Shown in pieces: positions 1 to 64,000 of a stretch of 64,000 bases of DNA. Where the stretch lies: NCBI GenBank assembly GCA_015709215.1, contig JACCQN010000012.1, positions 1 through 64,000 of the forward strand, in the 5' to 3' direction. This stretch comes from Bacteroidales bacterium (GTDB taxonomy: Bacteria > Bacteroidota > Bacteroidia > Bacteroidales > F082). Every line of letters begins with the position of its first letter. The first letter of the stretch is position 1. The position numbers and the translations under genes are program-made. The notes beneath the pieces are model-generated. The model ran no database searches, was not told where the DNA came from, and saw only the letters and a program-made list of their open reading frames with translations.

Positions 1-56
1 AAACACTTCATACTTTAGCACCTTTCTACATCCGAAATTAGCCAAACTCAAGAAAT

Positions 57-89
57 AAACCTTCAAGGTTTTCAAAACCTTGAAGGTTT
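57..89. terminator. Long perfect inverted repeat downstream of fumC
   Basis: Two 16-base arms (57-72 and 74-89) are exact reverse complements around a single central base. They are followed on the plus strand by a T-rich run. The hairpin lies 44 bp past the fumC stop, so it can act as a terminator in either direction. Each arm is itself nearly self-complementary (AACCTTCAAGGTT), which suggests a dispersed palindromic repeat rather than a one-off terminator. Confidence 0.6.
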
Positions 90-132
90 ATTTTGTTTTC
101 AGCTCTTTGAGCCAGACCGAAAACAGGGTCAA

Positions 133-1524
133 TTATCTTCCAATCATTTTATTGGGATCAACCCATTCGGTGAATTGTTCATCAGTAAGCAAGCCAAGTT
201 CCAATGCAGCTTGTCGTAGAGTAGTGTTTTCGTTATGAGCCTTTTTTGCAATTTTAGCTGCATTTTCATAACCGATATGCGGGTTTAAAGCAGTAACGAG
301 CATCAGCGAATTTTCAAGGTTTTGTTTGATACGCGCTTCATTGGCTTCTATGCCAACCACAGCATTATCAGAAAAGCTAACACAGGCATCACCTAATAAT
401 CTGGCTGATTGCAAAAGGTTTGCTATCATAACAGGCTTAAACACATTAAGCTGAAAATGACCTTGCATGCCGCCTATGGCGATGGCTGCATCGTTTCCTA
501 TCACCTGTGCACAAACCATCGACAGGGCTTCGTTTTGTGTTGGATTAACTTTTCCGGGCATGATCGATGATCCGGGTTCATTGGCCGGCAGGATGATTTC
601 CCCAATGCTGCATCGCGGGCCACTGGCTAACATGCGGGTATTGTTGGCTATATGCATCAGGCTTACAGCCAATTGTCGCAATGCTCCGGAGGTTTCTACG
701 ATGGCATCATGAGCCGATAAAGCCTCAAATTTGTTGAGAGCGGTAATAAATGGCAATCCGGTGAGTTTTGCAATAGTGGCAGCCACTTTTTCTGAATAGC
801 CTTTGGGGGTGTTAATGCCTGTTCCAACGGCAGTTCCACCCAGGGCGAGCTCACTAAGATGAGGCAAAGTGTTTTTTAAGGCTTTCAAGCCATGATTAAG
901 CTGTGCTACATAGCCTGAAAACTCTTGTCCTAAGGTGAGTGGAGTGGCATCCATCAGGTGTGTGCGACCGGCTTTAACGATATTGTCAAATTCTTCGACC
1001 TTAGCCTGCAAAGCATCCCGTAACTTTTGGATACCCGGAATGGTAATTTCAACGATCAATTTATAGGCTGCAATGTGCATGGCGGTAGGGAAGGTGTCGT
1101 TTGATGACTGCGATTTGTTCACATCATCATTTGGATGAATGGTTTTTTTGGCATCATGAAGTTTGCCGCCTGCCAATACGTGTGCCCGATTTGCCAGCAC
1201 TTCATTCATGTTCATGTTGGATTGAGTACCAGAACCTGTTTGCCAGATTACAAGTGGGAAATTATCATCCAGTTTACCTGCCAACACTTCATCAGCGGCT
1301 TTTGTAATCAGGTCGCATTTTTCTTTGGGCAACACGCCAAGTTCCATATTGGCAATGGCTGCAGCCTTTTTTAAAGTGGCAAACGCATAAATAATCTCCT
1401 TAGGCATGGAACCTTCGGGTCCGATTTTGAAATTGTTGCGTGAGCGTTCGGTTTGGGCTCCCCAATACTTTTCGGCAGGGACTTCTACATTGCCCATAGT
1501 GTCTTTTTCGATACGGTAATTCAT
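133..1524 (-). CDS. fumC: Class II fumarate hydratase
   Basis: Fumarase converts fumarate and malate reversibly in the TCA cycle, as a cytosolic homotetramer. The 463-residue protein has the family length, and the superfamily signature [13 protein letters not shown] is near residue 320. The SSND and [10 protein letters not shown] substrate-site segments and [10 protein letters not shown] are present. Following the signature, PTQNEA fits fumarase rather than aspartase, which usually reads PVIPEV. It starts 29 bp after the four-helix-bundle gene, with no clear promoter between, so it probably lies at the end of the prfB-arsC-like transcript. A second superfamily member (aspartase) lies at 36.5 kb. 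Confidence 0.96.
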
Positions 1525-1553
1525 CTTGTGTGGTATTTTTTAGTGGTTTACGA

Positions 1554-1907
1554 TTATTGTTTTTGCAGGCGGTTATTCAAACTGCTCAAATGGGCTTTTA
1601 GTTGGCTTGTCACAATCTGGAAGTCATCTGCTGCATCTTCTGTAACAAGATTCAGGTTTTTGCTGATGATTAGCAAAGTTTCTGTTTGCGCCAGTGCGGT
1701 CAGAGCCTCCGAAACTTCAGAAGGCGAACCTCCATTAAGCGCAGCCGCCAAAGCCAATGGAATATCTGTGGCCTTATCACGAAGTTTTCGGCTCATACCA
1801 GCCTTTTCTGATTCGGGAAAGTACTCCGTGAGCGTATAAATATCCTTTACAAAGCTCATCAGGGATTCCCACAACGGAAGCGATTCTATATTTTGGGGCT
1901 TCTTCAT
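1554..1907 (-). CDS. Four-helix-bundle protein (S23-like family)
   Basis: This 117-residue, almost wholly helical protein resembles the four-helix-bundle family first described from 23S rRNA intervening sequences (TIGR02436-type). Visible features are an aromatic N-terminal helix (LWESLMSFVKDIYTLTEYFPESEKAGMSRKL cut short here), the typical RDKATDIPLALAAALNGG turn and a C-terminal helix pair. It overlaps the upstream ArsC-like gene by four bases (ATGA), which implies translational coupling. Here it stands alone in an operon rather than inside rRNA. The molecular role is not established; family members are thought to form pentamers. Family assignment is fairly sure, function is not. Confidence 0.75.
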   Translation of the reverse strand: MKKPQNIESLPLWESLMSFVKDIYTLTEYFPESEKAGMSRKLRDKATDIPLALAAALNGGSPSEVSEALTALAQTETLLIISKNLNLVTEDAADDFQIVTSQLKAHLSSLNNRLQKQ

Positions 1908-2242
1908 AAGATTTTATTGAGTTTTTCAGGGGGATCGGCCCAAACGGCTTTTTCTCCATTGATAATTATTGGCCTTTTGAGCAACTTTGGATTATTTGTA
2001 ATTGCTTTAATCAGTTCGGCATCAGAAAGCTTTTTGCCTTTGATTTCGTTTTTGTAGGCATCTTCCTGTTTGCGAAGCAGTTCTTCGGCAGAAAGTCCTG
2101 TTTTGCTGATGATTTCTTCCAGTTCTTCCACGCTGATTCCTTCTTTGATGTAGTTGATCAGCTCGAAATCTTTGGTTTTTTCTTCGAGGTAAGCAAGGCC
2201 AGCGCGGGATTTTTTACAACGCGGGTTGTGATAAATTTTCAT
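1904..2242 (-). CDS. ArsC/Spx-family thioredoxin-fold protein
   Basis: A 112-residue ArsC-family protein. The N-terminus MKIYHNPRCKKSRAGL carries the NPxCxxSR motif, with one catalytic-type Cys at residue 9. The later LLKRPIIINGEKAV segment matches the RPI motif that holds an oxyanion-binding Arg. ArsC members reduce arsenate using glutaredoxin or glutathione, but many short homologues (YfgD, YffB) have no proven arsenate activity, and no ars genes are nearby. It sits 21 bp after prfB and overlaps the next gene, so it is part of that transcript. Call: family certain, arsenate reductase only possible. Confidence 0.8.
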   Translation of the reverse strand: MKIYHNPRCKKSRAGLAYLEEKTKDFELINYIKEGISVEELEEIISKTGLSAEELLRKQEDAYKNEIKGKKLSDAELIKAITNNPKLLKRPIIINGEKAVWADPPEKLNKIL

Positions 2243-2263
2243 GGGTAACTAATTTTCATTTTA

Positions 2264-3356
2264 TTAAACATCTTTTCCAAACTCCATCAGATAGGCTTTG
2301 ATAAAACCATTCAGATCGCCATCCATAACGGCTTGTACATTAGAGGTTTCGTAACCGGTGCGTACATCCTTAACTAACTTATACGGATGCATCACATAGG
2401 AACGAATTTGCGAGCCCCATTCAATTTTTTTCTTGCTGCCTTCTATAGCGTTAATAGCTTCCTGCTTTTTACGTAATTCAATTTCGTAAAGTTGCGATTT
2501 TAGCATTTGCATGGCTTTTTCGCGGTTTTGAAGTTGAGAGCGGGTTTCCTGGCATTCTATCACGAGTCCGGAAGGTGCATGCCGCAAGCGAACAGCAGTT
2601 TCAACTTTGTTCACGTTTTGTCCGCCAGGACCGCTTGATCTGAAGGTATCCCAACTGATATCAGCCGGATTTACGACGATATCAATATTATCATCCACAA
2701 TGGGATATACATAAACAGAAGCAAAGGAGGTGTGTCTGCGGTTGGCTGAATCGAAAGGAGAAATACGAACAAGCCTGTGAACTCCATTTTCACTTTTAAG
2801 GTTGCCAAAAGCATAGTCGCCATCAATTTCGAGTGAAACACTTTTAATGCCAGCTACTTCACCTTCCTGCATATCAAGTTCTTTCACTTTGTATCCATTG
2901 CCTTCGGCCCACATCATATACATACGCATCAGCATCTGCGCCCAGTCCTGGCTTTCGGTCCCGCCGGCTCCAGCATTAATGTTGATAATAGCCGGGAGTT
3001 TATCCTCTTCGCCCGAAAGCATATTCCAGAATTCAAGTTCTTCAATCTGTTTAAGGCATTTATCGTATGCCTGATCTACTTCAGCTTCGTTAGCATCTCC
3101 GCTTTCATAAAGTTCCATACCGATCTCAAACTCTTCAAAAAGTGAGTGAGCTTTTTGATAGGCATCTGTCCAGCGTTTTTTGTCTTTGATTTGCCTGAGT
3201 AAAGTTTCTGCTTTTTTGGGATCATCCCAAAAATCAGGTGCCTGAGTGCGTTCCTCTTCTTCTCCAATTTCCATCAACTTACGGTCGATGTCAAAGATAC
3301 CTCCTCAAGGCTTCGAGCCTCTTACGTAATGCTTTTTGGGATTCGGATTGAATCAT
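2264..3356 (-). CDS. prfB: Peptide chain release factor 2, made by programmed +1 frameshift
   Basis: RF2 releases peptides at UGA and UAA. Frame 0 starts at ATG 3356 and reads 21 codons ([21 protein letters not shown]) to an in-frame TGA at 3293-3291. A +1 shift at CTT-T then continues with [10 protein letters not shown] to the stop at 2264. The fused product is about 363 residues, the normal RF2 length. The codon-recognition motif SPF (in [13 protein letters not shown]) and the catalytic GGQ ([13 protein letters not shown]) are both present. A promoter-like TAATTTTG lies at 3393-3386. Annotating from the internal TTG (3277) or ATG (3274) would lose the true N-terminus. Confidence 0.97.
3290..3305 (-). 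promoter_or_regulatory. RF2 autoregulatory frameshift site
   Basis: The sense strand reads AGGAGG-TAT-CTT-TGA-C. This is the conserved recoding signal: an internal Shine-Dalgarno-like AGGAGG three bases before the slippery CTT, then a TGA stop with C after it. Low RF2 makes the ribosome pause at UGA and slip +1, restoring RF2. It is notable here because Bacteroidota rarely use Shine-Dalgarno pairing to start translation. Confidence 0.96.
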
Positions 3357-3385
3357 TTTTGTTCTTCTTGTATTAGGTTAGTGTA

Positions 3386-3393
3386 CAAAATTA
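3386..3393 (-). promoter_or_regulatory. Candidate -7 element of the prfB operon
   Basis: TAATTTTG on the minus strand fits the Bacteroidota -7 consensus TAnnTTTG and lies about 30 bp before the RF2 ATG at 3356. No TTTG was seen at the usual upstream spacing. Confidence 0.5.
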
Positions 3394-3428
3394 ACAAGAT
3401 TTTGCTTAGCGGTAATTTTTCGGGTTAA

Positions 3429-3893
3429 CTATAAATCCAACTCGTTGATTAGCTGCCAGATGAGTTGCGGTTGAAATCCTTTTTGATAGGCATATTGGGC
3501 GAGTTTTGTCCGTCTTTTGTAGTCATCAGTTTCTTTTATTTTTTTAGATTCAAGCACTTTTTGAAGGATTTTTCGATATTCTTCTTCCTCAATTTCTGAC
3601 AAACCGATTTCTATCATTAATTCAGGTAAACCTTTGCTGCGCATGCCGGCAATAATTTTGTTTCGCCCCCAGTGGTTGTTGCGCAGTTTGCCAAGCGCAT
3701 AGGATCGGGCATAACGCTCTTCGTTGATCATGTCTTCTTCTTCGAGCTGTCGAATAATCTTATTGCACAATTCATCACTTATTGACCAGCTTTGAAGCTT
3801 GTTTTTTACTTCCTGGAGTGTGCGTTCCTGATAATCGCAATAATTACGTGCTTTATCCAGAAAATAGGCGAATGATGCATCTGAATCTGACAT
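3429..3893 (-). CDS. recX: RecX family regulatory protein
   Basis: RecX proteins bind RecA filaments and limit recombinase activity. The 154-residue sequence shows the three-helix-repeat pattern: ALxYL-like start (ASFAYFLDKARNYCDYQERTLQEV), LEEEDMINEERYARSYALGKL, then HWGRNKIIAGMRSKGL, and a third repeat to the C-terminus (KRRTKLAQYAYQKGFQPQLIW). The length is normal for the family. No recA is in the window. The gene is between prfB and the FKBP gene on the same strand; a promoter-like element between recX and prfB separates the transcripts. Confidence 0.9.
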   Translation of the reverse strand: MSDSDASFAYFLDKARNYCDYQERTLQEVKNKLQSWSISDELCNKIIRQLEEEDMINEERYARSYALGKLRNNHWGRNKIIAGMRSKGLPELMIEIGLSEIEEEEYRKILQKVLESKKIKETDDYKRRTKLAQYAYQKGFQPQLIWQLINELDL

Positions 3894-3942
3894 TTTTCAA
3901 GGGTTTTTAATCGGCAAAATAAGGTAATGAGATGTCGAAAAT

Positions 3943-4359
3943 TTATACGGAATTGGCAGGAATATTGCCAGTTGCCAGATCTCCATAACCCAGACTGGAA
4001 GGGATATAAAGGGTGATATTGCCTCCTTCACCACTTAAAGGAAGGCCTTGTTGCCAGCCTACGATAAGATTTTTGAGTGGGCTGGTGAAGAACGAACCCT
4101 GATCGAATGGTTGATTATTGAGTAGTCTTCCGGCATAACTCACAGTAATAGTTGATGTTGTCGATGAATGGCGTTCGTTACCGCTTTCCTTAATTACATA
4201 AAACAAGCCAGAAGCGGTAGATTCAGCAGTTATATTATTTTCTTCGATATAGTTAATAATGATTTGTTTATCAATGTCGTCTTGATTTACAACCTGCTTT
4301 TCTTGGCAGGATGATCCCATCAGCAGCAGAAGGATGACACTTATAAATAGATTTTTCAT
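3943..4359 (-). CDS. FKBP-type peptidyl-prolyl isomerase lipoprotein, cut short by an in-frame stop
   Basis: FKBP prolyl isomerases help fold exported proteins. Residues 1-17 form a lipoprotein signal ending in a lipobox (MGSSC, Cys18), so it is membrane anchored in the periplasm. The FKBP fold follows from about residue 70, with VSYAGRLLNNQPFDQG, VGWQQGLPL and IPSSLGYGD. Homologues end in a strand of the type NSVLIFDIELLDI. Here NSV is followed by TAA and then, in the same frame, IFDISLPYFAD before a second TAA at 3909-3907. A single T-to-A change in a Leu codon (TTA) explains this. The final strand lines the active site, so activity may be lost. Confidence 0.85.
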   Translation of the reverse strand: MKNLFISVILLLLMGSSCQEKQVVNQDDIDKQIIINYIEENNITAESTASGLFYVIKESGNERHSSTTSTITVSYAGRLLNNQPFDQGSFFTSPLKNLIVGWQQGLPLSGEGGNITLYIPSSLGYGDLATGNIPANSV

Positions 4360-4363
4360 GGGA

Positions 4364-5047
4364 TTAGTTCAATAATTCATTTACAAACTTAGGAACTCCG
4401 GTGGAGGCTTTTTCTTTGATCAGGCGTATTTTTCTCAACTGATCATCCGTATTTGTTTTGGGATCGATCAGTGTTATGGGGCAATTATCTTGCGTAAAAT
4501 TAATCAAACCGGCAGCTGGATAAACCATTAAAGAAGTCCCAATAACGATTAAATGATCAGCTTTTTGCACCAATTGAATTGCTGGCTCAATAGTTGCCAC
4601 CATTTCGCCAAACCAAACAATATGAGGCCTGAGTTGTGTGCCTTTTTCGCATTTATCGCCAAGTTTTAATTCCCAGCCTTCCAACTCATACACTAATTCA
4701 GGATATTTGGTACTTCTCACTTTACGCAGTTCACCATGCAGATGCAAAACGTTTTTTGAGCCTGCGCGCTCGTGCAGGTCATCTACATTTTGAGTGATGA
4801 TATGCACCTCATATTGGCTTTCAAGTTTTACGAGGGCTTTATGGGCTTCGTTAGGTTCGCATTCGAGCAATTGTTTTCTTCTGGCATTATAAAAATCCAA
4901 CACTAGCTGAGGATTTGACGCCCAGGCTTCAGGAGTGGCAAGTTTTTCAAAGTGATGGTTTTGCCATAGTCCATCGTCATCTCTAAAGGTTTTGATGCCA
5001 CTTTCAGCACTGATGCCTGCACCGGTTAATACCACAATTTGCTTCAC
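4364..5047 (-). CDS. cobB: Sir2-family NAD-dependent protein deacylase lacking the usual zinc cysteines
   Basis: Sirtuins remove acyl groups from lysines using NAD. The 227-residue protein has GAGISAESGIKTFRD, QNVDDLHERAGS, the catalytic His in LHLHGELRKV, and HIVWFGE. FYNARR supplies the Tyr-x-x-Arg pair of class III sirtuins, which prefer succinyl or malonyl lysine. The segment that normally holds four zinc-binding cysteines has only one (DKCEKG), so the zinc module is degenerate or absent. It follows the FKBP gene's strand with a 4-bp gap upstream of it. A -7 element (TAACTTTG) is at 5080-5073. Confidence 0.9.
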   Translation of the reverse strand: MKQIVVLTGAGISAESGIKTFRDDDGLWQNHHFEKLATPEAWASNPQLVLDFYNARRKQLLECEPNEAHKALVKLESQYEVHIITQNVDDLHERAGSKNVLHLHGELRKVRSTKYPELVYELEGWELKLGDKCEKGTQLRPHIVWFGEMVATIEPAIQLVQKADHLIVIGTSLMVYPAAGLINFTQDNCPITLIDPKTNTDDQLRKIRLIKEKASTGVPKFVNELLN

Positions 5048-5072
5048 TTTTATGTTAAGTGTTTGATGAACG

Positions 5073-5080
5073 CAAAGTTA
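5073..5080 (-). promoter_or_regulatory. Candidate -7 element of the sirtuin gene
   Basis: TAACTTTG on the minus strand lies 25 bp before the ATG at 5047. A GTTG (5103-5100) is 19 bp upstream, one base off the TTTG consensus. Confidence 0.5.
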
Positions 5081-5106
5081 ATGATTTGCCGGCTTTGACC
5101 AACAAA

Positions 5107-5142
5107 AAAATACCCTGCAGTAAAAAGACTACAGGGTATTTT
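5107..5142. terminator. Bidirectional-looking terminator after mdh
   Basis: Arms AAAATACCCTG (5107-5117) and CAGGGTATTTT (5132-5142) pair perfectly around a 14-nt loop and are flanked by A and T runs. It lies 20 bp beyond the mdh stop. Confidence 0.8.
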
Positions 5143-5161
5143 TTAACAGTTGAAGTACGGA

Positions 5162-6100
5162 CTAAAACAGATTCATTTCATCCAAAACTTTCATCACTTT
5201 TTGCACTGCTTCAGAGGAGTCGTGCAAGAGTTTTTTCTCTTCTTTATTCAGATCGACTTCAATGATTTCTTCGATGCCTTTACGTCCTAATTTTACGGGT
5301 ACTCCCAGGTAAACATCTTTTAGGCCGTATTCACCCTGCAGCATGGCGCATACCGGGAAAACGCGACTTTGATCATCAACGATAGCTTCCACCATTTGGG
5401 CTGCAGCAGCTCCGGGAGCATACCAGGCCGAAGTTCCCATGAGGTTAACCAACTCACCGCCACCTTTTTTGGTACGTTCAACGATTTTGTCGAGTTCTTC
5501 TTTTCCGAGCAATTCGGTTACAGGAATACCAGCAATAGAGGTATAACGGGGCAGCGGAACCATGGTGTCGCCATGGCCTCCCATTAGCAGCGCATGCACA
5601 TCTTCGGGTGATACGTTTAAGGCATCGCAGATAAAAGCGCGATAGCGAGCCGTATCTAAAGTTCCGGCCATGCCAAACACTTTGCGTGATGGTTTATTAC
5701 TGGCCAAAAATGCGGCATAAGTCATTACATCAAGCGGGTTTGAAACCACAATGATAATGGCATCCGGTGAATACTTTACAGCTTTTTCTGTAACATCTTT
5801 TACAATGGCAGCATTAGTCTTAATCAAATCATCACGCGACATACCGGGTTTACGGGGCAAGCCCGAGGTGATAACAATAACACCTGATCCTTTGGTTTTT
5901 AAATAGTCATTGGTCACCCCAATTACACGCGTATTGAAGTGATTGATAGGAGCGGTTTGCCAGATGTCGAGCGCCTTACCTTCTGCAGTACCTTCTTTGA
6001 TGTCGACGAGGACTACTTCTTTAGCTAAGTTCTTGTGTGCGATAACGTTGGCACAAGTGGCTCCAACATTTCCGGCTCCGATTACAGTGATTTTTTCCAT
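5162..6100 (-). CDS. mdh: Malate dehydrogenase (NAD, LDH-like type)
   Basis: It oxidises malate to oxaloacetate in the TCA cycle. The protein is 312 residues. The NAD-binding ITVIGAGNVGATCA is at the N-terminus with the acidic VVLVDI at the end of strand beta-2, which indicates NAD rather than NADP. The substrate Arg pair is in GLPRKPGMSRDDL, VVSNPLDVMTY follows, and the catalytic His is in MGGHGDTMVPL. Residue pattern and length fit the LDH-like (MDH3) group. It stands alone between terminators; the promoter element is TATATTTG at 6160-6153. Confidence 0.96.
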   Translation of the reverse strand: MEKITVIGAGNVGATCANVIAHKNLAKEVVLVDIKEGTAEGKALDIWQTAPINHFNTRVIGVTNDYLKTKGSGVIVITSGLPRKPGMSRDDLIKTNAAIVKDVTEKAVKYSPDAIIIVVSNPLDVMTYAAFLASNKPSRKVFGMAGTLDTARYRAFICDALNVSPEDVHALLMGGHGDTMVPLPRYTSIAGIPVTELLGKEELDKIVERTKKGGGELVNLMGTSAWYAPGAAAAQMVEAIVDDQSRVFPVCAMLQGEYGLKDVYLGVPVKLGRKGIEEIIEVDLNKEEKKLLHDSSEAVQKVMKVLDEMNLF

Positions 6101-6152
6101 AAGCTTTTTTTTAAAAGTTGTCTTTTAATGATGCATTTGAGGCAATAAAGCA

Positions 6153-6160
6153 CAAATATA
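6153..6160 (-). promoter_or_regulatory. Candidate mdh -7 element
   Basis: TATATTTG on the minus strand matches TAnnTTTG, 52 bp before the mdh ATG. This gives a predicted leader of about 45 nt. Confidence 0.5.
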
Positions 6161-6220
6161 CATATCTTCTTAATTGATTGTATGCTCCTTTTGGCTTTCG
6201 TTTTGAAAAAGGCAAAAAAA

Positions 6221-6244
6221 CTGCCTCCTTTTATAAAGAGGCAG
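6221..6244 (-). terminator. Terminator of the VPS10-like gene
   Basis: CTGCCTC (6221-6227) and GAGGCAG (6238-6244) form a 7-bp stem with a 10-nt loop. On the minus strand it is followed directly by seven T, 26 bp after the stop codon of the large propeller gene. Confidence 0.85.
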
Positions 6245-6269
6245 CTTATAGGTATGGCTCAAAATGTTT

Positions 6270-9200
6270 TTATTTGAGTTTTGGTTTTCGTCCGGGAGTG
6301 TAAGGTGCGCCAAGCTCATCCAATTGATTTTCAATTGATATGAGTTTGTTGTCAATCTGATTTAATTGATCAATTACCGGAGCGAGTTCTTCTTTTAGGA
6401 TGTTGTAATTCATTATCATTGTTTGAGTTGGATCGCCCGAATGCGACCATGTACCTGATAAAATGGCTCCCAAACGATAGCGCAGCGAAACGGGTTCTGG
6501 TGGCACCTCTTCAATGCTTGCCTGTGGTGAAGTGCCATTCATCACAAAACTGATATCGTTTAGTTGAGAAGCGAGTTCGCGGGTTTGTTTTTCCAACGCT
6601 GTTTGTGGCTCAGCCATCATATGAAGCACTTGACGGATGTTTTCGTTGCGATTATTAATCGTATTAAAATAGCGCGATGTGGCATCATAGGTTTTTCTGA
6701 TTTCCGTTAGGTCAGCATAAAATTGATCCAGTTTTTCCGGGTTAGAAACCGGTAAAGTTTTGTTGTTGAGTGTTATAGCTTCAAAACTTACAGGTCCGGC
6801 TAAGGGTTTGATTTCGTTGTTAAAAGCCATGGCCAGATCAACACTATATTCACCCGGAAGCGCAAAATATCCTGAATGATTATTAGCTGTAGGATTAAAT
6901 TTGGCATCGTCATCATCCTGAGCGCGAGGCATTTCATAGCGCAAATCCCAGTTCACCCGATTGAGACCTTTTGAAGGTTTTTCAAATAAGCGACGCACGG
7001 CATTTCCTTCAGCATCCCGTATGGTAAAGATCAGATAGGGTGGCTGTTGTTCTTCCTCTTCGCGTAGCAGCTCTTGCGTGGGCTGTGTGATTGGTTTACC
7101 TTCTTTAAAAAGTTCTTTTTCCTTATCAAGTCGTTCCTGTTTTTTAGTTTTGGGAATATCTTTAAGGTAATAAGTGAAAGTGGCACCAAACTCTGGATTT
7201 TTAGCGGTATAAAAGGTTGAACCTGAACCATTATGGCCGGTTTTATACATAAACATAAGGGCGTCTTTTACCGGGAATATTTGCGCGTCAGTTTCTTTCA
7301 ACTTCTCGGGTGTTATTTCACGCAACGGGCTATAATTGTCGAGTATATAAAAGCCGCGCCCAAAGGTTGCGATAGCCAGATCGTGCTCACGTTGCTGAAT
7401 GGCAATGTCCTTTATGGCAATATCCGGGAGCCCGTTGCCCAGTTCTGTCCAGGTTTTTCCACCATCTACGCTTACAAAAAAGCTGAATTCAGTTCCCGCA
7501 AAAAGCAAGTCGGGATTGATAAAATCCTGTTCGATGCTATAAACAGTTTCATCAGGCAGATTGGCCGAAATATTTGTCCAGCTCTTGCCTTTGTCGCTAC
7601 TTTTTAAAACATAAGCCTTAAAATCGTCATTTTTGAGGTTGCTAAAGGTGGCAAAAACAATATTTTCATCAAATTTGGAAGGAAGCAAATCACTTACGTA
7701 AGCATATTCCGGAACACTAGGGAAGCTGCTGATTTTTGTCCAGCTGTTGCCATCATCTTCGGTCACCTGAATCAGTCCGTCATCAGTTCCAGCATAGAGC
7801 AAACCAGCTTTAAGTGGTGATTCGGCCAGGGAAACTATTGTACCCCATTGGGAAGTGGAAAGATCTTTGGCCACAGCATTCGATGGCCAGTATTTTCCCA
7901 TTACTGGGAACTGATTTCTGTCTTCATTGCGGGTGAGATCTTCGCTGATTACGTGCCACGAATTTCCTCTGTCATCTGATTTAAACACTTTATTGGCAGC
8001 CATGTAAAGTGTTGTCTTATGGTGTTTGCTCAAGAAAAATGGGGTGTCCCAATTCCAGCGATAATGGAGTTCGTTTTTGCGGGGTTCGGGCTTGATTTTA
8101 ACTTTTTCGCCGCTTTTTTTATCATAGCGGAAGATGTTTCCGTATTGATAAGATGAATAAACGATGTGCGGATTACCTTCTTCTATGGCCTGCCAGAAAC
8201 CATCGCCACCCAAAGTTACAATCCATTCGCAGCTGCTTACGCCGTTTCTGCTGGTATTTTGGCTGGGGCCTCCCAAGCTGTTATTGTCCTGTGTGCCACC
8301 ATAAACCCAATAAAAAGGTTCGGTATTATCAACATTAACACGGTAGAATTGAGTGACGGGAAGATTGGTTTTGTGGATGTAATGGGTGCCGTTATCGAAA
8401 GTTTCATAAATACCACCATCGCCGCCGATCATCCAGTGGTTGCTGTCGCCAGGATCAATCCACATGGCGTGATCGTCCACATGGCGTTCATTTAAACTAA
8501 CATTGTCCCAGGTTTTTCCGCCATCGCGCGTAACTTTTGTGTACGTATCCAATGAATAAACCACATCCGGATTATTGGGGTCGCAAACCAATTCGTTGTA
8601 ATATTGACCGCTACTACTGTATTTATTCATTTTTTCGAATGAAGCGCCACGATCAGTTGAGCGGAAAAAGCCACCCTGGTCGTCAGCAGCTTCGATAATC
8701 AGGTAAACAATATCTGGGTTTCCTTGTGGGATGGCTATCCCCATACCACCCATATGTGCGGATGGCAATCCTTTGGTGATTTTGTCAAAGCTTTTGCCTG
8801 CATCAGTTGAGCGGTAAACAGCTGTTTCGGGGCCTCCGCCAATTTTTGTGAAGAAATGTCTCCTGCGTTGTTCTGATGTTGCAAAAATAATATCGGGATT
8901 CTCGGGATGAAGCAGCACATTGTTAACACCAGTATTTTCTGAGATGTCAAGTATTTTTTTCCAGCTTTTCCCGCCGTCTTCGGTTTTATAAAGTCCACGT
9001 TCGCCGCCAGGGCCCCATACTGAACCTTCGGCTGCTACATAAACGACATTGCTGTTTCGCGGATCAACCTGTATCATTCCAATCTGTCGCGAATCTTTCA
9101 GTCCCATGTTTTTCCAGCTTTTCCCGCCGTCTTCGGTTTTATATACCCCATTTCCATAGCCCAATGCGCGCTGATGGTTGTTTTCGCCAGTTCCTGCCCA

Positions 9201-9557
9201 AACCACATTGGAGTTGTTAGGATCCATGGCCAGACAGCCAATGGCATAGGCACCATAATTATCGAAAATGGGATTAAAAGTTGTGCCGTTGTTGTTTGTT
9301 TTCCAGATGTGCCCTGACGAAACAGCCACATAATACTCGCTATGATTGTTGGGGTTTACAGCAAAATCCGAGATGCGACCTGAGGTAAACGCTGGCCCGA
9401 TGTTTCGCCATTTTAAACCTGAAAGATCTGATGATTTGAGCGTATCTGCTGCTTCTGATTTTTTTTTGTTACGCTGTGCCAAAGTTGTTGTTCCGGCAAA
9501 TGAAAATGTAAGTAACAAGCCAAACACAAGCCAAATCTGTAAATTTAAAGGTTTCAT
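6270..9557 (-). CDS. Secreted VPS10/sortilin-like BNR beta-propeller protein
   Basis: About 1095 residues from the ATG at 9557; an upstream in-frame start adds 18 residues but would spoil the signal peptide (MKPLNLQIWLVFGLLLTFSF...LAQ). The mature part has at least eight Asp-box motifs of the S/T-x-D-x-G-x-S/T-W type (TEDGGKSWKN, TEDGGKSWKK, STDAGKSFDK, TRDGGKTWDN, EDDGNSWTK, SSDKGKSWTN, SVDGGKTWTE). These typify a ten-bladed VPS10-like propeller. The last 300 residues hold an Ig-like part (EYSVDLAMAFNN) and a helical tail. Such proteins are abundant in Bacteroidota and often called glycosyl hydrolase, but no substrate is known. No T9SS sorting domain was seen at the C-terminus. Confidence 0.88.
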   Translation of the reverse strand: MKPLNLQIWLVFGLLLTFSFAGTTTLAQRNKKKSEAADTLKSSDLSGLKWRNIGPAFTSGRISDFAVNPNNHSEYYVAVSSGHIWKTNNNGTTFNPIFDNYGAYAIGCLAMDPNNSNVVWAGTGENNHQRALGYGNGVYKTEDGGKSWKNMGLKDSRQIGMIQVDPRNSNVVYVAAEGSVWGPGGERGLYKTEDGGKSWKKILDISENTGVNNVLLHPENPDIIFATSEQRRRHFFTKIGGGPETAVYRSTDAGKSFDKITKGLPSAHMGGMGIAIPQGNPDIVYLIIEAADDQGGFFRSTDRGASFEKMNKYSSSGQYYNELVCDPNNPDVVYSLDTYTKVTRDGGKTWDNVSLNERHVDDHAMWIDPGDSNHWMIGGDGGIYETFDNGTHYIHKTNLPVTQFYRVNVDNTEPFYWVYGGTQDNNSLGGPSQNTSRNGVSSCEWIVTLGGDGFWQAIEEGNPHIVYSSYQYGNIFRYDKKSGEKVKIKPEPRKNELHYRWNWDTPFFLSKHHKTTLYMAANKVFKSDDRGNSWHVISEDLTRNEDRNQFPVMGKYWPSNAVAKDLSTSQWGTIVSLAESPLKAGLLYAGTDDGLIQVTEDDGNSWTKISSFPSVPEYAYVSDLLPSKFDENIVFATFSNLKNDDFKAYVLKSSDKGKSWTNISANLPDETVYSIEQDFINPDLLFAGTEFSFFVSVDGGKTWTELGNGLPDIAIKDIAIQQREHDLAIATFGRGFYILDNYSPLREITPEKLKETDAQIFPVKDALMFMYKTGHNGSGSTFYTAKNPEFGATFTYYLKDIPKTKKQERLDKEKELFKEGKPITQPTQELLREEEEQQPPYLIFTIRDAEGNAVRRLFEKPSKGLNRVNWDLRYEMPRAQDDDDAKFNPTANNHSGYFALPGEYSVDLAMAFNNEIKPLAGPVSFEAITLNNKTLPVSNPEKLDQFYADLTEIRKTYDATSRYFNTINNRNENIRQVLHMMAEPQTALEKQTRELASQLNDISFVMNGTSPQASIEEVPPEPVSLRYRLGAILSGTWSHSGDPTQTMIMNYNILKEELAPVIDQLNQIDNKLISIENQLDELGAPYTPGRKPKLK

Positions 9558-9634
9558 AAATTTGGGTTTTATTTTTAATGCCGAAAGATAGGAAAAATGA
9601 TTTAATGCCAAAAGCGGAATAAGTTTTCGGAAAT

Positions 9635-10492
9635 TTAACCCAACGTGATTCCGTTGGTGAACCGGAAAAAGAAAACCCCCATAACGATTAGAGTAAAGGC
9701 AAAAAGAAGTATTCCGGTGAGTAATTTAGGGGGTTTTTTATCGCTTTTAACTGAGTTGTTGCTGATATGAGTAAAGATTATTGACGTTAAACTAACCAAC
9801 ATCGCGATTTTTAGCAGGTAGTCTTTGAGGTCGTTTTTGCCCAGGGTTAATAACAGAAGTAAGAGGCTTCCTACAAAATAGGGAAGAAAAATAACCAGCA
9901 AAAGATTCCACTTTCGTTTATGTTTACCCTCATGAAAAAGTTGAAACACTTTTGAATAGAGTAATTTTCCGGCAAGTGAACCGGCTTTGATTAAAAAAAA
10001 TATGGAAACCCCGATGGTTAGGATGAGCATCACTTGCCTGATATCCATTACTGTAGCAACGCGAAACATTCCTCTTTGAAGTATGATATCTTCACTTAGT
10101 ACTCCAAAAGTGAAATTGAAACCATGCAGGAAAAACCAGATAAAAAAAAGCTGTAACCAGAATTGTTTTGGTTTGATCAGTAAAAGCATCAAAATACTAA
10201 TTGTACCCATTATAAAACTACTAACGGGTTGGGTCATAAACACGCTTACAATGGCGTCTCTGGTCCACAAGGATGAATCGAAAGGAATTCCGAAAGAAAT
10301 CTTGTTTAGTTCGAGCGAAGCCGGAATATCGAGGTCATAAGCTATATAAAGTACTGAAAGGCCCGAGAAAAGATAAACGACCATATAAGCCAGCAGGAAA
10401 CTGCTGAGCGATTGCAAGAATGCTGAAAAAATAATCTTGCTACCAGGATGTTTTCCTTTTTGACTTAGGGTCATTTTTGGGGTTTTTATCAA
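9635..10492 (-). CDS. Multi-pass membrane protein of unknown function
   Basis: About 280 residues with seven or eight hydrophobic segments, for example FLLAYMVVYLFSGLSVLYIAY, FIMGTISILMLLLI, VMLILTIGVSIFFLI, LLLVIFLPYFVGSLLLLLLTL and LLFAFTLIVMGVFFF. Some segments suggest a site-2-protease-like or M50-like topology, but no HExxH motif is present. I do not recognise the family. The start overlaps the 3' end of ygiQ by 53 bp (ATG 10492), or by 35 bp if the second ATG (10474, MTLSQKG) is used; either way it is translationally coupled to ygiQ. Basic loops (KGKHPGSK, HEGKHKRKWN, SDKKPPK) mark the cytoplasmic side. Confidence 0.7.
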   Translation of the reverse strand: MIKTPKMTLSQKGKHPGSKIIFSAFLQSLSSFLLAYMVVYLFSGLSVLYIAYDLDIPASLELNKISFGIPFDSSLWTRDAIVSVFMTQPVSSFIMGTISILMLLLIKPKQFWLQLFFIWFFLHGFNFTFGVLSEDIILQRGMFRVATVMDIRQVMLILTIGVSIFFLIKAGSLAGKLLYSKVFQLFHEGKHKRKWNLLLVIFLPYFVGSLLLLLLTLGKNDLKDYLLKIAMLVSLTSIIFTHISNNSVKSDKKPPKLLTGILLFAFTLIVMGVFFFRFTNGITLG

Positions 10493-12320
10493 AAGAGAGC
10501 AGTTTTTGGGTCAAATCGTCTCTGCCAATTTGTGCGAGTTTTTGGCGAATCCAGCTTTGATTTTCACGCTTATACCAGAAAAAGAATTTTTGCTGGGCAG
10601 TTTTTTCAGGTTTTGTTCTTGCTGAAAAAACCGGTTTTAAAGTATAAGGATCAAAACCGCTGTAATACATTACTGTAGCAACGGTCATGGGCGTTGGTGT
10701 AAAATCCTGCACCTGCTCGAGTTTGAATCCCAGCGCTTTGGTGTCAGCTGCTAGTTGAGCCATGTCTTCCAAATGGCTTTCGGGATGGCTGGAAATGAAA
10801 TAGGGTATTAATTGCTGTTTCAAGCCGTTTTGATTATTAAGCTGGTCAAATTTATCTTTTAGTTTATAAAACAACTTAAAGCTGGGCTTGCGCATTGTTT
10901 TAAGCACCTGATCGCTGGTATGCTCGGGGGCTACTTTCAAGCGTCCGCTCACATGCCGGGTAATTAATTGACGCACATACTCATCATAACCCATGGCTTC
11001 GTTTTTTTCTGGGTCATCAGTCAAAAACAGATCATAACGCAAGCCCGAACTTACGAAGGCTTTTTTTACTTTGGGGTGTTTATCCACGCTTTGATAAATA
11101 TCCAGGAGCGGTTTGTGACTGGTATCGAGGTTGCTGCAAATATTCGGGAAGACACAGCTAGGGCGTTTGCAGCTGTCGCAGATGGGCTGGTGTTTGCCTT
11201 TCATCTGATACATATTGGCCGAAGGCCCGCCTAAATCGCTGATATAACCCTTGAAATCATCCATTTTGGTGATCTGATCTACTTCTTTTAGAATGGATTC
11301 TTTGCTACGACTTGTTACGAACTTTCCCTGATGTGCCGAGATGGTACAAAAACTACAGCCTCCAAAACAACCCCGATGCATATTAACAGAATGCCTGATC
11401 ATTTCGTAGGCAGGGATAACGCCTCTTTTGGCGTATTTGGGATGTGGCTTGCGAGTGTAGGGCAAATCGAAGGAAGCGTCAAGTTGCTTTTCACTAAAAG
11501 TAGGGAAGGGTGGGTTGATTACCACTGTTTTTTCGCCCGAATCCTGCAGCAATCTAGCTGCCTGATGTTTGTTCGATTCTTGTTCGATATACCTGAAGTT
11601 GGCAGCGTAAGCTTTTTTGTCTCTCAGACAAGTTTCATGATCAGCCAATCGGATATCTCCGGCAGGATGTGGTGTTAAGGTTTGGTTTTTTTCAACGGCA
11701 TAAAACACCTGTGGGATAGATTTTATTTTATCAAGGCTTTGGCTCTGATCAATGGCTTTTGCAAGCTCAATAATAGCCAGATCGCCCATGCCATAAACAC
11801 CAAAATCTGCTTCAGAATCAATCAAAATGGAGGGTTTGAGATGATCCGACCAATAATCATAATGCGTTACACGTCTCAGGGAAGCCTCAACGCCTCCAAT
11901 AACGACAAGGCTATCCGGATAGAGTTGTTTAATGATACGACTATAAACTGTGGTTGCATAATCTGGTCTGAAGCCTGAATTGCCGCCTGGTGTGTAAGCA
12001 TCGTTGGAACGCAATCTTTTGTTTGCGGTGTAATGATTCACCATGGAATCCATATTTCCGGAAGTGATTCCGAAAAACAAGCGTGGTTTCCCCAATTTTT
12101 TAAAATCCCGCAGATCGTCCTGCCAATTGGGTTGTGGAATCAGCGCTATTTTATATCCTGCTTTTTCGAGCAAACGGCCAATTACGGCTGCACCAAAAGC
12201 AGGATGATCCACATATGCATCGCCTGTTATCATGATAACATCAAGCTGATCCCATCCACGCAATTCAACTTCTTTGCGGGTAATTGGCAGCCATTTAAGC
12301 AGGTTGGGACGGTCGTTCAT
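10440..12320 (-). CDS. ygiQ: YgiQ-type radical SAM protein
   Basis: Radical SAM protein of the UPF0313/YgiQ family, 626 residues from the ATG at 12320. The N-terminus MNDRPNLLKWLPITRKEVELRGWDQ (given in part) matches the family start, and TGDAYVDHPAFG follows. The 4Fe-4S motif is in NMHRGCFGGCSFCTISAHQG (CxxxCxxC), and a second cluster-like set appears in PICDSCKRPSCVFPNIC. The tail KLFYKLKDKFDQL with SSHPESHLEDM and QDFTPTPMT is typical. The physiological substrate is not established. An upstream in-frame start (12374) is unlikely because a TACTTTTG promoter element lies inside that stretch. Confidence 0.93.
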   Translation of the reverse strand: MNDRPNLLKWLPITRKEVELRGWDQLDVIMITGDAYVDHPAFGAAVIGRLLEKAGYKIALIPQPNWQDDLRDFKKLGKPRLFFGITSGNMDSMVNHYTANKRLRSNDAYTPGGNSGFRPDYATTVYSRIIKQLYPDSLVVIGGVEASLRRVTHYDYWSDHLKPSILIDSEADFGVYGMGDLAIIELAKAIDQSQSLDKIKSIPQVFYAVEKNQTLTPHPAGDIRLADHETCLRDKKAYAANFRYIEQESNKHQAARLLQDSGEKTVVINPPFPTFSEKQLDASFDLPYTRKPHPKYAKRGVIPAYEMIRHSVNMHRGCFGGCSFCTISAHQGKFVTSRSKESILKEVDQITKMDDFKGYISDLGGPSANMYQMKGKHQPICDSCKRPSCVFPNICSNLDTSHKPLLDIYQSVDKHPKVKKAFVSSGLRYDLFLTDDPEKNEAMGYDEYVRQLITRHVSGRLKVAPEHTSDQVLKTMRKPSFKLFYKLKDKFDQLNNQNGLKQQLIPYFISSHPESHLEDMAQLAADTKALGFKLEQVQDFTPTPMTVATVMYYSGFDPYTLKPVFSARTKPEKTAQQKFFFWYKRENQSWIRQKLAQIGRDDLTQKLLSFDKNPKNDPKSKRKTSW

Positions 12321-12337
12321 AGAGGTTATTTCTTTTG

Positions 12338-12345
12338 CAAAAGTA
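12338..12345 (-). promoter_or_regulatory. Candidate ygiQ -7 element
   Basis: TACTTTTG on the minus strand lies 18 bp before the ATG at 12320, giving a very short leader. It argues against the longer reading frame starting at 12374. Confidence 0.5.
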
Positions 12346-12470
12346 ATCAAATAGCAGATAGGCTTAATAACCAAAAAAGTGCAATTGGAGATGAATAGGT
12401 CGCATAAATAATCTAATTATTAACTGAATAGAATTATTCACGCTTAATTAATGATTTCATAAATGAAATA

Positions 12471-12503
12471 TTTGCTCTGGTTTTGAGTATTGTCTTAATT
12501 TTA
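12471..12503 (+). promoter_or_regulatory. Candidate promoter of the small ORF at 12526
   Basis: TTTG (12471-12474) and TAATTTTA (12496-12503, last base off consensus) are 21 bp apart. The ORF's ATG follows 23 bp downstream. Confidence 0.35.
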
Positions 12504-12525
12504 TCCCATTAAAAAACACTCAACT

Positions 12526-12753
12526 ATGTTAGTAGCATCAATCATCCTTTTATTGGTTTTGGAAACAATACTGCTTGCTCAAGCCATCAGAGAGGTGGTT
12601 AAAAAGCGGCGATCAGCTTATCTTATTGCTGCTATTAATTTTTTGCCCACTGGCCGGACCAATGCTTTATTTTCAGATGAGCAGACATTTTTTCTTAAAA
12701 ATAATCATGCTAAAAGAAGCTACAATCAAATGATATATATTTTTAATTGTTAG
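12526..12753 (+). CDS. Possible small membrane protein, 75 residues
   Basis: An ORF preceded by a promoter-like pair. Residues 1-20 form one strongly hydrophobic helix (MLVASIILLLVLETILLAQA), followed by a basic stretch (REVVKKRRSAY). The remainder has low complexity and no family resemblance. The stop codon lies inside the putative tetR operator. It could be a genuine small inner-membrane protein, or a decayed gene fragment whose original C-terminus has been lost. I do not recognise it, and coding status is uncertain. Confidence 0.35.
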   Translation: MLVASIILLLVLETILLAQAIREVVKKRRSAYLIAAINFLPTGRTNALFSDEQTFFLKNNHAKRSYNQMIYIFNC

Positions 12754-12772
12754 TATATATAAACTAACTTTG
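12749..12772 (+). promoter_or_regulatory. tetR promoter with overlapping inverted-repeat operator
   Basis: TAACTTTG (12765-12772) is a perfect -7 element 20 bp before the tetR ATG. The inverted repeat GTTAGT (12749-12754) N8 ACTAAC (12763-12768) overlaps it. This is where a TetR-type dimer would block its own promoter. Confidence 0.6.
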
Positions 12773-12792
12773 CAGCGCAAACATTTATTTTT

Positions 12793-13380
12793 ATGTTCAC
12801 AGAACGTCAACAGGAAATATTGGAACAAACCATCAATCTGATAGCCGAAAAAGGTATTCAGGGTATGACCATGAAAAACCTTTCAAAAAGGCTCAGGATT
12901 ACCGAACCTGCTATTTATAGGCATTACGAAAACAAAAATGACATATTGCTATGCTTATTGGAATATTTTACAACGATAACTACCGGAATTTTTAAGCAGC
13001 AAATCAATTCAGAAATATCAGCTATTGATAGGATAAAAATTATTTTTCAAAGGCATTTTGAGGCTTTTAAAAAGACCCCGGCACTGGTAGCTGTAATTTT
13101 TTCGGAAGAAATATTTCGTAATGAATTAGTATTGAGTAACAAAGTAAAGCAGATTATGGAGTGCAATGCCGCTTCAATCGCAAGGATAATTGAAAATGGA
13201 AAACAGCGTGGTGAAATAAGTGAAAACCTTAGCACGCAGCAACTCACCATTATTTTTATGGGTTCGCTTAGGCTTTTGGTGAAAAGATGGCAAATGAAAG
13301 GGTTTAGTTTTGATCTTTCGTCCGAAGGAGATAAGCTATTCCAGACTTTAAATCAATTAATAAAATCCAAAAATGATTAG
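12793..13380 (+). CDS. TetR/AcrR family transcriptional regulator
   Basis: A 195-residue regulator. The N-terminal helix-turn-helix is clear (ERQQEILEQTINLIAEKG, then MTMKNLSKRLRITEPAIYRHYENKNDILL). The C-terminal ligand-binding half carries LNQLI-type helices and lacks any recognisable effector motif. The ferredoxin gene begins 2 bp after its stop, so the two are co-transcribed. The inverted repeat over the promoter suggests autoregulation. The ligand is unknown; the neighbouring ferredoxin and decayed cupin gene are the likely targets. Confidence 0.92.
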   Translation: MFTERQQEILEQTINLIAEKGIQGMTMKNLSKRLRITEPAIYRHYENKNDILLCLLEYFTTITTGIFKQQINSEISAIDRIKIIFQRHFEAFKKTPALVAVIFSEEIFRNELVLSNKVKQIMECNAASIARIIENGKQRGEISENLSTQQLTIIFMGSLRLLVKRWQMKGFSFDLSSEGDKLFQTLNQLIKSKND

Positions 13381-13382
13381 TT

Positions 13383-13586
13383 ATGGCAATAATAAAAGTA
13401 TGGCTCGATGAGTCGGAAGATGAATGTACAAGCTGTGGTCTCTGCGAAGGAATTGCTCCCGAGGTGTTTGAAGTACCTGATAAAATGATTGTAAAAGAAG
13501 GGGTTAATTTTAGCGATTACGAAGATGAGATTCGTGAAGCTGCTGAAAGTTGTGCAACAGAAGTAATAAAATTTAAAGAGGATTAA
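13383..13586 (+). CDS. Single-cluster 4Fe-4S ferredoxin
   Basis: A 67-residue acidic ferredoxin with the four ligands Cys15, Cys18, Cys21 (ECTSCGLCEG) and Cys57 (ESCATEV). The residue after the fourth Cys is Ala rather than the usual Pro. The spacing and the single cluster are those of the 60-80 residue ferredoxins of Bacteroidota and Thermotoga type. It carries one electron to a redox partner, which is not identifiable here: the next gene downstream is a broken cupin gene and no oxidoreductase follows. Confidence 0.92.
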   Translation: MAIIKVWLDESEDECTSCGLCEGIAPEVFEVPDKMIVKEGVNFSDYEDEIREAAESCATEVIKFKED

Positions 13587-13591
13587 ATTTG

Positions 13592-13848
13592 ATGAAAATC
13601 ACTCCATGGAAAAATCAGCCCATAAAGAAAATACTGCACAAAGTAGGTGTACGTTCTTTGTACGATCACGATAACATATCATGCATCAGTTCGGCGAACA
13701 ACTCAAGCTGCACATCACACCTGTGGATGTGTTTTTCTTTGTAATAGAAGGAACCCCCAGCATTCAGGTTGGTGAAGAAATTGTGCAGATAGAAGAAATC
13801 AGTCTGGTCGAAAGCCCGAAGGATATCTTACATTGTCGATATAATTAG
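13592..13848 (+). pseudogene. Frameshifted and truncated cupin-domain gene
   Basis: Frame 0 from ATG 13592 reads MKITPWKNQPIKKILHKVGV then RSLYDHDNIS and runs to an early stop. At about 13680 the homologous reading moves to another frame: HQFGEQLKLHITPVDVFFF, VIEGTPSIQVGEEIVQIEE, then SLVESPKDILHCRYN and TAG at 13846. This is a cupin barrel with its HITPVDVFF strand and ESPKDILH metal-site motif. The gene therefore has one single-base indel near 13680 and ends before the usual last strands. It sits 5 bp after the ferredoxin gene and was presumably part of that operon. Confidence 0.75.
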
Positions 13849-13894
13849 GAGTAAAAAATTGCCCATATGCTTGTTGTTAAGGCATTAAAGCCAA

Positions 13895-13924
13895 CAACTA
13901 CTGCAAAGCTAGTAGTTGCTTTTT
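13895..13924 (+). terminator. Terminator of the tetR-ferredoxin operon
   Basis: CAACTACT (13895-13902) and AGTAGTTG (13911-13918) form a perfect 8-bp stem, followed by CTTTTT. Outer bases GCCAA and TTGGC can extend the pairing. Confidence 0.85.
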
Positions 13925-14039
13925 GGCTGAAGTAATGATAAAAAGGAAAATATCCAGCAGATTATCGGCAAAACCTAATAGGAGCATGTTTCAATATAAT
14001 ACGCCGATTTATCGTAATTTAGCACCAAAATCAAGACTT

Positions 14040-14666
14040 ATGCGTACGATTTTTATTTTGGTTTTATTGGGGTTTTCTTTTTTGATGAGGGCACAGGATC
14101 AGCAAATTTTGTATCAGCACCTAACGGAAGAACGATTAGGGACTTTACGACAGGTGCTGAATTATCGTTTTAAAGGAGGTGCCGGCGAGTTTGAGCGAGT
14201 GATGAATAGCATGGTAGATTATACTCCCGAAGCCCGCAAAAATTGTATCATAGGTGTTATGATCATGAAATTTACAGTAAGCTGCGACAATGAGCTTGGA
14301 GATTTAAGTTTGAGAAATCCCTTGCATTACGGACTCAACGAAAAGGTACAGGAGTTTCTGGAATCCACAAAAGGGATGTGGAATACCTGTAAAGACGACC
14401 GATACACCCGTTTTGAAGTACCCGTTTTATTTACACTCGAAGGTACAGAAACCTCCGCCCGTGGCCTGGTAACCATTATTGGCGAAACACCCGGCTTTTC
14501 ATGTCGAAGCGATGCTTGGTATCTCGAACGTTTCGAAAAATTTAAAGAGAAGGGCAAATCCAAAAGGGCACTCGAGATGCTTGATCAGCTGTTACGCCGC
14601 GATCCTTACAATAATAGTTACTACGATTACAAGCGGGAATTGCTTGGTGCAGAAACCACTGAATAA
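14040..14666 (+). CDS. Secreted TonB_C-like protein with a C-terminal TPR-like helix pair
   Basis: About 208 residues from the ATG at 14040; the longer frame (from 13923) would bury the signal peptide MRTIFILVLLGFSFLMRAQ. The centre (NCIIGVMIMKFTVSCDNELGDLSLRNPL, cut short) has the strand-turn-strand pattern of the TonB C-terminal domain, followed by an EKVQEFLESTKGMW helix. Two Cys in this half (CKDD, FSCRSD) might be a disulphide. Residues after 170 (KSKRALEMLDQLLRRDPYNNSYY) look like one tetratricopeptide repeat. A role in the envelope is likely, but no specific function can be given. It starts a transcript that continues 3 bp later into the PAP2 gene. Confidence 0.7.
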   Translation: MRTIFILVLLGFSFLMRAQDQQILYQHLTEERLGTLRQVLNYRFKGGAGEFERVMNSMVDYTPEARKNCIIGVMIMKFTVSCDNELGDLSLRNPLHYGLNEKVQEFLESTKGMWNTCKDDRYTRFEVPVLFTLEGTETSARGLVTIIGETPGFSCRSDAWYLERFEKFKEKGKSKRALEMLDQLLRRDPYNNSYYDYKRELLGAETTE

Positions 14667-14669
14667 CTT

Positions 14670-15242
14670 ATGATTGATTGGCTAAATCAAATTGATACTA
14701 ATTTGTTCCTTTTTTTGAACAGCCTGCACGCCGACTGGTTCGATCCGGTGATGATATTCTTCTCGGGCGAACTTACCTGGGTGCCATTTTATCTGATTTT
14801 ATTGTTTCTGATCATCCGTAAATATCAGTGGCAAAGTCTTTTAATACTTTTGTTTGTAGCAGTTTTGATAAGCCTTTCGGATCAATTATCGGTGAGGGCT
14901 TTTAAATTTGTTTTCGAAAGACCCAGGCCATGCCATGATTCTGATTTACAGCCATTGATACATTTGCCTTCAGGTGAATGCGGAGGTGCTTTTGGTTTTG
15001 TTTCTTCACATGCTGCCAATAGTTTTGCATTGGCTGGTTTTGTTTGGTTTTTGCTACGTCAGTATTATTCAAAAATAGGATGGATACTGTTTCTGTGGGC
15101 TTCTGGGGTAGCTTATAGTCGTGTTTATCTGGGTGTACATTATCCGGGCGATATTCTGGGAGGTGCCTTGCTGGGATTGGCTGTAAGCTGGCTGGTTTGG
15201 CAACTTTACCGCCGAAGTTGTGGAGCACGTAATGCCTGCTGA
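14670..15242 (+). CDS. PAP2-family membrane phosphatase
   Basis: A 190-residue integral membrane phosphatase of the phosphatidic acid phosphatase 2 superfamily. The three signature motifs are present: KFVFERPRP (KX6RP), FGFVSSHAANS (the P/SSGH-type motif, here SSH) and SRVYLGVHYPGD (SRX5HX3D), with five or six membrane helices between. Such enzymes dephosphorylate lipid phosphates such as undecaprenyl pyrophosphate or phosphatidylglycerophosphate in the periplasmic leaflet. Which substrate applies cannot be read from the sequence. It is 3 bp downstream of the preceding secreted protein and ends 1 bp from the convergent SAM hydrolase. Confidence 0.92.
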   Translation: MIDWLNQIDTNLFLFLNSLHADWFDPVMIFFSGELTWVPFYLILLFLIIRKYQWQSLLILLFVAVLISLSDQLSVRAFKFVFERPRPCHDSDLQPLIHLPSGECGGAFGFVSSHAANSFALAGFVWFLLRQYYSKIGWILFLWASGVAYSRVYLGVHYPGDILGGALLGLAVSWLVWQLYRRSCGARNAC

Positions 15243-15243
15243 G

Positions 15244-16026
15244 CTAGCGATCGGTAAAGGAAATAAATACAGAGGTATTCCTTTTGATTCCCATTAAAGA
15301 AGAGGCCTTGCCCTGATTAATGGCAATTTCGAGCATGCCGTGCGATCCAAAAAGCGCCACTAAATCTGCTACTTCAACATCCTGATAACCTTTGCTGATC
15401 TTGTGAATGCGGTATCCTGCGCTGTAAATTTCAAAAGGACGGTTTTGTCGGATTGCCTTAAAGGTATCGGCACTGATATTTGTGATCAGATTTTCATAGG
15501 CATCCACATGAATTACCATGCCTTTGATAGAATCGGCAGTTGTTGCAGGTTGAAAGGGCAGGCGCTTATTGATCTCTTTACGCGAAAATCCCAGATCGGT
15601 AAGCGAAGTACCTTTGATGAGCTGTACGGCAGCTTTTACAAAACGATCACGTGTGCTAAAAGTATAAAAATCAGAATCGAGCGGGATGTCTATCTCAATG
15701 ATTTCCTCGGGTTGTTCATCTTTAAGAATCATCGAAAAGATACCTGTGTCAGCTCCTATAAAATACTGTCCGCGGGCTTTTACAATAGTGTGTGGGGCTT
15801 CTCTCGATTCCTCACTGTTTATCCCGATTAGGTGTACTGTTCCAATTGGAAAATTCCGGTAACAATGGCGTAAAGTAAACGCAGCGCCTTCCACATCAAA
15901 AGTGGCGATATGATGGCTGATATCTACAATCTTTACATCGGGCAATTGAGATAATATGGTTCCTTTAACTGCAGCCAGATAGTAGTCTAAAGTTCCCCAA
16001 TCGCTTGTTAATGTAATGATTGCCAT
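15244..16026 (-). CDS. SAM hydrolase (hydroxide adenosyltransferase, DUF62 family)
   Basis: This family cleaves S-adenosylmethionine to adenosine and methionine using water; fluorinase and chlorinase are specialised relatives. The 260-residue protein has the N-terminal ITLTSDWGTLDYYLAAVKG (family: TDFGxxDxYV), DISHHIATFDVEGAAFTLRH and HLIGI. The C-terminal half carries IHVDAYENLITNIS, where Asn and Thr contact the substrate. The usual FG of the fluorinase-type loop is not present. It is a single gene. A -7 element (TATCTTTG) lies at 16097-16090. Confidence 0.9.
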   Translation of the reverse strand: MAIITLTSDWGTLDYYLAAVKGTILSQLPDVKIVDISHHIATFDVEGAAFTLRHCYRNFPIGTVHLIGINSEESREAPHTIVKARGQYFIGADTGIFSMILKDEQPEEIIEIDIPLDSDFYTFSTRDRFVKAAVQLIKGTSLTDLGFSRKEINKRLPFQPATTADSIKGMVIHVDAYENLITNISADTFKAIRQNRPFEIYSAGYRIHKISKGYQDVEVADLVALFGSHGMLEIAINQGKASSLMGIKRNTSVFISFTDR

Positions 16027-16089
16027 GTTTTTGAGTTCACTGCTTAATTAAGTTTGAATGATCTTTTGGGGATCAGTTCAAGCCTCGTG

Positions 16090-16097
16090 CAAAGATA
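16090..16097 (-). promoter_or_regulatory. Candidate promoter of the SAM hydrolase gene
   Basis: TATCTTTG on the minus strand matches TAnnTTTG, 63 bp before the start codon at 16026. Confidence 0.45.
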
Positions 16098-16228
16098 TTC
16101 AAATAGGGATGATTGGCAGCATGCTGTGTTAAATTTCTAATGACATACTTTTGGTTTTAAAAATCTTTTATTCCTCCAGAATGATGATAAGTTTCAGCAT
16201 TAGATGCAGATACCTATTAATTCTTGAA

Positions 16229-16236
16229 TATCTTTG
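16229..16236 (+). promoter_or_regulatory. Candidate phoH -7 element
   Basis: TATCTTTG matches TAnnTTTG, 33 bp before the phoH ATG. No TTTG was seen at the ideal upstream distance. Confidence 0.5.
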
Positions 16237-16269
16237 CCAGACAAAAATTAATTTTACCTATAAACGCTT

Positions 16270-17244
16270 ATGAGCGAACAGATCATTCAACTTGAAAACG
16301 TTAGCCCTATTGATCTTTACGGACCATCAGATATTTATCTCGATCAGATAAAAACTTATTTCCCCAAGCTGCGTATTATTGCCCGCGGCGATTTTATGAA
16401 GGTTATTGGCGACCCGGAAGAGCTGGCCTTTTTCAGCTCGAGGCTCGAATTATTAATGGTAAACCTGGAGCAGTTTGGCAAGATCAACCAATTGTTGATC
16501 GAACAAATCATGCAAGGCAAAGATGATCAGCAAACAGCCTCTCCCGTCACAAATGGTGATGTGCTGGTATATGGTAGAGCTGGCTTGCAAGTGAAAGCAA
16601 TCACTACCAATCAAAAAAAATTGGTTAAGGCAAGTGAAAAAAATGATTTGGTGTTTGCCATAGGGCCAGCCGGAACTGGCAAAACTTATACAGCAGTAGC
16701 ACTTGCTGTGCGAGCGTTGAAAAATAAACAGGTAAAGCGTATTATTCTCACAAGGCCTGCAGTGGAAGCCGGTGAAAATCTAGGATTCTTACCAGGTGAC
16801 CTCAAAGATAAATTAGATCCTTATCTCCAACCACTCTACGATGCCCTGCGTGATATGTTGCCAACCCAAAAACTATTGACTTACCTGGAAGACGGCACTA
16901 TTGAGGTTGCTCCTTTAGCTTTTATGCGTGGCCGAACGCTCGATCACGCTTTTGCGATCCTCGATGAAGCACAAAATGCCACACAAAGTCAGCTGAAGAT
17001 GTTTTTGACCCGAATGGGTAAGGCTTCAAACTTTATTGTTACAGGTGATATCACTCAGATCGACTTGCCTGTCCGGCAACCATCAGGATTGCTGCAAGCG
17101 ATGAAAATTTTGAAAGATGTTAATGGAATAGATTTCGTTATGCTGGATGAAAAAGATGTAGTAAGGCATAAACTTGTAACTACTATCATTAGGGCTTATC
17201 AGCAACACAGAGAGGAACAGATTGGTCAACCTGAAAAAAAATGA
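16270..17244 (+). CDS. phoH: PhoH family protein (P-loop ATPase)
   Basis: A 324-residue PhoH-like ATPase with an N-terminal KH-like region (residues 1-100) and the PhoH core. The Walker A is in [19 protein letters not shown] and Walker B in [44 protein letters not shown] is a family signature. YbeZ-type members associate with the RNase YbeY and act in ribosome and RNA metabolism; that role is the likely one. It is the first gene of an operon; purC begins 4 bp after its stop (TGA ATATC-like junction at 17242). Confidence 0.93.
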
Positions 17245-17248
17245 TATC

Positions 17249-18199
17249 ATGAGCAATGCACTGTTAACTACCAACTTCCATTTTCCTGGGCAAACGAAGT
17301 TTTACCGCGGAAAGGTGCGTGATGTTTATACTATTAAGGATAAGTTGTTGGTAATGATAGCGTCTGACCGCATTTCGGCCTTTGATGTAGTGCTGCCAAA
17401 GCCAATACCTTATAAAGGCCAGGTATTGAATCAAATAGCTGTTTTTTTTCTGGATGCTACTGCCGATATTGTACCCAACTGGAAGCTGGGTTCTCCCGAC
17501 CCGGTGGTTACCATTGGCCAGCTTTGCAAGCCTTTTCCCGTTGAAATGATTGTACGCGGCTATTTGAGCGGTAGCGCCTGGAGAACTTATAAAAAAGGAC
17601 ATCGTGAAATTTGTGGAGTAGCAATTCCGGATGGATTACGTGAGCACGAACGCCTGCCACAACCAATTATCACCCCTACTACTAAAGCTGCCGAAGGGCA
17701 TGATGAAGATATCAGTCGTGAAGCTATTATTGAAAAAGGAATAGTAAGTGAATCGGATTATATTCAACTCGAAAAATATGCGCTGGCACTATTTGAGCGA
17801 GGAACAGAAATGGCTGCTAAACAGGGACTTATACTTGTTGATACGAAATATGAATTTGGAAAATCCGGTGATAAAATCTTCTTGATAGATGAAATTCATA
17901 CGCCCGATTCATCACGCTATTTTATCGCCGACGAATATTTAAAACGTTTTGAAAAAGCTGAAACGCAAAAACAGCTTTCGAAAGAGTTTGTGCGCGAATG
18001 GTTGATGGAAAATGGTTTTCAGGGGCAGGCCGGACAAGAAATTCCGGAGATGACAGATGATTTTATTCAAAAAGTTTCAACGCGTTATATCGAACTCTTT
18101 GAAAAGCTAACAGGGCAAAGTTTTGTGCCTTCAGATAACAGAAATTTGCATATGCGAATCGAATCTGCTGTGATTGATTTCCTTACAAGCTTCAGCTGA
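17249..18199 (+). CDS. purC: Phosphoribosylaminoimidazole-succinocarboxamide synthase
   Basis: SAICAR synthase, the seventh step of purine synthesis: CAIR plus aspartate plus ATP. The 316-residue protein starts at ATG 17249 ([11 protein letters not shown]), which is five bases past the phoH stop. [33 protein letters not shown] (in part) is the N-terminal ATP region, followed by [12 protein letters not shown] and [15 protein letters not shown]. The catalytic Lys-Glu segment is DTKYEFG, with [13 protein letters not shown] near residue 220. No other purine gene is adjacent, so coupling with phoH is presumably for transcription only. Confidence 0.96.
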
Positions 18200-18235
18200 T
18201 CATTTGTTTTTTTATGCTGTTTTTTTGTTCACTAG

Positions 18236-18251
18236 CGTACAAATTTGTACG
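18236..18251. promoter_or_regulatory. 16-bp perfect palindrome
   Basis: CGTACAAATTTGTACG is exactly self-complementary. It lies 37 bp after purC and 144 bp before the next gene. It has no T run, so it is a candidate protein-binding site rather than a terminator. Confidence 0.4.
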
Positions 18252-18394
18252 ATTTTCGAACACTTTTTCACTTCTTTTGTTTACCCTTTTCATAACTTAA
18301 ATGTCAATATAATAATAAGTTATAAACATTGGCATGATAGTAGTTGTTTACAATACAGAACAAATTGAAATTGAAAACATTAAAATATACAGTT

Positions 18395-18778
18395 ATGAAA
18401 ACTACAGGAATTTTTGCAGCAATCATTTTTCAGTTGGTAAGCGTAAATCTGATCTCGGCACAATGGCAAACAGCCAATCTGTCATCAGTTGAAGTCTATG
18501 TGGATGACATCCCTTTTAACACTGCCAAAGTGGTTCAGAATTACTACGACACTGCAATTTATTTTCAAAAAGCCGACCCGGAAGCTTTTGTTGATGATAT
18601 TCCCTTTAACACCACCAAAGTTGTTGCAAACTACCTGGCAGATCAGGCCATTAACGTTTGCTTTGCTATGCAAGATGAAGCTGGAATACAAGACATTCCT
18701 TTCGATACGCAGGCGATTCATCATAAGGTTGAAAGCAGTAAATTTGATAAGTTCCGTTACCAACGGCTTAGCAAATAA
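18395..18778 (+). CDS. Small secreted protein with three DIPF repeats
   Basis: 127 residues from the ATG at 18395, with signal peptide MKTTGIFAAIIFQLVSVNLI and likely cleavage near SAQ-W (residue 23). The mature part has three related units: EVYVDDIPFNTAKVVQNYY, EAFVDDIPFNTTKVVANYL and AGIQDIPFDTQAI. DIPF begins at residues 38, 68 and 100, so the repeat is about 30 residues. I know DIPF-D/N-T motifs from small exported Bacteroidota proteins but no function has been assigned that I can name. It is a single gene followed by a strong terminator. Confidence 0.75.
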   Translation: MKTTGIFAAIIFQLVSVNLISAQWQTANLSSVEVYVDDIPFNTAKVVQNYYDTAIYFQKADPEAFVDDIPFNTTKVVANYLADQAINVCFAMQDEAGIQDIPFDTQAIHHKVESSKFDKFRYQRLSK

Positions 18779-18830
18779 GAATTTTCTTAATGAGTGTTTT
18801 GGTTAGTACCTTAAATTGGTTTTGGTTATC

Positions 18831-18864
18831 AAAAAAGCAGTCTGGTTTTCTGGACTGCTTTTTT
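18831..18864. terminator. Strong bidirectional terminator
   Basis: AAAAAAGCAGTC (18831-18842) and GACTGCTTTTTT (18853-18864) form a perfect 12-bp stem with a 10-nt loop. It separates the DIPF gene from the convergent SirB1-like gene. Confidence 0.9.
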
Positions 18865-18878
18865 GGGTATCTGAGCTG

Positions 18879-19739
18879 CTAATCCAACGCTTTAAGCAGA
18901 TGAAGTAATTCTGCTGATTTTTCATGATTTCCTGCCAGGGTATAACTGTCAGCCAATCCGTTGATCAGTCTGATTAAAATATCCTTGTTTGAACAGGGAG
19001 CATAATAAGAACTTTTAGGTTCAAGCCGTAACTGTTTGATATACAGATCTATTTCGTTTTTTGTGAAAACAGCTCCCTTGTTAAAGGGATTCAGATAAAA
19101 GATTATGTCATCTGCCGTTTGTTCCACTTTAAGTTCATCGGTGTAAGCCAAAACAAAATGTTTGGGCAAATCTATTCCGTAAATTGGGATGCGCATGCTT
19201 TTAGCAATGATTAAATAAAAGATGCCCAAAGAGAGTGGATTGCCTTTACGTGTTTCTAAAAGGTTTTTGAGATAAAAGTTTTCGGGAAGGTAAATATTTG
19301 AAGTATTGCCGCTAAAACGATTGATATCATAAAAGATATGATTGAGCACTTTTACTTTTTCGAGTGGTGTGAGCTCGTTGTTCAATTCTAGCCATACTTC
19401 CTGTACAATCTTTCCCACTTCCCTGGTAAGGGCATCAACGTCAAGATCGGGATACTGATAGCGTGTAACGATCATATAGCCCCGCAACAGATCTTCGTAT
19501 CCAAATCTGCTCCATTCATGCAATTCGGCAAAAAGGCTTTCCTGTTGAATTTGATGGATCAGTTGGATAATGCGCTGCTGAATATTATCATCGAAGGTCT
19601 TTTCCCACGCTGATTCCAGCGATGGAATAGCAGCGGATCCATACGAAAGAATATGCGTTTTTATTTGTGCATATAATTTTTCGTCCGGCTCATCTACCAA
19701 ACTAATCAAAGCCTGAAGCACTCCTGATTCTTTCATCAC
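18879..19739 (-). CDS. SirB1-type transglutaminase-like protein
   Basis: 286 residues. The N-terminal third is an alpha-repeat region (ALISLVDEPDEKLYAQIKTHILSYG, in part). The core from about residue 110 matches the SirB1/Transglut_core2 family: LNHIFYDINRFSGNTSNIYLPENFYL, RKGNPLSLGIFYLIIAKSM and IPIYGIDLPKHFVLAY. The Cys of papain-type transglutaminases is not obvious, as in most SirB1 members, so catalysis is doubtful. A C-terminal TPR-like helix pair ends it. It follows nadD by 75 bp on the same strand. The role is unknown. Confidence 0.85.
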   Translation of the reverse strand: MMKESGVLQALISLVDEPDEKLYAQIKTHILSYGSAAIPSLESAWEKTFDDNIQQRIIQLIHQIQQESLFAELHEWSRFGYEDLLRGYMIVTRYQYPDLDVDALTREVGKIVQEVWLELNNELTPLEKVKVLNHIFYDINRFSGNTSNIYLPENFYLKNLLETRKGNPLSLGIFYLIIAKSMRIPIYGIDLPKHFVLAYTDELKVEQTADDIIFYLNPFNKGAVFTKNEIDLYIKQLRLEPKSSYYAPCSNKDILIRLINGLADSYTLAGNHEKSAELLHLLKALD

Positions 19740-19814
19740 TGATTGCGTTTAGCCTTTACACAACAAAAATCTTGCCTGTTTGGTTTTGTGTCAGTTTATT
19801 TTGGCCGACAAAAT

Positions 19815-20396
19815 TTATTCATAAAAATGCATCAAAGTCATGTATTCGTGGGCTTTTGGAGGCATAAACCAAGAAATATTTTTACCCGCTGAAACGGCTC
19901 TACGAATAAAACTGGAGGATACTTTAATTTCAGGCGCATCGACCAACTGAACTGAAGGATGATTTATATGATTACCACCAGTGAATCCGTTTCTGGGATA
20001 AACAAGCAGCCTGTAGCTTTGTAACAGCACTTCGTAGTTTTTCCATTTATGAATATTTTCGAGGCTGTCCATGCCAACAATCAACGAAAAAGCTATGTTG
20101 GGATGACGTTCGCTGAGGCGTGTGAGTGTGTCAATAGTGTAAGATGGGTGTGGCATCCTGAATTCAATATCGTTCACTTCAAATCGGGGGTCATTATCAA
20201 TGGCTTTGGATACCATATCGAACCTGTGATGTTCCTGAAGCAGACTCTCCTTTTCTTTCAAGGGGTTTTGAGGCGAAACAATGAACCATAATTTGTGCAG
20301 GTCAGTAAATTCGACCATATAATTTGCCAGCATCATATGGCCATTGTGGATGGGGTTGAAAGATCCGAAAAAAAGTCCGATGCGTTCTCTTATCAT
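19815..20396 (-). CDS. nadD: Nicotinate-nucleotide adenylyltransferase
   Basis: It adenylates nicotinate mononucleotide to deamido-NAD, the step before NadE (also in this window, at 59 kb). The 193-residue protein has the nucleotidyltransferase motif GLFFGSFNPIHNGHMML, FIVSPQNPLK, and the second motif SSSFIRRAVSAGK (SxTxIR type). Length and order are standard. It lies 5 bp after the dehydrogenase gene and 75 bp before the SirB1-like gene, so probably shares the yicC-gmk transcript. Confidence 0.94.
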   Translation of the reverse strand: MIRERIGLFFGSFNPIHNGHMMLANYMVEFTDLHKLWFIVSPQNPLKEKESLLQEHHRFDMVSKAIDNDPRFEVNDIEFRMPHPSYTIDTLTRLSERHPNIAFSLIVGMDSLENIHKWKNYEVLLQSYRLLVYPRNGFTGGNHINHPSVQLVDAPEIKVSSSFIRRAVSAGKNISWFMPPKAHEYMTLMHFYE

Positions 20397-20401
20397 AAGT
20401 T

Positions 20402-21427
20402 TTAGAATGTTAATAATACTTTTCCGGCCGACATATTACCCAGGTACGATTTCATGGCATTTTTTATTTCTGTGTGTGGATAAGAAGTTTGAACCTTATT
20501 TTTCACTTTACCCGAAAGTATGATTTCCGTTAAGGTGTTGCGGGCTACTTCAAAAGTAATGCTATCAGTTTCTGCCATCCAGTCGCTCAGGTTGAAGCCG
20601 GTGATCATTTTATTATCGAAAATTAAACCAAGAGGATTAATGTCAGCAATTGATTTGTTAGAAAGTCCACCGTAAACCACAACTTCCGAATCCGGAGGCA
20701 GGGCATTCAGCAAGAACCCCGCAGACGATCCGGCAATGGCATCAAAAGCAGTGTTTGCTGCCAGGTCTTCTAAAAGTATTTTTAACTGACTACTGAAATC
20801 CGGGCAGTTTTCAACCAGAATATTTTTCCAGCCCGAAGCCTTTAGGTGCTTGGCAGTTTCTTGTTTGCGCACAATGCCAATCACTTCAATTTGGTGCATA
20901 GTGGCAAGTTCAAACAAAAAAGCTGCAACCATACTTCCGGCAGCGTTTATTACAATAGCTTTACTTTCCCGTTGCAGGGCTATTTCGCATAAACCCCATG
21001 CTGTGAATGGATTAATGAAAAAAGTTGCTGCTTGTTCAGCTTTCAGGCTTTCGTCAATAAGCATTACTTCCTGCGGTTTGGCATAAAAGTAGTTGGCCCA
21101 GCAACCGTCTTTATCATTTTGAGTGAAACAAGAAACTCTTTTTCCGATCCATTTGTCATGATCCAGCGATTTGCCAACCCCTATGATTATCCCACAGCCT
21201 TCAAAACCCGGAACTGCCGGCATAGTTTTTTTAACCCGATAACTTCCTTGCAAAAAAGCAATATCAGAAGGATTAATGGGAGTAGCTTCCATTCGGATAA
21301 GCAACTCGTCCGGCTCAGGTTCGCGAAGCTTTTTGGTCACCTGCTGCAAGCTAAGCATGGCTTTAACCACATTAGCTTGTTCGCATGCAATTTCAATTGC
21401 TGTGTATGTTGTTGGTAATTTGGTCAT
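20402..21427 (-). CDS. Zinc-independent MDR family alcohol dehydrogenase/quinone reductase-like
   Basis: 341 residues of the medium-chain dehydrogenase/reductase superfamily. ETPINPSDIAFLQGSY-like start, VPGFEGCGIIIGVG, and a Rossmann part in IVINAAGSMVAAFLFELA. Zinc ligands of alcohol dehydrogenases are missing, so it belongs with quinone/enoyl reductases that use NADPH. The substrate is unknown. It sits between gmk (8 bp) and nadD (5 bp) as a metabolically unrelated passenger. Confidence 0.82.
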   Translation of the reverse strand: MTKLPTTYTAIEIACEQANVVKAMLSLQQVTKKLREPEPDELLIRMEATPINPSDIAFLQGSYRVKKTMPAVPGFEGCGIIIGVGKSLDHDKWIGKRVSCFTQNDKDGCWANYFYAKPQEVMLIDESLKAEQAATFFINPFTAWGLCEIALQRESKAIVINAAGSMVAAFLFELATMHQIEVIGIVRKQETAKHLKASGWKNILVENCPDFSSQLKILLEDLAANTAFDAIAGSSAGFLLNALPPDSEVVVYGGLSNKSIADINPLGLIFDNKMITGFNLSDWMAETDSITFEVARNTLTEIILSGKVKNKVQTSYPHTEIKNAMKSYLGNMSAGKVLLTF

Positions 21428-21435
21428 TAGTATAG

Positions 21436-22020
21436 CTAAGGTTTTAAAAATTTAGTAATTATCGACTTTAATTCCTGTTGGGCTTTTTCGAGTTGATCAT
21501 TTATTAAAACCACATCAAAACGATTGGCAAATCTCATTTCCCACTCAGCTTTTTCAATGCGTTTCTGTATGCTTTCGTTGCTGTCAGTTCCTCTTTGTTT
21601 AAGCCTCTCAGCAAGAATATCAAGTGAAGGAGCTTTGATAAAAATTGCCAGTGCGTCCTGACCAAAGTGTTTTTTTAAGTTGAGCCCGCCAACCACATCC
21701 ACATCAAAAACGATATGATTTCCGGCTGCTCTTTTCGATGCGATCTGATCGACTAAAGTTCCGTAGAAAACATCAGGATAAACTTCTTCAAATTCGATAA
21801 AAGCATTTTCTGCAATTTTCTTTCTAAACTGATCAGGTGTCAGAAAATAATAGTCTTTTCCGTCTTCTTCTCCGGCTCGGGGTGGTCTGCTGGTGGCTGA
21901 TATCGAAAATGTCAGACCCTGAATCTGATCCAGGATATATTTAACCAATGTAGTTTTTCCGGAGCCGGAAGGAGCTGAAAAAATCAGAAGCTTACCTTTT
22001 TTTTCGGGATGTTTGCTCAT
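21436..22020 (-). CDS. gmk: Guanylate kinase
   Basis: Phosphorylates GMP to GDP with ATP. The P-loop is FSAPSGSGKTTLVKYIL, followed by SATSRPPRAGEEDGKDYYFL (the GMP-binding segment) and IEFEEVYPDVFYGT. The 194-residue length and RGTDSNESIQKRI are normal. It overlaps yicC by four bases, a coupling conserved in many bacteria. Confidence 0.96.
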   Translation of the reverse strand: MSKHPEKKGKLLIFSAPSGSGKTTLVKYILDQIQGLTFSISATSRPPRAGEEDGKDYYFLTPDQFRKKIAENAFIEFEEVYPDVFYGTLVDQIASKRAAGNHIVFDVDVVGGLNLKKHFGQDALAIFIKAPSLDILAERLKQRGTDSNESIQKRIEKAEWEMRFANRFDVVLINDQLEKAQQELKSIITKFLKP

Positions 22021-22889
22021 AAAATATTGTAAAGTTGTTCTTTAATTTTTTCCAATTCATCTTTCATTTGAACCACCAGGCGTTGTATGCCGGCGTGATT
22101 GGCTTTTGAGCCTAGCGTGTTGATTTCTCTGCCAATTTCCTGGCTGATAAAACCGAGTTTTTTCCCAGCCTGATCTTCGGACATGGTTTGGATAAAATAA
22201 TTGCAATGTTGTTTTAACCGGACTTTTTCTTCTGTGATATCAAACTTTTCGAGGTAATAAATCAACTCCTGCTCCAGCCTGTTTTCGTCATATTTTACAG
22301 AGGCAGCAAGTTCGTTCAGGTTTTTCGTCAGGCGTTGTTTCACGGTTTCCAGCCTTTCCGATTCCAGAGGTTCTACTTGCATTAAAAGGCTAAGAATGGT
22401 TTCGATACGTGAACTCAGGTCTTTTTCGAGCACTTTGCCTTCATTCAGACGAAACAAATCAAAAGATGCAACAGCCTCCTTCAGGCAGGAAGTTGCCAGA
22501 CTAATCAGTTCTTCATCAGCTTCATTTTCGGTGGCGGTAAAAATTCCGGGCATTTTCAAGAGGTAGCCTGCCATGTCTGATGGGGCCTCAAAATGAAGCG
22601 AATCAGCAAGTTTTTTTATCTGTTCGATGTGAAAGGCTGCGAGTTTGGAATCTATTTGCCCCGCCTGTTTTTCGGCAGATTCGTCATAGGTTAGCACTAC
22701 TTCAACTTTTCCTCTTTGAAGCTCTTGAGTCAAAAAATTACGCCATTCGTATTCAAGCTTTTTGAAGGCCGCCGGAAGCTTCAGGTTAAGATCCAGTTGT
22801 TTGCTGTTGAGTGCTTTGATTTCAAGCTGTATCTTGGTGTCGTTTTGGCTAGCCGAAGCTTTTCCAAATCCCGTCATCGATCTTATCAT
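22017..22889 (-). CDS. yicC: YicC/YloC family endoribonuclease
   Basis: YicC family proteins are endoribonucleases with a conserved place next to gmk. The 290-residue protein starts MIRSMTGFGKASAS, the family hallmark, with ALNSKQLDLNLKLP and a C-terminal domain ending ISQEIGREINTLGSKANHAGIQ. The first gene of the run yicC-gmk-dehydrogenase-nadD. A -7 element TATCTTTG is at 22913-22906. Confidence 0.93.
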   Translation of the reverse strand: MIRSMTGFGKASASQNDTKIQLEIKALNSKQLDLNLKLPAAFKKLEYEWRNFLTQELQRGKVEVVLTYDESAEKQAGQIDSKLAAFHIEQIKKLADSLHFEAPSDMAGYLLKMPGIFTATENEADEELISLATSCLKEAVASFDLFRLNEGKVLEKDLSSRIETILSLLMQVEPLESERLETVKQRLTKNLNELAASVKYDENRLEQELIYYLEKFDITEEKVRLKQHCNYFIQTMSEDQAGKKLGFISQEIGREINTLGSKANHAGIQRLVVQMKDELEKIKEQLYNIL

Positions 22890-22905
22890 ATCAAGACATT
22901 TTCGG

Positions 22906-22913
22906 CAAAGATA
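22906..22913 (-). promoter_or_regulatory. Candidate promoter of the yicC-gmk operon
   Basis: TATCTTTG on the minus strand matches the -7 consensus, 17 bp before the yicC ATG, so the leader would be very short. Confidence 0.45.
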
Positions 22914-23027
22914 GCTATTCCGGTCAAAATTGGTTCAACCACTAAGATTGAGAACGATACAACTGTTTTCAGGTTAATGCTAAAAAAAAAATAAATTTTC
23001 GTATCATTGCAGTAAATTCAACCAGTT

Positions 23028-24482
23028 TTGAAGCGAATGCTTGTTTTATTTTTTACAATTAATCTACTATCAACGGTTTATGCTGATGGCCAACTGCATG
23101 TGATTGATAGTTTGTATCAATTGCTCGACGGGCAGCAAGGTGATCAACGGATAGAAACAATGATTAATTTGTCGGAGGCATATCGTTTGGTATCTTACGA
23201 TAAAAGCCTTAAAACTGCACAGGATGCCGTTTCCTATGCTGAAACAGAAGGTTTTCAGCGCTTAAAAGCCAAGGTTTTGAAATCAATGGGAATCAGTGCT
23301 TACCAAAGTGATGATTATGAGCTGGCACTAAGTTATTACAAACAGGCAATAAAAGCTTACGAAAATTCAGGTGATCAGCTTGGTAAAGCCACAGTTTTGA
23401 ATAACACAGGGCTTGTTTATAAGCAACTGGGCGATAATGAAAAAGCCCTGGAATTATATCAGCAAGCTTATGATATTCAGTTCAAAATGAGTGATATTAG
23501 TGCTTATGCTACTACCAATATCAATATTGCAGGTATTTATTACCAGCGTGGAGAACTTAACAAAGCTTTTGACGCCTATTATCAGGCGCAGCTTCTTTTT
23601 GGCGAATTGAAGGATAGTCTGCGTTATGCCCAGGTAACCAATAACCTAGCTAATGTTTACTGGCAATGGAACCAAAACGAAAAAGCGCTGCAATTACTTG
23701 ATGAAGCAAAAATGATTTATCAGCGATTTAATGCAACAGCCGATTTGTCGCGGATTTTTTACACCCAGGGACTAATATATGCCTATGATTATGCAGATTA
23801 CAACAAAGCACTTGATAGGTTTAATCGATCGCTCGTCTTACGCGAAGAACTTGGTGATCCGCTTGGTACAGCCAATGTGTTGATTAATATAGCGAATATC
23901 TGGATGGAGCAGGAACGGTTTGAAGAGGCTTTTTCATTTTATCAGCGCGGCCTTCGGATACATGAAACCATCGGCCATACTGATGGAATTTTAATGGCTT
24001 ATTACTATATGGGAATTGCTAATCAAAAGTTGAATAGATTTGATGAATCGAATGTATGGTTAACAAAATGCGAGGAAAAATCAAAAGAGGTAAACAGCAG
24101 GCTTTATGAGGATTTGATTCTGGAAGCCAGAATGAAAAATGCTTCAGCTTTGGGAAATTATAAAGGGTTCTTGGCGTATTTTGATGAGTTTGTAATTGCC
24201 AGAGATTCACTTGCAGATGCCTACTCCAACCTTCAGACAGCTGATGCACAAAACAGGTATCAATTGAAAGAATATGAATCACAACTGGCTTCCCTTGCAA
24301 AGGAATACGACCGGCTTCAAACTAGGTTTTTAAGCTATCAATATACTTTTTATACCATTCTGGGTTTGCTGTTTTTGCTGTTTGTTTATGGATTAATAAA
24401 ATTTGTTCTGATCAGATTCAGGAGGAGTATTCATAACAAGCAACAAAAAAATCCTGAAAATTTTCCGCTATCTGAAAAATAG
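23028..24482 (+). CDS. TPR-repeat protein with a C-terminal membrane helix, no kinase domain
   Basis: 484 residues: signal peptide (MLVLFFTINLLSTVYA), about eight tetratricopeptide repeats to residue 390 (for example ATVLNNTGLVYKQLGDNEKA), a coiled coil (residues 395-435) and one TM helix (FYTILGLLFLLFVYGLIKF). It then ends with a short basic tail. In Bacteroidota the same layout usually continues into a histidine kinase. Here the kinase is absent, yet a LytTR regulator follows 84 bp later. Start: ATG 23037, or TTG 23028 which adds MKR and gives a better signal-peptide n-region. Confidence 0.85.
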   Translation: MKRMLVLFFTINLLSTVYADGQLHVIDSLYQLLDGQQGDQRIETMINLSEAYRLVSYDKSLKTAQDAVSYAETEGFQRLKAKVLKSMGISAYQSDDYELALSYYKQAIKAYENSGDQLGKATVLNNTGLVYKQLGDNEKALELYQQAYDIQFKMSDISAYATTNINIAGIYYQRGELNKAFDAYYQAQLLFGELKDSLRYAQVTNNLANVYWQWNQNEKALQLLDEAKMIYQRFNATADLSRIFYTQGLIYAYDYADYNKALDRFNRSLVLREELGDPLGTANVLINIANIWMEQERFEEAFSFYQRGLRIHETIGHTDGILMAYYYMGIANQKLNRFDESNVWLTKCEEKSKEVNSRLYEDLILEARMKNASALGNYKGFLAYFDEFVIARDSLADAYSNLQTADAQNRYQLKEYESQLASLAKEYDRLQTRFLSYQYTFYTILGLLFLLFVYGLIKFVLIRFRRSIHNKQQKNPENFPLSEK

Positions 24483-24485
24483 TTT

Positions 24486-24516
24486 TTTGAAAATAGAAGA
24501 TAATATTGTAACTTTG
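24486..24516 (+). promoter_or_regulatory. Promoter of the LytTR regulator gene
   Basis: TTTG (24486-24489), a 19-bp spacer, and TAACTTTG (24509-24516) match both halves of the Bacteroidota consensus. The ATG is 50 bp downstream, so the regulator can be expressed apart from the TPR gene. Confidence 0.75.
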
Positions 24517-24566
24517 AGCTTTTAAAACCAACCTATTACCTATTGAATTAACAACGCAGCCACCTT

Positions 24567-25316
24567 ATGTTTAAAGTTGTAATTATTGATGACGAGCTCA
24601 GTGCCCGGGAAGTTATTGCGCATCAGCTATCAAGTTGCTGCGATCAGGTGAAACTCGTTGGCGAAGCCGATGGCGTTGAAAGTGGAGTTGCCTTGATTGA
24701 GGCGACGAAGCCTGATATTGTTTTGCTTGACATTGATCTGAAAGATGGTTCAGGTTTTGACCTTCTGAGGGAGCTTGATCAGATTCGGTTCAAATTGATT
24801 TTCATTACAGCCTATGACCGTTACGCATTAAAGGCAATCAAATTCAGTGCATTGGATTATCTGCTGAAACCAATTGATTCAGATGAATTTACGCGTGCTA
24901 TAAAAAAAGCCCTTTCAACACTCGAATCCGAAAATCAGAATTTGAAGCTAAATGCTTTTTTTAACAACTTTAAATTTATTAATCAGGAAGCCAGGAAAAT
25001 AGTGTTGCATACGGCTAGCAGTATTTATCTGATAAATGTTGCCGATATCATTCGATGCCAGGCCGAGAATAATCAAACCCGTTTTTACCTGACCAACGGG
25101 AAACAGCTGCTGGCTTCAAAAACCCTTAAAGAATTTGATGAGTTGTTAAGCGACTACCAGTTTCTAAGGGTGCATAAAACTCATCTTGTTAATGTGAATT
25201 TTATCGAACGTTTTGATAAACTTCATAAACTGCTGCTGATTCTTAAGGACAAATCAATTGTTCCTGTCGCTTTGCGCCGTAAAGAAGAAGTGCTGAGCAG
25301 AATTCAAAAATTATAA
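24567..25316 (+). CDS. LytTR-family response regulator
   Basis: 249 residues. The receiver domain spans 1-120, with acidic IIDDE near the N-terminus, the phospho-acceptor Asp55 (in DIVLLDIDLKDG), the switch Thr in IFITAYDRYA and the Lys in LDYLLKPID. The C-terminal LytTR DNA-binding domain (about 150-249) shows RCQAENNQTRFYLTNGKQLLASKTLKEF (in part) and FLRVHKTHLVNVNFI. It has its own good promoter. No histidine kinase gene is near, so the phosphodonor is unknown. Confidence 0.94.
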   Translation: MFKVVIIDDELSAREVIAHQLSSCCDQVKLVGEADGVESGVALIEATKPDIVLLDIDLKDGSGFDLLRELDQIRFKLIFITAYDRYALKAIKFSALDYLLKPIDSDEFTRAIKKALSTLESENQNLKLNAFFNNFKFINQEARKIVLHTASSIYLINVADIIRCQAENNQTRFYLTNGKQLLASKTLKEFDELLSDYQFLRVHKTHLVNVNFIERFDKLHKLLLILKDKSIVPVALRRKEEVLSRIQKL

Positions 25317-25318
25317 CT

Positions 25319-26410
25319 TTGTCTGATGGACTGAAAACCATCAGAGAACCATATCACCTTTTCGCTGATCCAATAAGGTATTATCATGCCATGTTGGATG
25401 ATATTGATTTGGCAAAAGATTATATTTTTCTGGAAACCTACCGTATTGGTAACGATTCCATTGGAATCCGTTTTAAGGAAGCGTTGATGCGCAAAGCCCG
25501 CATGGGCGTGGAGGTGAAAGTGTTAGTCGATTTTTGGGGTGGATCTGCAATTCATAATCATTTTGCTGAAGATTTAAGAGCGTCAGGTGTTGAGATTCGT
25601 TTTTTTGAAAAAATAAAATTTAATACGGATGTATTCACCAGAAGTCATCGCCGAAATCACAGGAAGTTGCTTTTAATAGACGATGACATCACTTATATCG
25701 GCTCGTCCAACCTAACGGAATATAACCTTAACTGGCGGGAATCAGTTCTAAGGATGACTGGAAGCGTTACTTTGGCATTCAAAAAGGTGTTTAATCAGGA
25801 TTTTAGAATATATAATACCTATGTTTTTTCAAATAAGAATAACTACCTACGTTTGATTCATTATCAAGGCTTTGAGATCGTGCGCGATATGCCTTCCATA
25901 ACTAAACAACGGATCATGCGTAAATATATTCATCTTATAAAAAATGCAGAGCGATCCATTGTAGTTGTAACACCTTATTTCTTGCCTGGTTTTATGTTGC
26001 GCAAAGAACTGATGGCTGCGGCAGAAAAGGGACTGGATGTAAAAATTATCATGCCCAAAAGATCTGATGTTGGCCTTGTTGACATCCTGCGGAATAAGTA
26101 TATGGGCCAGCTTCATGAAAGCGGAATGCAATTAATGCTTTACCGTACGCATAATTTACATGCTAAATTGTTATTGATAGATGATCAACTTTTTAGCATA
26201 GGATCTTCAAATTTTGATTACCGGTCTTTTCGTTATATGTATGAAATTGTGTTGCTGGGAGATGATTCAGACATTGCAGGCCAGGTGAAAAACTTTGTAA
26301 ATGAAACGCTCGAAAATACTGATTTGTTCAATTACGAACAATGGAAACGGCGACCGATTATCAGTCGTTTTTTTGAGTGGTTGCTCATTCCTTTCAGGCA
26401 TTTGCTCTAG
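25319..26410 (+). CDS. Phospholipase D-family protein (cardiolipin synthase-like)
   Basis: 363 residues with two HKD motifs, NHRKLLLIDD near residue 120 and HAKLLLIDDQLFSIGSSNFDYRS near residue 280. Cardiolipin synthases of this type join two phosphatidylglycerols, but lack of N-terminal membrane helices makes this the soluble or peripheral ClsB-like form. No ATG is in a good position: the frame begins TTG 25319 (MSDGLKTIREPYH), 2 bp after the LytTR stop, and the first in-frame ATG (25391) would cut into the conserved start. I therefore choose TTG. Confidence 0.85.
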   Translation: MSDGLKTIREPYHLFADPIRYYHAMLDDIDLAKDYIFLETYRIGNDSIGIRFKEALMRKARMGVEVKVLVDFWGGSAIHNHFAEDLRASGVEIRFFEKIKFNTDVFTRSHRRNHRKLLLIDDDITYIGSSNLTEYNLNWRESVLRMTGSVTLAFKKVFNQDFRIYNTYVFSNKNNYLRLIHYQGFEIVRDMPSITKQRIMRKYIHLIKNAERSIVVVTPYFLPGFMLRKELMAAAEKGLDVKIIMPKRSDVGLVDILRNKYMGQLHESGMQLMLYRTHNLHAKLLLIDDQLFSIGSSNFDYRSFRYMYEIVLLGDDSDIAGQVKNFVNETLENTDLFNYEQWKRRPIISRFFEWLLIPFRHLL

Positions 26411-26459
26411 TTTACAAGGTAATACAGTTATTTTGAAGTAAATTTCAAGATGGAAAAAT

Positions 26460-26490
26460 TTTGCCATCACGAAGATATCGCTTACTTTTG
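26460..26490 (+). promoter_or_regulatory. rocD promoter
   Basis: TTTG (26460-26463), 19-bp spacer, TACTTTTG (26483-26490): both halves match consensus. The rocD ATG is 54 bp downstream. Confidence 0.8.
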
Positions 26491-26544
26491 CGCAGCTTTT
26501 GTTAGCAAATTAACAATAAATAAACTTTATAAAAATACTTTATT

Positions 26545-27768
26545 ATGACAGAGAAAATGACCTCGCAGCTGGCCATGGAACTTGAAAACAAACATGGCGC
26601 TCATAACTATCACCCACTGCCTGTTGTTTTAGCCAAAGGCAAAGGTGCACGCGTGTGGAATGTTGAAGGAAAAGAATATTTCGACTTTCTTTCTGCCTAC
26701 TCAGCTGTAAATCAGGGTCATTGTCACCCCAAAATCATTGGTGCGCTTATAGAGCAAGCTAAAACCTTAACATTGACTTCGAGAGCTTTCTTTAATGATG
26801 TGCTTGGTGTTTACGAAAAATTTGCCACAGAATATTTTGGGTATGATAAAATTTTACCTATGAACAGCGGTGCCGAAGGCGACGAAACTGCTTTGAAACT
26901 CTGCCGTAAATGGGCATATGAAAAGAAAGGCGTACCAGAAAATCAAGCTAAAATTATTGTTTGTGATGGCAACTTTCACGGACGCACGATTACGGTAATC
27001 AGTATGTCAACTGACCCGGATTCAAGAGATGGTTTTGGTCCTTTTACACCAGGCTTTATCGCAATTCCGTATAATGATCTGGCTGCACTGGAAGAAGCTT
27101 TGAAAGATCCGAACGTAGCTGGATTCCTTGTTGAGCCTATACAAGGTGAGGCCGGGGTTTTCGTTCCGGATGAGGGATACCTTAAAAAAGCTTACGACCT
27201 CTGCAAATCAAAAAATGTATTGTTTATTGCTGATGAAGTTCAAACCGGAATTGCCCGTACAGGAAAGCTTTTGGCCTGTGATCATGAAGGCGTTCGTCCG
27301 GATATTCTTATCCTTGGAAAGGCCTTGTCTGGTGGCGTTTATCCTGTTTCGGCAGTACTGGCAGATGATGAAATTATGTTGACCATAAAACCGGGTGAAC
27401 ATGGTTCTACCTTTGGAGGAAATCCATTGGCCGCACGTGTTTCCATTGCTGCTTTGGAAGTAGTGAAGGAAGAAAATCTGGCTGAAAGAGCTGAAGCTTT
27501 GGGTAAGATTTTCCGCGATGAAATGCGAAAAATTGACAGCGATATGATTGAGCTGGTTCGTGGTAAAGGTTTATTGAATGCTATCGTAATTAAACCAAAA
27601 AATGGTAAAACAGCCTGGGATGTTTGTCTAAAAATGGCGGAAAATGGTGTGCTGGCTAAGCCAACTCACGGCCATATCATTCGCTTTGCCCCTCCGCTTG
27701 TTATCTCCGAAGAGGAATTGCGTGAAGCAATAGAAAGAATCAAAAAGTCAATCCTCTCTTTTGAGTAA
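26545..27768 (+). CDS. rocD: Ornithine-oxo-acid transaminase
   Basis: It converts ornithine plus 2-oxoglutarate to glutamate semialdehyde plus glutamate. The 407-residue class III aminotransferase has [39 protein letters not shown] (in part), which distinguishes ornithine aminotransferase from acetylornithine aminotransferase. PLP features are [25 protein letters not shown] and the lysine in ILGKALSGG. It is monocistronic, with a consensus promoter upstream and a terminator downstream. Confidence 0.95.
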
Positions 27769-27781
27769 TAATTTTGACAAC

Positions 27782-27818
27782 AAAAAAAAACCGGTCGTTT
27801 TGGCCGGTCTTTTTTTTT
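27782..27818 (+). terminator. rocD terminator
   Basis: ACCGG (27790-27794) and CCGGT (27804-27808) form a short GC-rich stem preceded by nine A and followed by a run of T, so it can work both ways. It sits between rocD and the convergent SOD gene. Confidence 0.75.
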
Positions 27819-27836
27819 GGAGTTTTGATAGTAAGA

Positions 27837-28460
27837 TTAGATCGCGTTAGCGTAGTTTTTTGAAACTTCTTCCCAATTCACAACATTCCAAAAAGCGCTA
27901 ATATAATCAGGGCGCTTGTTTTGATATTTTAGGTAGTAGGCATGCTCCCAAACATCAAGACCGAGGATGGGCGTACCGCTACATTCTGAAAGGTCCATCA
28001 ATGGATTGTCCTGATTGGGTGTTGAGCAGATTTCGAGGCTTTTATCACTTTTTACGCATAGCCATGCCCAGCCACTTCCAAAACGGGTTTTGGCTGCTGT
28101 GTTGAATTTTTCCTGCATGGCTTCAAATGAACCAAAGGCCTTTTTGATAGCCTCAGCCAATTCGCCTTGGGGTTTTCCACCGCCATTGGCCGACATGATA
28201 TTCCAGAATAAACTGTGGTTAAAATGTCCACCACCATTATTACGTACTGCAACAGGAAATTTGCTGATGTCTCTTAACAGCTCACCAAAAGGCATATCAG
28301 CCATTTCGGTGTCTTTTACTGCTGCCATCAAGTTGTCAAAATAAGCTTTGTGATGCCTGGTATAATGGATTTCCATGGTCATGGCATCGATATGGGGCTC
28401 CAGTGCGTCATAGGCGTAAGGTAATGATGGAAATTGTAAATCTTTTACGTGTGTATTCAT
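27837..28460 (-). CDS. sodB: Superoxide dismutase (Fe/Mn type)
   Basis: Superoxide to peroxide and oxygen. The 207-residue protein has the metal-ligand segments: [13 protein letters not shown] (His), NHSLFWNIM (His), and [20 protein letters not shown] (Asp, His). The QDNPL motif just before is a family mark. Choice between Fe and Mn is not possible by eye. It is convergent with rocD. The FGSGWAW turn is present. Confidence 0.93.
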
Positions 28461-28598
28461 AATGTTTAACTTTTGATTTGAATTTTTTTAATTCAGAATG
28501 ATTCTAAATAATACACAAATTAAACACCTTAAAAGTGATTTTGTTCAGGTTTTGGTGAGTTGAAATCAGAAAAATAAATAGACGAAAAACAGGAAGGA

Positions 28599-31121
28599 CT
28601 AGAACTCGGCAACAAGTTTTAAATTAATCTGTCTGGACGTAAGGTAGTTAGGAACAGCATATTGTTGGTTGTTTACATCTTTAATCCAAATATAAGATAC
28701 GGTGTTGTTCACCTGCAACAGGTTAAATACTTCCAGACTTAGCCACATATTTTTGATATGTCTGAAAACTGATTTTTCTTTAAACTGTGTGTGTTCGCCA
28801 ACTAATTGTTTGCTAAAACCAATATCAACCCTACGGTAGTCGGGCATACGTCTGGTTTGTTGGTAGCGTTCAGAATTGGGCGGCCCAAATGGTAGTTTTG
28901 TGCCATAAATCAAACGAAGATGCACTCTGAAAGTGGGATAGTTAGGAATATAATCCTGAAAGAAAACAGAAAACTGCAAACGCTGATCTGAAGGCCTTGG
29001 GATCATACCAGGGAAAACAGTAACTGTATCAGCAATGGTTTGATTTTCTGAGATAGGAGTAATGCGTTTTCCTTCCGTATTTACAAAATACTGATAGGAA
29101 TCGCCTTTAACATCCTCTGCGGTTTTCATCAGGGAAAGACTTGCCCAGCTTTCGATGCCTTTTACAAACTCACCATTAACCTTCAAATCAAGCCCTGCAG
29201 CATAACCGGTAGCTGATTGATCAGCATAATAGCGAATCCTCACATTATCAACTTCGTAGGGAATGATATGACTTAAATATTTGTAATACACCTCGGAAGT
29301 AAAAACAAAAGGACGATTCCAGGCCATGAAATGAAGATCGCTGCCCAAAACCACCTGAAAAGATTTCTGCGAACGCGCATCTGCATAAAGTGAGCCATCA
29401 AACATTCTGATTTCTCTGTAGAAAGGCGATTGATTATAAATACCTGTAGCCAATCTGAAAATCATTCTTTTTTGCCAGTTGGGCTTATAACTCAGGCTTG
29501 CCCTCGGGCTGAGCAGGAGTTCATTTGCATAATCCCAGTAATTTGCTCTAAGACCAGCAGTTAGCGTATATTCTGCTTCTTCCCTATCCAAAAAAGTCCA
29601 GGAATGCTGCACAAAGGCATTGGCATTTTTCCACTGCAACTGATTGTGTGCCCGGGCCACCTGATTGAGCAATAAATCAGGCCTGGCAGGTTGTGGGCTG
29701 CCAATCTGGTCAACAGGACGTGGCAGGGTGAATCCTGCAGAATCAACCAGCTCCCATTCGCTCATGCGGTCATCTATGTCCTGCAGCTGAAAGCGTGCGC
29801 CCCATTTTAATACTTTGCGGTTTTTAACCCAGGTGCCCTGGTGATCAATATTTAATACAATGGCATCAAAATAATTTCGTGCATGGTCAATAAAAGTTCC
29901 AACACCCTGAGCCTGAATTACATTTCCGAACTGTCCGCTGCCAAGGGAAGTCTCTAACCTGCCGATCCAGTATTGTCCCCGAATATCGTAAGTTTCTGTT
30001 TCAACAGTACTGTATGCCGATGCTGTAAGTCTCAGATCAAGATCTTTGTGTGGCCGGTGAATCAGCGATAGTGCCCCCATTCCTGTGGAATAATTATCTA
30101 CCTCCTGACCGTCGAAATAGATATTTAATCGGTAGGCTTCCTGAAAGGTTCCGAAATCAGTTTGCCGACTTTCAGGAATAAGCTGATACTTATTTCTGGA
30201 GTAATAAGCTAGTGCGTTTAATTCCCATTTTGGATTGAATGTATAGGTTACAAAACTCTGAATATCAGTAAAATCCGGTCTGTAAGCTCCTTTGGTTTCC
30301 AATGCGTTCAGAATGTAGGAGGTAGTTTTGTAGCGTGCTCCAAGCAGGTAAGTGAATTTGTTTTTGTTTCCTTCAACATGCATTTCGGCTCCAAGCAAAC
30401 TAAGCGATAGTGAAGCAGCAGTTTCTTCCGGTTTTTTATAGGTGATATCCAGTACCGATGAAAGTTTGTCGCCATATTCAGCTGCAAATCCGCCAGCCGA
30501 AAAGGCTATGGAAGATACCAGGCGGGAATTCAGAAAACTTAGCCCTTCCTGTTGCCCCGATCGGATTAGAAATGGCCTGTAAATTTCGATTCCGTTTACG
30601 TACACCAGATTTTCATCAAAGTTTCCGCCTCTAACGGTGTATTGTGAGCTTAGTTCATTATTCGATGAAACGCCGGGCAAAGTTTTAATCAGGTCTTCTA
30701 TGCCACTTCCTATCGTGGGCAAAAGTGCTGCCTGGCGCGGATCGAGCCTGATAAGTGTACTGGTATTGATGCGCTGGTCAATAACTTCTGCTGCCGGAAG
30801 ATTCGTTGAAACAGATCGGAGCAAAATGTCCAACATAATATTTTTCCCGGCCTCAGGTCGAAGTGTTTTAGTATGTGTTTGATATCCAATGAAACTGAAA
30901 ACCAGTTCAAAAGTGGTGTCTGCCGGAACCATAAGCTTGTAATATCCCCTGTTATTGGTCGTAGTTCCTCCGGGCAACCCCTTTACTGCTACATTAGCCA
31001 ATTCAATGCCATTTCCTTTTTCGTCTGTTACCTTGCCCGAAACTCTAACCTGCTCCTGAGCAAACAAGATTGAAGGGAATACTGCAAAAAGAAACAAGAA
31101 GTAGTAAAAGATAGTTTTCAA
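28599..31121 (-). CDS. TonB-dependent outer-membrane receptor with CarboxypepD_reg-like N-terminus
   Basis: 840 residues. Signal peptide (MKTIFYYFLFLFAVFPSILFA), then a carboxypeptidase-regulatory-like domain (VSGKVTDEKGNGIELANVAVKG) to residue 110, a plug (LPTIGSGIEDLIKTLPGVSSNNELSSQYTVRG, in part) and a 22-strand-type barrel ending in the aromatic outer-membrane signal SRQINLKLVAEF. This is the layout of importers of oligosaccharides, siderophores or vitamins. No partner SusD-like gene is adjacent, so it is not a Sus-type glycan receptor. Substrate unknown. Confidence 0.92.
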   Translation of the reverse strand: MKTIFYYFLFLFAVFPSILFAQEQVRVSGKVTDEKGNGIELANVAVKGLPGGTTTNNRGYYKLMVPADTTFELVFSFIGYQTHTKTLRPEAGKNIMLDILLRSVSTNLPAAEVIDQRINTSTLIRLDPRQAALLPTIGSGIEDLIKTLPGVSSNNELSSQYTVRGGNFDENLVYVNGIEIYRPFLIRSGQQEGLSFLNSRLVSSIAFSAGGFAAEYGDKLSSVLDITYKKPEETAASLSLSLLGAEMHVEGNKNKFTYLLGARYKTTSYILNALETKGAYRPDFTDIQSFVTYTFNPKWELNALAYYSRNKYQLIPESRQTDFGTFQEAYRLNIYFDGQEVDNYSTGMGALSLIHRPHKDLDLRLTASAYSTVETETYDIRGQYWIGRLETSLGSGQFGNVIQAQGVGTFIDHARNYFDAIVLNIDHQGTWVKNRKVLKWGARFQLQDIDDRMSEWELVDSAGFTLPRPVDQIGSPQPARPDLLLNQVARAHNQLQWKNANAFVQHSWTFLDREEAEYTLTAGLRANYWDYANELLLSPRASLSYKPNWQKRMIFRLATGIYNQSPFYREIRMFDGSLYADARSQKSFQVVLGSDLHFMAWNRPFVFTSEVYYKYLSHIIPYEVDNVRIRYYADQSATGYAAGLDLKVNGEFVKGIESWASLSLMKTAEDVKGDSYQYFVNTEGKRITPISENQTIADTVTVFPGMIPRPSDQRLQFSVFFQDYIPNYPTFRVHLRLIYGTKLPFGPPNSERYQQTRRMPDYRRVDIGFSKQLVGEHTQFKEKSVFRHIKNMWLSLEVFNLLQVNNTVSYIWIKDVNNQQYAVPNYLTSRQINLKLVAEF

Positions 31122-31207
31122 TAGTTCTTAACTGTCAGAGGTTTTCACATATTAACCTTAATAACTCTTTTAAGGAAAAAATATTTCGCTGATTTCATTC
31201 GGATGCA

Positions 31208-31242
31208 TAAAAAAAGCCGCCGCGAAAAGTTCACAGCAGCTT
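31208..31242 (-). terminator. rpmB terminator
   Basis: On the minus strand AAGCTGCTGTG pairs with CGCGGCGGCTT (arms 31232-31242 and 31214-31224) with several G-T wobbles, followed by a T run. It begins 22 bp past the rpmB stop. Confidence 0.7.
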
Positions 31243-31264
31243 CAAATGCTTTTCTTTTTTATAA

Positions 31265-31507
31265 TTACCTGCGATAAAGATGACCCTGATCACCAGCATC
31301 TACCATTGCATTATAAATCCCTTTTTTGTTAATGGTGCGCAATCCTGCAGCAGAAACTTTAAGGGTTACCCATTCTTCAAGCTCGGGCACATAAAAACGT
31401 TTGATGTGCAAGTTGGGTTCAAAAGTGCGTTTGCTCTTCTTATTGGAGTGTGAAACCTTATTTCCGGTGATCACTTTCTTTCCTGTTATCTGACAAATCT
31501 TTGACAT
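31265..31507 (-). CDS. rpmB: 50S ribosomal protein L28
   Basis: 80 residues, MSKICQITGKKVITGNKVSH to the C-terminus AGDQGHLYRR. The start at 31507 is chosen because the family begins MSxxCxxTGK; an upstream in-frame ATG adds 11 non-conserved residues. In many Bacteroidota rpmG (L33) follows directly; here a terminator comes 22 bp after the stop, so L33 must be elsewhere. The promoter (TTTG 31582-31579, TTATTTTG 31558-31551, 20 bp apart) is good but one base off consensus. Confidence 0.97.
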   Translation of the reverse strand: MSKICQITGKKVITGNKVSHSNKKSKRTFEPNLHIKRFYVPELEEWVTLKVSAAGLRTINKKGIYNAMVDAGDQGHLYRR

Positions 31508-31550
31508 AGCGCTTTTTGTTAAAATGGTAAAACCCCTCAAAAAGGGAGTG

Positions 31551-31582
31551 CAAAATAAATGATATTTTTTGAATTATACAAA
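31551..31582 (-). promoter_or_regulatory. rpmB promoter
   Basis: Minus strand: TTTG (31582-31579), 20-bp spacer, TTATTTTG (31558-31551, one base off TAnnTTTG). It is 44 bp before the L28 start; the leader holds a short hairpin (CCC-TTTTTGA-GGG type). Confidence 0.55.
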
Positions 31583-31747
31583 TGCTTGTGAAAAAAAATA
31601 TTAGTGCATTGAAAATGAATGTATTAAAAAAATTAAAATAATTTTAAGGGCGGCATTTTTCCTTTTATTAGGATGCATGTAGAACATTTTTTTTAACAGT
31701 AAAATTGATTTACCTTATTTTTATTTAGTCTAAATAGTAAAGATGTT

Positions 31748-31755
31748 TATTTTTG
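31748..31755 (+). promoter_or_regulatory. Candidate promoter of the SlyD-like gene
   Basis: TATTTTTG is a perfect -7 element 49 bp before the start codon. The region 31508-31747 otherwise holds only the rpmB promoter and AT-rich DNA. Confidence 0.55.
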
Positions 31756-31804
31756 CAGTTGATACCAAGAAGATTTTAAAAATACCTAATATAAACCGAA
31801 AGCT

Positions 31805-32431
31805 ATGGTAATTGAAAAACAGAAAGTTGGCATTTTGAGCTATCAGATTAAAGTAAATAACGATGCTGGCGAGGTGCTGGAAGAAGCAACTATTGATAAT
31901 CCGCGTACGATGCTTTTTGGAACAGGCCGCGTGATGCAAAGTTTTGAAAGTCGCCTGGTTGGGTTAAAATCAGGTGATACTTTCGATTTCGTAATAGAGC
32001 CTGAGGAGGCATTCGGCACTTATAGAGATGAACTGGTTATGGATATTCCAATGAGTGCTTTTGTTGTGAATGGCGAATTAAAATCCGACAAGCTAAATGT
32101 GGGAAATACTGTACCTATGATGGATAGCGATGGCAACCCTTTCGAGGGAAGAATAATCGCTATAAAGGGCGAAACCGTAAAAATGGATTTTAATCATCCG
32201 CTTGCCGGAAAGTCGTTGTACACTTTTGGCCAGGTGCTTAATGTGCGCGAAGCTACTTTTGAAGAACTCAATCCTGCACCATCTGGTTGTGGTTGTGGAT
32301 CGCACAGCGACAGTTGTTGTGGAGGTGGTGGACACAGTCACGATCATCATCACGAAGATGAAAACTGTGAGGTGTGTGGTAATCCTCCAGAACTTCAGGG
32401 GCAGGGAATTGGAAGTTGTCAATGCACTTAA
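31805..32431 (+). CDS. slyD: SlyD-like FKBP prolyl isomerase with a Cys/His-rich tail
   Basis: 208 residues. The FKBP domain with an inserted-flap fold spans 1-155 (GILSYQIKVNNDAGEVLEE, MLFGTGRVMQSFE, VIEPEEAFGTYRDELVMDIPMSAF, DFNHPLAGKSLYTFGQVLNVREA). From residue 160 the tail is dense in metal ligands: CGCGSHSDSCC, HSHDHHHEDENCEVCG and CQCT. SlyD uses such a tail to bind nickel and other metals and helps hydrogenase maturation; whether this protein does so is inference. It is a single gene between its own promoter and terminator. Confidence 0.92.
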   Translation: MVIEKQKVGILSYQIKVNNDAGEVLEEATIDNPRTMLFGTGRVMQSFESRLVGLKSGDTFDFVIEPEEAFGTYRDELVMDIPMSAFVVNGELKSDKLNVGNTVPMMDSDGNPFEGRIIAIKGETVKMDFNHPLAGKSLYTFGQVLNVREATFEELNPAPSGCGCGSHSDSCCGGGGHSHDHHHEDENCEVCGNPPELQGQGIGSCQCT

Positions 32432-32464
32432 AAAAAGACCGGATTGTTTAATCCGGTCTTTTTT
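32431..32464. terminator. Bidirectional terminator after slyD
   Basis: AAAAAAGACCGGATT (32431-32445) and AATCCGGTCTTTTTT (32450-32464) pair perfectly around GTTT. It can also end the small minus-strand ORF at 32502. Confidence 0.92.
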
Positions 32465-32501
32465 CTCCATCAACTCATCCTGCATAGGGCTTATTACCCG
32501 A

Positions 32502-32612
32502 TTAAATTTTGCTGTCGCCTTTTTCTTCTATAAGCGGTGCAGTTATAATTGCATGAATCAAAGCAACTACCCCAAGTAATGCAAAGGATGAAACAACAAT
32601 CATTGCGATCAT
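32502..32612 (-). CDS. Possible 36-residue single-pass membrane peptide
   Basis: Minus-strand ORF from ATG 32612 to TAA 32504-32502. It encodes a hydrophobic helix (MIAMIVVSSFALLGVVALIH then AIITAP) with a charged tail (LIEEKGDSKI), which is the layout of a small inner-membrane protein. It ends 38 bp from a perfect bidirectional terminator. A second ATG (32603) would give 33 residues. No Shine-Dalgarno and only a near-consensus -7 (AATATTTG) precede it, so it could be chance. Confidence 0.4.
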   Translation of the reverse strand: MIAMIVVSSFALLGVVALIHAIITAPLIEEKGDSKI

Positions 32613-32633
32613 GACAGCAAATATTAAAACGTT

Positions 32634-32657
32634 CGTTAATTAACTATTTAATTAACG
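32634..32657. repeat. Inverted repeat CGTTAATTAA-N4-TTAATTAACG
   Basis: Perfect 10-bp arms around CTAT, 21 bp upstream of the small minus-strand ORF. No T tract follows. It could be an operator. Confidence 0.4.
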
Positions 32658-32977
32658 TTAACAAAACTATACTATTTTTTTTGAATTGCAAATATTTTTC
32701 AGTTAATGGCGCTATTTAGAAAGATTTCAAGCAAATTGTTTTTGAGCCAATATCATTCAAAGGCTATAGTTTTGGGTAAAAAGAAGCTTTTTTACAGATG
32801 ACACAATTGAAATGATGTGAAGTGCCAAAGCAAACCAAAGGCGTTTTTAACGGAAATTTGGTGGAGTAGGGTATCAGATGCCATTTAAAATAGCCTTGCC
32901 ATATCACTTGTGCTTGTGATGATTTGCTATATTTGCCTAGCCGAGATAAGCACTAATGATTAAAAAATAAACTGCAA
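32658..32977 (+). other. Non-coding stretch upstream of the 1001-residue gene
   Basis: AT-rich DNA with no convincing ORF on either strand. The one supported element is a perfect -7 box TATATTTG at 32928-32935, 42 bp before the next start codon, with CTTG 17 bp upstream of it. Confidence 0.5.
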
Positions 32978-35900
32978 ATGACTCCTTCACGACCTGATTT
33001 TCTTAACCGGAAGTTTACCTTTAATGATACCGCTTTTACAAGTTTGATGAAAAAGCGTATTTATAATGTGCTTTTGATTTCTTCGGTTTATGATGCTTTT
33101 ATTCTGGAAGAAGATGGTCGTATTGATGAGCAGATATTTAATGAATACGTATCTCTTAATCTGCGTTACCCGCCTGGATTTATCCTTACCAGTGATCCCA
33201 AGGAGGTTAAAAACATTCTGAAGAATGAGAAGATAGATCTGGTAATTGAAATGCTTAGTGCCGAGGATAGAAGCACATACAAGCTGGCTGAGGAAATTAA
33301 AGCTGATTATCCCGAAATTCCTATCGTAATTTTAACACCATTTTCGCGCGAACTTTCATTAAAGATCGACAGAAATGAGCTCAAGGGGATCGATTATGTT
33401 TTTAACTGGTTGGGAAATGCTGATATATTACTTGCGATTATCAAACTCATTGAGGACAAAATGAATGCCGAACACGACATCGTTGATATAGGTGTGCAAT
33501 GTATTATTCTCGTTGAGGATTCGGTACGGTTTTATAGCAGTTATCTGCCCAATATTTACAAAATCATCTTTAAGCAATCGAAATCCTTTATGACTGAAGG
33601 CCTCAATGAACACCAAAAGATGTTGCGGATGCGCGGGCGGCCTAAAATTTTGCTTGCTACAACTTACGAAGAAGCTATTGAACTTTACAAAAAATACAAG
33701 CAAAATATACTCGGAATCATTTCAGATATTTCTTACACACGTGAAGGACAATTAGATAGCCAGGCTGGTATCAGGCTGTGTAAAGTAGTTAAGAAGAACG
33801 ATCGCTATATGCCACTGTTGCTACAGTCGTCTGATGCCAAAAATGAAGAGATAGCCAAAGAGATCAAAGTTGGTTTTATCAATAAAAACTCCAAGACTTT
33901 ATCCCTTGAACTGCGCCGGTTTATTAAAGAATATTTTGCATTTGGAGATTTTGTTTTTAAGGATCCGGAAACTCATCAGGAAGTGATGCGTGCTGCCGAC
34001 CTTAAAGCTCTTCAGGAGAAGATTTTCCAGGTTCCAAATAATGCTTTGCAGTATCATATCGAACGCAACCACTTGTCGAAATGGTTGCGTGCCCGCGCTT
34101 TGTTTCCTTTGGCTGATTTATTTAAAATGTTTACACCTGAGGATTTTCAGGATTGCGATGAGATCAAACGTTTTGTTTTTGATGCTATTGCGAATTTCAG
34201 GCTTAACAAAGCCCGTGGCGTGATTGCCGAGTTTAATCGCGAGAGTTTTGATGAGTATTTGTCATTCACTCGCATCGGACAGGGGTCAATTGGCGGGAAA
34301 GCCCGTGGTTTGGCTTTTTTGGATTCTTTGATCAAGCGTAATAGATTGAATGAAAAGTTTGAAGGCATTACCATTGGAATACCGCGTACTGTAGTGCTTT
34401 GTACGGATGTTTTTGATGATTTTATGGAGGAAAACAACCTCTATACCATCGCTTTATCAGATGAAGCTACGGATGAGGAAATTTTAAACCAATTTATTGA
34501 AGCCCGCCTGCCTTTTCGCATTCATGAGGATCTATATACCTTGATTTCCGTTATTCGCAATCCTATTGCAATTCGTTCTTCTAGTTTGCTCGAAGATTCA
34601 CATTATCAACCATTTGCTGGTATTTATTCAACTTATATGATACCAGTTGCCGAGAATGATGAACGCACTATGATCAAAATGCTCAGCAATGCGATCAAAA
34701 GTGTTTATGCCTCAGCATTTTTTAAAGACAGCAAAGCTTATATGACGGCCACTAAAAATATGATCGATGAAGAAAAGATGGCTATTGTAGTGCAGGAAGT
34801 TTGCGGAAAACGCTACAATGATCATTATTATCCCGCATTATCGGGTGTTGCCAGGTCGATAAATTTTTACCCCATACCTCCCGAAAAATCAGAAGATGGC
34901 ATTGCAAATATTGCATTGGGGCTTGGTAAGTTAATCGTCGATGGTGGTCAAAGCATTCGTTTTTCGCCAAAATATCCCAACAAAGTGCTGCAAACCAGTC
35001 AGCCTGATTTGGCCTTGCGCGAGACACAAAAAGTGTTTTATGCCTTAAATATGGATCCGAACAGCTTTCAACCTACAGTAGATGATGCAGCAAATTTGCT
35101 TCAATTAAGGGTTGCAGAAGCCGATAAAGATGGTTCATTACGATTGGTTTGCTCTACTTATGATTTTCAAAATCATATGTTGCGCGATGGCTATCACCAG
35201 GGAGGGAAAAAGCTGGTTACTTTTGCTAATATTCTTAAATACAAGTCGTTTCCATTAGCTGAAATATTGCTCGAAGTTTTGCGTGTTGGTCAGCTAGAGA
35301 TGGGTAAGCCAATCGAAATTGAATTTGCCGTTGAGCTTAACAAACCCAAAGACATGGTTAAGATGTTTTATGTGTTGCAGATTAGGCCGATAGTAAGCTT
35401 AAATGAATCGGTAGATATTGATATAGAACAGATTAGAAAAGAAGATTGTATCATCACTGCTGATCACACACTGGGTAATGGATTGATTAAAGGAATAAAT
35501 GATTTTGTGTATGTGAAGCCTGAAGCTTTTAATCCGGCCAAAACCAGAGATATTGCCGAACTGGTTGGTAAGTTGAACGCAAAGTTTTTAGAGGAAGGGA
35601 AGTATTACATCCTCGTTGGGCCGGGAAGATGGGGTTCGAGTGATCCGTGGTTGGGAATTCCTGTCAAATGGCCTCAGATTTCATCAGCACGCGTAATTAT
35701 TGAGTCGGGTCTTGAAAACTACCGCATCGACCCCAGTCAGGGTACTCATTTTTTCCAAAATCTTACATCATTTGGTGTTGGATATTTTACCATAAATCCC
35801 TTTATCAAAGATGGTTTTTACGACTTGAAATTTCTTGAGCAACAGGAAGTTTATTATGAGGACGATTATATCAGGCATATCAGATTTGAGCAATCGCTTA

Positions 35901-35983
35901 ATATAATTATCGATGGCCGCAAAAATCGGGGCATGATTTTGAAGCCTGGAGAAGAAGTCCCCATGATCAAAAAAGGCTTATAG
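32978..35983 (+). CDS. PEP-synthase-like protein with N-terminal receiver-like domains
   Basis: 1001 residues. Residues 30-140 and 170-310 look like receiver domains (LLISSVYDAFILEEDGR; QCIILVEDSVRFYSSY; LGIISDISYTREGQ; MPLLLQSSD), but catalytic Asp patterns are weak. From about 430 comes the pyruvate/PEP dikinase ATP-binding domain (RIGQGSIGGKARGLAFLD, IAIRSSSLLEDSHYQPFAGIYS). The swivelling phosphohistidine domain of PEP synthase (TSHAA) is absent, and the C-terminus is a domain with GPGRWGSSDPWLGIPVKW near 885. A phosphoryl-transfer or regulatory role is likely; the substrate is unknown. It stands alone in its transcript. Confidence 0.82.
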   Translation: MTPSRPDFLNRKFTFNDTAFTSLMKKRIYNVLLISSVYDAFILEEDGRIDEQIFNEYVSLNLRYPPGFILTSDPKEVKNILKNEKIDLVIEMLSAEDRSTYKLAEEIKADYPEIPIVILTPFSRELSLKIDRNELKGIDYVFNWLGNADILLAIIKLIEDKMNAEHDIVDIGVQCIILVEDSVRFYSSYLPNIYKIIFKQSKSFMTEGLNEHQKMLRMRGRPKILLATTYEEAIELYKKYKQNILGIISDISYTREGQLDSQAGIRLCKVVKKNDRYMPLLLQSSDAKNEEIAKEIKVGFINKNSKTLSLELRRFIKEYFAFGDFVFKDPETHQEVMRAADLKALQEKIFQVPNNALQYHIERNHLSKWLRARALFPLADLFKMFTPEDFQDCDEIKRFVFDAIANFRLNKARGVIAEFNRESFDEYLSFTRIGQGSIGGKARGLAFLDSLIKRNRLNEKFEGITIGIPRTVVLCTDVFDDFMEENNLYTIALSDEATDEEILNQFIEARLPFRIHEDLYTLISVIRNPIAIRSSSLLEDSHYQPFAGIYSTYMIPVAENDERTMIKMLSNAIKSVYASAFFKDSKAYMTATKNMIDEEKMAIVVQEVCGKRYNDHYYPALSGVARSINFYPIPPEKSEDGIANIALGLGKLIVDGGQSIRFSPKYPNKVLQTSQPDLALRETQKVFYALNMDPNSFQPTVDDAANLLQLRVAEADKDGSLRLVCSTYDFQNHMLRDGYHQGGKKLVTFANILKYKSFPLAEILLEVLRVGQLEMGKPIEIEFAVELNKPKDMVKMFYVLQIRPIVSLNESVDIDIEQIRKEDCIITADHTLGNGLIKGINDFVYVKPEAFNPAKTRDIAELVGKLNAKFLEEGKYYILVGPGRWGSSDPWLGIPVKWPQISSARVIIESGLENYRIDPSQGTHFFQNLTSFGVGYFTINPFIKDGFYDLKFLEQQEVYYEDDYIRHIRFEQSLNIIIDGRKNRGMILKPGEEVPMIKKGL

Positions 35984-35993
35984 AGCAATAGAC

Positions 35994-36497
35994 CTACCAT
36001 TTATTATAATGTATCGCTTCGGCTTGCCAGGGATTATTTATTGGTTTTTGCTCGGCAGGATAGCCCAAAGCAACCAGCGAAACAGGCAGTATTGTTTCCG
36101 GTATTTTTAAAAAATTGCTAATTTCCAACATTCTGGCTTCCCGGGGAAATACGCCAAGCCATACGCTTCCAATATCCAATGAGGTGGCTTCCAGCAAAAT
36201 GTTTTGCGTAGCAGCAGCACAATCCATATACAGATAGCCTGTCACGCTTTGTTTTTGTGTGTTGCCGCATACCAGAATAGCGGCAGCAGCTTCTTTAAGC
36301 ATTTTGCCATAAGGATGTATTTCGGCAAGCTGATCCAGTAATTCACGTTTTGTAATTACCACAAAATGCCATGCCTTGACATTGTTAGCCGAAGGTGCTG
36401 CCATTGCTGCTTTTAGTATCTGACTGATAGCTTCATCAGGAAGTGGCTCATCTTTGAATTTCCTGATGCTTCTTCTTCTGAAAATAAGTTTTGACAT
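35994..36497 (-). CDS. Nitroreductase family flavoprotein
   Basis: 167 residues of the FMN nitroreductase fold. MSKLIFRRRSIRKFKDEPLPDEAI is the N-terminal FMN-binding motif, followed by AAPSANNVKAWHFVVI and the C-terminal GSVWLGVFPREARMLEI with VALGYPAE. Substrate unknown. It is transcribed with the aspartase gene, 10 bp downstream, and ends 10 bp from the convergent 1001-residue gene. Confidence 0.9.
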   Translation of the reverse strand: MSKLIFRRRSIRKFKDEPLPDEAISQILKAAMAAPSANNVKAWHFVVITKRELLDQLAEIHPYGKMLKEAAAAILVCGNTQKQSVTGYLYMDCAAATQNILLEATSLDIGSVWLGVFPREARMLEISNFLKIPETILPVSLVALGYPAEQKPINNPWQAEAIHYNKW

Positions 36498-36507
36498 ATC
36501 CTGAGCA

Positions 36508-38349
36508 TTAATGAATCATATTTTCGGGGGCAAGAATTTTATCCAGTTCGGCCTTTGATAACAATTGTTTCTCGAGTACCAGTTCATAAACGCTTCGGCT
36601 GCTTTCGAGTGCTTCTTTTGCGATTATTGTTGATGCCTCATAACCGATATAGGGGTTGAGGGCAGTAACGAGTCCGATTGAATTTTGAACAGTTTGCCTG
36701 CAATGTGCTTCATTGGCAGTAATGCCTGAAATACAGCGATTAGTGAGTACTTTCATGCCGTTTTTCAACATTTCAATAGATTCAAAAAGGCTTTGAACGA
36801 TCACGGGTTCCATCACGTTGAGTTCAAGTTGTCCTGCTTCAGCAGCCAGCGATACCGTCAGGTCGTTGCCAATCACCTTGAAAGCAATTTGGTTGACTAC
36901 TTCTGGGATAACAGGATTAACTTTGCCAGGCATTATAGTAGATCCGGGCTGCATGGGAGGCAGATTAATTTCATTTAGACCTGCCCTGGGGCCCGAAGAT
37001 AGTAAGCGCAGATCGTTCGACATTTTGGAGAGTTTAACCGCCAATCGTTTCAAACTTCCTGAATAACTGACAAAATCGCCGGTATCCTGAGTGGCTTCAA
37101 TCAAATTTCGGGCAAGTTTTATATCCATCCCTGTTATTACGCGCAGATGTGGGATTACTTTTTCGCTGTATTGTGGGTCAGCGTTAATGCCAGTTCCAAT
37201 GGCTGTTCCACCCATATTCACTTCCAGGAATAAGGCCGCTGACCGGTTCAATTGCTGTACTTCTTCTTCGAGCGTAACAGCAAACGCTTCAAAGGTTTGT
37301 CCCAGTGTCATCGGCACAGCATCCTGAAGCTGGGTGCGTCCCATCTTGATGATTCTGGCGAATTCGCGGCCTTTGACATGAAGGGCTGTAATTAATTGTT
37401 GCAAAACAACCACCAGCTTTTCGTTGGCTTTGATCAGGGCAATTTTTATGGCAGTTGGATAAACATCGTTAGTGCTTTGAGAGAGGTTAACGTGATTGTT
37501 GGGATGACAATGTTCGTATTGTCCCCTTTCTTTTTCCATGATTTCCAGCGCACGATTGGCAATCACTTCATTGGCATTCATATTGGTAGAAGTGCCTGCA
37601 CCACCTTGGATCATATCTACAACAAACTGCGACTGAAAGCGGTTGTTGATTATCTCCTGACAGGCATGAATAATTGCTTTGGCAATATTTTCGGGGAGGG
37701 ATCCCAATTCGAGATTGGCTTTGGCAGCGGCCATTTTTACCATGGCAAGTGATTTTACAAGGTCAGGAAAAAAACTGAGCGTGATGCCGCTGATGTTGAA
37801 GTTTTCGAGTGCTCTGAGTGTTTGAATCCCGTAATAGTATTCATATGGCACCTCCCTTTCGCCAAGTAAATCATGTTCGCGACGGGTTTTGCCCGATTCG
37901 TATTGCGAGGTAATATTTGTTGCTCTGGCATTGGCATAACGCATGCGTCGCGAAACAACTCGCGTTATATTAGAGGAAATGGCCAAAGCAATCGAACCGG
38001 AGCTTTTAAATGCTTCTTTTGAAAGTGTGAGTGCCAAAGTGTCCTCAACAGCTCTTGCAGAAGTAGAATGAGGCGAATCTTCCATCAGGGAACCTTCTCC
38101 CAAAAAATCATGTTTGCCAAAATAGGTTATGGTTTGTTCTTCACCAAAAGCTGTGGTTTTATAAAGCTCAACTTTTCCATATACAATTAAAAATATGAAG
38201 GTACGTGAGGTGTTTTCCGCAAACAATATATCTCCGGCTGAATATGAGACGTCTTTTGCCTGTTTGGCAATTGTATTAAGTTCATCGTCGTTTAAACCTC
38301 TGAAAAGCTCAATGTTTTTAATGAGCTGAATTTTATCTGTTAGTTTCAC
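36508..38349 (-). CDS. aspA: Aspartate ammonia-lyase fused to a cyclic-nucleotide-binding-like domain
   Basis: 613 residues. Residues 1-140 are a CRP-type sensor (LFRGLNDDELNTIAKQAKDV, ILFAENTS, HDFLGEGSLMEDSPHSTSARA). The usual phosphate-binding Arg-Ser of CRP (ERSAW) reads HSTSA here, so cAMP binding is doubtful. Residues 150-613 are aspartase: HDLLGEREVPYEYYYG, HPNNHVNLSQSTNDVYP, GRTQLQDAVPMTLG and [19 protein letters not shown], the last being aspartase-type. It deaminates aspartate to fumarate and ammonia. The fusion suggests allosteric control by an unknown small ligand. A -7 element TACTTTTG is at 38379-38372. Confidence 0.93.
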   Translation of the reverse strand: MKLTDKIQLIKNIELFRGLNDDELNTIAKQAKDVSYSAGDILFAENTSRTFIFLIVYGKVELYKTTAFGEEQTITYFGKHDFLGEGSLMEDSPHSTSARAVEDTLALTLSKEAFKSSGSIALAISSNITRVVSRRMRYANARATNITSQYESGKTRREHDLLGEREVPYEYYYGIQTLRALENFNISGITLSFFPDLVKSLAMVKMAAAKANLELGSLPENIAKAIIHACQEIINNRFQSQFVVDMIQGGAGTSTNMNANEVIANRALEIMEKERGQYEHCHPNNHVNLSQSTNDVYPTAIKIALIKANEKLVVVLQQLITALHVKGREFARIIKMGRTQLQDAVPMTLGQTFEAFAVTLEEEVQQLNRSAALFLEVNMGGTAIGTGINADPQYSEKVIPHLRVITGMDIKLARNLIEATQDTGDFVSYSGSLKRLAVKLSKMSNDLRLLSSGPRAGLNEINLPPMQPGSTIMPGKVNPVIPEVVNQIAFKVIGNDLTVSLAAEAGQLELNVMEPVIVQSLFESIEMLKNGMKVLTNRCISGITANEAHCRQTVQNSIGLVTALNPYIGYEASTIIAKEALESSRSVYELVLEKQLLSKAELDKILAPENMIH

Positions 38350-38371
38350 GGATTATTTGTTAATTAATTCA

Positions 38372-38379
38372 CAAAAGTA
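38372..38379 (-). promoter_or_regulatory. Candidate aspA promoter element
   Basis: TACTTTTG on the minus strand, 23 bp before the ATG at 38349, matches the -7 consensus. Confidence 0.5.
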
Positions 38380-38487
38380 CATAATGTGCAAGAAATACTG
38401 TCCGAAAATGAAAAATATTTATCCTGAATGTTGGAAGTTTTAAAGCATAACAACCTTAAGAAGGATTAGTTGTTAATAATTTATCAA

Positions 38488-38495
38488 TACATTTG
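38488..38495 (+). promoter_or_regulatory. Promoter element of the DegT aminotransferase gene
   Basis: TACATTTG is a perfect -7 element, 23 bp before the ATG. Confidence 0.55.
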
Positions 38496-38518
38496 CAGCA
38501 AATATAAAAACACTGTAC

Positions 38519-39655
38519 ATGATGCAAATCCCTATGGTTGACCTTGTGGGTCAGTACCAAAAAATCAAACCTGAAGTTGATGCTGCAATTTTAGACATAT
38601 TATCTAACGCCAGTTTTATCAACGGCCCGGCTGTAAAAAGCTTACAGCAAAACCTTGAAAATTATCTTGGAATAAAACATGTAATTCCTTGTGCCAATGG
38701 CACCGATGCCCTGCAGGTTGCCATGATGGCATTAGATATGAAACCTGGTGATGAGGTGATTACAACTTCTTTTACTTTTATTGCTACTGCCGAAGTTATT
38801 GCTTTATTGAAACTGACTCCGGTTTTGGTGGATGTTGACAAGGACACTTTTAATATTGATCCTGAAGCTATTGAAAAGGCCATCACACCTAAAACTAAAG
38901 CAATCGTTCCGGTGCATCTTTTTGGTCAATGTGCTGATATGGATGCTGTTATGGCTATTGCCAAAAAACATAACCTTTTTGTGATTGAGGATAATGCTCA
39001 AGCTATTGGTGCGGATCATACCTCTGCTGATGGTACAAAACGCAAAGCCGGAACTATTGGCCATATTGGGTGCACTTCGTTCTTTCCCTCAAAAAACCTG
39101 GGATGCTATGGTGATGGTGGTGCAATTTTTACGGATGATGATGAACTCGCCAAACGGATGCGCGTCATTGTTAACCACGGCATGGAAGTGCGTTATTATC
39201 ACGATTCAATCGGCGTTAATTCGAGGCTTGACAGTATTCAGGCGGCTGTGCTTGATATCAAATTAAAGCACCTTGATGAATATGCCGAAGCACGTCGCTT
39301 TGCTGCTAATTACTATAATGAAGCTTTTGCTTCGTCCGATAAATTGAAAACTCCGATAACGGCTTCATTCACAAATCATGTATTTCATCAATACACTTTG
39401 GTAACACATTGTGTGAATCGTCAGAAACTCATGGAACATTTGCAGGCGAAAGGAATTTCAAGTGCAATTTATTATCCGGTGCCACTGCATATGCAGAAGG
39501 CTTACATTGATCCAAGGTACAAAAGAGGCGATTTTCCGGTGACGGAGAATTTATCAAAAACAGTTATTTCGCTTCCCATTCATACCGAATTTGATGAGGA
39601 AAGCCTGAAATACGTCACGGATGCAGTTTTGGAGTTTGTTGAAAAGGAATCATAG
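38519..39655 (+). CDS. DegT/DnrJ/EryC1/StrS family sugar aminotransferase
   Basis: 378 residues of the fold-type I family that adds amino groups to nucleotide-linked 3-keto or 4-keto sugars. MVDLVGQYQKIKPEVDAAI, ANGTDALQVAMMAL (the PLP phosphate loop), EDNAQAIGA (Asp binding the pyridine N) and the lysine in SFFPSKNLGCYGDGGAIFT are all present. It resembles the WbpE/PglE/FdtB-type group. No nucleotide-sugar epimerase or glycosyltransferase genes are next to it, so the sugar is not identified. It has its own promoter and terminator. Confidence 0.92.
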   Translation: MMQIPMVDLVGQYQKIKPEVDAAILDILSNASFINGPAVKSLQQNLENYLGIKHVIPCANGTDALQVAMMALDMKPGDEVITTSFTFIATAEVIALLKLTPVLVDVDKDTFNIDPEAIEKAITPKTKAIVPVHLFGQCADMDAVMAIAKKHNLFVIEDNAQAIGADHTSADGTKRKAGTIGHIGCTSFFPSKNLGCYGDGGAIFTDDDELAKRMRVIVNHGMEVRYYHDSIGVNSRLDSIQAAVLDIKLKHLDEYAEARRFAANYYNEAFASSDKLKTPITASFTNHVFHQYTLVTHCVNRQKLMEHLQAKGISSAIYYPVPLHMQKAYIDPRYKRGDFPVTENLSKTVISLPIHTEFDEESLKYVTDAVLEFVEKES

Positions 39656-39683
39656 CCTACGATAAGTATAAATTTTTTTAGAT

Positions 39684-39712
39684 GCCGGGAATCAATTTCC
39701 GGCGTTTTTTTT
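39684..39712 (+). terminator. Terminator after the DegT gene
   Basis: GCCGGGAA (39684-39691) pairs with TTTCCGGC (one G-T) around a short loop, followed by eight T. It is 28 bp past the stop. Confidence 0.85.
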
Positions 39713-39963
39713 AAGGTCATAAAGTATTAAAATTTACGGTTGACCGTAAAAATTCAGTGATCCAAATAATATAGACTTGATAATTTGTTACTTAGCCCGA
39801 CATATTGTTTTATCTGCCAATGTTGTTAAAGCAAGCATATTTTAAAAATATAATTGTGAAATATTCTTCAATTTCTTTAGCACTTGAACTTTAGGCTTCT
39901 TGATTCGGACTTGGAATAAAGAATTGTTTTTTCGTTTACCTTTGTACAACTAAAACCTCAGCC
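39713..39963 (+). other. Non-coding gap with an 18-bp inverted repeat and a promoter
   Basis: The stretch holds no ORF worth calling. TTTACGGT (39733-39740) and ACCGTAAA (39743-39750) are a perfect inverted repeat around TG. A perfect -7 element TACCTTTG (39938-39945) lies 18 bp before the next start codon. Confidence 0.5.
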
Positions 39964-41142
39964 ATGAAGCTTTCTGAAGTTAAAACAAAAGCGCAGAGGC
40001 GTGCTTTTCTTGATATTGCCCGTGAATTATACAAAGATGATCCAGTGTGGGTTTGTCCGCTCGACAACGTGATTGAAGGCGTATTTGATCCAAAGAAAAA
40101 TGTCTTTTTCGAGCATGGAGAAGCCATCCGCTGGATTCTGCACGATGATAACGGAAAATTGATTGGTCGGGTTGCAGCATTCATCAACCGCAAAAAGGCT
40201 TTTGGTTATGAGCAACCAACAGGTGGCATGGGATTTTTTGAATGTATCGATGATCAAAATGCTGCTTTTATGCTATTTGATCAGTGTAAAAATTGGTTGA
40301 CAGAAAGGGGCATGGAGGCCATGGATGGTCCGATCAATTTTGGAGAAAATGACAATTTTTGGGGTTTGTTGGTCGAAGGATATACACATCCCAGTTTTGG
40401 TATGCCCTACAATCATGCCTATTACGAAAAGTTTTTTGTAGCCTATGGTTTCAAGGAGTATTTTGAGCAGGTAACCAATCACCTTGATATTACGATTCCT
40501 TTTCCGGAGCGATTCTGGAAAATTGCTGAGTGGGTGCGCAAAAAACCAGGATTCGATTGGCGCCATTTTGAATGGAAGCAATCTGATAAGTTTATCGCTG
40601 ATTTAAAAGAAATATACGATGAAGCCTGGCAACACCATCAAAATTTCACACCCTTAGCATTAGACACCATAAAAGCTGAAATGGCGCAAACCAAAGCCTT
40701 TTTGGAAGAAAAATTTATCTGGTTTGTTTATCACAACGAAGAGCCGGCAGCTTTTTTGGTGATGTTCCCGGATGTAAATCAGCTGTTGAAACCTTTGAAG
40801 GGCAAAATGAATTTTTGGAATAAACTCAGGTTTTTCTGGCTTAGTAAAACACAAAAAATCGATCGCGCCCGGATTACAATTATGGGTGTAAAGCCAAAGT
40901 TTCAGCGGTTTGGCCTTGAATCAGGAATTTTTTGGCAGATGCAGCAGGTGATGGATCAGGCTGATTTTAAACATTATCGGGAAGTTGAATTATCTTGGGT
41001 AGGCGATTTCAATCCCAAAATGCAAGCTATACATGGAGCTGTTGGAGCTAAATTTGGAAAGCGTCACCGCACTTTCCGTTTAGTTTTTGATCCATCCGAT
41101 AATACAGCACAACGACATAAACGTATTTTATACCGGAATTAA
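39964..41142 (+). CDS. GNAT-fold acyltransferase-like protein
   Basis: 392 residues. The N-terminal half (residues 1-170) and C-terminal half (about 240-390) both look like acyl-CoA N-acyltransferase folds; DNGKLIGRVAAFINRK and the segment RITIMGVKPKFQRFGLESGIF carry the typical strand-helix pattern with a R/Q-x-x-G-x-E-like acetyl-CoA loop. FECIDDQNAAFMLFDQCKNWLTERG is a conserved helix in this Bacteroidota family. The substrate is unknown. The stop overlaps the convergent mgtE stop. Confidence 0.7.
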   Translation: MKLSEVKTKAQRRAFLDIARELYKDDPVWVCPLDNVIEGVFDPKKNVFFEHGEAIRWILHDDNGKLIGRVAAFINRKKAFGYEQPTGGMGFFECIDDQNAAFMLFDQCKNWLTERGMEAMDGPINFGENDNFWGLLVEGYTHPSFGMPYNHAYYEKFFVAYGFKEYFEQVTNHLDITIPFPERFWKIAEWVRKKPGFDWRHFEWKQSDKFIADLKEIYDEAWQHHQNFTPLALDTIKAEMAQTKAFLEEKFIWFVYHNEEPAAFLVMFPDVNQLLKPLKGKMNFWNKLRFFWLSKTQKIDRARITIMGVKPKFQRFGLESGIFWQMQQVMDQADFKHYREVELSWVGDFNPKMQAIHGAVGAKFGKRHRTFRLVFDPSDNTAQRHKRILYRN

Positions 41143-42482
41143 CCCAACCCAAGAATCCAGGTGGCAAGCGAAAAGTAAATTAATACACCACTAATATCTG
41201 CAAGTGAGGTAATTAGGGGAGCGCTTGCTGTTGCGGGATCTATGTTAATGCGGGTAAATATAAATGGCAATAAAAGTCCTATCATACTACCTGTTATTAC
41301 TGTTAGAACCATGGTAAGGGCGACAACCAGCATTATTTCGGGTGCTCTGAAACTGGCAATCAAACCAACGCCAACAGCCATTGTGATGCCCAGAAGTAGC
41401 GAAACCAGAAATTCTTTGCCCAATAATCTGAACCAATCTGTGATTTCTACATCACCAACCGCAAGCGAACGAATCATCAATGTTGCTGATTGGGCACCGG
41501 CATTTCCGCTACTGCCAATTAGCAGTGGAAGAAAAAACAGTAGCGAAACCACTGAGGTAATAGCGGTTTCGAAATGGGCGATTGCAGCTCCAGAAAAAAC
41601 ATTCATAAATACGAGCACTGTAAGCCATAAAATCCGTTTCTGATAGAGGTAAGTAACCTTTGCCTTGAGCGGATTTACGATAGCATCCTGAAAAGACCCA
41701 AATTTATGAAAGTCTTCCGTGGTTTCTTCCTCCACAACATCCATCACGTCATCTACTGTAACAATACCAAGCAATAAGCCTTCAGTATCAACAACCGGAA
41801 GCGCGACCCTGTCCTGATCCTGGAAGACACGAATGGCCATCTCCTGATCGTCGAATGCACTAAGCGACACAAAACGATCATCCATCAGTTCGCTGATTTT
41901 TTGTCCGGGGTCTGCCAACAGAATATCCCTGATTCTGATGTCGTCAATAAGTTTCATTTGATTATCAACCACAAAAATTATATTCAGGGTTTCTGAGTCC
42001 TTGCCATATTTCCTGATATATTCAAGTGTTTGAGATACTGTATGTTCTGGCTTAACCCGCACATAATTAGGGGTCATCAGTCGGCCGATACTTTCTTCGG
42101 GATAGCCCAGCAATTTAATCGCTACTTTACGCTCTTCAGGGCTTAACATTTGAATCAAGCGCTGACTAACCTGTCCGGGTAATTCTTCAAAAAAGGCAGT
42201 TCTGTCGTCAGGGTCAAGGTCGTTGAGCAGGCTTGATAATTTGTGGGCATGATGTGCCAGGCCTTCAATCATTTGCTCCTGCTTGTCGATTGTCAGGTGT
42301 TGAAAAGTTTCTTTGGCAAGTTCTCTGGGTAAGAGCCTGAAGAGGATGATATCTTCCTCTTCGTCAAGATTTTCGATGATTTCTGCTATATCAACAGGAT
42401 CTATTTCAGCAATCTGCTGGCGCAAAGCCTTCCATTCTTTTTCGGAAATAAATTTCTGAAATTGATCGATAATTTCAGTCAT
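41139..42482 (-). CDS. mgtE: Magnesium transporter MgtE
   Basis: Mg2+ channel, about 447 residues from ATG 42482. Cytosolic N-domain of repeat helices (residues 1-125), two CBS domains (about 130-250; MTPNYVRVKPEHTVSQTL, IRIRDIL, VALPVVDTEGLLLGIVTVDDVMDVV), then five TM helices (about 275 to the end) with SSGNAGAQSATLMIRSLAVGD and the C-terminal ISGVLIYFSLA. The CBS/N-domain unit gates the channel shut at high Mg2+. Start choice: SD AAGGAG at 42495-42490 is 7 nt before this ATG; a longer in-frame start (42527) would lie inside the leader hairpin. See the leader features upstream for likely regulation. Confidence 0.95.
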   Translation of the reverse strand: MTEIIDQFQKFISEKEWKALRQQIAEIDPVDIAEIIENLDEEEDIILFRLLPRELAKETFQHLTIDKQEQMIEGLAHHAHKLSSLLNDLDPDDRTAFFEELPGQVSQRLIQMLSPEERKVAIKLLGYPEESIGRLMTPNYVRVKPEHTVSQTLEYIRKYGKDSETLNIIFVVDNQMKLIDDIRIRDILLADPGQKISELMDDRFVSLSAFDDQEMAIRVFQDQDRVALPVVDTEGLLLGIVTVDDVMDVVEEETTEDFHKFGSFQDAIVNPLKAKVTYLYQKRILWLTVLVFMNVFSGAAIAHFETAITSVVSLLFFLPLLIGSSGNAGAQSATLMIRSLAVGDVEITDWFRLLGKEFLVSLLLGITMAVGVGLIASFRAPEIMLVVALTMVLTVITGSMIGLLLPFIFTRINIDPATASAPLITSLADISGVLIYFSLATWILGLG

Positions 42483-42489
42483 GTATGCA

Positions 42490-42541
42490 CTCCTTACTCT
42501 TTTAAGCTGTAAGTAGCGCACAACCACTCTCCCTACAGCTT
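42490..42541 (-). promoter_or_regulatory. mgtE leader: two mutually exclusive hairpins and the Shine-Dalgarno
   Basis: Hairpin A: AAGCTGTA (42541-42534) pairs perfectly with TACAGCTT (42511-42504). Hairpin B: CTACTTAC (42516-42509) pairs with GTAAGGAG (42497-42490) with one mismatch, and covers the AAGGAG Shine-Dalgarno. A and B share bases 42511-42509, so they cannot both form. Hairpin A begins two nucleotides after the stop of the leader ORF. This is seen directly; that it acts as an attenuator is inference. Confidence 0.55.
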
Positions 42542-42543
42542 GG

Positions 42544-42588
42544 TTAATTTAAGTTCTTTCGTTCCGGCTGATCAGGTTCGTCTTCCAT
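42544..42588 (-). CDS. Candidate Mg-sensing leader peptide of mgtE
   Basis: A 14-codon ORF, ATG 42588 to TAA 42546-42544, encoding MEDEPDQPERKNLN. It starts with four acidic residues and two Pro in the first nine, then basic residues. This composition matches the leader MgtL of E. coli mgtA ([17 protein letters not shown]), where acidic and proline codons destabilise the ribosome at low Mg2+. The predicted transcript starts near 42607, placing the ORF about 20 nt from the 5' end. No SD is visible for it. Coding status rests on the context only. Confidence 0.5.
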   Translation of the reverse strand: MEDEPDQPERKNLN

Positions 42589-42613
42589 GAGATTTTACGA
42601 TTTGAAATTTGTG

Positions 42614-42621
42614 CAAAAGTA
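42614..42621 (-). promoter_or_regulatory. mgtE promoter element
   Basis: TACTTTTG on the minus strand matches the -7 consensus exactly, 26 bp before the leader ORF and 132 bp before the mgtE ATG, so mgtE has an unusually long leader of about 125 nt. Confidence 0.6.
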
Positions 42622-42656
42622 AGCTTTTTGATGGCAAAGGCGAGTGGCATGAAAAT

Positions 42657-42689
42657 AAAAAAGCTGCAACATAAAATGCCGCAGCTTTT
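42657..42689 (-). terminator. trxB terminator
   Basis: AAAAGCTGC (42659-42667) and GCAGCTTTT (42681-42689) pair perfectly, followed by more T on the minus strand. It lies 25 bp past the trxB stop and isolates the mgtE transcript. Confidence 0.85.
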
Positions 42690-42713
42690 GGTATATATGA
42701 TGAGCTTGTTGCT

Positions 42714-43670
42714 TTAATCGTTTTCGGCTGCCAGAAAGCGCTCGGCTTCCAGCGCCGCCATACATCCTGTTCCGGCAGCAGTAACCGCCTGACGGAAGAT
42801 TTTGTCCTGAACATCGCCACAGGCAAAAATTCCGGGGATATTAGTTGCTGTTGAATCGGATTTTGTTTTGATATAACCCGTATCATCCATATCCAAAACA
42901 CCTGCAAAAAGCTCGCTGTTGGGTTTATGGCCAATTGCAACAAAGAAGCCGTCGATATTAATGGTTTTTTCTTCGTGGGTTTTATTGTTGATGAGTACAG
43001 CACCTTTTAAGGTTTTGACAAAACCTTTTTCTTCTCCAAAAAGCTCTTTGGTATTATGATTCCAAAGCACTTCGATATTAGGGGTGTTGAGCACGCGCTT
43101 TTGCATGGCTTTTGAAGCGCGTAACTCATCGCGGCGAACGATCAGATAAACTTTTCTGCAAAGTTTTGCCAGATAGGTGGCCTCTTCGGCAGCAGTATCA
43201 CCACCACCAACAACGGCAACATCTTTTCCCTTATAAAAAAAACCGTCACAGGTAGCACAAGCCGAAACACCACCGCCTTTAAACTTTTCCTCCGATTCCA
43301 AACCAAGATACTTTGCAGTAGCACCTGTTGCTATTATAATCGTTTCGGCCAAAATTTCCTTACCATCTTCATCTTTTACTTTGAAAGGCCGCGAAGTAGT
43401 ATCTACTTCTGATATCATACCCCAACGGGTTTCTGTTCCAAAACGTTCGGCCTGAGCCTTCAATTCTTCCATCATCTCGGGTCCTGTGATTCCATGAGGA
43501 TATCCCGGGAAATTTTCCACTTCGGTAGTTGTAGTTAATTGTCCGCCAGGTTGGCTTCCCAGATACATAACTGGCTTTAGATCAGCACGTGCTGCATAGA
43601 TGGCAGCGGTGTAGCCGGCAGGTCCAGAGCCGATGATCAAACATTCAATTTTTTCAGGTGTATTGCTCAT
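42714..43670 (-). CDS. trxB: Thioredoxin-disulfide reductase
   Basis: Reduces thioredoxin with NADPH. The 318-residue flavoprotein has the FAD-binding IIGSGPAGYTAAIYAARA, the redox-active CATC (SACATCDGFF), the NADPH site VAVVGGGDTAAEEA and the C-terminal FACGDVQDKIFRQAVTAAGTG. All expected motifs and length agree. No thioredoxin gene is near. The promoter was not convincingly seen; a near-consensus TATTTTAG lies upstream. Confidence 0.96.
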   Translation of the reverse strand: MSNTPEKIECLIIGSGPAGYTAAIYAARADLKPVMYLGSQPGGQLTTTTEVENFPGYPHGITGPEMMEELKAQAERFGTETRWGMISEVDTTSRPFKVKDEDGKEILAETIIIATGATAKYLGLESEEKFKGGGVSACATCDGFFYKGKDVAVVGGGDTAAEEATYLAKLCRKVYLIVRRDELRASKAMQKRVLNTPNIEVLWNHNTKELFGEEKGFVKTLKGAVLINNKTHEEKTINIDGFFVAIGHKPNSELFAGVLDMDDTGYIKTKSDSTATNIPGIFACGDVQDKIFRQAVTAAGTGCMAALEAERFLAAEND

Positions 43671-43841
43671 TTGTCTATATTTAGATTAGGAATTTAGTGT
43701 TGCTAAAATAGTGCCAATTGGTGAATTATTGGATTGAAAATTAAAATCTACTGACAAGTTGTCGCTATGTTAGGTGATAATTAAGCGATTTATTTTAAGC
43801 TGTTTTTTTTGTCAGATTAGCTGATAGCGATTAAAATTTAG

Positions 43842-43873
43842 TTTGCGCAGGTGTGGATATTGTATTAATTTTG
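43842..43873 (+). promoter_or_regulatory. tRNA-Pro promoter
   Basis: TTTG (43842-43845), 20-bp spacer, TAATTTTG (43866-43873): full consensus. The tRNA begins 17 bp after the element. Confidence 0.8.
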
Positions 43874-43889
43874 CAGCGCTTTATGCAAT

Positions 43890-43963
43890 CGGGGCGTGGT
43901 GCAGTTGGCTAGCATTCTTGCATGGGGTGCAAGCGGTCGCCCGTTCGAGTCGGGCCGCTCCGA
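43890..43963 (+). tRNA. tRNA-Pro (anticodon GGG)
   Basis: 74 nt cloverleaf: acceptor CGGGGCG pairs with CGCTCCG (one G-T), D-stem GTGC with GCAT, anticodon stem CTTGC with GCAAG around ATGGGGT (GGG at positions 34-36, G at 37 as usual for Pro), and T-stem GCCCG with CGGGC around TTCGAGT. The discriminator is A; CCA is not encoded. Reads CCC and CCU. Confidence 0.96.
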
Positions 43964-43976
43964 CAAATTGAGAATT

Positions 43977-44010
43977 AAGCGTTTACATCAGATGGTGTAA
44001 GCGCTTTTTT
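43977..44010 (+). terminator. tRNA-Pro terminator
   Basis: AAGCGTTTACA and TGTAAGCGCTT pair with one G-T, followed by T. It begins 13 nt after the tRNA. The next 225 bp to the SDR gene hold nothing else. Confidence 0.85.
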
Positions 44011-44235
44011 ATGTCCTTAATTTTCAATCCCAGCAATAAATTATCAAGCTTTGAATTAAAACATTAGAATCACTGATTTGCAACAGAGAATAGCATTTTG
44101 AAGATCTAAATGAATATTGGATAATAGCATGAACTATCAGTGGGTATGCCAATTCATTTTTATATTGATCTGTATAGTGTTGAAATAGTACAAGCTTTTG
44201 TATTGATTTGTAAGAGTTAACTTAAAAAGAAGATG

Positions 44236-44243
44236 TATTTTTG
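44236..44243 (+). promoter_or_regulatory. SDR gene promoter element
   Basis: TATTTTTG is a perfect -7 element. It lies 15 bp before the chosen ATG (44259) and would make the upstream TTG/ATG starts (44241, 44250) untranslated or nearly so. Confidence 0.55.
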
Positions 44244-44258
44244 TGTAAAATGCAGCAT

Positions 44259-45035
44259 ATGACAAATATTCCAAACACTTGGTCTCTATCAGGCAAAACT
44301 GCTTTAATAACCGGTGCCACGAAAGGGATCGGTAAAGCAATAGCGAATGAATTTGTTAGACTGGGAGCATCAGTTTTTTTAGTGGGTCGGGATAGTAAGG
44401 CGTTTGATGAGATGATGGCTTTATTTGAGCTTTCTGTTGAGAGGCTAGACGGAACAGTTGCCGATATTTCAAAGCCGGATGAACGCGCCAGGCTTGTGGA
44501 AAATATTATGAATAAGGGGAACAGCCTGGACATCCTTGTTAATAATGTGGGCACCAATATAAGGAAAAAAACTACAGCCTACTCAGATGAAGAAATTGAG
44601 TTTATCTTTCAAACAAATTTAAAGTCTGCTTATGATCTCAGCCGAAAGCTCTATCCTGCACTCAAAGCTTCAACAAATAGCGCTATCATTAACATTGCTT
44701 CTGTGGCAGGCCTTACCAGCCTGAAAACTGGTTCGGTGTATGCAATGACAAAGGCAGCCATGATACAGATGACCAAAAACTTAGCATGCGAATGGGCTTT
44801 GGACGGAATCAGGGTAAATGCCCTTGCACCATGGTACATCGAAACACCTTTGGCAAAGCAAGTCCTCCAGGATCAGGAATACCTGCAAGCCGTGCTAAAT
44901 AGCACCCCTATGAAGCGTATTGGCACGCCTGAGGAAGTGGCTTCAGCTGCAGCATTTCTAGCCATGCCGGCATCATCTTATATTACCGGGCAGTGCCTTG
45001 CTGTTGATGGTGGATTTATGGCTTACGGATTCTGA
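44259..45035 (+). CDS. Short-chain dehydrogenase/reductase (tropinone-reductase-like)
   Basis: About 258 residues. The Rossmann motif is [19 protein letters not shown], followed by [11 protein letters not shown] (NNVG), the catalytic Ser in [15 protein letters not shown] (YxxxK) and the C-terminal [17 protein letters not shown]. The layout follows tropinone reductase-like and 3-oxoacyl-ACP reductase-like SDRs; the substrate cannot be read. ATG 44259 is chosen because it lies behind the -7 element. It is monocistronic. Confidence 0.88.
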
Positions 45036-45135
45036 CACTAATATAAACAGGGGTTTTGTTTCTGGATAGAAGTGGATTTAGATTGGAATTTTATGTTCAA
45101 ATGATTGGCGTTCTATTTCCCTTGATTTAAAGTTT

Positions 45136-45170
45136 AAGCTGCATCATCATTCTAGTGAGTCAGCTTTTTT
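45136..45170 (+). terminator. Probable terminator after the SDR gene
   Basis: AAGCTG (45136-45141) and CAGCTT (45161-45166) with T after, around a long loop. A weak stem, but 100 bp past the stop. Confidence 0.5.
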
Positions 45171-45205
45171 ATGTAAATAATGCCGGACAACAGTGTTTTT
45201 TAATT

Positions 45206-45213
45206 TAAATTTG
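45206..45213 (+). promoter_or_regulatory. Promoter element of the haem-binding gene
   Basis: TAAATTTG matches TAnnTTTG, 20 bp before the ATG. Confidence 0.5.
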
Positions 45214-45233
45214 ACCTAAAAATTTCAATAATC

Positions 45234-45689
45234 ATGAAAACAAAGCACAAAATTTTGATCGGATTGCTGGTTCTTATTATCCTGATCCAATTTATTCGCC
45301 CAGAGCGTAATATAGAAAATAATCCCAGCCGCTACGATATTTTTCATAAAAGCGGTCAGCCTACCGAAGTTGTTGCTATGGTGCAATCAGCTTGTTACGA
45401 TTGTCATTCTAATCGCACAGCTTATCCCTGGTATGGAAGTGTTGCGCCTGTTTCTTGGTTATTGGCAAATCATGTGAAAGAAGGTAAATCGCATTTAAAT
45501 TTTAGCGACTGGAAATTGCTGGAACCTGAGAAACAACGCCATATTCTGGATGAAGTGATTGAAGTACTCGAAAAACAAGAAATGCCCCCCAAATCTTATC
45601 AGTGGTTACATAGTGAAGCCAATTTGGATCAGACACAAATTCAGCTTATTATCAAGTGGGCAACGGACTTTAAAGCGCAACTGAATTAA
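45234..45689 (+). CDS. Haem-binding domain protein with one CxxCH motif
   Basis: 151 residues: an N-terminal membrane anchor (KILIGLLVLIILIQFI) and a haem_bd-type domain with one covalent c-haem site, SACYDCHSNRTAYPWYGSVAP, then HLNFSDWKLL and EKQEMPPKSYQWLH. The CxxCH, the following TxxPWY and MPP are signatures of the family (PF14376). It is exported and probably faces the periplasm. The electron partner is unknown. It is monocistronic with a terminator after it. Confidence 0.9.
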   Translation: MKTKHKILIGLLVLIILIQFIRPERNIENNPSRYDIFHKSGQPTEVVAMVQSACYDCHSNRTAYPWYGSVAPVSWLLANHVKEGKSHLNFSDWKLLEPEKQRHILDEVIEVLEKQEMPPKSYQWLHSEANLDQTQIQLIIKWATDFKAQLN

Positions 45690-45693
45690 AATG

Positions 45694-45727
45694 AAAAAGC
45701 AGGCCAAAAAAATTTGACCTGCTTTTT
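45694..45727. terminator. Terminator between the haem protein and the FG-GAP gene
   Basis: AAAAAGCAGG (45694-45703) pairs with CCTGCTTTTT (45718-45727), and CAAA with TTTG further in, one mismatch between. It serves both convergent genes. Confidence 0.85.
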
Positions 45728-45750
45728 AAAATGAATTGATTTTGCCAAAA

Positions 45751-47790
45751 CTAGTTTATAACAATTAGCTGCCTGGCAATTGCACCGTTTTGATAACTGA
45801 TTTGCAGCATAAGTGCATGTTGCTGATAAGGTGTTAAATCAAGCTGCATTGCTGTTTTCTCTTCGATATTAATTTTGTCCAGAAGCTGACCTTGTAAATT
45901 AAACAAGCTTAATTTTGAAGCATGTTCACGCATTTTTAGCTGAACAATTCCCTGGCTAGGATTAGGATACACCACTAATTTTTCGGTGTTCATTTCTTTT
46001 GTTCCAACTGTAATATATAGATTTACAGGAACAATCACTTCCGGATTTGCTGGATCATTACTATTAACAATCAGTTCGGCCTGATACATGCCATTCTCAA
46101 GTTCTGTTGCATCCAGGCAAACTTCAACTATAATGCTTTCACCAGGCGAAACAGCTGCGCTTGCAGGATTTACAGTAATCCAGTTTTCACGCAAATAATT
46201 GGTTACGATACTGAATTCCAGATCGGCTTCACCTGTATTGCTGATTGTCAAATCGCTACAGTAAATCTCATTTCCTGCCCAGCTTTGTGTAATTTCTGCC
46301 GGATCAACTACAATAGCAGGAAAATTATTCTGATTAGCAGCTACATAGCCCCGATGGTCGTTGCTGCCTTTATAGGTGCCGGCAAGAACATTTGCAGTTT
46401 CAAAATCAACATTCATACTGTAAGCATTGATAAAAACAGAATCGGTCGGCTGGAAATTTTGTTCATAAGATAGAGCAACTAAATCTAACATGCCATCTCC
46501 GTTGACATCACCAAGATTAGCGCCATTGATAAAAGTGAATCCGGTTGGCCTCAAAGGGAAACCATCGAGTTCGCCGCTTCCATCCATTTTATAGGCATGG
46601 ATAAATCCCATCCCGTCAATCATCAGATTGCTTCCAAAAACCAGTTCGTGTTGTCCGTCGGCATCCAAATCGGCCACGCTGATAAAGCCTTCCAAACCTC
46701 CTGATTTGGTGATTGGAAAATTATCCATCATAGTTCCATCGGGATGAAATCCGTAAAGCATAGGAGCCACATCCTCACCAGTTGGCCTGCTCATGAAAAC
46801 ACTGTAGTTTCCGTCGCCATTCAAATCAACAGCAGTAGGAGGGGAGTAAGTCCAATAATTTTCGGGTACTGCAACAGGCCAGCCTTCGCGATAATCTCCC
46901 TGATGATTGCGTGCATAAAACTTAGGTGCATTACCATGTGTTGAGCCAACGATACTGAGGTCTCCAGTGCCGTCAAAATCGACAAGCAAGGGCGACTGAT
47001 ACGAAAAGCTGTAGTTGTCCGAAGCAACGGGGAAACCGCTTAATGCATTGCCGTTTGTATCAAAGGCATACATTGTGCCATCAGAATTAGCGGTTACAAT
47101 ATCCATTATGCCATCGTTGTTAATGTCGGCAACAGAGGGTGTTACAGCTGGTGTGCCGTCAAGTGTTTGCGGCCAGTTCGAACCAAAACTGCTGCCATCC
47201 TGATTGAGTACATGCAAATTATTAGAGGTACGTGTTTGAACGATGATTTCACATTGTTGATCTCCATTCATATCAGCAATCACTGGCCCGCAAATGATCC
47301 AATGATTGTCGAAACTCAATGGCCAGCCATTGATATCGTTTCCTTCCACATCAAGATAATAAACTCTGCCGTTGTTTGGAACGCCTCCTGTAACACAAAC
47401 AATTCCCAGGGTACCGTTTCCATCCATATCGGCAACAGCTGGTGGATAAATCGCTGTTCCGGTGAGGTTTTTTTGCCAAAGCAAACTGCCATCACCTTTG
47501 TAAACATTGAGTCGGTTAAAAGAAGCAGCTAATATTTCATCCTGGCCATCCTGGTCGATATCGGCTAAAGTTACTCCTCTGAAATTCTTGAAATTAGGAC
47601 TGGCTCCCATTTTTTGGGGGAAACCCGGAAGTTGTTCCAAAACCGAGGCTTTGTTGATGCTGTTATCCACTTCAACAGCTTGCGTCATTACTTGTCCTTT
47701 TTCATTTAAATAGGCTTTAAATGCTTGTTGACCGTTTGAATGTAGAAACAGACCAAAGACTATAAGTAATAAAATATAAAAATTTTTCAT
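45751..47790 (-). CDS. Secreted FG-GAP/VCBS repeat protein with T9SS sorting domain
   Basis: 679 residues. Signal peptide (MKNFYILLLIVFGLFLHSNG); about seven FG-GAP/VCBS-like blades (LADIDQDGQDEILA, VADMDGNGTLGIVC, VADINNDGIMDIV, AVDLNGDGNYSVF, VADLDADGQHELV, LGDVNGDGMLDLV), each with a calcium-type DxDxDG loop; an Ig-like domain from 490; and a C-terminal type A sorting domain (VYPNPSQGIVQLKM to LIVIN). It is exported by T9SS and attached or released. Function unknown, probably cell-surface binding. A single gene. Confidence 0.9.
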   Translation of the reverse strand: MKNFYILLLIVFGLFLHSNGQQAFKAYLNEKGQVMTQAVEVDNSINKASVLEQLPGFPQKMGASPNFKNFRGVTLADIDQDGQDEILAASFNRLNVYKGDGSLLWQKNLTGTAIYPPAVADMDGNGTLGIVCVTGGVPNNGRVYYLDVEGNDINGWPLSFDNHWIICGPVIADMNGDQQCEIIVQTRTSNNLHVLNQDGSSFGSNWPQTLDGTPAVTPSVADINNDGIMDIVTANSDGTMYAFDTNGNALSGFPVASDNYSFSYQSPLLVDFDGTGDLSIVGSTHGNAPKFYARNHQGDYREGWPVAVPENYWTYSPPTAVDLNGDGNYSVFMSRPTGEDVAPMLYGFHPDGTMMDNFPITKSGGLEGFISVADLDADGQHELVFGSNLMIDGMGFIHAYKMDGSGELDGFPLRPTGFTFINGANLGDVNGDGMLDLVALSYEQNFQPTDSVFINAYSMNVDFETANVLAGTYKGSNDHRGYVAANQNNFPAIVVDPAEITQSWAGNEIYCSDLTISNTGEADLEFSIVTNYLRENWITVNPASAAVSPGESIIVEVCLDATELENGMYQAELIVNSNDPANPEVIVPVNLYITVGTKEMNTEKLVVYPNPSQGIVQLKMREHASKLSLFNLQGQLLDKINIEEKTAMQLDLTPYQQHALMLQISYQNGAIARQLIVIN

Positions 47791-47873
47791 AAGATCTGAT
47801 TTTAGGGTTATTGTTCTTGTTTTTCAACAAAGAAACACGTAAAAGTAATGAAAAGTCAGAACAATACAAATTT

Positions 47874-48929
47874 CTATATTATTTTTTGAAGTGACTTGCG
47901 GTCTGGTTTGCCACTTGCCAGAAGTGGCATAGATTGAATAAAATAGAGTTGTCGAGGTATTTCGGCGGGTTCCAAAAGCTGTTCCAGAAGTTGCCAATAT
48001 TGGAAAATCTGCGAGCTAGCAGGTTGATCTTCAATAACCAGCACGGCTATTTCGCCAGCGGTTTCATCGGCTTTGCCGATCATAACAATCAACTTATGAA
48101 TGTGCCGTGATAATTTTTGCTCAACGATCTGAGGATGAATTTTTAATCCTGCACTGATGATTACTTCATCCCATCGACCCAAAATCCTAAAGCTGTTATC
48201 AGATTGGATGTGCACAATATCATTCGTAATCAATTTTTTAATACCAAGTGCTTCGGCCTGAATGACTAAACAAGATCTTTTGTCCTGTTGCAAGTTTACC
48301 CCGGGAAGTGGTCTAAAATAGTTTTTCTGATCTCCGTCTATTTTCCGAAGGGCGATATGACTCATGGTTTCAGTCATGCCATAGGTGTGATAAAAATCAG
48401 TTTCGAAGGCGATGAGCTGTTTTTCCAGCGTAAGGGGTATCGCGCTTCCGCCAATGATAATGGTTTTGAAGCGTGCTAATTTTTCAGGATTTTGTTGCAC
48501 TATTTTTACTAATTGCAGGGGAACCATGGCCGAAAAATCAATTGTTTCAGTGAGGTCTTTAACCGGATTGTTGTTGGTTTTGCCCAGTATAAGATTCATT
48601 TCCCACACCAAAGCCCTCACGATCATCATTTTGCCGGAAATAAAACCTGGTGACAAACAAAGCAAGGCCTTCATTCCTGCCCGAAATCCAAAATAGTTGC
48701 CAGTTATTTTAGCACTTGCTATCATAGCTTCCTTATGGAGTTTAATTATTTTGGGCAAGCCTGTAGATCCCGAACTCTGTTGTGTGATGGTTTTTTCCTT
48801 ATTAAACCAGATCTGAAGGAATTCCAACACTTCCAGGCTTAATGCGGAAGGGAAATCCTGCGTCAGATTTTGGATGGATAAAGGCGAATATATCTTTCCG
48901 TTGATCTTTATCTGGTCGTAAGTTTTCAT
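47874..48929 (-). CDS. menE: o-Succinylbenzoate-CoA ligase (MenE)
   Basis: It activates o-succinylbenzoate with CoA and ATP in menaquinone synthesis. The 351-residue acyl-adenylate enzyme has the P-loop QQSSGSTGLPKIIKLHKEAM, TYGMTETMSHIALRK and the C-terminal ILGRWDEVIISAGLKIHP hinge. It is shorter than the enteric enzyme (about 450) but usual for Bacteroidota. It overlaps menC by four bases and ends the men run. Confidence 0.92.
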   Translation of the reverse strand: MKTYDQIKINGKIYSPLSIQNLTQDFPSALSLEVLEFLQIWFNKEKTITQQSSGSTGLPKIIKLHKEAMIASAKITGNYFGFRAGMKALLCLSPGFISGKMMIVRALVWEMNLILGKTNNNPVKDLTETIDFSAMVPLQLVKIVQQNPEKLARFKTIIIGGSAIPLTLEKQLIAFETDFYHTYGMTETMSHIALRKIDGDQKNYFRPLPGVNLQQDKRSCLVIQAEALGIKKLITNDIVHIQSDNSFRILGRWDEVIISAGLKIHPQIVEQKLSRHIHKLIVMIGKADETAGEIAVLVIEDQPASSQIFQYWQLLEQLLEPAEIPRQLYFIQSMPLLASGKPDRKSLQKII

Positions 48930-49975
48930 CTGTCGAAGCTATTTTGCCAGCTTATTCCTGGATTATAATAAAGTTTCGCATCCCTTATTTTGAGTGGTGA
49001 TGCAATATTGTTGGTATAGAGTTGTCCTGTGCCCAAACCCTGTGGCATTTCCGGTTTTTTTTCAAAAACCCATTGTGCAATAGCATTCAAACCAATATTC
49101 GACTCCAGCGCTGAAGTAGCCCACCATCCGATGTGGCGTTTTTCGGCAGCACTAATCCACGAATCGGCTACAGAAAAACCTCCCAACAAACTTGGTTTCA
49201 AAATAACATATTGAGGCTTTATAGTGTCGAGCAAATCATTGATTTGAGATTTTTTCACTCCAATTAATTCTTCATCAAGGGCTATAGGAATGGGCGATTT
49301 TTGACATAATTTCGCCATAGATTCTTTTTGTCCGGCTTTGATGGGCTGCTCAATGGAGTGGATGTTGAATGCAGCTAGTTTGTTGAGCTTTTGAAGTGCC
49401 TCCTCTTTACTAAAAGCACCATTGGCATCCAGGCGGATTTCTATTGTTTGTGCACTGAATTGATTTCTAAGCTGTTTAATCAAGGCAACTTCCTGCTCAA
49501 AATCAATTGCTCCCACCTTAATTTTGATACAACTAAAGCCCGCATCCAGCTTTTTGCGAATCTGATGTTGCATGTATGTGGGCTCACCCATCCAGATCAG
49601 GCCATTGATTGGAATACCGGCTTTGCCCTCAGTAAAAGTATTTTGATGGAAAATTTGTTTGCCGCCATTTTGTAAATCGGACAGGGCTGTTTCAATACCG
49701 AAAAGAATAGCAGGAAAACGATCTCCTTTTGCAGCAATCCAATTTTGATAATCCTTAGTTTTTTGGCATAAAAACTTCAGTTCATTTTGGATTTCTTTTT
49801 CATTATCCAACGAGAGACCCTTGATAATGCTTACTTCTCCTGTTCCGTGAACAGCTGGATTTTCAACTTCCCAAATCTGAAAAAACCAGGATGCCTTGTG
49901 TTGAAGCACGCCACGTGAAGTGCCGGCAGGATGTTTGAAGTGCAAAGGATGATAAATATAGTTTGCCTTTAACAT
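48926..49975 (-). CDS. menC: o-Succinylbenzoate synthase (MenC)
   Basis: Enolase-superfamily dehydratase that makes o-succinylbenzoate. The 349-residue protein shows the acid-base KxK (CIKIKVGA), metal ligands in IRLDANGAF, SIEQPI and ALDEEL, and the second Lys in VILKPSLLGGF. It overlaps menE and lies 1 bp from menA, so all are one transcript. Confidence 0.93.
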   Translation of the reverse strand: MLKANYIYHPLHFKHPAGTSRGVLQHKASWFFQIWEVENPAVHGTGEVSIIKGLSLDNEKEIQNELKFLCQKTKDYQNWIAAKGDRFPAILFGIETALSDLQNGGKQIFHQNTFTEGKAGIPINGLIWMGEPTYMQHQIRKKLDAGFSCIKIKVGAIDFEQEVALIKQLRNQFSAQTIEIRLDANGAFSKEEALQKLNKLAAFNIHSIEQPIKAGQKESMAKLCQKSPIPIALDEELIGVKKSQINDLLDTIKPQYVILKPSLLGGFSVADSWISAAEKRHIGWWATSALESNIGLNAIAQWVFEKKPEMPQGLGTGQLYTNNIASPLKIRDAKLYYNPGISWQNSFDR

Positions 49976-49976
49976 T

Positions 49977-50876
49977 TTATAATTGTATTCCGATGCCGTA
50001 AACTAGTGTTAGCAGCAAAGTTTTAAGGGCGAGTTTTTTTAAATAAGGATCGAGTGCAGCAGTGTTTTTTAGTTGGCGTATTTTGTTCAGGTCGATTAAA
50101 AAAAGCGGAAGCAAAAGGAGATAAACATAAGCTGGCCATGCTGCCTTTGTAACCAGATTATAGACTAATAGTGCCAGAAAAGGAATGCTGGTAAGTGCAG
50201 CATGATAGATGATGGCTCCTTCAACGCCAAGTTTAACGGCCAGGGTTCGTTTGCCTTTGTTTTTGTCGTTGGTGTAGTCGCGTATGTTATTGAGGTTGAG
50301 CATGCCTGTACTGAGCATTCCCATAGCAATGGCCGGAAGCAGCACAGACCATTTCCATGCTTGGGTTGCTAAAAAATTGGTTCCCAAAACTCCTACAAGA
50401 CCAAAAAAAATAAAGACAAAAAAATCGCCCAGACCAGCATACCCATAAGGGTTTTTCCCGGTGGTATATTTGATGGCTGCAACAATGGCAGCTATTCCAA
50501 GCGCAATAAACAGTAGTGTTTCAGTCATGGGAAGCTGAACATAATAAAACAGCATGATCAGTCCGCTTAACAACGAAAGTAGCGAAAAAGTGAGCATCGC
50601 TAATTTCATTTCTCTGGCAGTAACTTCTCCTGATTGAACAGTTCTTTTGGGGCCTAGCCGGTTTTTGTCGTCGGTACCTTTGCTAAAATCTCCGTAGTCG
50701 TTGGCGAAGTTAGAAAGAATTTGCAACAAAAGCGATGTTAGGCCGGCCATCAGCACAGCCTTAAGGTTGAAGGTTTTATGTGTTGAAGCAACAAAGCCCC
50801 CCATAGTGATGCTTGCCATTGCCAGCGGCAAAGTTCTGAGTCTTGCTGCTTTAATCCATGAATTGAGGCTGGCCAT
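49977..50876 (-). CDS. menA: 1,4-Dihydroxy-2-naphthoate polyprenyltransferase
   Basis: Membrane prenyltransferase (UbiA family), 299 residues with eight or nine TM helices. The Asp-rich motif is NFANDYGDFSKGTDDKNRLG, and the second is YTNDKNKGKRTL. It attaches the isoprenoid tail to DHNA. It begins 3 bp after menB. Confidence 0.94.
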   Translation of the reverse strand: MASLNSWIKAARLRTLPLAMASITMGGFVASTHKTFNLKAVLMAGLTSLLLQILSNFANDYGDFSKGTDDKNRLGPKRTVQSGEVTAREMKLAMLTFSLLSLLSGLIMLFYYVQLPMTETLLFIALGIAAIVAAIKYTTGKNPYGYAGLGDFFVFIFFGLVGVLGTNFLATQAWKWSVLLPAIAMGMLSTGMLNLNNIRDYTNDKNKGKRTLAVKLGVEGAIIYHAALTSIPFLALLVYNLVTKAAWPAYVYLLLLPLFLIDLNKIRQLKNTAALDPYLKKLALKTLLLTLVYGIGIQL

Positions 50877-50879
50877 CTG

Positions 50880-51704
50880 TTATGGGAATTTGGGATATTT
50901 GTGGAAATCCGGATCACGTTTCTCCAGAAAAGCATGTTTGCCTTCCTGCGCCTCTTCTGTGAGGTAATAAAGCAAGGTGGCATTTCCGGCAAATTCCTGT
51001 AAACCAACCTGTCCGTCGAGTTCGGCATTCAGGCCAAGTTTGATCATGCGCAAGGCCATGGGGCTTCTTTTCATCATTATTTCGCACCATTCCACGGTGG
51101 CATCTTCGAGTTTATCGAGAGGGACTACTTTGTTTATCAATCCCATTTCAAGGGCTTCTTTTGCGGTATAAAACTGATTGAGAAACCAGATTTCGCGGGC
51201 TTTTTTCTGACCTACGATGCTGGCCAGATAGCTGCTGCCCAATCCGGCATCAAAACTTCCAACTTTTGGCCCTACTTGTCCGAATCGTGCATTTTCGGAA
51301 GCTACAGTCAAATCGCAGATTATGTGCAGCACATGGCCGCCACCAACAGCCCAGCCGTTGACCATGGCGATAACGGGTTTGGGCATAGAGCGAATCTTTC
51401 GCTGTACATCAAGCACATTGAGGCGAGGGATGCCCTGCTCGTCAATATAGCCACCTTTGCCTTTAACCTGTTGATCGCCGCCGCTGCAAAAAGCTTTGTC
51501 GCCTTCGCCGGTTAAGATTATGGTGTATATATCCTGATCTTCACGACAAATATCCAAAGCATCAGCCATTTCGAAAGTAGTAGTTGGCCTGAACGCATTG
51601 TGTACTTCCGGACGATTAATAGTAATTTTTGCGATGTGATTCCAGCTTTCAAAGCGGATATCTTTGAACGCTTTGAGGGTTTTCCAATTTCTTTTTTGTT
51701 CCAT
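50880..51704 (-). CDS. menB: 1,4-Dihydroxy-2-naphthoyl-CoA synthase (MenB)
   Basis: Crotonase-family enzyme that closes the second ring. The 274-residue protein has [33 protein letters not shown] and the MenB hallmark [14 protein letters not shown]. An 87-bp gap with a -7 element (TATTTTTG, 51773-51766) separates it from menD, so the second half of the cluster may also be transcribed from here. Confidence 0.95.
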
Positions 51705-51765
51705 AGTTGAGCGGGTTTTATGAGAAACAAGTAGCAGAATTTTTTGTTTTGTTACTGTTTAGCTG

Positions 51766-51773
51766 CAAAAATA
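51766..51773 (-). promoter_or_regulatory. Possible internal promoter before menB
   Basis: TATTTTTG on the minus strand matches the -7 consensus in the only sizeable gap of the men run. Confidence 0.45.
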
Positions 51774-51791
51774 ACAAATGAAGGTTCCCGA

Positions 51792-53480
51792 TTAAACTTT
51801 TGAGGTGCTAATAAAACGGAAATATTCTTTCAATTGCTCTGAACTTACTTCCGGTGGTGTTTTTATTTCCAGAATAACGGCACTTTCGGAAGGGCTGAAA
51901 AACTGAGGCAAAACATTTTTTAACTCTTTGCTGTTGTTGGCCTCAAAGTAGCGGAGCTGATTGAGTTCGGCAATAGGTTTGGCGCTGGTTTGATGACGGG
52001 CTTCAAAATAATTTTCGAGTAATCCCGTGGTTTGAGGTCCGTCGATGAACCGAAAAATACCACCTCCCTGATTGTTGATAACAATCACCCTGAGTTGGGC
52101 AGAAAGGTGGTTGTTCCAGAATGCATTGGAGTCGTAAAAAAAGGCCAGATCACCAGTAATCAGTAAAGTAGGTTCATCTTTTGCAAAGCAAGCACCGGCT
52201 GCAGTTGAGGTGCAGCCATCGATACCACTTGTTCCGCGGTTTGAGAAACACTTTATCTCCGATACAAAATCAAAAAGTTGTGCATAGCGAACCGGTGTGC
52301 TGTTTGCCAGGTGGAGTGTATAATGGGATGGGAGTTCTTTAAAAATTTCATTAAAAGCAACGATATCCGACCAGGGTGCTGAATTTAAATATTCACGATG
52401 AATTGCTTTTGAGCGTGCATAAACAGCCTGCCATTTTGAGGCAAAATCACCTTTTCCTTTTAGCGCTAGAGGGACGAAAGATTCCAGAAAAACTTCCGGA
52501 CTCATTGGAATCCCAATACTTAAATGCTGAAAAGTATCTTTTTGAAAATCAACAGGATCAATATGCCAATGTGTTTTGATTGCCGCCTTTCGCAGGAAAC
52601 TTTTTACCTTTTTCGAAACGACATGGCCGCCAAAACTGATCAACAAATCGGGTTCGTAAGCATTTATCTCAGAACCGATAAGCGCAAGACAGCGATCGAT
52701 CGTTTGGATAAAATGAGGATGATCAAGGTTTGAAGTGGTTTCAGTGAGGATAACAACCGAAGGATCAGCTGACAGCATTTCCAGCCAATATTTTGTTTGG
52801 TGATCCGGATGTTGCTGCCCAACAAGGATCATTTTACGCTTACTTTGTTGCCATCTGGCTTTTAGCTTTTCCAGCAGCACATCCGGCAGTGTTTGCTTTA
52901 CAATGCTTATTTCTATTGATTTTGGCTGGTGATCGCTTTCCAGCCGGAAACCATACAGGGGTTCGGTAAAGGGCAGATTCAAATGCACAGGCCCGGCATC
53001 AGGGAAAGTAGTTGCGTTGATTGCTTCTGAAATCAGGCGGTCGTTGTACCATAAATCATCGCTCGAATTGATACTTTCGGGAAGTTCAAAGCTGGCCTTT
53101 ACATAGTTTTTAAACACTTCTTTTTGCCTGATAGTTTGTCCGTCGCCCTGATCGATCCATTCAACCGGACGATCTGCCGTTAAAACCAACAGTGGCACTT
53201 TTTGATAAAACGCCTCGGCAACAGCAGGTGCATAATTCAGCGCTGCAGAACCGGAAGTGCAAACAATGGCTACAGGTTTTTGCAAGTTGAGTGCCATCCC
53301 CAGCGCAAAAAATGCCGCGCTGCGCTCATCCACAATCACGAGGCATTCAAAAAACGGATCTTTACAAAATACGTTTATTACCGGAGCATTGCGCGATCCG
53401 GGCGAAACAATAAGATGTTTAATACCTCTGGCCTTCATGAGTTTGGCCAGGCTGAGTAATCCGGTTTTTAAGTTTTCCAT
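51792..53480 (-). CDS. menD: SEPHCHC synthase (MenD)
   Basis: Thiamine-diphosphate enzyme joining isochorismate and 2-oxoglutarate. From ATG 53480 it is about 562 residues; a longer in-frame start (53552) would overlap menF and lacks conservation. VSPGSRNAPVINVF, TSGSAALNYAPAVAEAFY, NRGTSGIDGCTSTAAG and the TPP motif TGDLAFFYDSNAFWNN are all present. It starts 17 bp after menF. Confidence 0.95.
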   Translation of the reverse strand: MENLKTGLLSLAKLMKARGIKHLIVSPGSRNAPVINVFCKDPFFECLVIVDERSAAFFALGMALNLQKPVAIVCTSGSAALNYAPAVAEAFYQKVPLLVLTADRPVEWIDQGDGQTIRQKEVFKNYVKASFELPESINSSDDLWYNDRLISEAINATTFPDAGPVHLNLPFTEPLYGFRLESDHQPKSIEISIVKQTLPDVLLEKLKARWQQSKRKMILVGQQHPDHQTKYWLEMLSADPSVVILTETTSNLDHPHFIQTIDRCLALIGSEINAYEPDLLISFGGHVVSKKVKSFLRKAAIKTHWHIDPVDFQKDTFQHLSIGIPMSPEVFLESFVPLALKGKGDFASKWQAVYARSKAIHREYLNSAPWSDIVAFNEIFKELPSHYTLHLANSTPVRYAQLFDFVSEIKCFSNRGTSGIDGCTSTAAGACFAKDEPTLLITGDLAFFYDSNAFWNNHLSAQLRVIVINNQGGGIFRFIDGPQTTGLLENYFEARHQTSAKPIAELNQLRYFEANNSKELKNVLPQFFSPSESAVILEIKTPPEVSSEQLKEYFRFISTSKV

Positions 53481-53497
53481 GCCGCAAAGGTCTGTAT

Positions 53498-54574
53498 TTA
53501 TTTCGAAAAAACCGCTAACATGGTTTGTGCTTTCAATTCGGTTTCTTCCCATTCTTTAAAAGAATCTGAATCAGCCGTAAGTCCTCCGCCAACATAAATA
53601 TAAGCCAGATTATTGATCACTTGCATGCATCTTAAGTTTACATATAGCCGTATGTTGCCAGCCTGATCAACTGCACCTAGAAATCCTGTGTAATAAGCTC
53701 TTTCGTGAGTTTCGGATGAAGTGATAAGTGCTCTGGCTGCTTGTTTGGGTTGTCCGCAAACTGCCGGAGTTGGATGTAAAGCACGTGCCAGGGTCAAAGG
53801 AGCGTGTATATCGGACAAAGCAAATCGAAAGTGATTGACCAGATGGGCGACTTGCCCGGCAGTTTTAGTTGTGAGCTCACCCTGATGCAGCCATTTTAAC
53901 TGAAATTGGTGTAATATTTCCAGAATATTTCGGCGGACATAGGCTTGTTCGACAAGCTCTTTCTGTTTCCATTCAAAGTTTTCCCCAGTTTTGTCTTGTT
54001 TAGCTTGCGTGCCCGCCAGCGCCATTGTTTCTCCCACACCATTGGCATAGCTCACTAAAACTTCGGGCGTAGCGCCCAACCAAAAATGATTGATATCCAG
54101 CGCAATGAAATACACAAAAGCTTCCGGATATTTTTCACATAATCGCTTATAATGTGCTGTCCAATCGTAATTTGAAGGAATATCTTTTGAAATCACCCGC
54201 GACAAAACAATTTTGTCCAGTGCGGATTGTTTCATCTGATTTATCAGCTGACTTACTTTTTCAAGATATGCTTCTTTACCAATGATTTCGGGTTGTTGAC
54301 TGCTCAGCCGCAGCTCACTTTTTTTTGATGTCACTTCCTTGAAATCATTTGGGCCTGTATATTTCTTATAAGTAATGTAAGCCAATTCCGGAAAGGAAAC
54401 AGATTCAATGAACGGAGCCAGAATAAAGGCATCTTTAAGTGATTTATCATCGATTTGTTGTTTAACAAATACCCCATCATAAAAAAGCTGGGGTTCAATC
54501 TGGCCGGGCAATCGGAAAGCAACAAAACTTTGCTGATGGTTAAGAAGCTTATGAATTGCGTCATTGACATTCAT
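53498..54574 (-). CDS. menF: Isochorismate synthase (MenF)
   Basis: Chorismate-binding enzyme of 358 residues. The core has KIVLSRVISKDIP, FWLGATPEVLVSY, GTQAKQ, HPTPAVCGQPKQAA and the C-terminal GGGLTADSDSFKEWEETELKAQ. The N-terminus (MNVNDAIHKLL) is short. Neighbours make the menaquinone role safer than a siderophore role. It starts 5 bp after the thioesterase. Confidence 0.93.
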   Translation of the reverse strand: MNVNDAIHKLLNHQQSFVAFRLPGQIEPQLFYDGVFVKQQIDDKSLKDAFILAPFIESVSFPELAYITYKKYTGPNDFKEVTSKKSELRLSSQQPEIIGKEAYLEKVSQLINQMKQSALDKIVLSRVISKDIPSNYDWTAHYKRLCEKYPEAFVYFIALDINHFWLGATPEVLVSYANGVGETMALAGTQAKQDKTGENFEWKQKELVEQAYVRRNILEILHQFQLKWLHQGELTTKTAGQVAHLVNHFRFALSDIHAPLTLARALHPTPAVCGQPKQAARALITSSETHERAYYTGFLGAVDQAGNIRLYVNLRCMQVINNLAYIYVGGGLTADSDSFKEWEETELKAQTMLAVFSK

Positions 54575-54579
54575 TCCAA

Positions 54580-55008
54580 TTATTTTTGGCTGTTACGTGG
54601 GAGAATGAAATTTGTGATTCGGCAGCTTGATACCAATTGTCCGTCTTCATCTTTGATGTCAATATTCCACAGATGTGTGTTTTTCCCCTGGTGGATGATC
54701 ATTGCTTCACCAATGACCCATCCTTTGCGGCCGGCTCGCACATGGTTAGCGCTCAAATGAGAACCTCTAACTTCATAATGATCGAGTCCGACCATAAAAG
54801 CCGATCCCAGCCCGCCCAGAGTTTCGGCCAGAGCCAGGCTACTGCCGCCATGTAATATTCCTATTGGTTGCATGGTGTTTTCGTTTACGGGCATTCTGGC
54901 TTTTACGTATCCCTGACGGATTTCGAGGTATTCAATGCCTAGCTGAGCCATCAGCGTATTGGCATTCATTTTGTTAAGCTCTTTGAGACTTGTCTTTGAG
55001 TTGATCAT
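54580..55008 (-). CDS. menI: Hotdog-fold thioesterase, probable DHNA-CoA thioesterase
   Basis: 142 residues of the PaaI/MenI hotdog family. GILHGGSSLALAETLGG carries the catalytic Glu (HGGxxxxLAE), then VRGSHLSANHVRAGRKGWVIGEA. In the men cluster it should release DHNA from its CoA ester; by sequence alone it could be another PaaI-type enzyme. It lies 12 bp after comM. Confidence 0.9.
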   Translation of the reverse strand: MINSKTSLKELNKMNANTLMAQLGIEYLEIRQGYVKARMPVNENTMQPIGILHGGSSLALAETLGGLGSAFMVGLDHYEVRGSHLSANHVRAGRKGWVIGEAMIIHQGKNTHLWNIDIKDEDGQLVSSCRITNFILPRNSQK

Positions 55009-55020
55009 GATATTATTGCT

Positions 55021-56559
55021 TTAAGTGCCCCAGGTTTCCCTGTCGAGGCTTCGGTAATTGATGGCTTCGGCCAAATGTTCTGTTTTAATGTGCTCGCTTT
55101 GTTCCAGATCGGCAATAGTCCGTGAAACTTTAAGGATACGATCGTAGGCTCTGGCCGAAAGACTTAATCTTTCCATAGCATTCTTTAAGAGTGCCCTGCC
55201 GGTATCGTCAATTTCGCAAACCTGATTCAGCAGCTTGCTGCTCATTTGGGCATTGGCGTGAATACTTGGATTGTTGGCAAAACGTTGTTCCTGAATCTTT
55301 CGGGCTTGAATCACTCTTTCCCTGATCAGGTGGCTTTCTTCTCCTCTGCGGTGTTCTGTCAAATCTTTGAAAGCTACCGGCACCACTTCCACATGTAAGT
55401 CGATGCGATCCATTAGCGGCCCGGAAATTTTATTTAAATATTTTTGAACCAGACCCGGGGCACACACGCAATCCTGATCGGGATGGTTGTAATAACCACA
55501 GGGACAAGGGTTCATGGCGGCGATCAGCATGAAACTTGCCGGGAAATCAACAGAAATTCTGGCACGCGAAATTGTCACTACCCGATCTTCCATGGGTTGA
55601 CGCATCACCTCCAACACCGAACGTTTAAATTCAGGCAGCTCGTCCAGAAAAAGCACACCGTTATGTGCCAATGAAATCTCGCCTGGCTGTGGATAAGTGC
55701 CGCCGCCAACCAGCCCTGCATCAGAGATCGTATGATGCGGACTGCGGAATGGCCGGGTTGAGACAAGCGATGTGTTTTGACCTAAAATTCCTGAAACAGA
55801 GTGAATTTTGGTGGTTTCGAGGGCTTCTTCCAAACTTAAGGGAGGCAGGATGGAAGGGAGCCTTTTGGCAAGCATAGTTTTACCCGAACCAGGAGGTCCG
55901 ATGAGGATGACATTATGCCCGCCAGCAGCCGCTATTTCAAGTGCTCTTTTAATATTTTCCTGTCCTTTTACATCTGAAAAATCAAATTCATAAGGATTTC
56001 GTCCATTTAAAAAATCGTCTGAAATATTTGGTTTGGTTGCTTCCAGCTGTTTTGTTCCATTCAAAAAGTCGATCACATCCAGGATGCTGGAAGCGCCGTA
56101 AACGTCAACCTGCTCAACTACTGCTGCTTCGGCGGCATTTTCGATTGGGAGAATCAAGCCTTTGAAACCTTCCTGCATGGCTTTGATGGCAATGGGCAAG
56201 GCGCCTTTGATGGGTTTTAAACCGCCGTCGAGCGATAATTCGCCCATGATGATAAACTCATCCAGCCGGCTATGCTCCACCTGACCCGAAGCGGCCAGAA
56301 TGCCAATGGCAATAGGCAAATCATATGCGGAACCTTCCTTGCGGATATCAGCCGGCGCCATATTGATCACAATTTTTTGTTTGGGGTATTTGTATCCTAC
56401 ATTGCTGAGGGCAGCCTCAATGCGCTGCTGGCTTTCCTTTACGGCACTGTCGGGCAAGCCTACCAAAAAAAACTGAATACCCTTGTCGATGTTTACCTCA
56501 ATGGTGATGGGAATGGCTTCGATGCCAAAAAGTGCGCTTCCGTGTGTTTTTACAAGCAT
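55021..56559 (-). CDS. comM: YifB/ComM-family Mg-chelatase-like AAA+ ATPase
   Basis: 512 residues: an N-terminal Lon-protease-like S16 region (GIEAIPITIEVNIDKGIQFFLVGLPD), then the AAA+ domain with Walker A GPPGSGKTMLAKRLPSILPP and Walker B HNGVLFLDELPEF. The four-Cys loop NPCPCGYYNHPDQDCVC and SGPLMDRIDLHVEV follow. ComM drives branch migration in transformation; many species without competence keep it. It heads the men transcript (promoter TATTTTTG, 56598-56591). Confidence 0.93.
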   Translation of the reverse strand: MLVKTHGSALFGIEAIPITIEVNIDKGIQFFLVGLPDSAVKESQQRIEAALSNVGYKYPKQKIVINMAPADIRKEGSAYDLPIAIGILAASGQVEHSRLDEFIIMGELSLDGGLKPIKGALPIAIKAMQEGFKGLILPIENAAEAAVVEQVDVYGASSILDVIDFLNGTKQLEATKPNISDDFLNGRNPYEFDFSDVKGQENIKRALEIAAAGGHNVILIGPPGSGKTMLAKRLPSILPPLSLEEALETTKIHSVSGILGQNTSLVSTRPFRSPHHTISDAGLVGGGTYPQPGEISLAHNGVLFLDELPEFKRSVLEVMRQPMEDRVVTISRARISVDFPASFMLIAAMNPCPCGYYNHPDQDCVCAPGLVQKYLNKISGPLMDRIDLHVEVVPVAFKDLTEHRRGEESHLIRERVIQARKIQEQRFANNPSIHANAQMSSKLLNQVCEIDDTGRALLKNAMERLSLSARAYDRILKVSRTIADLEQSEHIKTEHLAEAINYRSLDRETWGT

Positions 56560-56590
56560 AGCCGGTGAGTCGTTTTAAACCTTGTTTGCA

Positions 56591-56598
56591 CAAAAATA
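56591..56598 (-). promoter_or_regulatory. Candidate promoter of comM-men
   Basis: TATTTTTG on the minus strand matches the -7 consensus, 32 bp before the comM start; a TTTG is 15 bp farther up. Confidence 0.5.
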
Positions 56599-56647
56599 CA
56601 GAATTACGGCTTTCAAAGCGTTAAAACTTTAAAGAACCTTAGGATTC

Positions 56648-57655
56648 TTATTTTCGAGCAGGTTTATAGCGCGCTTCCATGAGTATGGTTTGCGAATCAT
56701 GTGCTTCGATAAGTTTTCTGATACAGAAATTGGGATGATTGTTGGCATAGCTTCTTATAAGCTGTAAGCCCATAAACTCACCTAATCGGGCAGGTGCTTC
56801 TGACCCAAAATCCTGAGTAAAAGGGCCATCGGCAAAAAGTTTTTTGAATAACTCGTAATTATTGGAATAGAGCAGCTGATCTCCAACCAGAAAAGCCCAT
56901 ATCTCACCTTCGTGTGCTTTGGCCCAGTCCAGTTGTTCAGGCTTGTACGACAGCAGTATCTCATCCGTTATTTGCGGAAGGAGCGCTTCAATGAAAAGTA
57001 GTTTTTTGCCTGCCATCACCATCTCATCCAAAATGGTGGTGGCTTTGGGCTGTGGGGGCAGGTATGCATCATAAATAGCAGCTGCAACATCGCGTGCTAT
57101 AAAATCGGGCTGCATGCTAAAAGTTAGATACTTCGGAATAGCAAGTTGCGTATAAGCTTTTGTTTCGCTGCCTAAATAATTGTCGAGGCCAATGGCTATG
57201 GCATTTTGACCGGCAATTACAGGTATTTCGTGACTTACTCCTGAAATATAAGTATATACCTGAGGCAGCGGAATGGCGGGATAAAAATGCTCGAAATGCT
57301 GAAATAGGGGAAGCAGGTCTTTTTCAAGCTGCTTGTTGTCGGGAAAAATTTTCCGGGTTTGTTTGTTTAGACTCAGCAAAAAAGTGTCAGTCACAAAGTT
57401 GTAAATCTGCAATACATTTTCAGTATCATTGAGATCGGCAAGCAAAAACTGTGGAAATTCGGGTTGAAGCCTCAAAAGTTCTTCTTTCAGCTTTGTGGTG
57501 TCGGCTTCAAAAAGTGCTTTACCATAAGCTTTTATCTCTATTTTCCGGGTGTTGAGCTTGTCAGTATCAATATCAAACTTGTCGCGGTAGCTATTTTCGC
57601 AGGCGAAAAGTGATAGGGCAATAAGCAATAAAACGAACAGCTTGTTGTATTTCAT
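56648..57655 (-). CDS. gldB: Gliding-motility lipoprotein GldB
   Basis: 335 residues from ATG 57655: lipoprotein signal with lipobox (LSLFAC, Cys19) and the GldB body (RKIEIKAYGKALFEADT, FYPAIPLPQVYTYISG, AIAIGLDNYLGS and the C-terminal NHPNFCIRKLIEAHDSQTILMEARYKPARK, in part). GldB is needed for gliding and for T9SS-linked secretion in Flavobacterium; many non-gliding species keep it. A longer in-frame start (57679) adds 8 residues before the signal and is unlikely. Confidence 0.93.
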   Translation of the reverse strand: MKYNKLFVLLLIALSLFACENSYRDKFDIDTDKLNTRKIEIKAYGKALFEADTTKLKEELLRLQPEFPQFLLADLNDTENVLQIYNFVTDTFLLSLNKQTRKIFPDNKQLEKDLLPLFQHFEHFYPAIPLPQVYTYISGVSHEIPVIAGQNAIAIGLDNYLGSETKAYTQLAIPKYLTFSMQPDFIARDVAAAIYDAYLPPQPKATTILDEMVMAGKKLLFIEALLPQITDEILLSYKPEQLDWAKAHEGEIWAFLVGDQLLYSNNYELFKKLFADGPFTQDFGSEAPARLGEFMGLQLIRSYANNHPNFCIRKLIEAHDSQTILMEARYKPARK

Positions 57656-57681
57656 GAATTTATCTAAACAAAGGGACATAA

Positions 57682-57709
57682 AAAAACCGCTTCGTGAGAA
57701 ACGGTTTTT
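57682..57709 (-). terminator. Terminator of the barrel-protein gene
   Basis: AAAAACCG (57682-57689) and CGGTTTTT (57702-57709) pair perfectly; on the minus strand a run of T follows. It lies 18 bp after the stop at 57728. Confidence 0.8.
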
Positions 57710-57727
57710 CGGTATAAATAGTATAAA

Positions 57728-58345
57728 TCAGATGATTTTCCATCCGAGTGTTACCATAAATCCATTCGATTTGGAGTCGAATTTTACAGTTTCACCATTT
57801 TCAAGTTGTATATCTGAAATAACATTATTAAGTCCTAAATAGTACTGAATATCAAGTGTAAACATAAAAACATCAACACCGGCACCAAACTGAAATCCCC
57901 ATTGAATATCATTGATATCTGCTTCCTTGATTACTGTTCCTGAATTGAGGGGATTTATTTTTTTGTCTGTATAAATATTTGCCGTAGGACCAGCTTGAGC
58001 ACGAATCTTGGCTAACTTAAGATCTGCAAGTGTAAGCCCGATATACAAAGGAATTTGTAAGGTTTTCAATTCTACTTCATCCTCAATAGGATCAAGATCT
58101 GATAGACTTGGAGATTTGAAAACACCACCAGCAGTGTAGAAGTTGATTTCGGGCTGCACATACCATTTATTTCCAAACCTGACGAAAGCACCATAAAGAA
58201 AACTGCTTTTTAAATCAGAAGTGATCTCGCTTTTATCAACGGAGAGCTTGTTAGAAGTATAACCGATTTTTGGCCCTAAAGAAATCTGTGCTGACAAGGT
58301 AGTAGCCATCAGCATGAATGCAAATGCAAAAAGTATTTTTTTCAT
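57728..58345 (-). CDS. Outer-membrane beta-barrel protein (porin-like)
   Basis: 205 residues: signal peptide (MKKILFAFAFMLMATTLSA) then an eight-strand-like barrel (ISLGPKIGYTSNKLS, WYVQPEINFYTAGGVF, GFQFGAGVDVFMFTLDIQYYLGLN), ending with VTLGWKII, whose last residue is not aromatic. It belongs to the PorT/OMP_b-brl family. Function unknown. A -7 element TACTTTTG lies at 58375-58368, with CTTG 19 bp upstream. Confidence 0.85.
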   Translation of the reverse strand: MKKILFAFAFMLMATTLSAQISLGPKIGYTSNKLSVDKSEITSDLKSSFLYGAFVRFGNKWYVQPEINFYTAGGVFKSPSLSDLDPIEDEVELKTLQIPLYIGLTLADLKLAKIRAQAGPTANIYTDKKINPLNSGTVIKEADINDIQWGFQFGAGVDVFMFTLDIQYYLGLNNVISDIQLENGETVKFDSKSNGFMVTLGWKII

Positions 58346-58528
58346 GGCATATTGTTTTTTGTACAGGCAAAAGTAAATATTTCAATCAAAAAAGCAAGTA
58401 TTTTTATAATTACAACACAACAATTGGTTGTTGCCTCAGGCTATCAACAATTTTTTATTGAAAACTAAGATTAGAGGAAATTGATTTTGCAGCTTTTTTG
58501 GCTAATTTTACGGCCTAAATCAAGCGTT

Positions 58529-59224
58529 ATGAATAAAAAACACTTTTTTGTATTGCTGTTTGCCCTGCTGGTGTTTGTTGGTTCAGCCTCTGCACAGCAA
58601 AAAGCGTTTCAGTTTGGATTTAAAGTGGCACCTTCGATGGGTTGGATAAAACCCAATGCCGAAAAATATGAGCTTGATGGGGTTAAAGCAGGCTTTAACT
58701 GGGGATTTGTGGGTGAGTTTTTCCTGATGGAAAACTATGCTATAGCTACCGGATTTAATGTGATTTACCTGAATGGTGCTTTTACTTATCCTGCTTATTA
58801 CATGGCGGGAAATGAACAATTTATTGGCACAAACAGTCGCGTACTAAAAACAAAATATATCCAGGTGCCTGTGATTTTGAAAATGAAAACCAATGATTTT
58901 AATGGGATTAGGTTTTACGGCGAGCTGGGTTTTGGACTGGGATTTAAGACGGATGCCAAAGCCGAAGATAAAATATTTAATGGCAATGTCCTTGTCGAAG
59001 AAAGTTCAGGCGATGTGAGCAAAGAACTTCGTTTTACGCGTGAGTCGCTGATTTTGGGTGCTGGTGTGGAATATCCGCTTGGGGGGTCAACCTTTATTAC
59101 AGCAGGGCTTCGATTCGATAATAATTTCATCGACATCCTCAAAGATCAAAATGAAGTATATCCCGATATTGAACAAATTGGCATTTCAAACTTTATTGAA
59201 TTTCAGCTGAGCCTGCTGTTTTAA
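58529..59224 (+). CDS. PorT-like outer-membrane barrel protein
   Basis: About 231 residues from ATG 58529. Signal peptide MNKKHFFVLLFALLVFVGSA, SAQ cleavage site, then strands such as FQFGFKVAPSMGWIKPN, NAIATG-type turn, YYAGNEQFIGT and YGELGFGLGFKTDA; it ends with FIEFQLSLLF, an aromatic C-terminal signal. PorT and relatives are needed for T9SS or are simple OMPs; I cannot tell which. It is not paralogous in length to its neighbour at 57728 but has the same fold. Confidence 0.83.
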   Translation: MNKKHFFVLLFALLVFVGSASAQQKAFQFGFKVAPSMGWIKPNAEKYELDGVKAGFNWGFVGEFFLMENYAIATGFNVIYLNGAFTYPAYYMAGNEQFIGTNSRVLKTKYIQVPVILKMKTNDFNGIRFYGELGFGLGFKTDAKAEDKIFNGNVLVEESSGDVSKELRFTRESLILGAGVEYPLGGSTFITAGLRFDNNFIDILKDQNEVYPDIEQIGISNFIEFQLSLLF

Positions 59225-59234
59225 AATCCTGCCT

Positions 59235-60869
59235 GTGAAAATCGCAATAGCACAACTCAATTATCATATTGGCAATTTTGAAGCCAACACCCAGAAAATA
59301 ATTTCTACCGCGAAAAGTTCTCACCAAAATGGTGCTGAGCTTACCGTTTTTGCTGAGCTTGCCGTTTCGGGCTATCCGCCACGCGATTTTCTGGAGTTTG
59401 ATGATTTTATTCAAAAATGTGAGGTACAAATCAATCTTATTGCCGAAGCTTGTTTTGATATTCCATTGATATTGGGATCACCAGTCCGTAACACAACCAA
59501 AAAAGGCAAACCGCTTTTTAATGCGGCAGTTTTCCTTTATCAGGGTCAAAAAGAGTATTTCAGAAAAGGCTTATTGCCCGACTATGACGTTTTTGATGAA
59601 TACCGTTATTTTGAACCGGCCGACAGCTTTCAATGCCTCAAGTTTAATGACCATAAAATTGCTGTAACGGTTTGCGAAGATTTGTGGAATGTTGAGGATC
59701 ATCCGCTTTATGTGAAGCAGCCGATGGAAGATTTGATCCTCGAAAAGCCTGATCTGATAATCAATATCGCAGCTTCACCTTTTGATTATGCTCAGGCCGA
59801 AAAGCGTGAAACAGTGCTTCGAAAAAATGTAGATAAGTACAAGCTTCCATTGGTATATGTCAATCATGTGGGAGCACAAACGGAGTTGCTTTTTGATGGC
59901 GGTTCTATGGTGATGGACGAAAATGGAATGCTTATCAGCAGGCTGAAGTTTTTTGATGAAGAGGTGCAAATCGTTGATGTCGGAATTCAATTTGCCGGCA
60001 ATCAGTTGTCTGTAAGCCTCTTGCCCGAAAAAATTGAGCGCATTCACGATGCTTTGGTAATGGGCGTTCGGAATTATTTTCAGAAGCTCGGTTTTCAAAA
60101 AGCAGTTCTTGGGCTTTCGGGTGGGATCGATTCAGCCGTTACGATGGTGCTGGCGGCACGTGCTTTGGGAAGCGAGAATGTGCATGCAGTGCTGATGCCA
60201 TCGCAGTTCAGTTCCAATCATTCGGTGCAGGATGCCCTGGATCTGGCTAAAAATCTGGGCTCTACATTTCAAATTATTCCCATAAAGGAAATCTATGAAA
60301 GTTTTGAGCATGCGCTTCATGAGGCATTTGTGGGCAAAGCTTTTGATGTGACCGAAGAAAATATTCAGGCAAGGATACGCGGCGCTCTGTTGATGGCTTT
60401 GTCGAATAAATTTGGAATGATTTTACTGAATACCAGCAACAAAAGTGAAACAGCTGTAGGCTATGGCACATTGTATGGAGATATGAACGGCGGGCTTTCG
60501 GTGCTGGGGGATGTTTACAAAACTGAGGTGTTTGAACTGGCTCGTTTTATCAATCGTAAGGCGGAAATCATTCCGGAAAATACGATTATTAAACCACCTT
60601 CGGCTGAGCTGCGACCGGAACAGAAGGATAGTGATAGTTTGCCGGATTATAGCGTGCTCGACAAAATCTTGTTTGCTTATATCGAGCAACGCCTGAAACC
60701 TGAAGCGATTGCCAAACAGGGAATTGATTCAAAGATTGTTGCACATGTATTACGGCTGGTGAATTTAAATGAATATAAAAGACATCAAAGCCCGCCCATT
60801 CTGAGGGTTTCTGCCAAGGCTTTTGGTATAGGCAGACGTATGCCAATAGTAGCCAAATACCTTTCGTAG
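59235..60869 (+). CDS. nadE: Glutamine-dependent NAD synthetase
   Basis: 544 residues. The N-terminal nitrilase-fold amidase supplies ammonia with the triad Glu in VFAELAVSGYPPRDFL, Lys in YFRKGLLPDYDVFDEYRYF and Cys in VTVCEDLWN. The C-terminal synthetase has the P-loop LGLSGGIDSAV, SNKSETAVGYGTLYGDMNGG and KPPSAELRPEQKDSD. It ends NAD synthesis; NadD is at 19.8 kb. Start is GTG 59235, 10 bp after the previous stop. Confidence 0.95.
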   Translation: MKIAIAQLNYHIGNFEANTQKIISTAKSSHQNGAELTVFAELAVSGYPPRDFLEFDDFIQKCEVQINLIAEACFDIPLILGSPVRNTTKKGKPLFNAAVFLYQGQKEYFRKGLLPDYDVFDEYRYFEPADSFQCLKFNDHKIAVTVCEDLWNVEDHPLYVKQPMEDLILEKPDLIINIAASPFDYAQAEKRETVLRKNVDKYKLPLVYVNHVGAQTELLFDGGSMVMDENGMLISRLKFFDEEVQIVDVGIQFAGNQLSVSLLPEKIERIHDALVMGVRNYFQKLGFQKAVLGLSGGIDSAVTMVLAARALGSENVHAVLMPSQFSSNHSVQDALDLAKNLGSTFQIIPIKEIYESFEHALHEAFVGKAFDVTEENIQARIRGALLMALSNKFGMILLNTSNKSETAVGYGTLYGDMNGGLSVLGDVYKTEVFELARFINRKAEIIPENTIIKPPSAELRPEQKDSDSLPDYSVLDKILFAYIEQRLKPEAIAKQGIDSKIVAHVLRLVNLNEYKRHQSPPILRVSAKAFGIGRRMPIVAKYLS

Positions 60870-60872
60870 GGT

Positions 60873-61121
60873 TTAGAGGTTGATGGCTTCTACCGCCTTT
60901 ATCTCGGGTAATGCTTTGCGTATAGTGTTTTCAACACCGTTTTTAAGAGTCATTGTGCTGTACGGACAGCTGCCACAAGCGCCCTTAAGTTCAACGTTTA
61001 CAACCATATCATCCGTAACTTCCACAAAGTTGATGTCGCCGCCATCTTGTTGCAGATACGGACGCACCTGCTCAATGAGGTTCTTCACTTTTTGGGTAAG
61101 CATTTCTTTTTGTTCTGTCAT
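60873..61121 (-). CDS. nifU: NifU C-terminal-domain Fe-S scaffold
   Basis: 82 residues with the CxxC metal site in GACGSCPYSTMTLKNGVE. NfuA/NifU-type domains carry or deliver 4Fe-4S clusters. DGGDINFVEV is the N-terminal signature. It follows Mrp by 18 bp, and both are Fe-S carriers, so co-transcription fits. Confidence 0.93.
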   Translation of the reverse strand: MTEQKEMLTQKVKNLIEQVRPYLQQDGGDINFVEVTDDMVVNVELKGACGSCPYSTMTLKNGVENTIRKALPEIKAVEAINL

Positions 61122-61139
61122 GATCTAACTGTATTATTG

Positions 61140-62180
61140 TTATTGGAATGTTTCTCTTAAACGTTTAGCCACCAGATCGAAAGCTTTGGTTACTGCCGAA
61201 TTTTCGTCGAGTGCAATGGGGTTGCCGCTGTCGCCGCTGGCAGCAATTTTTGCTTCAATGGGTATTTGTCCCAGAAATGGGATATTCAATTCATCAGCAA
61301 ATTGCTGGCCATGGCCTTCGCCAAAGATGAAGTATTTTTTCTCCGGCATATCAGAAGGAGTGAAAAAGGCCATATTTTCTATCAGACCGATGAGCGGGAT
61401 AGTAAGCTTTTCCTGCTGAAACATATGTGCTGCACGTTTTACATCGGCAAAAGCTACCTTTTGAGGTGTTGTTACTATGATGGCTCCAGTAACTGAATAG
61501 GACTGAGCCAGCGTGAGCTGTATATCGCCTGTTCCAGGAGGGAGATCGATAATCAAAAAATCGAGCACGCCCCAGTCGGCATCACTTAGCAACTGATTTA
61601 AAGCACTTGTTGCCATGGGTCCGCGCCAAACCAAAGGCTTGTCGGTGTCAACAAAATACCCGATGGATAGCAGCCTGATGCCATGCTTTTCGATGGGTAC
61701 AATCACAGGTTTGCCTTCTTTTTCATAAACGCCGGGCTGCATATTTTCGGTGCCAAACATAATCGGAACCGAAGGGCCGTAAATATCGGCATCAACAAGA
61801 CCCACCTGAGCTCCGGAGCGTGCCAAAGCAACTGCAAGATTGGCAGCAACTGTTGATTTGCCAACCCCGCCTTTTCCGGAGGCTACCGCAATGATATGTT
61901 TTACGCCGGCAAGCGGGCCACGGCCTTTGTCTTTTTCAGCAATAGGCGTAATTTCAAGTTTCACCTCTTCGCCAAACGCATCTTTAAGGGCTTTAGTTGC
62001 TGCACCTATCACTATATTTACGGAGGCTTCGCCGAGTTTTGGGAAGATGAGCCGAAACCGAATGCTGTTTTCAGCAACTTCGAGCTCGTCTAACATGCCT
62101 AAATCAACGATGTTGTCGCCTTTTGTGAAATAAATCACTCCTTTTAAAACTTCAATTACACTACTTTTTGTGAGTGTCAT
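61140..62180 (-). CDS. mrp: Mrp/NBP35 family Fe-S cluster carrier ATPase
   Basis: 346 residues. An N-terminal MIP18/DUF59 domain (VIEVLKGVIYFTKGDNIVDLGML) is fused to the P-loop ATPase (ASGKGGVGKSTVAANLAVALA, VDADIYGPSVP, IDLPPGTGDIQLTLAQ). Deviant Walker A GKGGVGKS is typical of Mrp. It transfers 4Fe-4S clusters to targets. Promoter TACCTTTG at 62232-62225. Confidence 0.94.
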   Translation of the reverse strand: MTLTKSSVIEVLKGVIYFTKGDNIVDLGMLDELEVAENSIRFRLIFPKLGEASVNIVIGAATKALKDAFGEEVKLEITPIAEKDKGRGPLAGVKHIIAVASGKGGVGKSTVAANLAVALARSGAQVGLVDADIYGPSVPIMFGTENMQPGVYEKEGKPVIVPIEKHGIRLLSIGYFVDTDKPLVWRGPMATSALNQLLSDADWGVLDFLIIDLPPGTGDIQLTLAQSYSVTGAIIVTTPQKVAFADVKRAAHMFQQEKLTIPLIGLIENMAFFTPSDMPEKKYFIFGEGHGQQFADELNIPFLGQIPIEAKIAASGDSGNPIALDENSAVTKAFDLVAKRLRETFQ

Positions 62181-62224
62181 GATGTGCTTATTTAGACTGG
62201 TTAAAAATAAAAAAATAATAGCGG

Positions 62225-62232
62225 CAAAGGTA
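62225..62232 (-). promoter_or_regulatory. mrp promoter element
   Basis: TACCTTTG on the minus strand matches the -7 consensus, 45 bp before the Mrp start. Confidence 0.5.
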
Positions 62233-62332
62233 AAGCTTTCGCAATTATTTTGAATTCTAAATAAGCCATGTGATGAAAATCACCGTTTAAAGGATGGTTT
62301 ATCATGGCTATAAGGGCTTTTTAGTGTTGCTT

Positions 62333-63517
62333 TTATTTTCCGAAAGTTTCTTTGAATTGGGTTTTACTCCAATTTTCCTGTACTGCTTGTTCAGCTAATT
62401 TGGCCTGTGCTTTGTCGTTGATCATTAGCAGGCCTTTTAACTGATTATTATGAAAGTAGGCATGATAATAGCGTTCGTTTATCTGAATGCTTTCTGACAG
62501 ATAGGCTTTGTTGGTGATTGGAGCATTCATCGAAAAGTAATACTGGCCAAACACTTCCGTTTTTAACCTGAATGGTTTTCTGTTGTTGATTTGTTTGTTG
62601 CCGGCAGCATTGCTTCCAGCCAGTATTCCCTGAGATTCGGCAGCATGCCACAGGCCGCTGATATGTCCTCCGGGATGTTCGGCCACATCGCCGGCAGCAT
62701 ACACATCCGGATGCGAAGTTTGCAGGTATTCATTTACCAGAATTCCCCTGTTTGTTGCCAGTCCGGCTTTTTGTGCCAGGGCAATCTGTGGTTTGCTGCC
62801 TACGCTAAAAACAACAAGATCTGCTACTATTTGGATGATGTCGCCAATTTTTACGAGGTATTTCTCATTACTGGTTTTGCTGATGCCTTCTACTTTTTCA
62901 TTGCAGATAACTTTTACGCCGTTTTTCTCGAGTTGCTGGTGAATATGTTGCGCCATGAATTGATCGAAATGGTGATTCATCAGCTGTATTCCGTTATGGA
63001 CCAATGTTACCTGTTTGCCTGCTTTCACAAACTGATCAACCAGCTCAATGCCCTGCACACCTCCGCCAGCGACGATTATTTTTTCTGCATGTTTGGAAGC
63101 CCTGATTAGTTCCTCGGCATCGTCAGCAGTACGCACTAAAAAGATATCGCTTTTGCCGTTGCCTTTCACATCAGGCCAATTGGGAGTTCCGCCCATAGCC
63201 AAAATCAATTTGCCCCACGAAAACTGATTTCTTCTTTCGGTTTGCAGGCTTTTGGTTTTTAAGTTAATACTTGTAACCCTGTCTATTAGCAGCTTAATCT
63301 GTCTGTTTTTGTAATAGTCTGTGTCGGCCAGGGCAAACTGGTTTAAAGTAAAACCATTATGAATATTTTTGTCGATGCGCGTTCTTTTATAAGGAAGCCG
63401 ATTTTCGCCGTTGATGAGCAGCAAACTAGCTTCATCAATGTGCCGGCGAATTGTTTCAGCAGCTTTAAAACCCGCTATACCAGCCCCAACAACGATATAC
63501 TCATATTTTTTAATCAT
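62333..63517 (-). CDS. NAD(P)H/FAD-dependent oxidoreductase, rubredoxin-reductase-like
   Basis: 394 residues. FAD-binding VVGAGIAGFKAAETIRRH, NAD-binding IIVAGGGVQGIELVDQFV and the second FAD motif HPDVYAAGDVAEHPGG are in order. It is like rubredoxin or ferredoxin reductases of the pyridine-nucleotide-disulphide family but lacks a redox-active Cys pair. The electron acceptor is unknown. TACCTTTG (63538-63531) is the promoter element, 14 bp before the ATG. Confidence 0.88.
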   Translation of the reverse strand: MIKKYEYIVVGAGIAGFKAAETIRRHIDEASLLLINGENRLPYKRTRIDKNIHNGFTLNQFALADTDYYKNRQIKLLIDRVTSINLKTKSLQTERRNQFSWGKLILAMGGTPNWPDVKGNGKSDIFLVRTADDAEELIRASKHAEKIIVAGGGVQGIELVDQFVKAGKQVTLVHNGIQLMNHHFDQFMAQHIHQQLEKNGVKVICNEKVEGISKTSNEKYLVKIGDIIQIVADLVVFSVGSKPQIALAQKAGLATNRGILVNEYLQTSHPDVYAAGDVAEHPGGHISGLWHAAESQGILAGSNAAGNKQINNRKPFRLKTEVFGQYYFSMNAPITNKAYLSESIQINERYYHAYFHNNQLKGLLMINDKAQAKLAEQAVQENWSKTQFKETFGK

Positions 63518-63530
63518 GAATGCTTTTTTA

Positions 63531-63538
63531 CAAAGGTA
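63531..63538 (-). promoter_or_regulatory. Promoter element of the flavoprotein gene
   Basis: TACCTTTG on the minus strand matches the -7 consensus 14 bp before the start codon. Confidence 0.5.
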
Positions 63539-63653
63539 GAAAATCTTCCTTATTTAGAAGTATTCTACATAAGACTTGTCTGTTTAAACTTACATTTTAG
63601 ACTTCATTTGCTGCACCAACAGTTTTTGTAATTTAGCCGATTCAATTTTGTAT

Positions 63654-64000
63654 ATGGCAAAGCAAAAGCAGGCAGTTCAGGAAAAGGAGATGTCATTCTG
63701 GGAGCATCTGGAGGAGTTGCGTTGGCATATCGTCCGCAGCGTGATTGCAGTGGTGGTGTTGGCCGTGATTGCCTTCTTGAATCGCAAACTGGTTTTTGAT
63801 ATGCTTGTGCTTGCGCCCGGGAAAGCTGATTTTTTTACAAACCGCATGCTGTGTAAGGCTGGAGAGTTGCTCCATATTGATGCGATATGCATGGATGACT
63901 TAAACCTTCAGATCATCAATATTAATATGTCGGGGCAGTTTCTTACGCATATGTATATCTCTTTTATCACCGGGCTTATTTTGGCGTTTCCTTTTGTGCT
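63654..64000 (+). CDS. tatC: Sec-independent translocase TatC, partial at the window end
   Basis: The first 115 codons (MAKQKQAVQEKEMSFWEHLEELRWHIVRSV, in part). The FWEHLEELR motif is the TatC N-terminal signature that binds the twin-arginine signal, followed by a first TM helix (IAVVVLAVIAFLNRKLVF) and the start of the second TM (FITGLILAFPFV). A periplasmic loop with LHIDAICMDD and INMSGQF is typical of Bacteroidota. No tatA is next to the visible part. The candidate promoter TTTG (63607-63610) and TAATTTAG (63629-63636), 18 bp apart, precedes it. Confidence 0.93.
   Translation, partial: MAKQKQAVQEKEMSFWEHLEELRWHIVRSVIAVVVLAVIAFLNRKLVFDMLVLAPGKADFFTNRMLCKAGELLHIDAICMDDLNLQIININMSGQFLTHMYISFITGLILAFPFV

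Follow-up and report, generated by a model that had tools for sequence, protein, structure and literature searches.

An open reading frame within a 64,000 nt stretch of Bacteroidales DNA (hereafter the window) encodes an uncharacterised member of the superfamily that includes PEP synthase (PEPS), PPDK and rifampin phosphotransferase (RPH). Structure models suggest that the C-terminal domain of this 1001-residue protein is most likely a swivelling phosphohistidine domain that has diverged past sequence recognition. We tentatively propose, at a little short of an even chance, that the protein is an AMP-forming phosphotransferase under receiver control that works for the glutamate/2-oxoglutarate node and has glutamate dehydrogenase (GDH) as its likeliest target.

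The sequence-only reading had described a 1001-residue product with two receiver-like segments and a dikinase ATP-binding domain, and this architecture holds (Table 1). The reading frame is complete and has its own stop codon, and relatives of the same length were found. Pfam matches at an E value of 10 comprise three families, among them PPDK_N (139.9 bits, cut-off 27) and Response_reg. The linker matches DUF5752 (PF19027) in five of nine scanned relatives, and no match to this family was obtained for the 1001-residue protein at an E value of 0.01. A PADLOC scan of the protein gave no match; in a 1063-residue relative, PADLOC gave weak matches to the candidate family PDC-S09, located in the nucleotidyltransferase part. 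Residue conservation is given below for an alignment of 55 rows, consisting of this protein and 54 of 97 full-length relatives (at least 950 residues, less than 72% mutual identity).

Table 1. Features of the gene and its product, numbered from the first nucleotide of the window.
Feature	Position	Strand	Residues	Basis or remark
Whole gene, REC1-REC2-linker-ATP-grasp protein with a probable carrier domain	32978..35983	+	1001 aa	ATG start
REC1, degenerate receiver	33056..33457	+	about 27-160	Pfam, secondary structure, alignment columns
REC2, canonical-looking receiver	33491..33943	+	172-322	long insertion after strand 1
D250 codon, candidate phospho-acceptor Asp of REC2	33725..33727	+	250	alignment columns
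Mainly helical linker	33950..34267	+	325-430	predicted secondary structure
ATP-grasp domain, PPDK_N	34286..35440	+	437-821	K441, R533, T552, E780, E782, Q801, R803
C-terminal domain, probable diverged swivelling phosphohistidine (phosphoryl carrier) domain	35441..35947	+	822-990	structure matches
G-P-G-R-W-G-S loop	35618..35638	+	881-887	P882 to G886 unchanged in all 55 rows, G881 in nearly all
H924 codon in G-T-H-F-F, candidate phosphohistidine	35747..35749	+	924	conservation, secondary structure

The two receivers were recognized by different means. REC1 is matched by Pfam Response_reg with 28.5 bits, just below the cut-off of 30.2, and the best stretch covers residues 71-129; at an E value of 10 two stretches are counted, the second of which is given no position. 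The end of strand 3 in REC1 carries M92 and L93, and no phospho-acceptor Asp is present among the residues displayed at 91-93: position 92 is Met in 50 of the 55 rows and Ala, Trp or Leu in the others. REC2 is supported by its structure model, which superimposes on solved receivers with Z scores of about 13-14 and an rmsd of about 2 Å over about 115 residues. Its canonical pocket is preserved, with E180, D250, S284 and K303 each found in all 55 rows and D181 in 53.

The catalytic residues of the ATP-grasp domain are conserved. A study of RPH-Lm (PMC4844700) reports that mutation of Arg117 or Thr136 abolishes resistance and leaves ATP pyrophosphatase activity. These two residues align by hmmsearch with R533 and T552, which are invariant in the alignment, as are K441, E780, E782, Q801 and H924. 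K441, a candidate equivalent of RPH Lys22, lies in a GGK motif that is also present in the PPDK of the same genome; the hmmsearch alignment with RPH begins downstream of it. R803 is replaced by Lys in all 11 long paralogues of the alignment. Residue mapping by MAFFT against the same-genome PPDK and two PEPS-like frames produced misalignments and was dropped, and the RPH mapping therefore relies on hmmsearch.

The sequence-only reading further stated that the TSHAA-bearing swivelling domain is missing and that an unknown domain takes its place. The literal TSHAA motif is indeed absent from the protein, but the fold is probably present. When folded alone (pLDDT 93.1), the C-terminal domain yields a VIA ranking whose first nine rows (2fm4, 2e28, 5jvn, 5lu4, 5hv2, 5woy, 1kbl, 2x0s and 2r82) are all carrier domains of the PPDK, RPH or Enzyme I type, at Z 5.6-6.8; carrier-domain values of 6-7 fall within the range that VIA calls common, and the first unrelated row, a chaperonin at 5.4, is counted as tied. 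The top match is the PPDK carrier domain 2FM4 (118 of 128 residues, Z 6.8, rmsd 3.6), from which the domain differs in its low identity (14%), its GPGRWGS loop, its His motif and the lack of detectable PF00391 homology at the sequence level.

The model of the full-length protein extends this comparison. Residues 428-990 align with PEPS 2OLS 7-466 (Z 25.4, rmsd 4.2, 362 aligned) and residues 418-1001 with PPDK 1KBL 3-519 (Z 17.5, rmsd 4.9, 366 aligned), spans whose ends extend into the carrier domain. Residues 428-989 likewise align with RPH 5HV3 from chain residue 7 to 866 (Z 25.9, rmsd 5.3). The highest structural match overall is the ATP-grasp domain of RPH 5HV1 (Z 26.4, 291 residues); this alignment stops at chain residue 740, before the RPH carrier domain, placed at residues 767-865 in the RPH study (PMC4844700).

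In the model, H924 starts a helix that follows the strand at residues 904-910. The catalytic His of PPDK begins a helix after a strand in the same way, which would make the two positions equivalent. H924 is the only one of 13 His residues that is invariant in the 55 rows, within the motif G-[T/S]-H-F-F. This invariance is partly circular, because relatives on genome contigs were retrieved by a pair of sequence patterns and G[ST]HFF was part of one of them. In a nine-row alignment free of this pattern bias, H360, H924 and H967 are all invariant, and all 52 phylum-sample proteins chosen by GxGRWG also carry G[ST]HFF.

Searches with other methods returned less. Foldseek alone gave no meaningful match for the C-terminal domain (best E value 0.025); on the full model it ranked receiver proteins first, and the carrier-domain group emerged only on re-ranking by VIA. 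A family outside these ranked lists is possible. When profiles of 55 C-terminal domains and of 16 PF00391-type domains were compared by hhalign, no match emerged, and a Pfam scan of the same 55 domains returned only scattered matches (best E value 0.015), PF00391 not being among them.

Because carrier-type folds are matched and an invariant His appears to occupy the place of the PPDK catalytic residue, the premise that the protein has no phosphohistidine domain is probably wrong. The supposedly unknown replacement is, as modelled, most likely the same fold with its motif changed to G-T-H-F-F; structure prediction and conservation thus point to a hidden phosphohistidine motif, which the sequence-only reading had itself named as evidence against its view. 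Its second premise stands. Neither PEP-utilizers (PF00391) nor a PEP/pyruvate barrel is among the three Pfam families matched at an E value of 10, and the chain ends 13 residues past the last predicted strand (984-988), leaving the protein without the pyruvate-binding C-terminal part of a PEP synthase. The suggestion of a different phosphorylation target, with the receivers in control, is likewise retained as a possibility.

The arrangement resembles known enzymes only in part. PEP synthase (PpsA, 2OLS) and PPDK (1KBL) probably share the order of ATP-grasp followed by carrier domain, whereas the 1001-residue protein lacks their C-terminal barrel and TSHA motif and has gained receivers. With RPH (5HV1, 5HV3 and 5FBS) it shares the essential Arg and Thr positions and probably a C-terminal carrier domain, but it has N-terminal receivers, a GTHFF motif and no RIF-binding domain; the ATP-grasp match ends at residue 821 and the strands of the C-terminal domain begin at 824. 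The family member WP_041525632.1 of Parabacteroides distasonis (54.5% identical over 98%) carries the placeholder name 'PEP/pyruvate-binding domain-containing protein', its record assigning no function, and adjoins an annotated gdhA.

Linkage to GDH, a subject outside the earlier reading, is the strongest clue to function. In a phylum-wide sample, a GDH gene lies within 3 kb of 48 of 59 family members (41 of 52, plus 7 of 7 by coordinates), and about 0.46 of the 52 would be expected to do so by chance if genomes carry 3.2 GDHs per 3.8 Mb. Two of the 11 members with no GDH at this distance have one within about 5 kb, and another two lie close to the end of a contig. Among the matches listed for the window's order, 51 of 148 members are within 5 kb of a GDH gene (0.82 expected) and 97 show none at that distance, two partial rows (G249:C483 and G203:C327) having been omitted from the 148; in both samples, tandem family genes sharing one GDH were counted separately. 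GDH is also the top neighbour cluster across 80 named loci and the window, occurring in 32 of the 81 (next best, 11). At least two GDH_N matches occur in 60 of 103 genomes with the family versus none of 16 without it, where G258 and G268, with weak family matches (1.4e-4 and 6.8e-6), were treated as family-free in the Fisher test. Four family-bearing genomes, two of them 97% complete, have no GDH_N match. In Lutibacter and G107, which belong to a group mostly without the family, the family gene sits with a Bacteroidales-type GDH, and the two genes were apparently transferred together.

No GDH gene occurs within 10 kb of the gene for the 1001-residue protein or of its relatives in nine genus and family regions; a paralogue in the same genome adjoins one. 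A receiver-free version of about 580 residues is linked as well, with seven of nine proteins (572-600 residues, recounted by length) encoded within 3 kb of GDH. No GDH residue separates 47 GDHs of family-bearing loci, including two flavobacterial-type GDHs (L046 and L130), from 19 of genomes without a full-length member, and there is thus no phosphosite signature for GDH as the acceptor.

These features suggest a reaction scheme. The ATP-grasp domain, judged by its conserved residues, would bind Mg-ATP, and by analogy with PPDK and RPH chemistry H924 of the swivelling domain would accept the beta-phosphoryl group with release of AMP and Pi. Because neither a PEP/pyruvate-binding nor a drug-binding domain is present in cis, the phosphohistidine would pass its phosphate to an acceptor outside the chain, either a separate protein or a metabolite. 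REC2, whose acidic pocket is complete, may switch the activity in response to histidine kinase signals. The physical linkage of the family to GDH, which extends over many bacterial families, would make action on or for the glutamate/2-oxoglutarate node most likely, with GDH itself as the likeliest candidate for the phosphorylated partner. The boldest form of this proposal, in which a receiver-gated, AMP-forming protein phosphotransferase of the PEP-synthase superfamily phosphorylates GDH and thereby governs the flux of nitrogen/2-oxoglutarate in Bacteroidota, is possible but more doubtful. To our knowledge, enzyme regulation of this kind has no characterised precedent.

The acceptor could instead be a small molecule of the same node, for example a dicarboxylate, so that the GDH link would reflect a shared pathway and not regulation. 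The characterised relatives known to us that combine such an ATP-grasp domain with a His use small molecules, pyruvate or rifampin (PMC4844700), the receiver-free version is linked to GDH too, and a 2-oxoacid:acceptor oxidoreductase beta-subunit cluster, its family assignment checked for the L067 pair only, occurs in 11 of 81 loci and directly upstream of the family gene in eight. We nevertheless consider a metabolic dikinase rather unlikely, as the chain lacks any acceptor-binding domain comparable to those of PEPS or RPH, and its two receiver modules, together with the two-component (HK/RR) genes present in some family clusters, point to signalling. An intramolecular phosphorelay from phospho-H924 to D250 of REC2 would turn the protein into an AMP-forming 'histidine kinase' that reads ATP or energy charge and has its own receiver state as output. 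Receiver-bearing proteins conserve both H924 and the REC2 pocket, but this relay appears improbable given that the 580-residue class has no receivers and still retains GxHFF and linkage to GDH; we know of no precedent for such a transfer. Quite improbable, too, is a scaffold role, in which a non-catalytic pseudoenzyme would sense ATP or adenylates, bind GDH and alter its activity with no phosphoryl transfer. The unusual His motif, unlike the TSHAA/TSHGA type, and the Lys at position 803 in long paralogues would fit it, whereas a pseudoenzyme would not need the seven invariant ATP-grasp and His residues. Finally, the parentage of the ATP-grasp domain and the database product name could suggest that a mis-split or misread gene for a standard PEP synthase or PPDK is at hand, yet this is contradicted by the complete reading frame with equally long relatives, the absent barrel, and the separate TSHAA-bearing PPDK (L032) and second TSHAA protein (L035) of the same genome.

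The family is widespread: within the window's order, matches occur in 105 of 119 genomes sampled, two of them weak, and relatives appear in named Bacteroides, Parabacteroides, Phocaeicola and Prevotella records. No paper on the family or its GDH link was found among open-licence PMC papers searched by title and abstract opening. The gene neighbourhood suggests an unrecognised phosphate-based control of nitrogen handling in these bacteria; it supplies a concrete functional hypothesis for the family and a testable idea of the way in which these organisms might control GDH. If true, PEPS/PPDK chemistry would extend from metabolites to signalling, and, as the disguised His domain suggests, other proteins that seem to possess only a dikinase ATP-binding domain may be complete phosphotransferases.

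The window protein has a clear and conserved anatomy. Its open reading frame, the Pfam scan and a full-length model built on a 55-row alignment (mean pLDDT 85.1, pTM 0.78) agree on what the sequence-only reading had described, a 1001-residue protein with two receiver-like (REC) parts and a dikinase ATP-binding domain. In the model, a largely helical linker joins REC1 and REC2 to the ATP-grasp domain, after which the C-terminal part forms a domain of its own. The phospho-acceptor Asp is absent from REC1 in the alignment columns of the 55 relatives. In the REC2 pocket, E180, D250, S284 and K303 are each conserved in 55/55 and D181 in 53/55.

Features of the window protein, structural matches of its C-terminal domain, and related genes
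Feature	Position	Details
Window gene	32978-35983 (+)	complete ORF, ATG to stop, 1001 aa
REC1	about residues 27-160	full-length model
Best Pfam receiver stretch	residues 71-129	match slightly below cut-off
REC2	residues 172-322	structure comparison of model, Z 13-14 against solved receivers
PPDK_N ATP-grasp domain	residues 437-821	Pfam, 139.9 bits
C-terminal domain, folded alone	residues 818-1001	pLDDT 93.1
C-terminal match, PPDK carrier domain 2fm4		top row; Z 6.8, rmsd 3.6, 118 aligned
C-terminal match, pyruvate kinase 2e28	its residues 476-587	among first nine rows
Further C-terminal matches		among first nine rows: PPDK 5jvn, 5lu4, 1kbl, 2x0s, 2r82; RPH 5hv2; Enzyme I 5woy
Aspartate ammonia-lyase	36508-38349 (-)	aspA equivalog above cut-off; N-terminal cyclic-nucleotide-binding domain, 68.3 bits
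Long paralogue, own genome	L045 7592-11059	1156-aa frame, ~150 extra N-terminal residues
Oxidoreductase genes 5′ of a long paralogue	L067 3375-6238
Distant family member	L037 6374-9562	1063 aa

The ATP site looks alive judging from its residues. K441, E780, E782 and Q801 are each invariant (55/55) among the aligned relatives, and at position 803, 44 have R and the 11 long paralogues have K. R533 and T552, also 55/55, align with Arg117 and Thr136 of the rifampin phosphotransferase (RPH) RPH-Lm. Mutation of these two abolished resistance, although the variants retained ATP pyrophosphatase activity (PMC4844700).

The acceptor domain is missing from the window protein, in which Pfam and the model reveal neither the PEP/pyruvate barrel of PEP synthase (PEPS) and pyruvate phosphate dikinase (PPDK) nor an RPH-type drug-binding domain. 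By these defining domains, it differs from members of all three families. Elsewhere its own genome encodes two proteins with TSHAA, a PPDK and a second one (L035, G000:C49), and therefore PEP chemistry has no obvious need of the window gene. L035 is a 1392-aa open frame with a PPDK-type ATP-grasp besides its TSHAA domain, at a length standard for neither PPDK nor PEPS.

The phosphohistidine domain had been described as missing and replaced by an unknown domain. That view stands for sequence searches, since neither the Pfam scan nor profile comparison with PF00391-type domains matches the C-terminal domain, but its predicted fold groups with phosphoryl-carrier domains. Foldseek alone gave no meaningful structural match to this domain. 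When the 1000 best Foldseek chains were re-aligned and ranked by Z, the first nine rows were all phosphoryl-carrier-type domains, including the pyruvate kinase segment, which we take to be a carrier-like extra domain of that enzyme. The Z values are modest, as Z < 8 can also arise from widespread arrangements, and a chaperonin follows at 5.4 as the first unrelated row; the carrier-domain reading follows from the consistency of the nine rows and from register, not from the size of Z. With ranges giving first and last residues only, full-length alignments to PEPS 2ols (model 428-990, chain 7-466, Z 25.4, rmsd 4.2, 362 aligned), PPDK 1kbl (model 418-1001, chain 3-519, Z 17.5) and RPH 5hv3 (model 428-989, chain 7-866, Z 25.9, rmsd 5.3) extend beyond the ATP-grasp and reach the carrier domain. 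The best-ranked row (5hv1, Z 26.4) stops at chain residue 740, short of that domain.

In the full-length model, the strand and helix order of the domain agrees with the carrier fold. Strand 904-910 leads through a loop to helix 924-931, whose first residue is H924. This position corresponds to the TSH-AA place of the own-genome PPDK sequence; in PPDK structures the catalytic His likewise stands at a helix start. H924 is the only invariant His of the protein's 13 among the 55 relatives, a set partly biased toward it by being fetched with two patterns, one containing the G[ST]HFF motif; in a 9-row alignment free of motif bias, H360, H924 and H967 are all invariant. In the phylum sample, for which the complete protein served as query and the GxGRWG loop as the mark for selection, G[ST]HFF occurs in 52/52 family proteins and in 0 of the other 427 among 479 proteins from the same regions. 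The C-terminal domain is thus probably a hidden phosphohistidine domain, with H924 as the candidate phosphohistidine.

Family matches occur in 105/119 genomes of the window's order (two weak, leaving 103) and, at E 0.001, in 41/198 genomes of the phylum sample (34 with a core match, 7 with a short receiver match only). Two paralogue groups, short (~1000 aa, including the window protein) and long (~1150 aa), are 37% identical in the own genome. A third architecture (~580 aa) lacks receivers, and a fourth is ~1060 aa long; the one scanned, the distant member in L037, ends in a nucleotidyltransferase domain (25.4 bits against a cut-off of 21). It lies in a run with a 428-aa second type of glutamate dehydrogenase (GDH). 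Nucleotidylylation is a classic control of nitrogen enzymes.

The family is linked to GDH. Among 59 phylum-sample members outside the own genome, GDH lies within 3 kb of 48: 41 of the 52 in the 37 regions read, where most are direct, co-directional neighbours with gaps of up to about 450 bp, and all 7 judged by coordinates. About 0.46 neighbours would be expected for the 52 under uniform placement and assumed averages. In the order sample, GDH lies within 5 kb of 51/148 counted members (own genome's two included) among matches listed (expected 0.82); these linkages, likewise among matches listed, spread over 39/103 genomes, 94 of them with a listed GDH. All-against-all neighbour clustering of 80 named loci and the window ranked GDH first (32/81 loci), with the next clusters at 11/81. 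Four neighbouring GDHs were checked with Pfam, three of these also with NCBIfam. At least two GDH_N matches occur in 60/103 genomes with the family versus 0/16 without (Fisher 4e-6, a test that ignores kinship, though nearly every genome represents a different family). Two 97%-complete family-bearing genomes have no GDH_N domain among matches listed, and column comparison of linked and family-free GDHs gave no residue marking the linked enzymes. In the annotated record of Parabacteroides distasonis, gdhA adjoins the family gene divergently and a second GDH lies downstream beyond three genes.

The family gene and its GDH seem, from sequence identities, to have moved together in Lutibacter sp. 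B1 (L130; Flavobacteriaceae) and G107 (L046), which alone among 18 sampled genomes of family-level group f5 has a full-length match. Both have the order GDH, family gene, GDH. The upstream GDHs are 75-80% identical to those of same-class genomes without the family; the downstream GDHs are 72-73% identical to family-linked GDHs in Bacteroidales-type loci and ~62% to family-free ones. A single event may account for both cases, whose family proteins are 77% identical. The picture is less clear for L124, a Delongbacteria locus whose GDH clusters with linked GDHs by tree but shares its highest identity with family-free ones.

GDH is not adjacent to the window gene, nor present in any of the nine genus or family regions around its relatives. 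The genes around the window gene encode an FKBP-type isomerase, a nitroreductase and aspartate ammonia-lyase; this set recurs in all four genus relatives whose regions were read, but in the five family-level regions it is conserved only in part. The lyase, another ammonia-handling enzyme, is present in the four genus relatives, and its fusion to a cyclic-nucleotide-binding domain to our knowledge looks unusual. GDH lies < 2 kb from the long paralogue in 5/7 genomes of the genus, own included; one of the others has the two 22 kb apart, and in the last the long paralogue was not found. In the own genome, a LuxR-type response regulator separates GDH from the long paralogue, which has a DUF5752 match (21.5 bits, below the cut-off of 23) between receivers and ATP-grasp.

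Another recurrent neighbour, in 11/81 loci, is a 2-oxoacid:acceptor oxidoreductase beta-subunit cluster, which lies directly upstream of a family gene in 8, of which 6 involve the long paralogue. Such genes lie immediately 5′ of it in L067, L076, L080 and L090; family models, run on the L067 pair, did not single out a substrate. Among the 37 phylum regions, clusters of proteins of 210 aa (5/37; one member checked is a NarL-type response regulator) and of 478 aa (3/37; one checked is a PAS histidine kinase) also recur.

The first half-reaction of the window protein is probably like that of PEPS, PPDK and RPH. We infer that the protein would perform AMP-forming phosphotransfer, that its receivers would control this activity, and that GDH would be the target of the predicted phosphotransfer.
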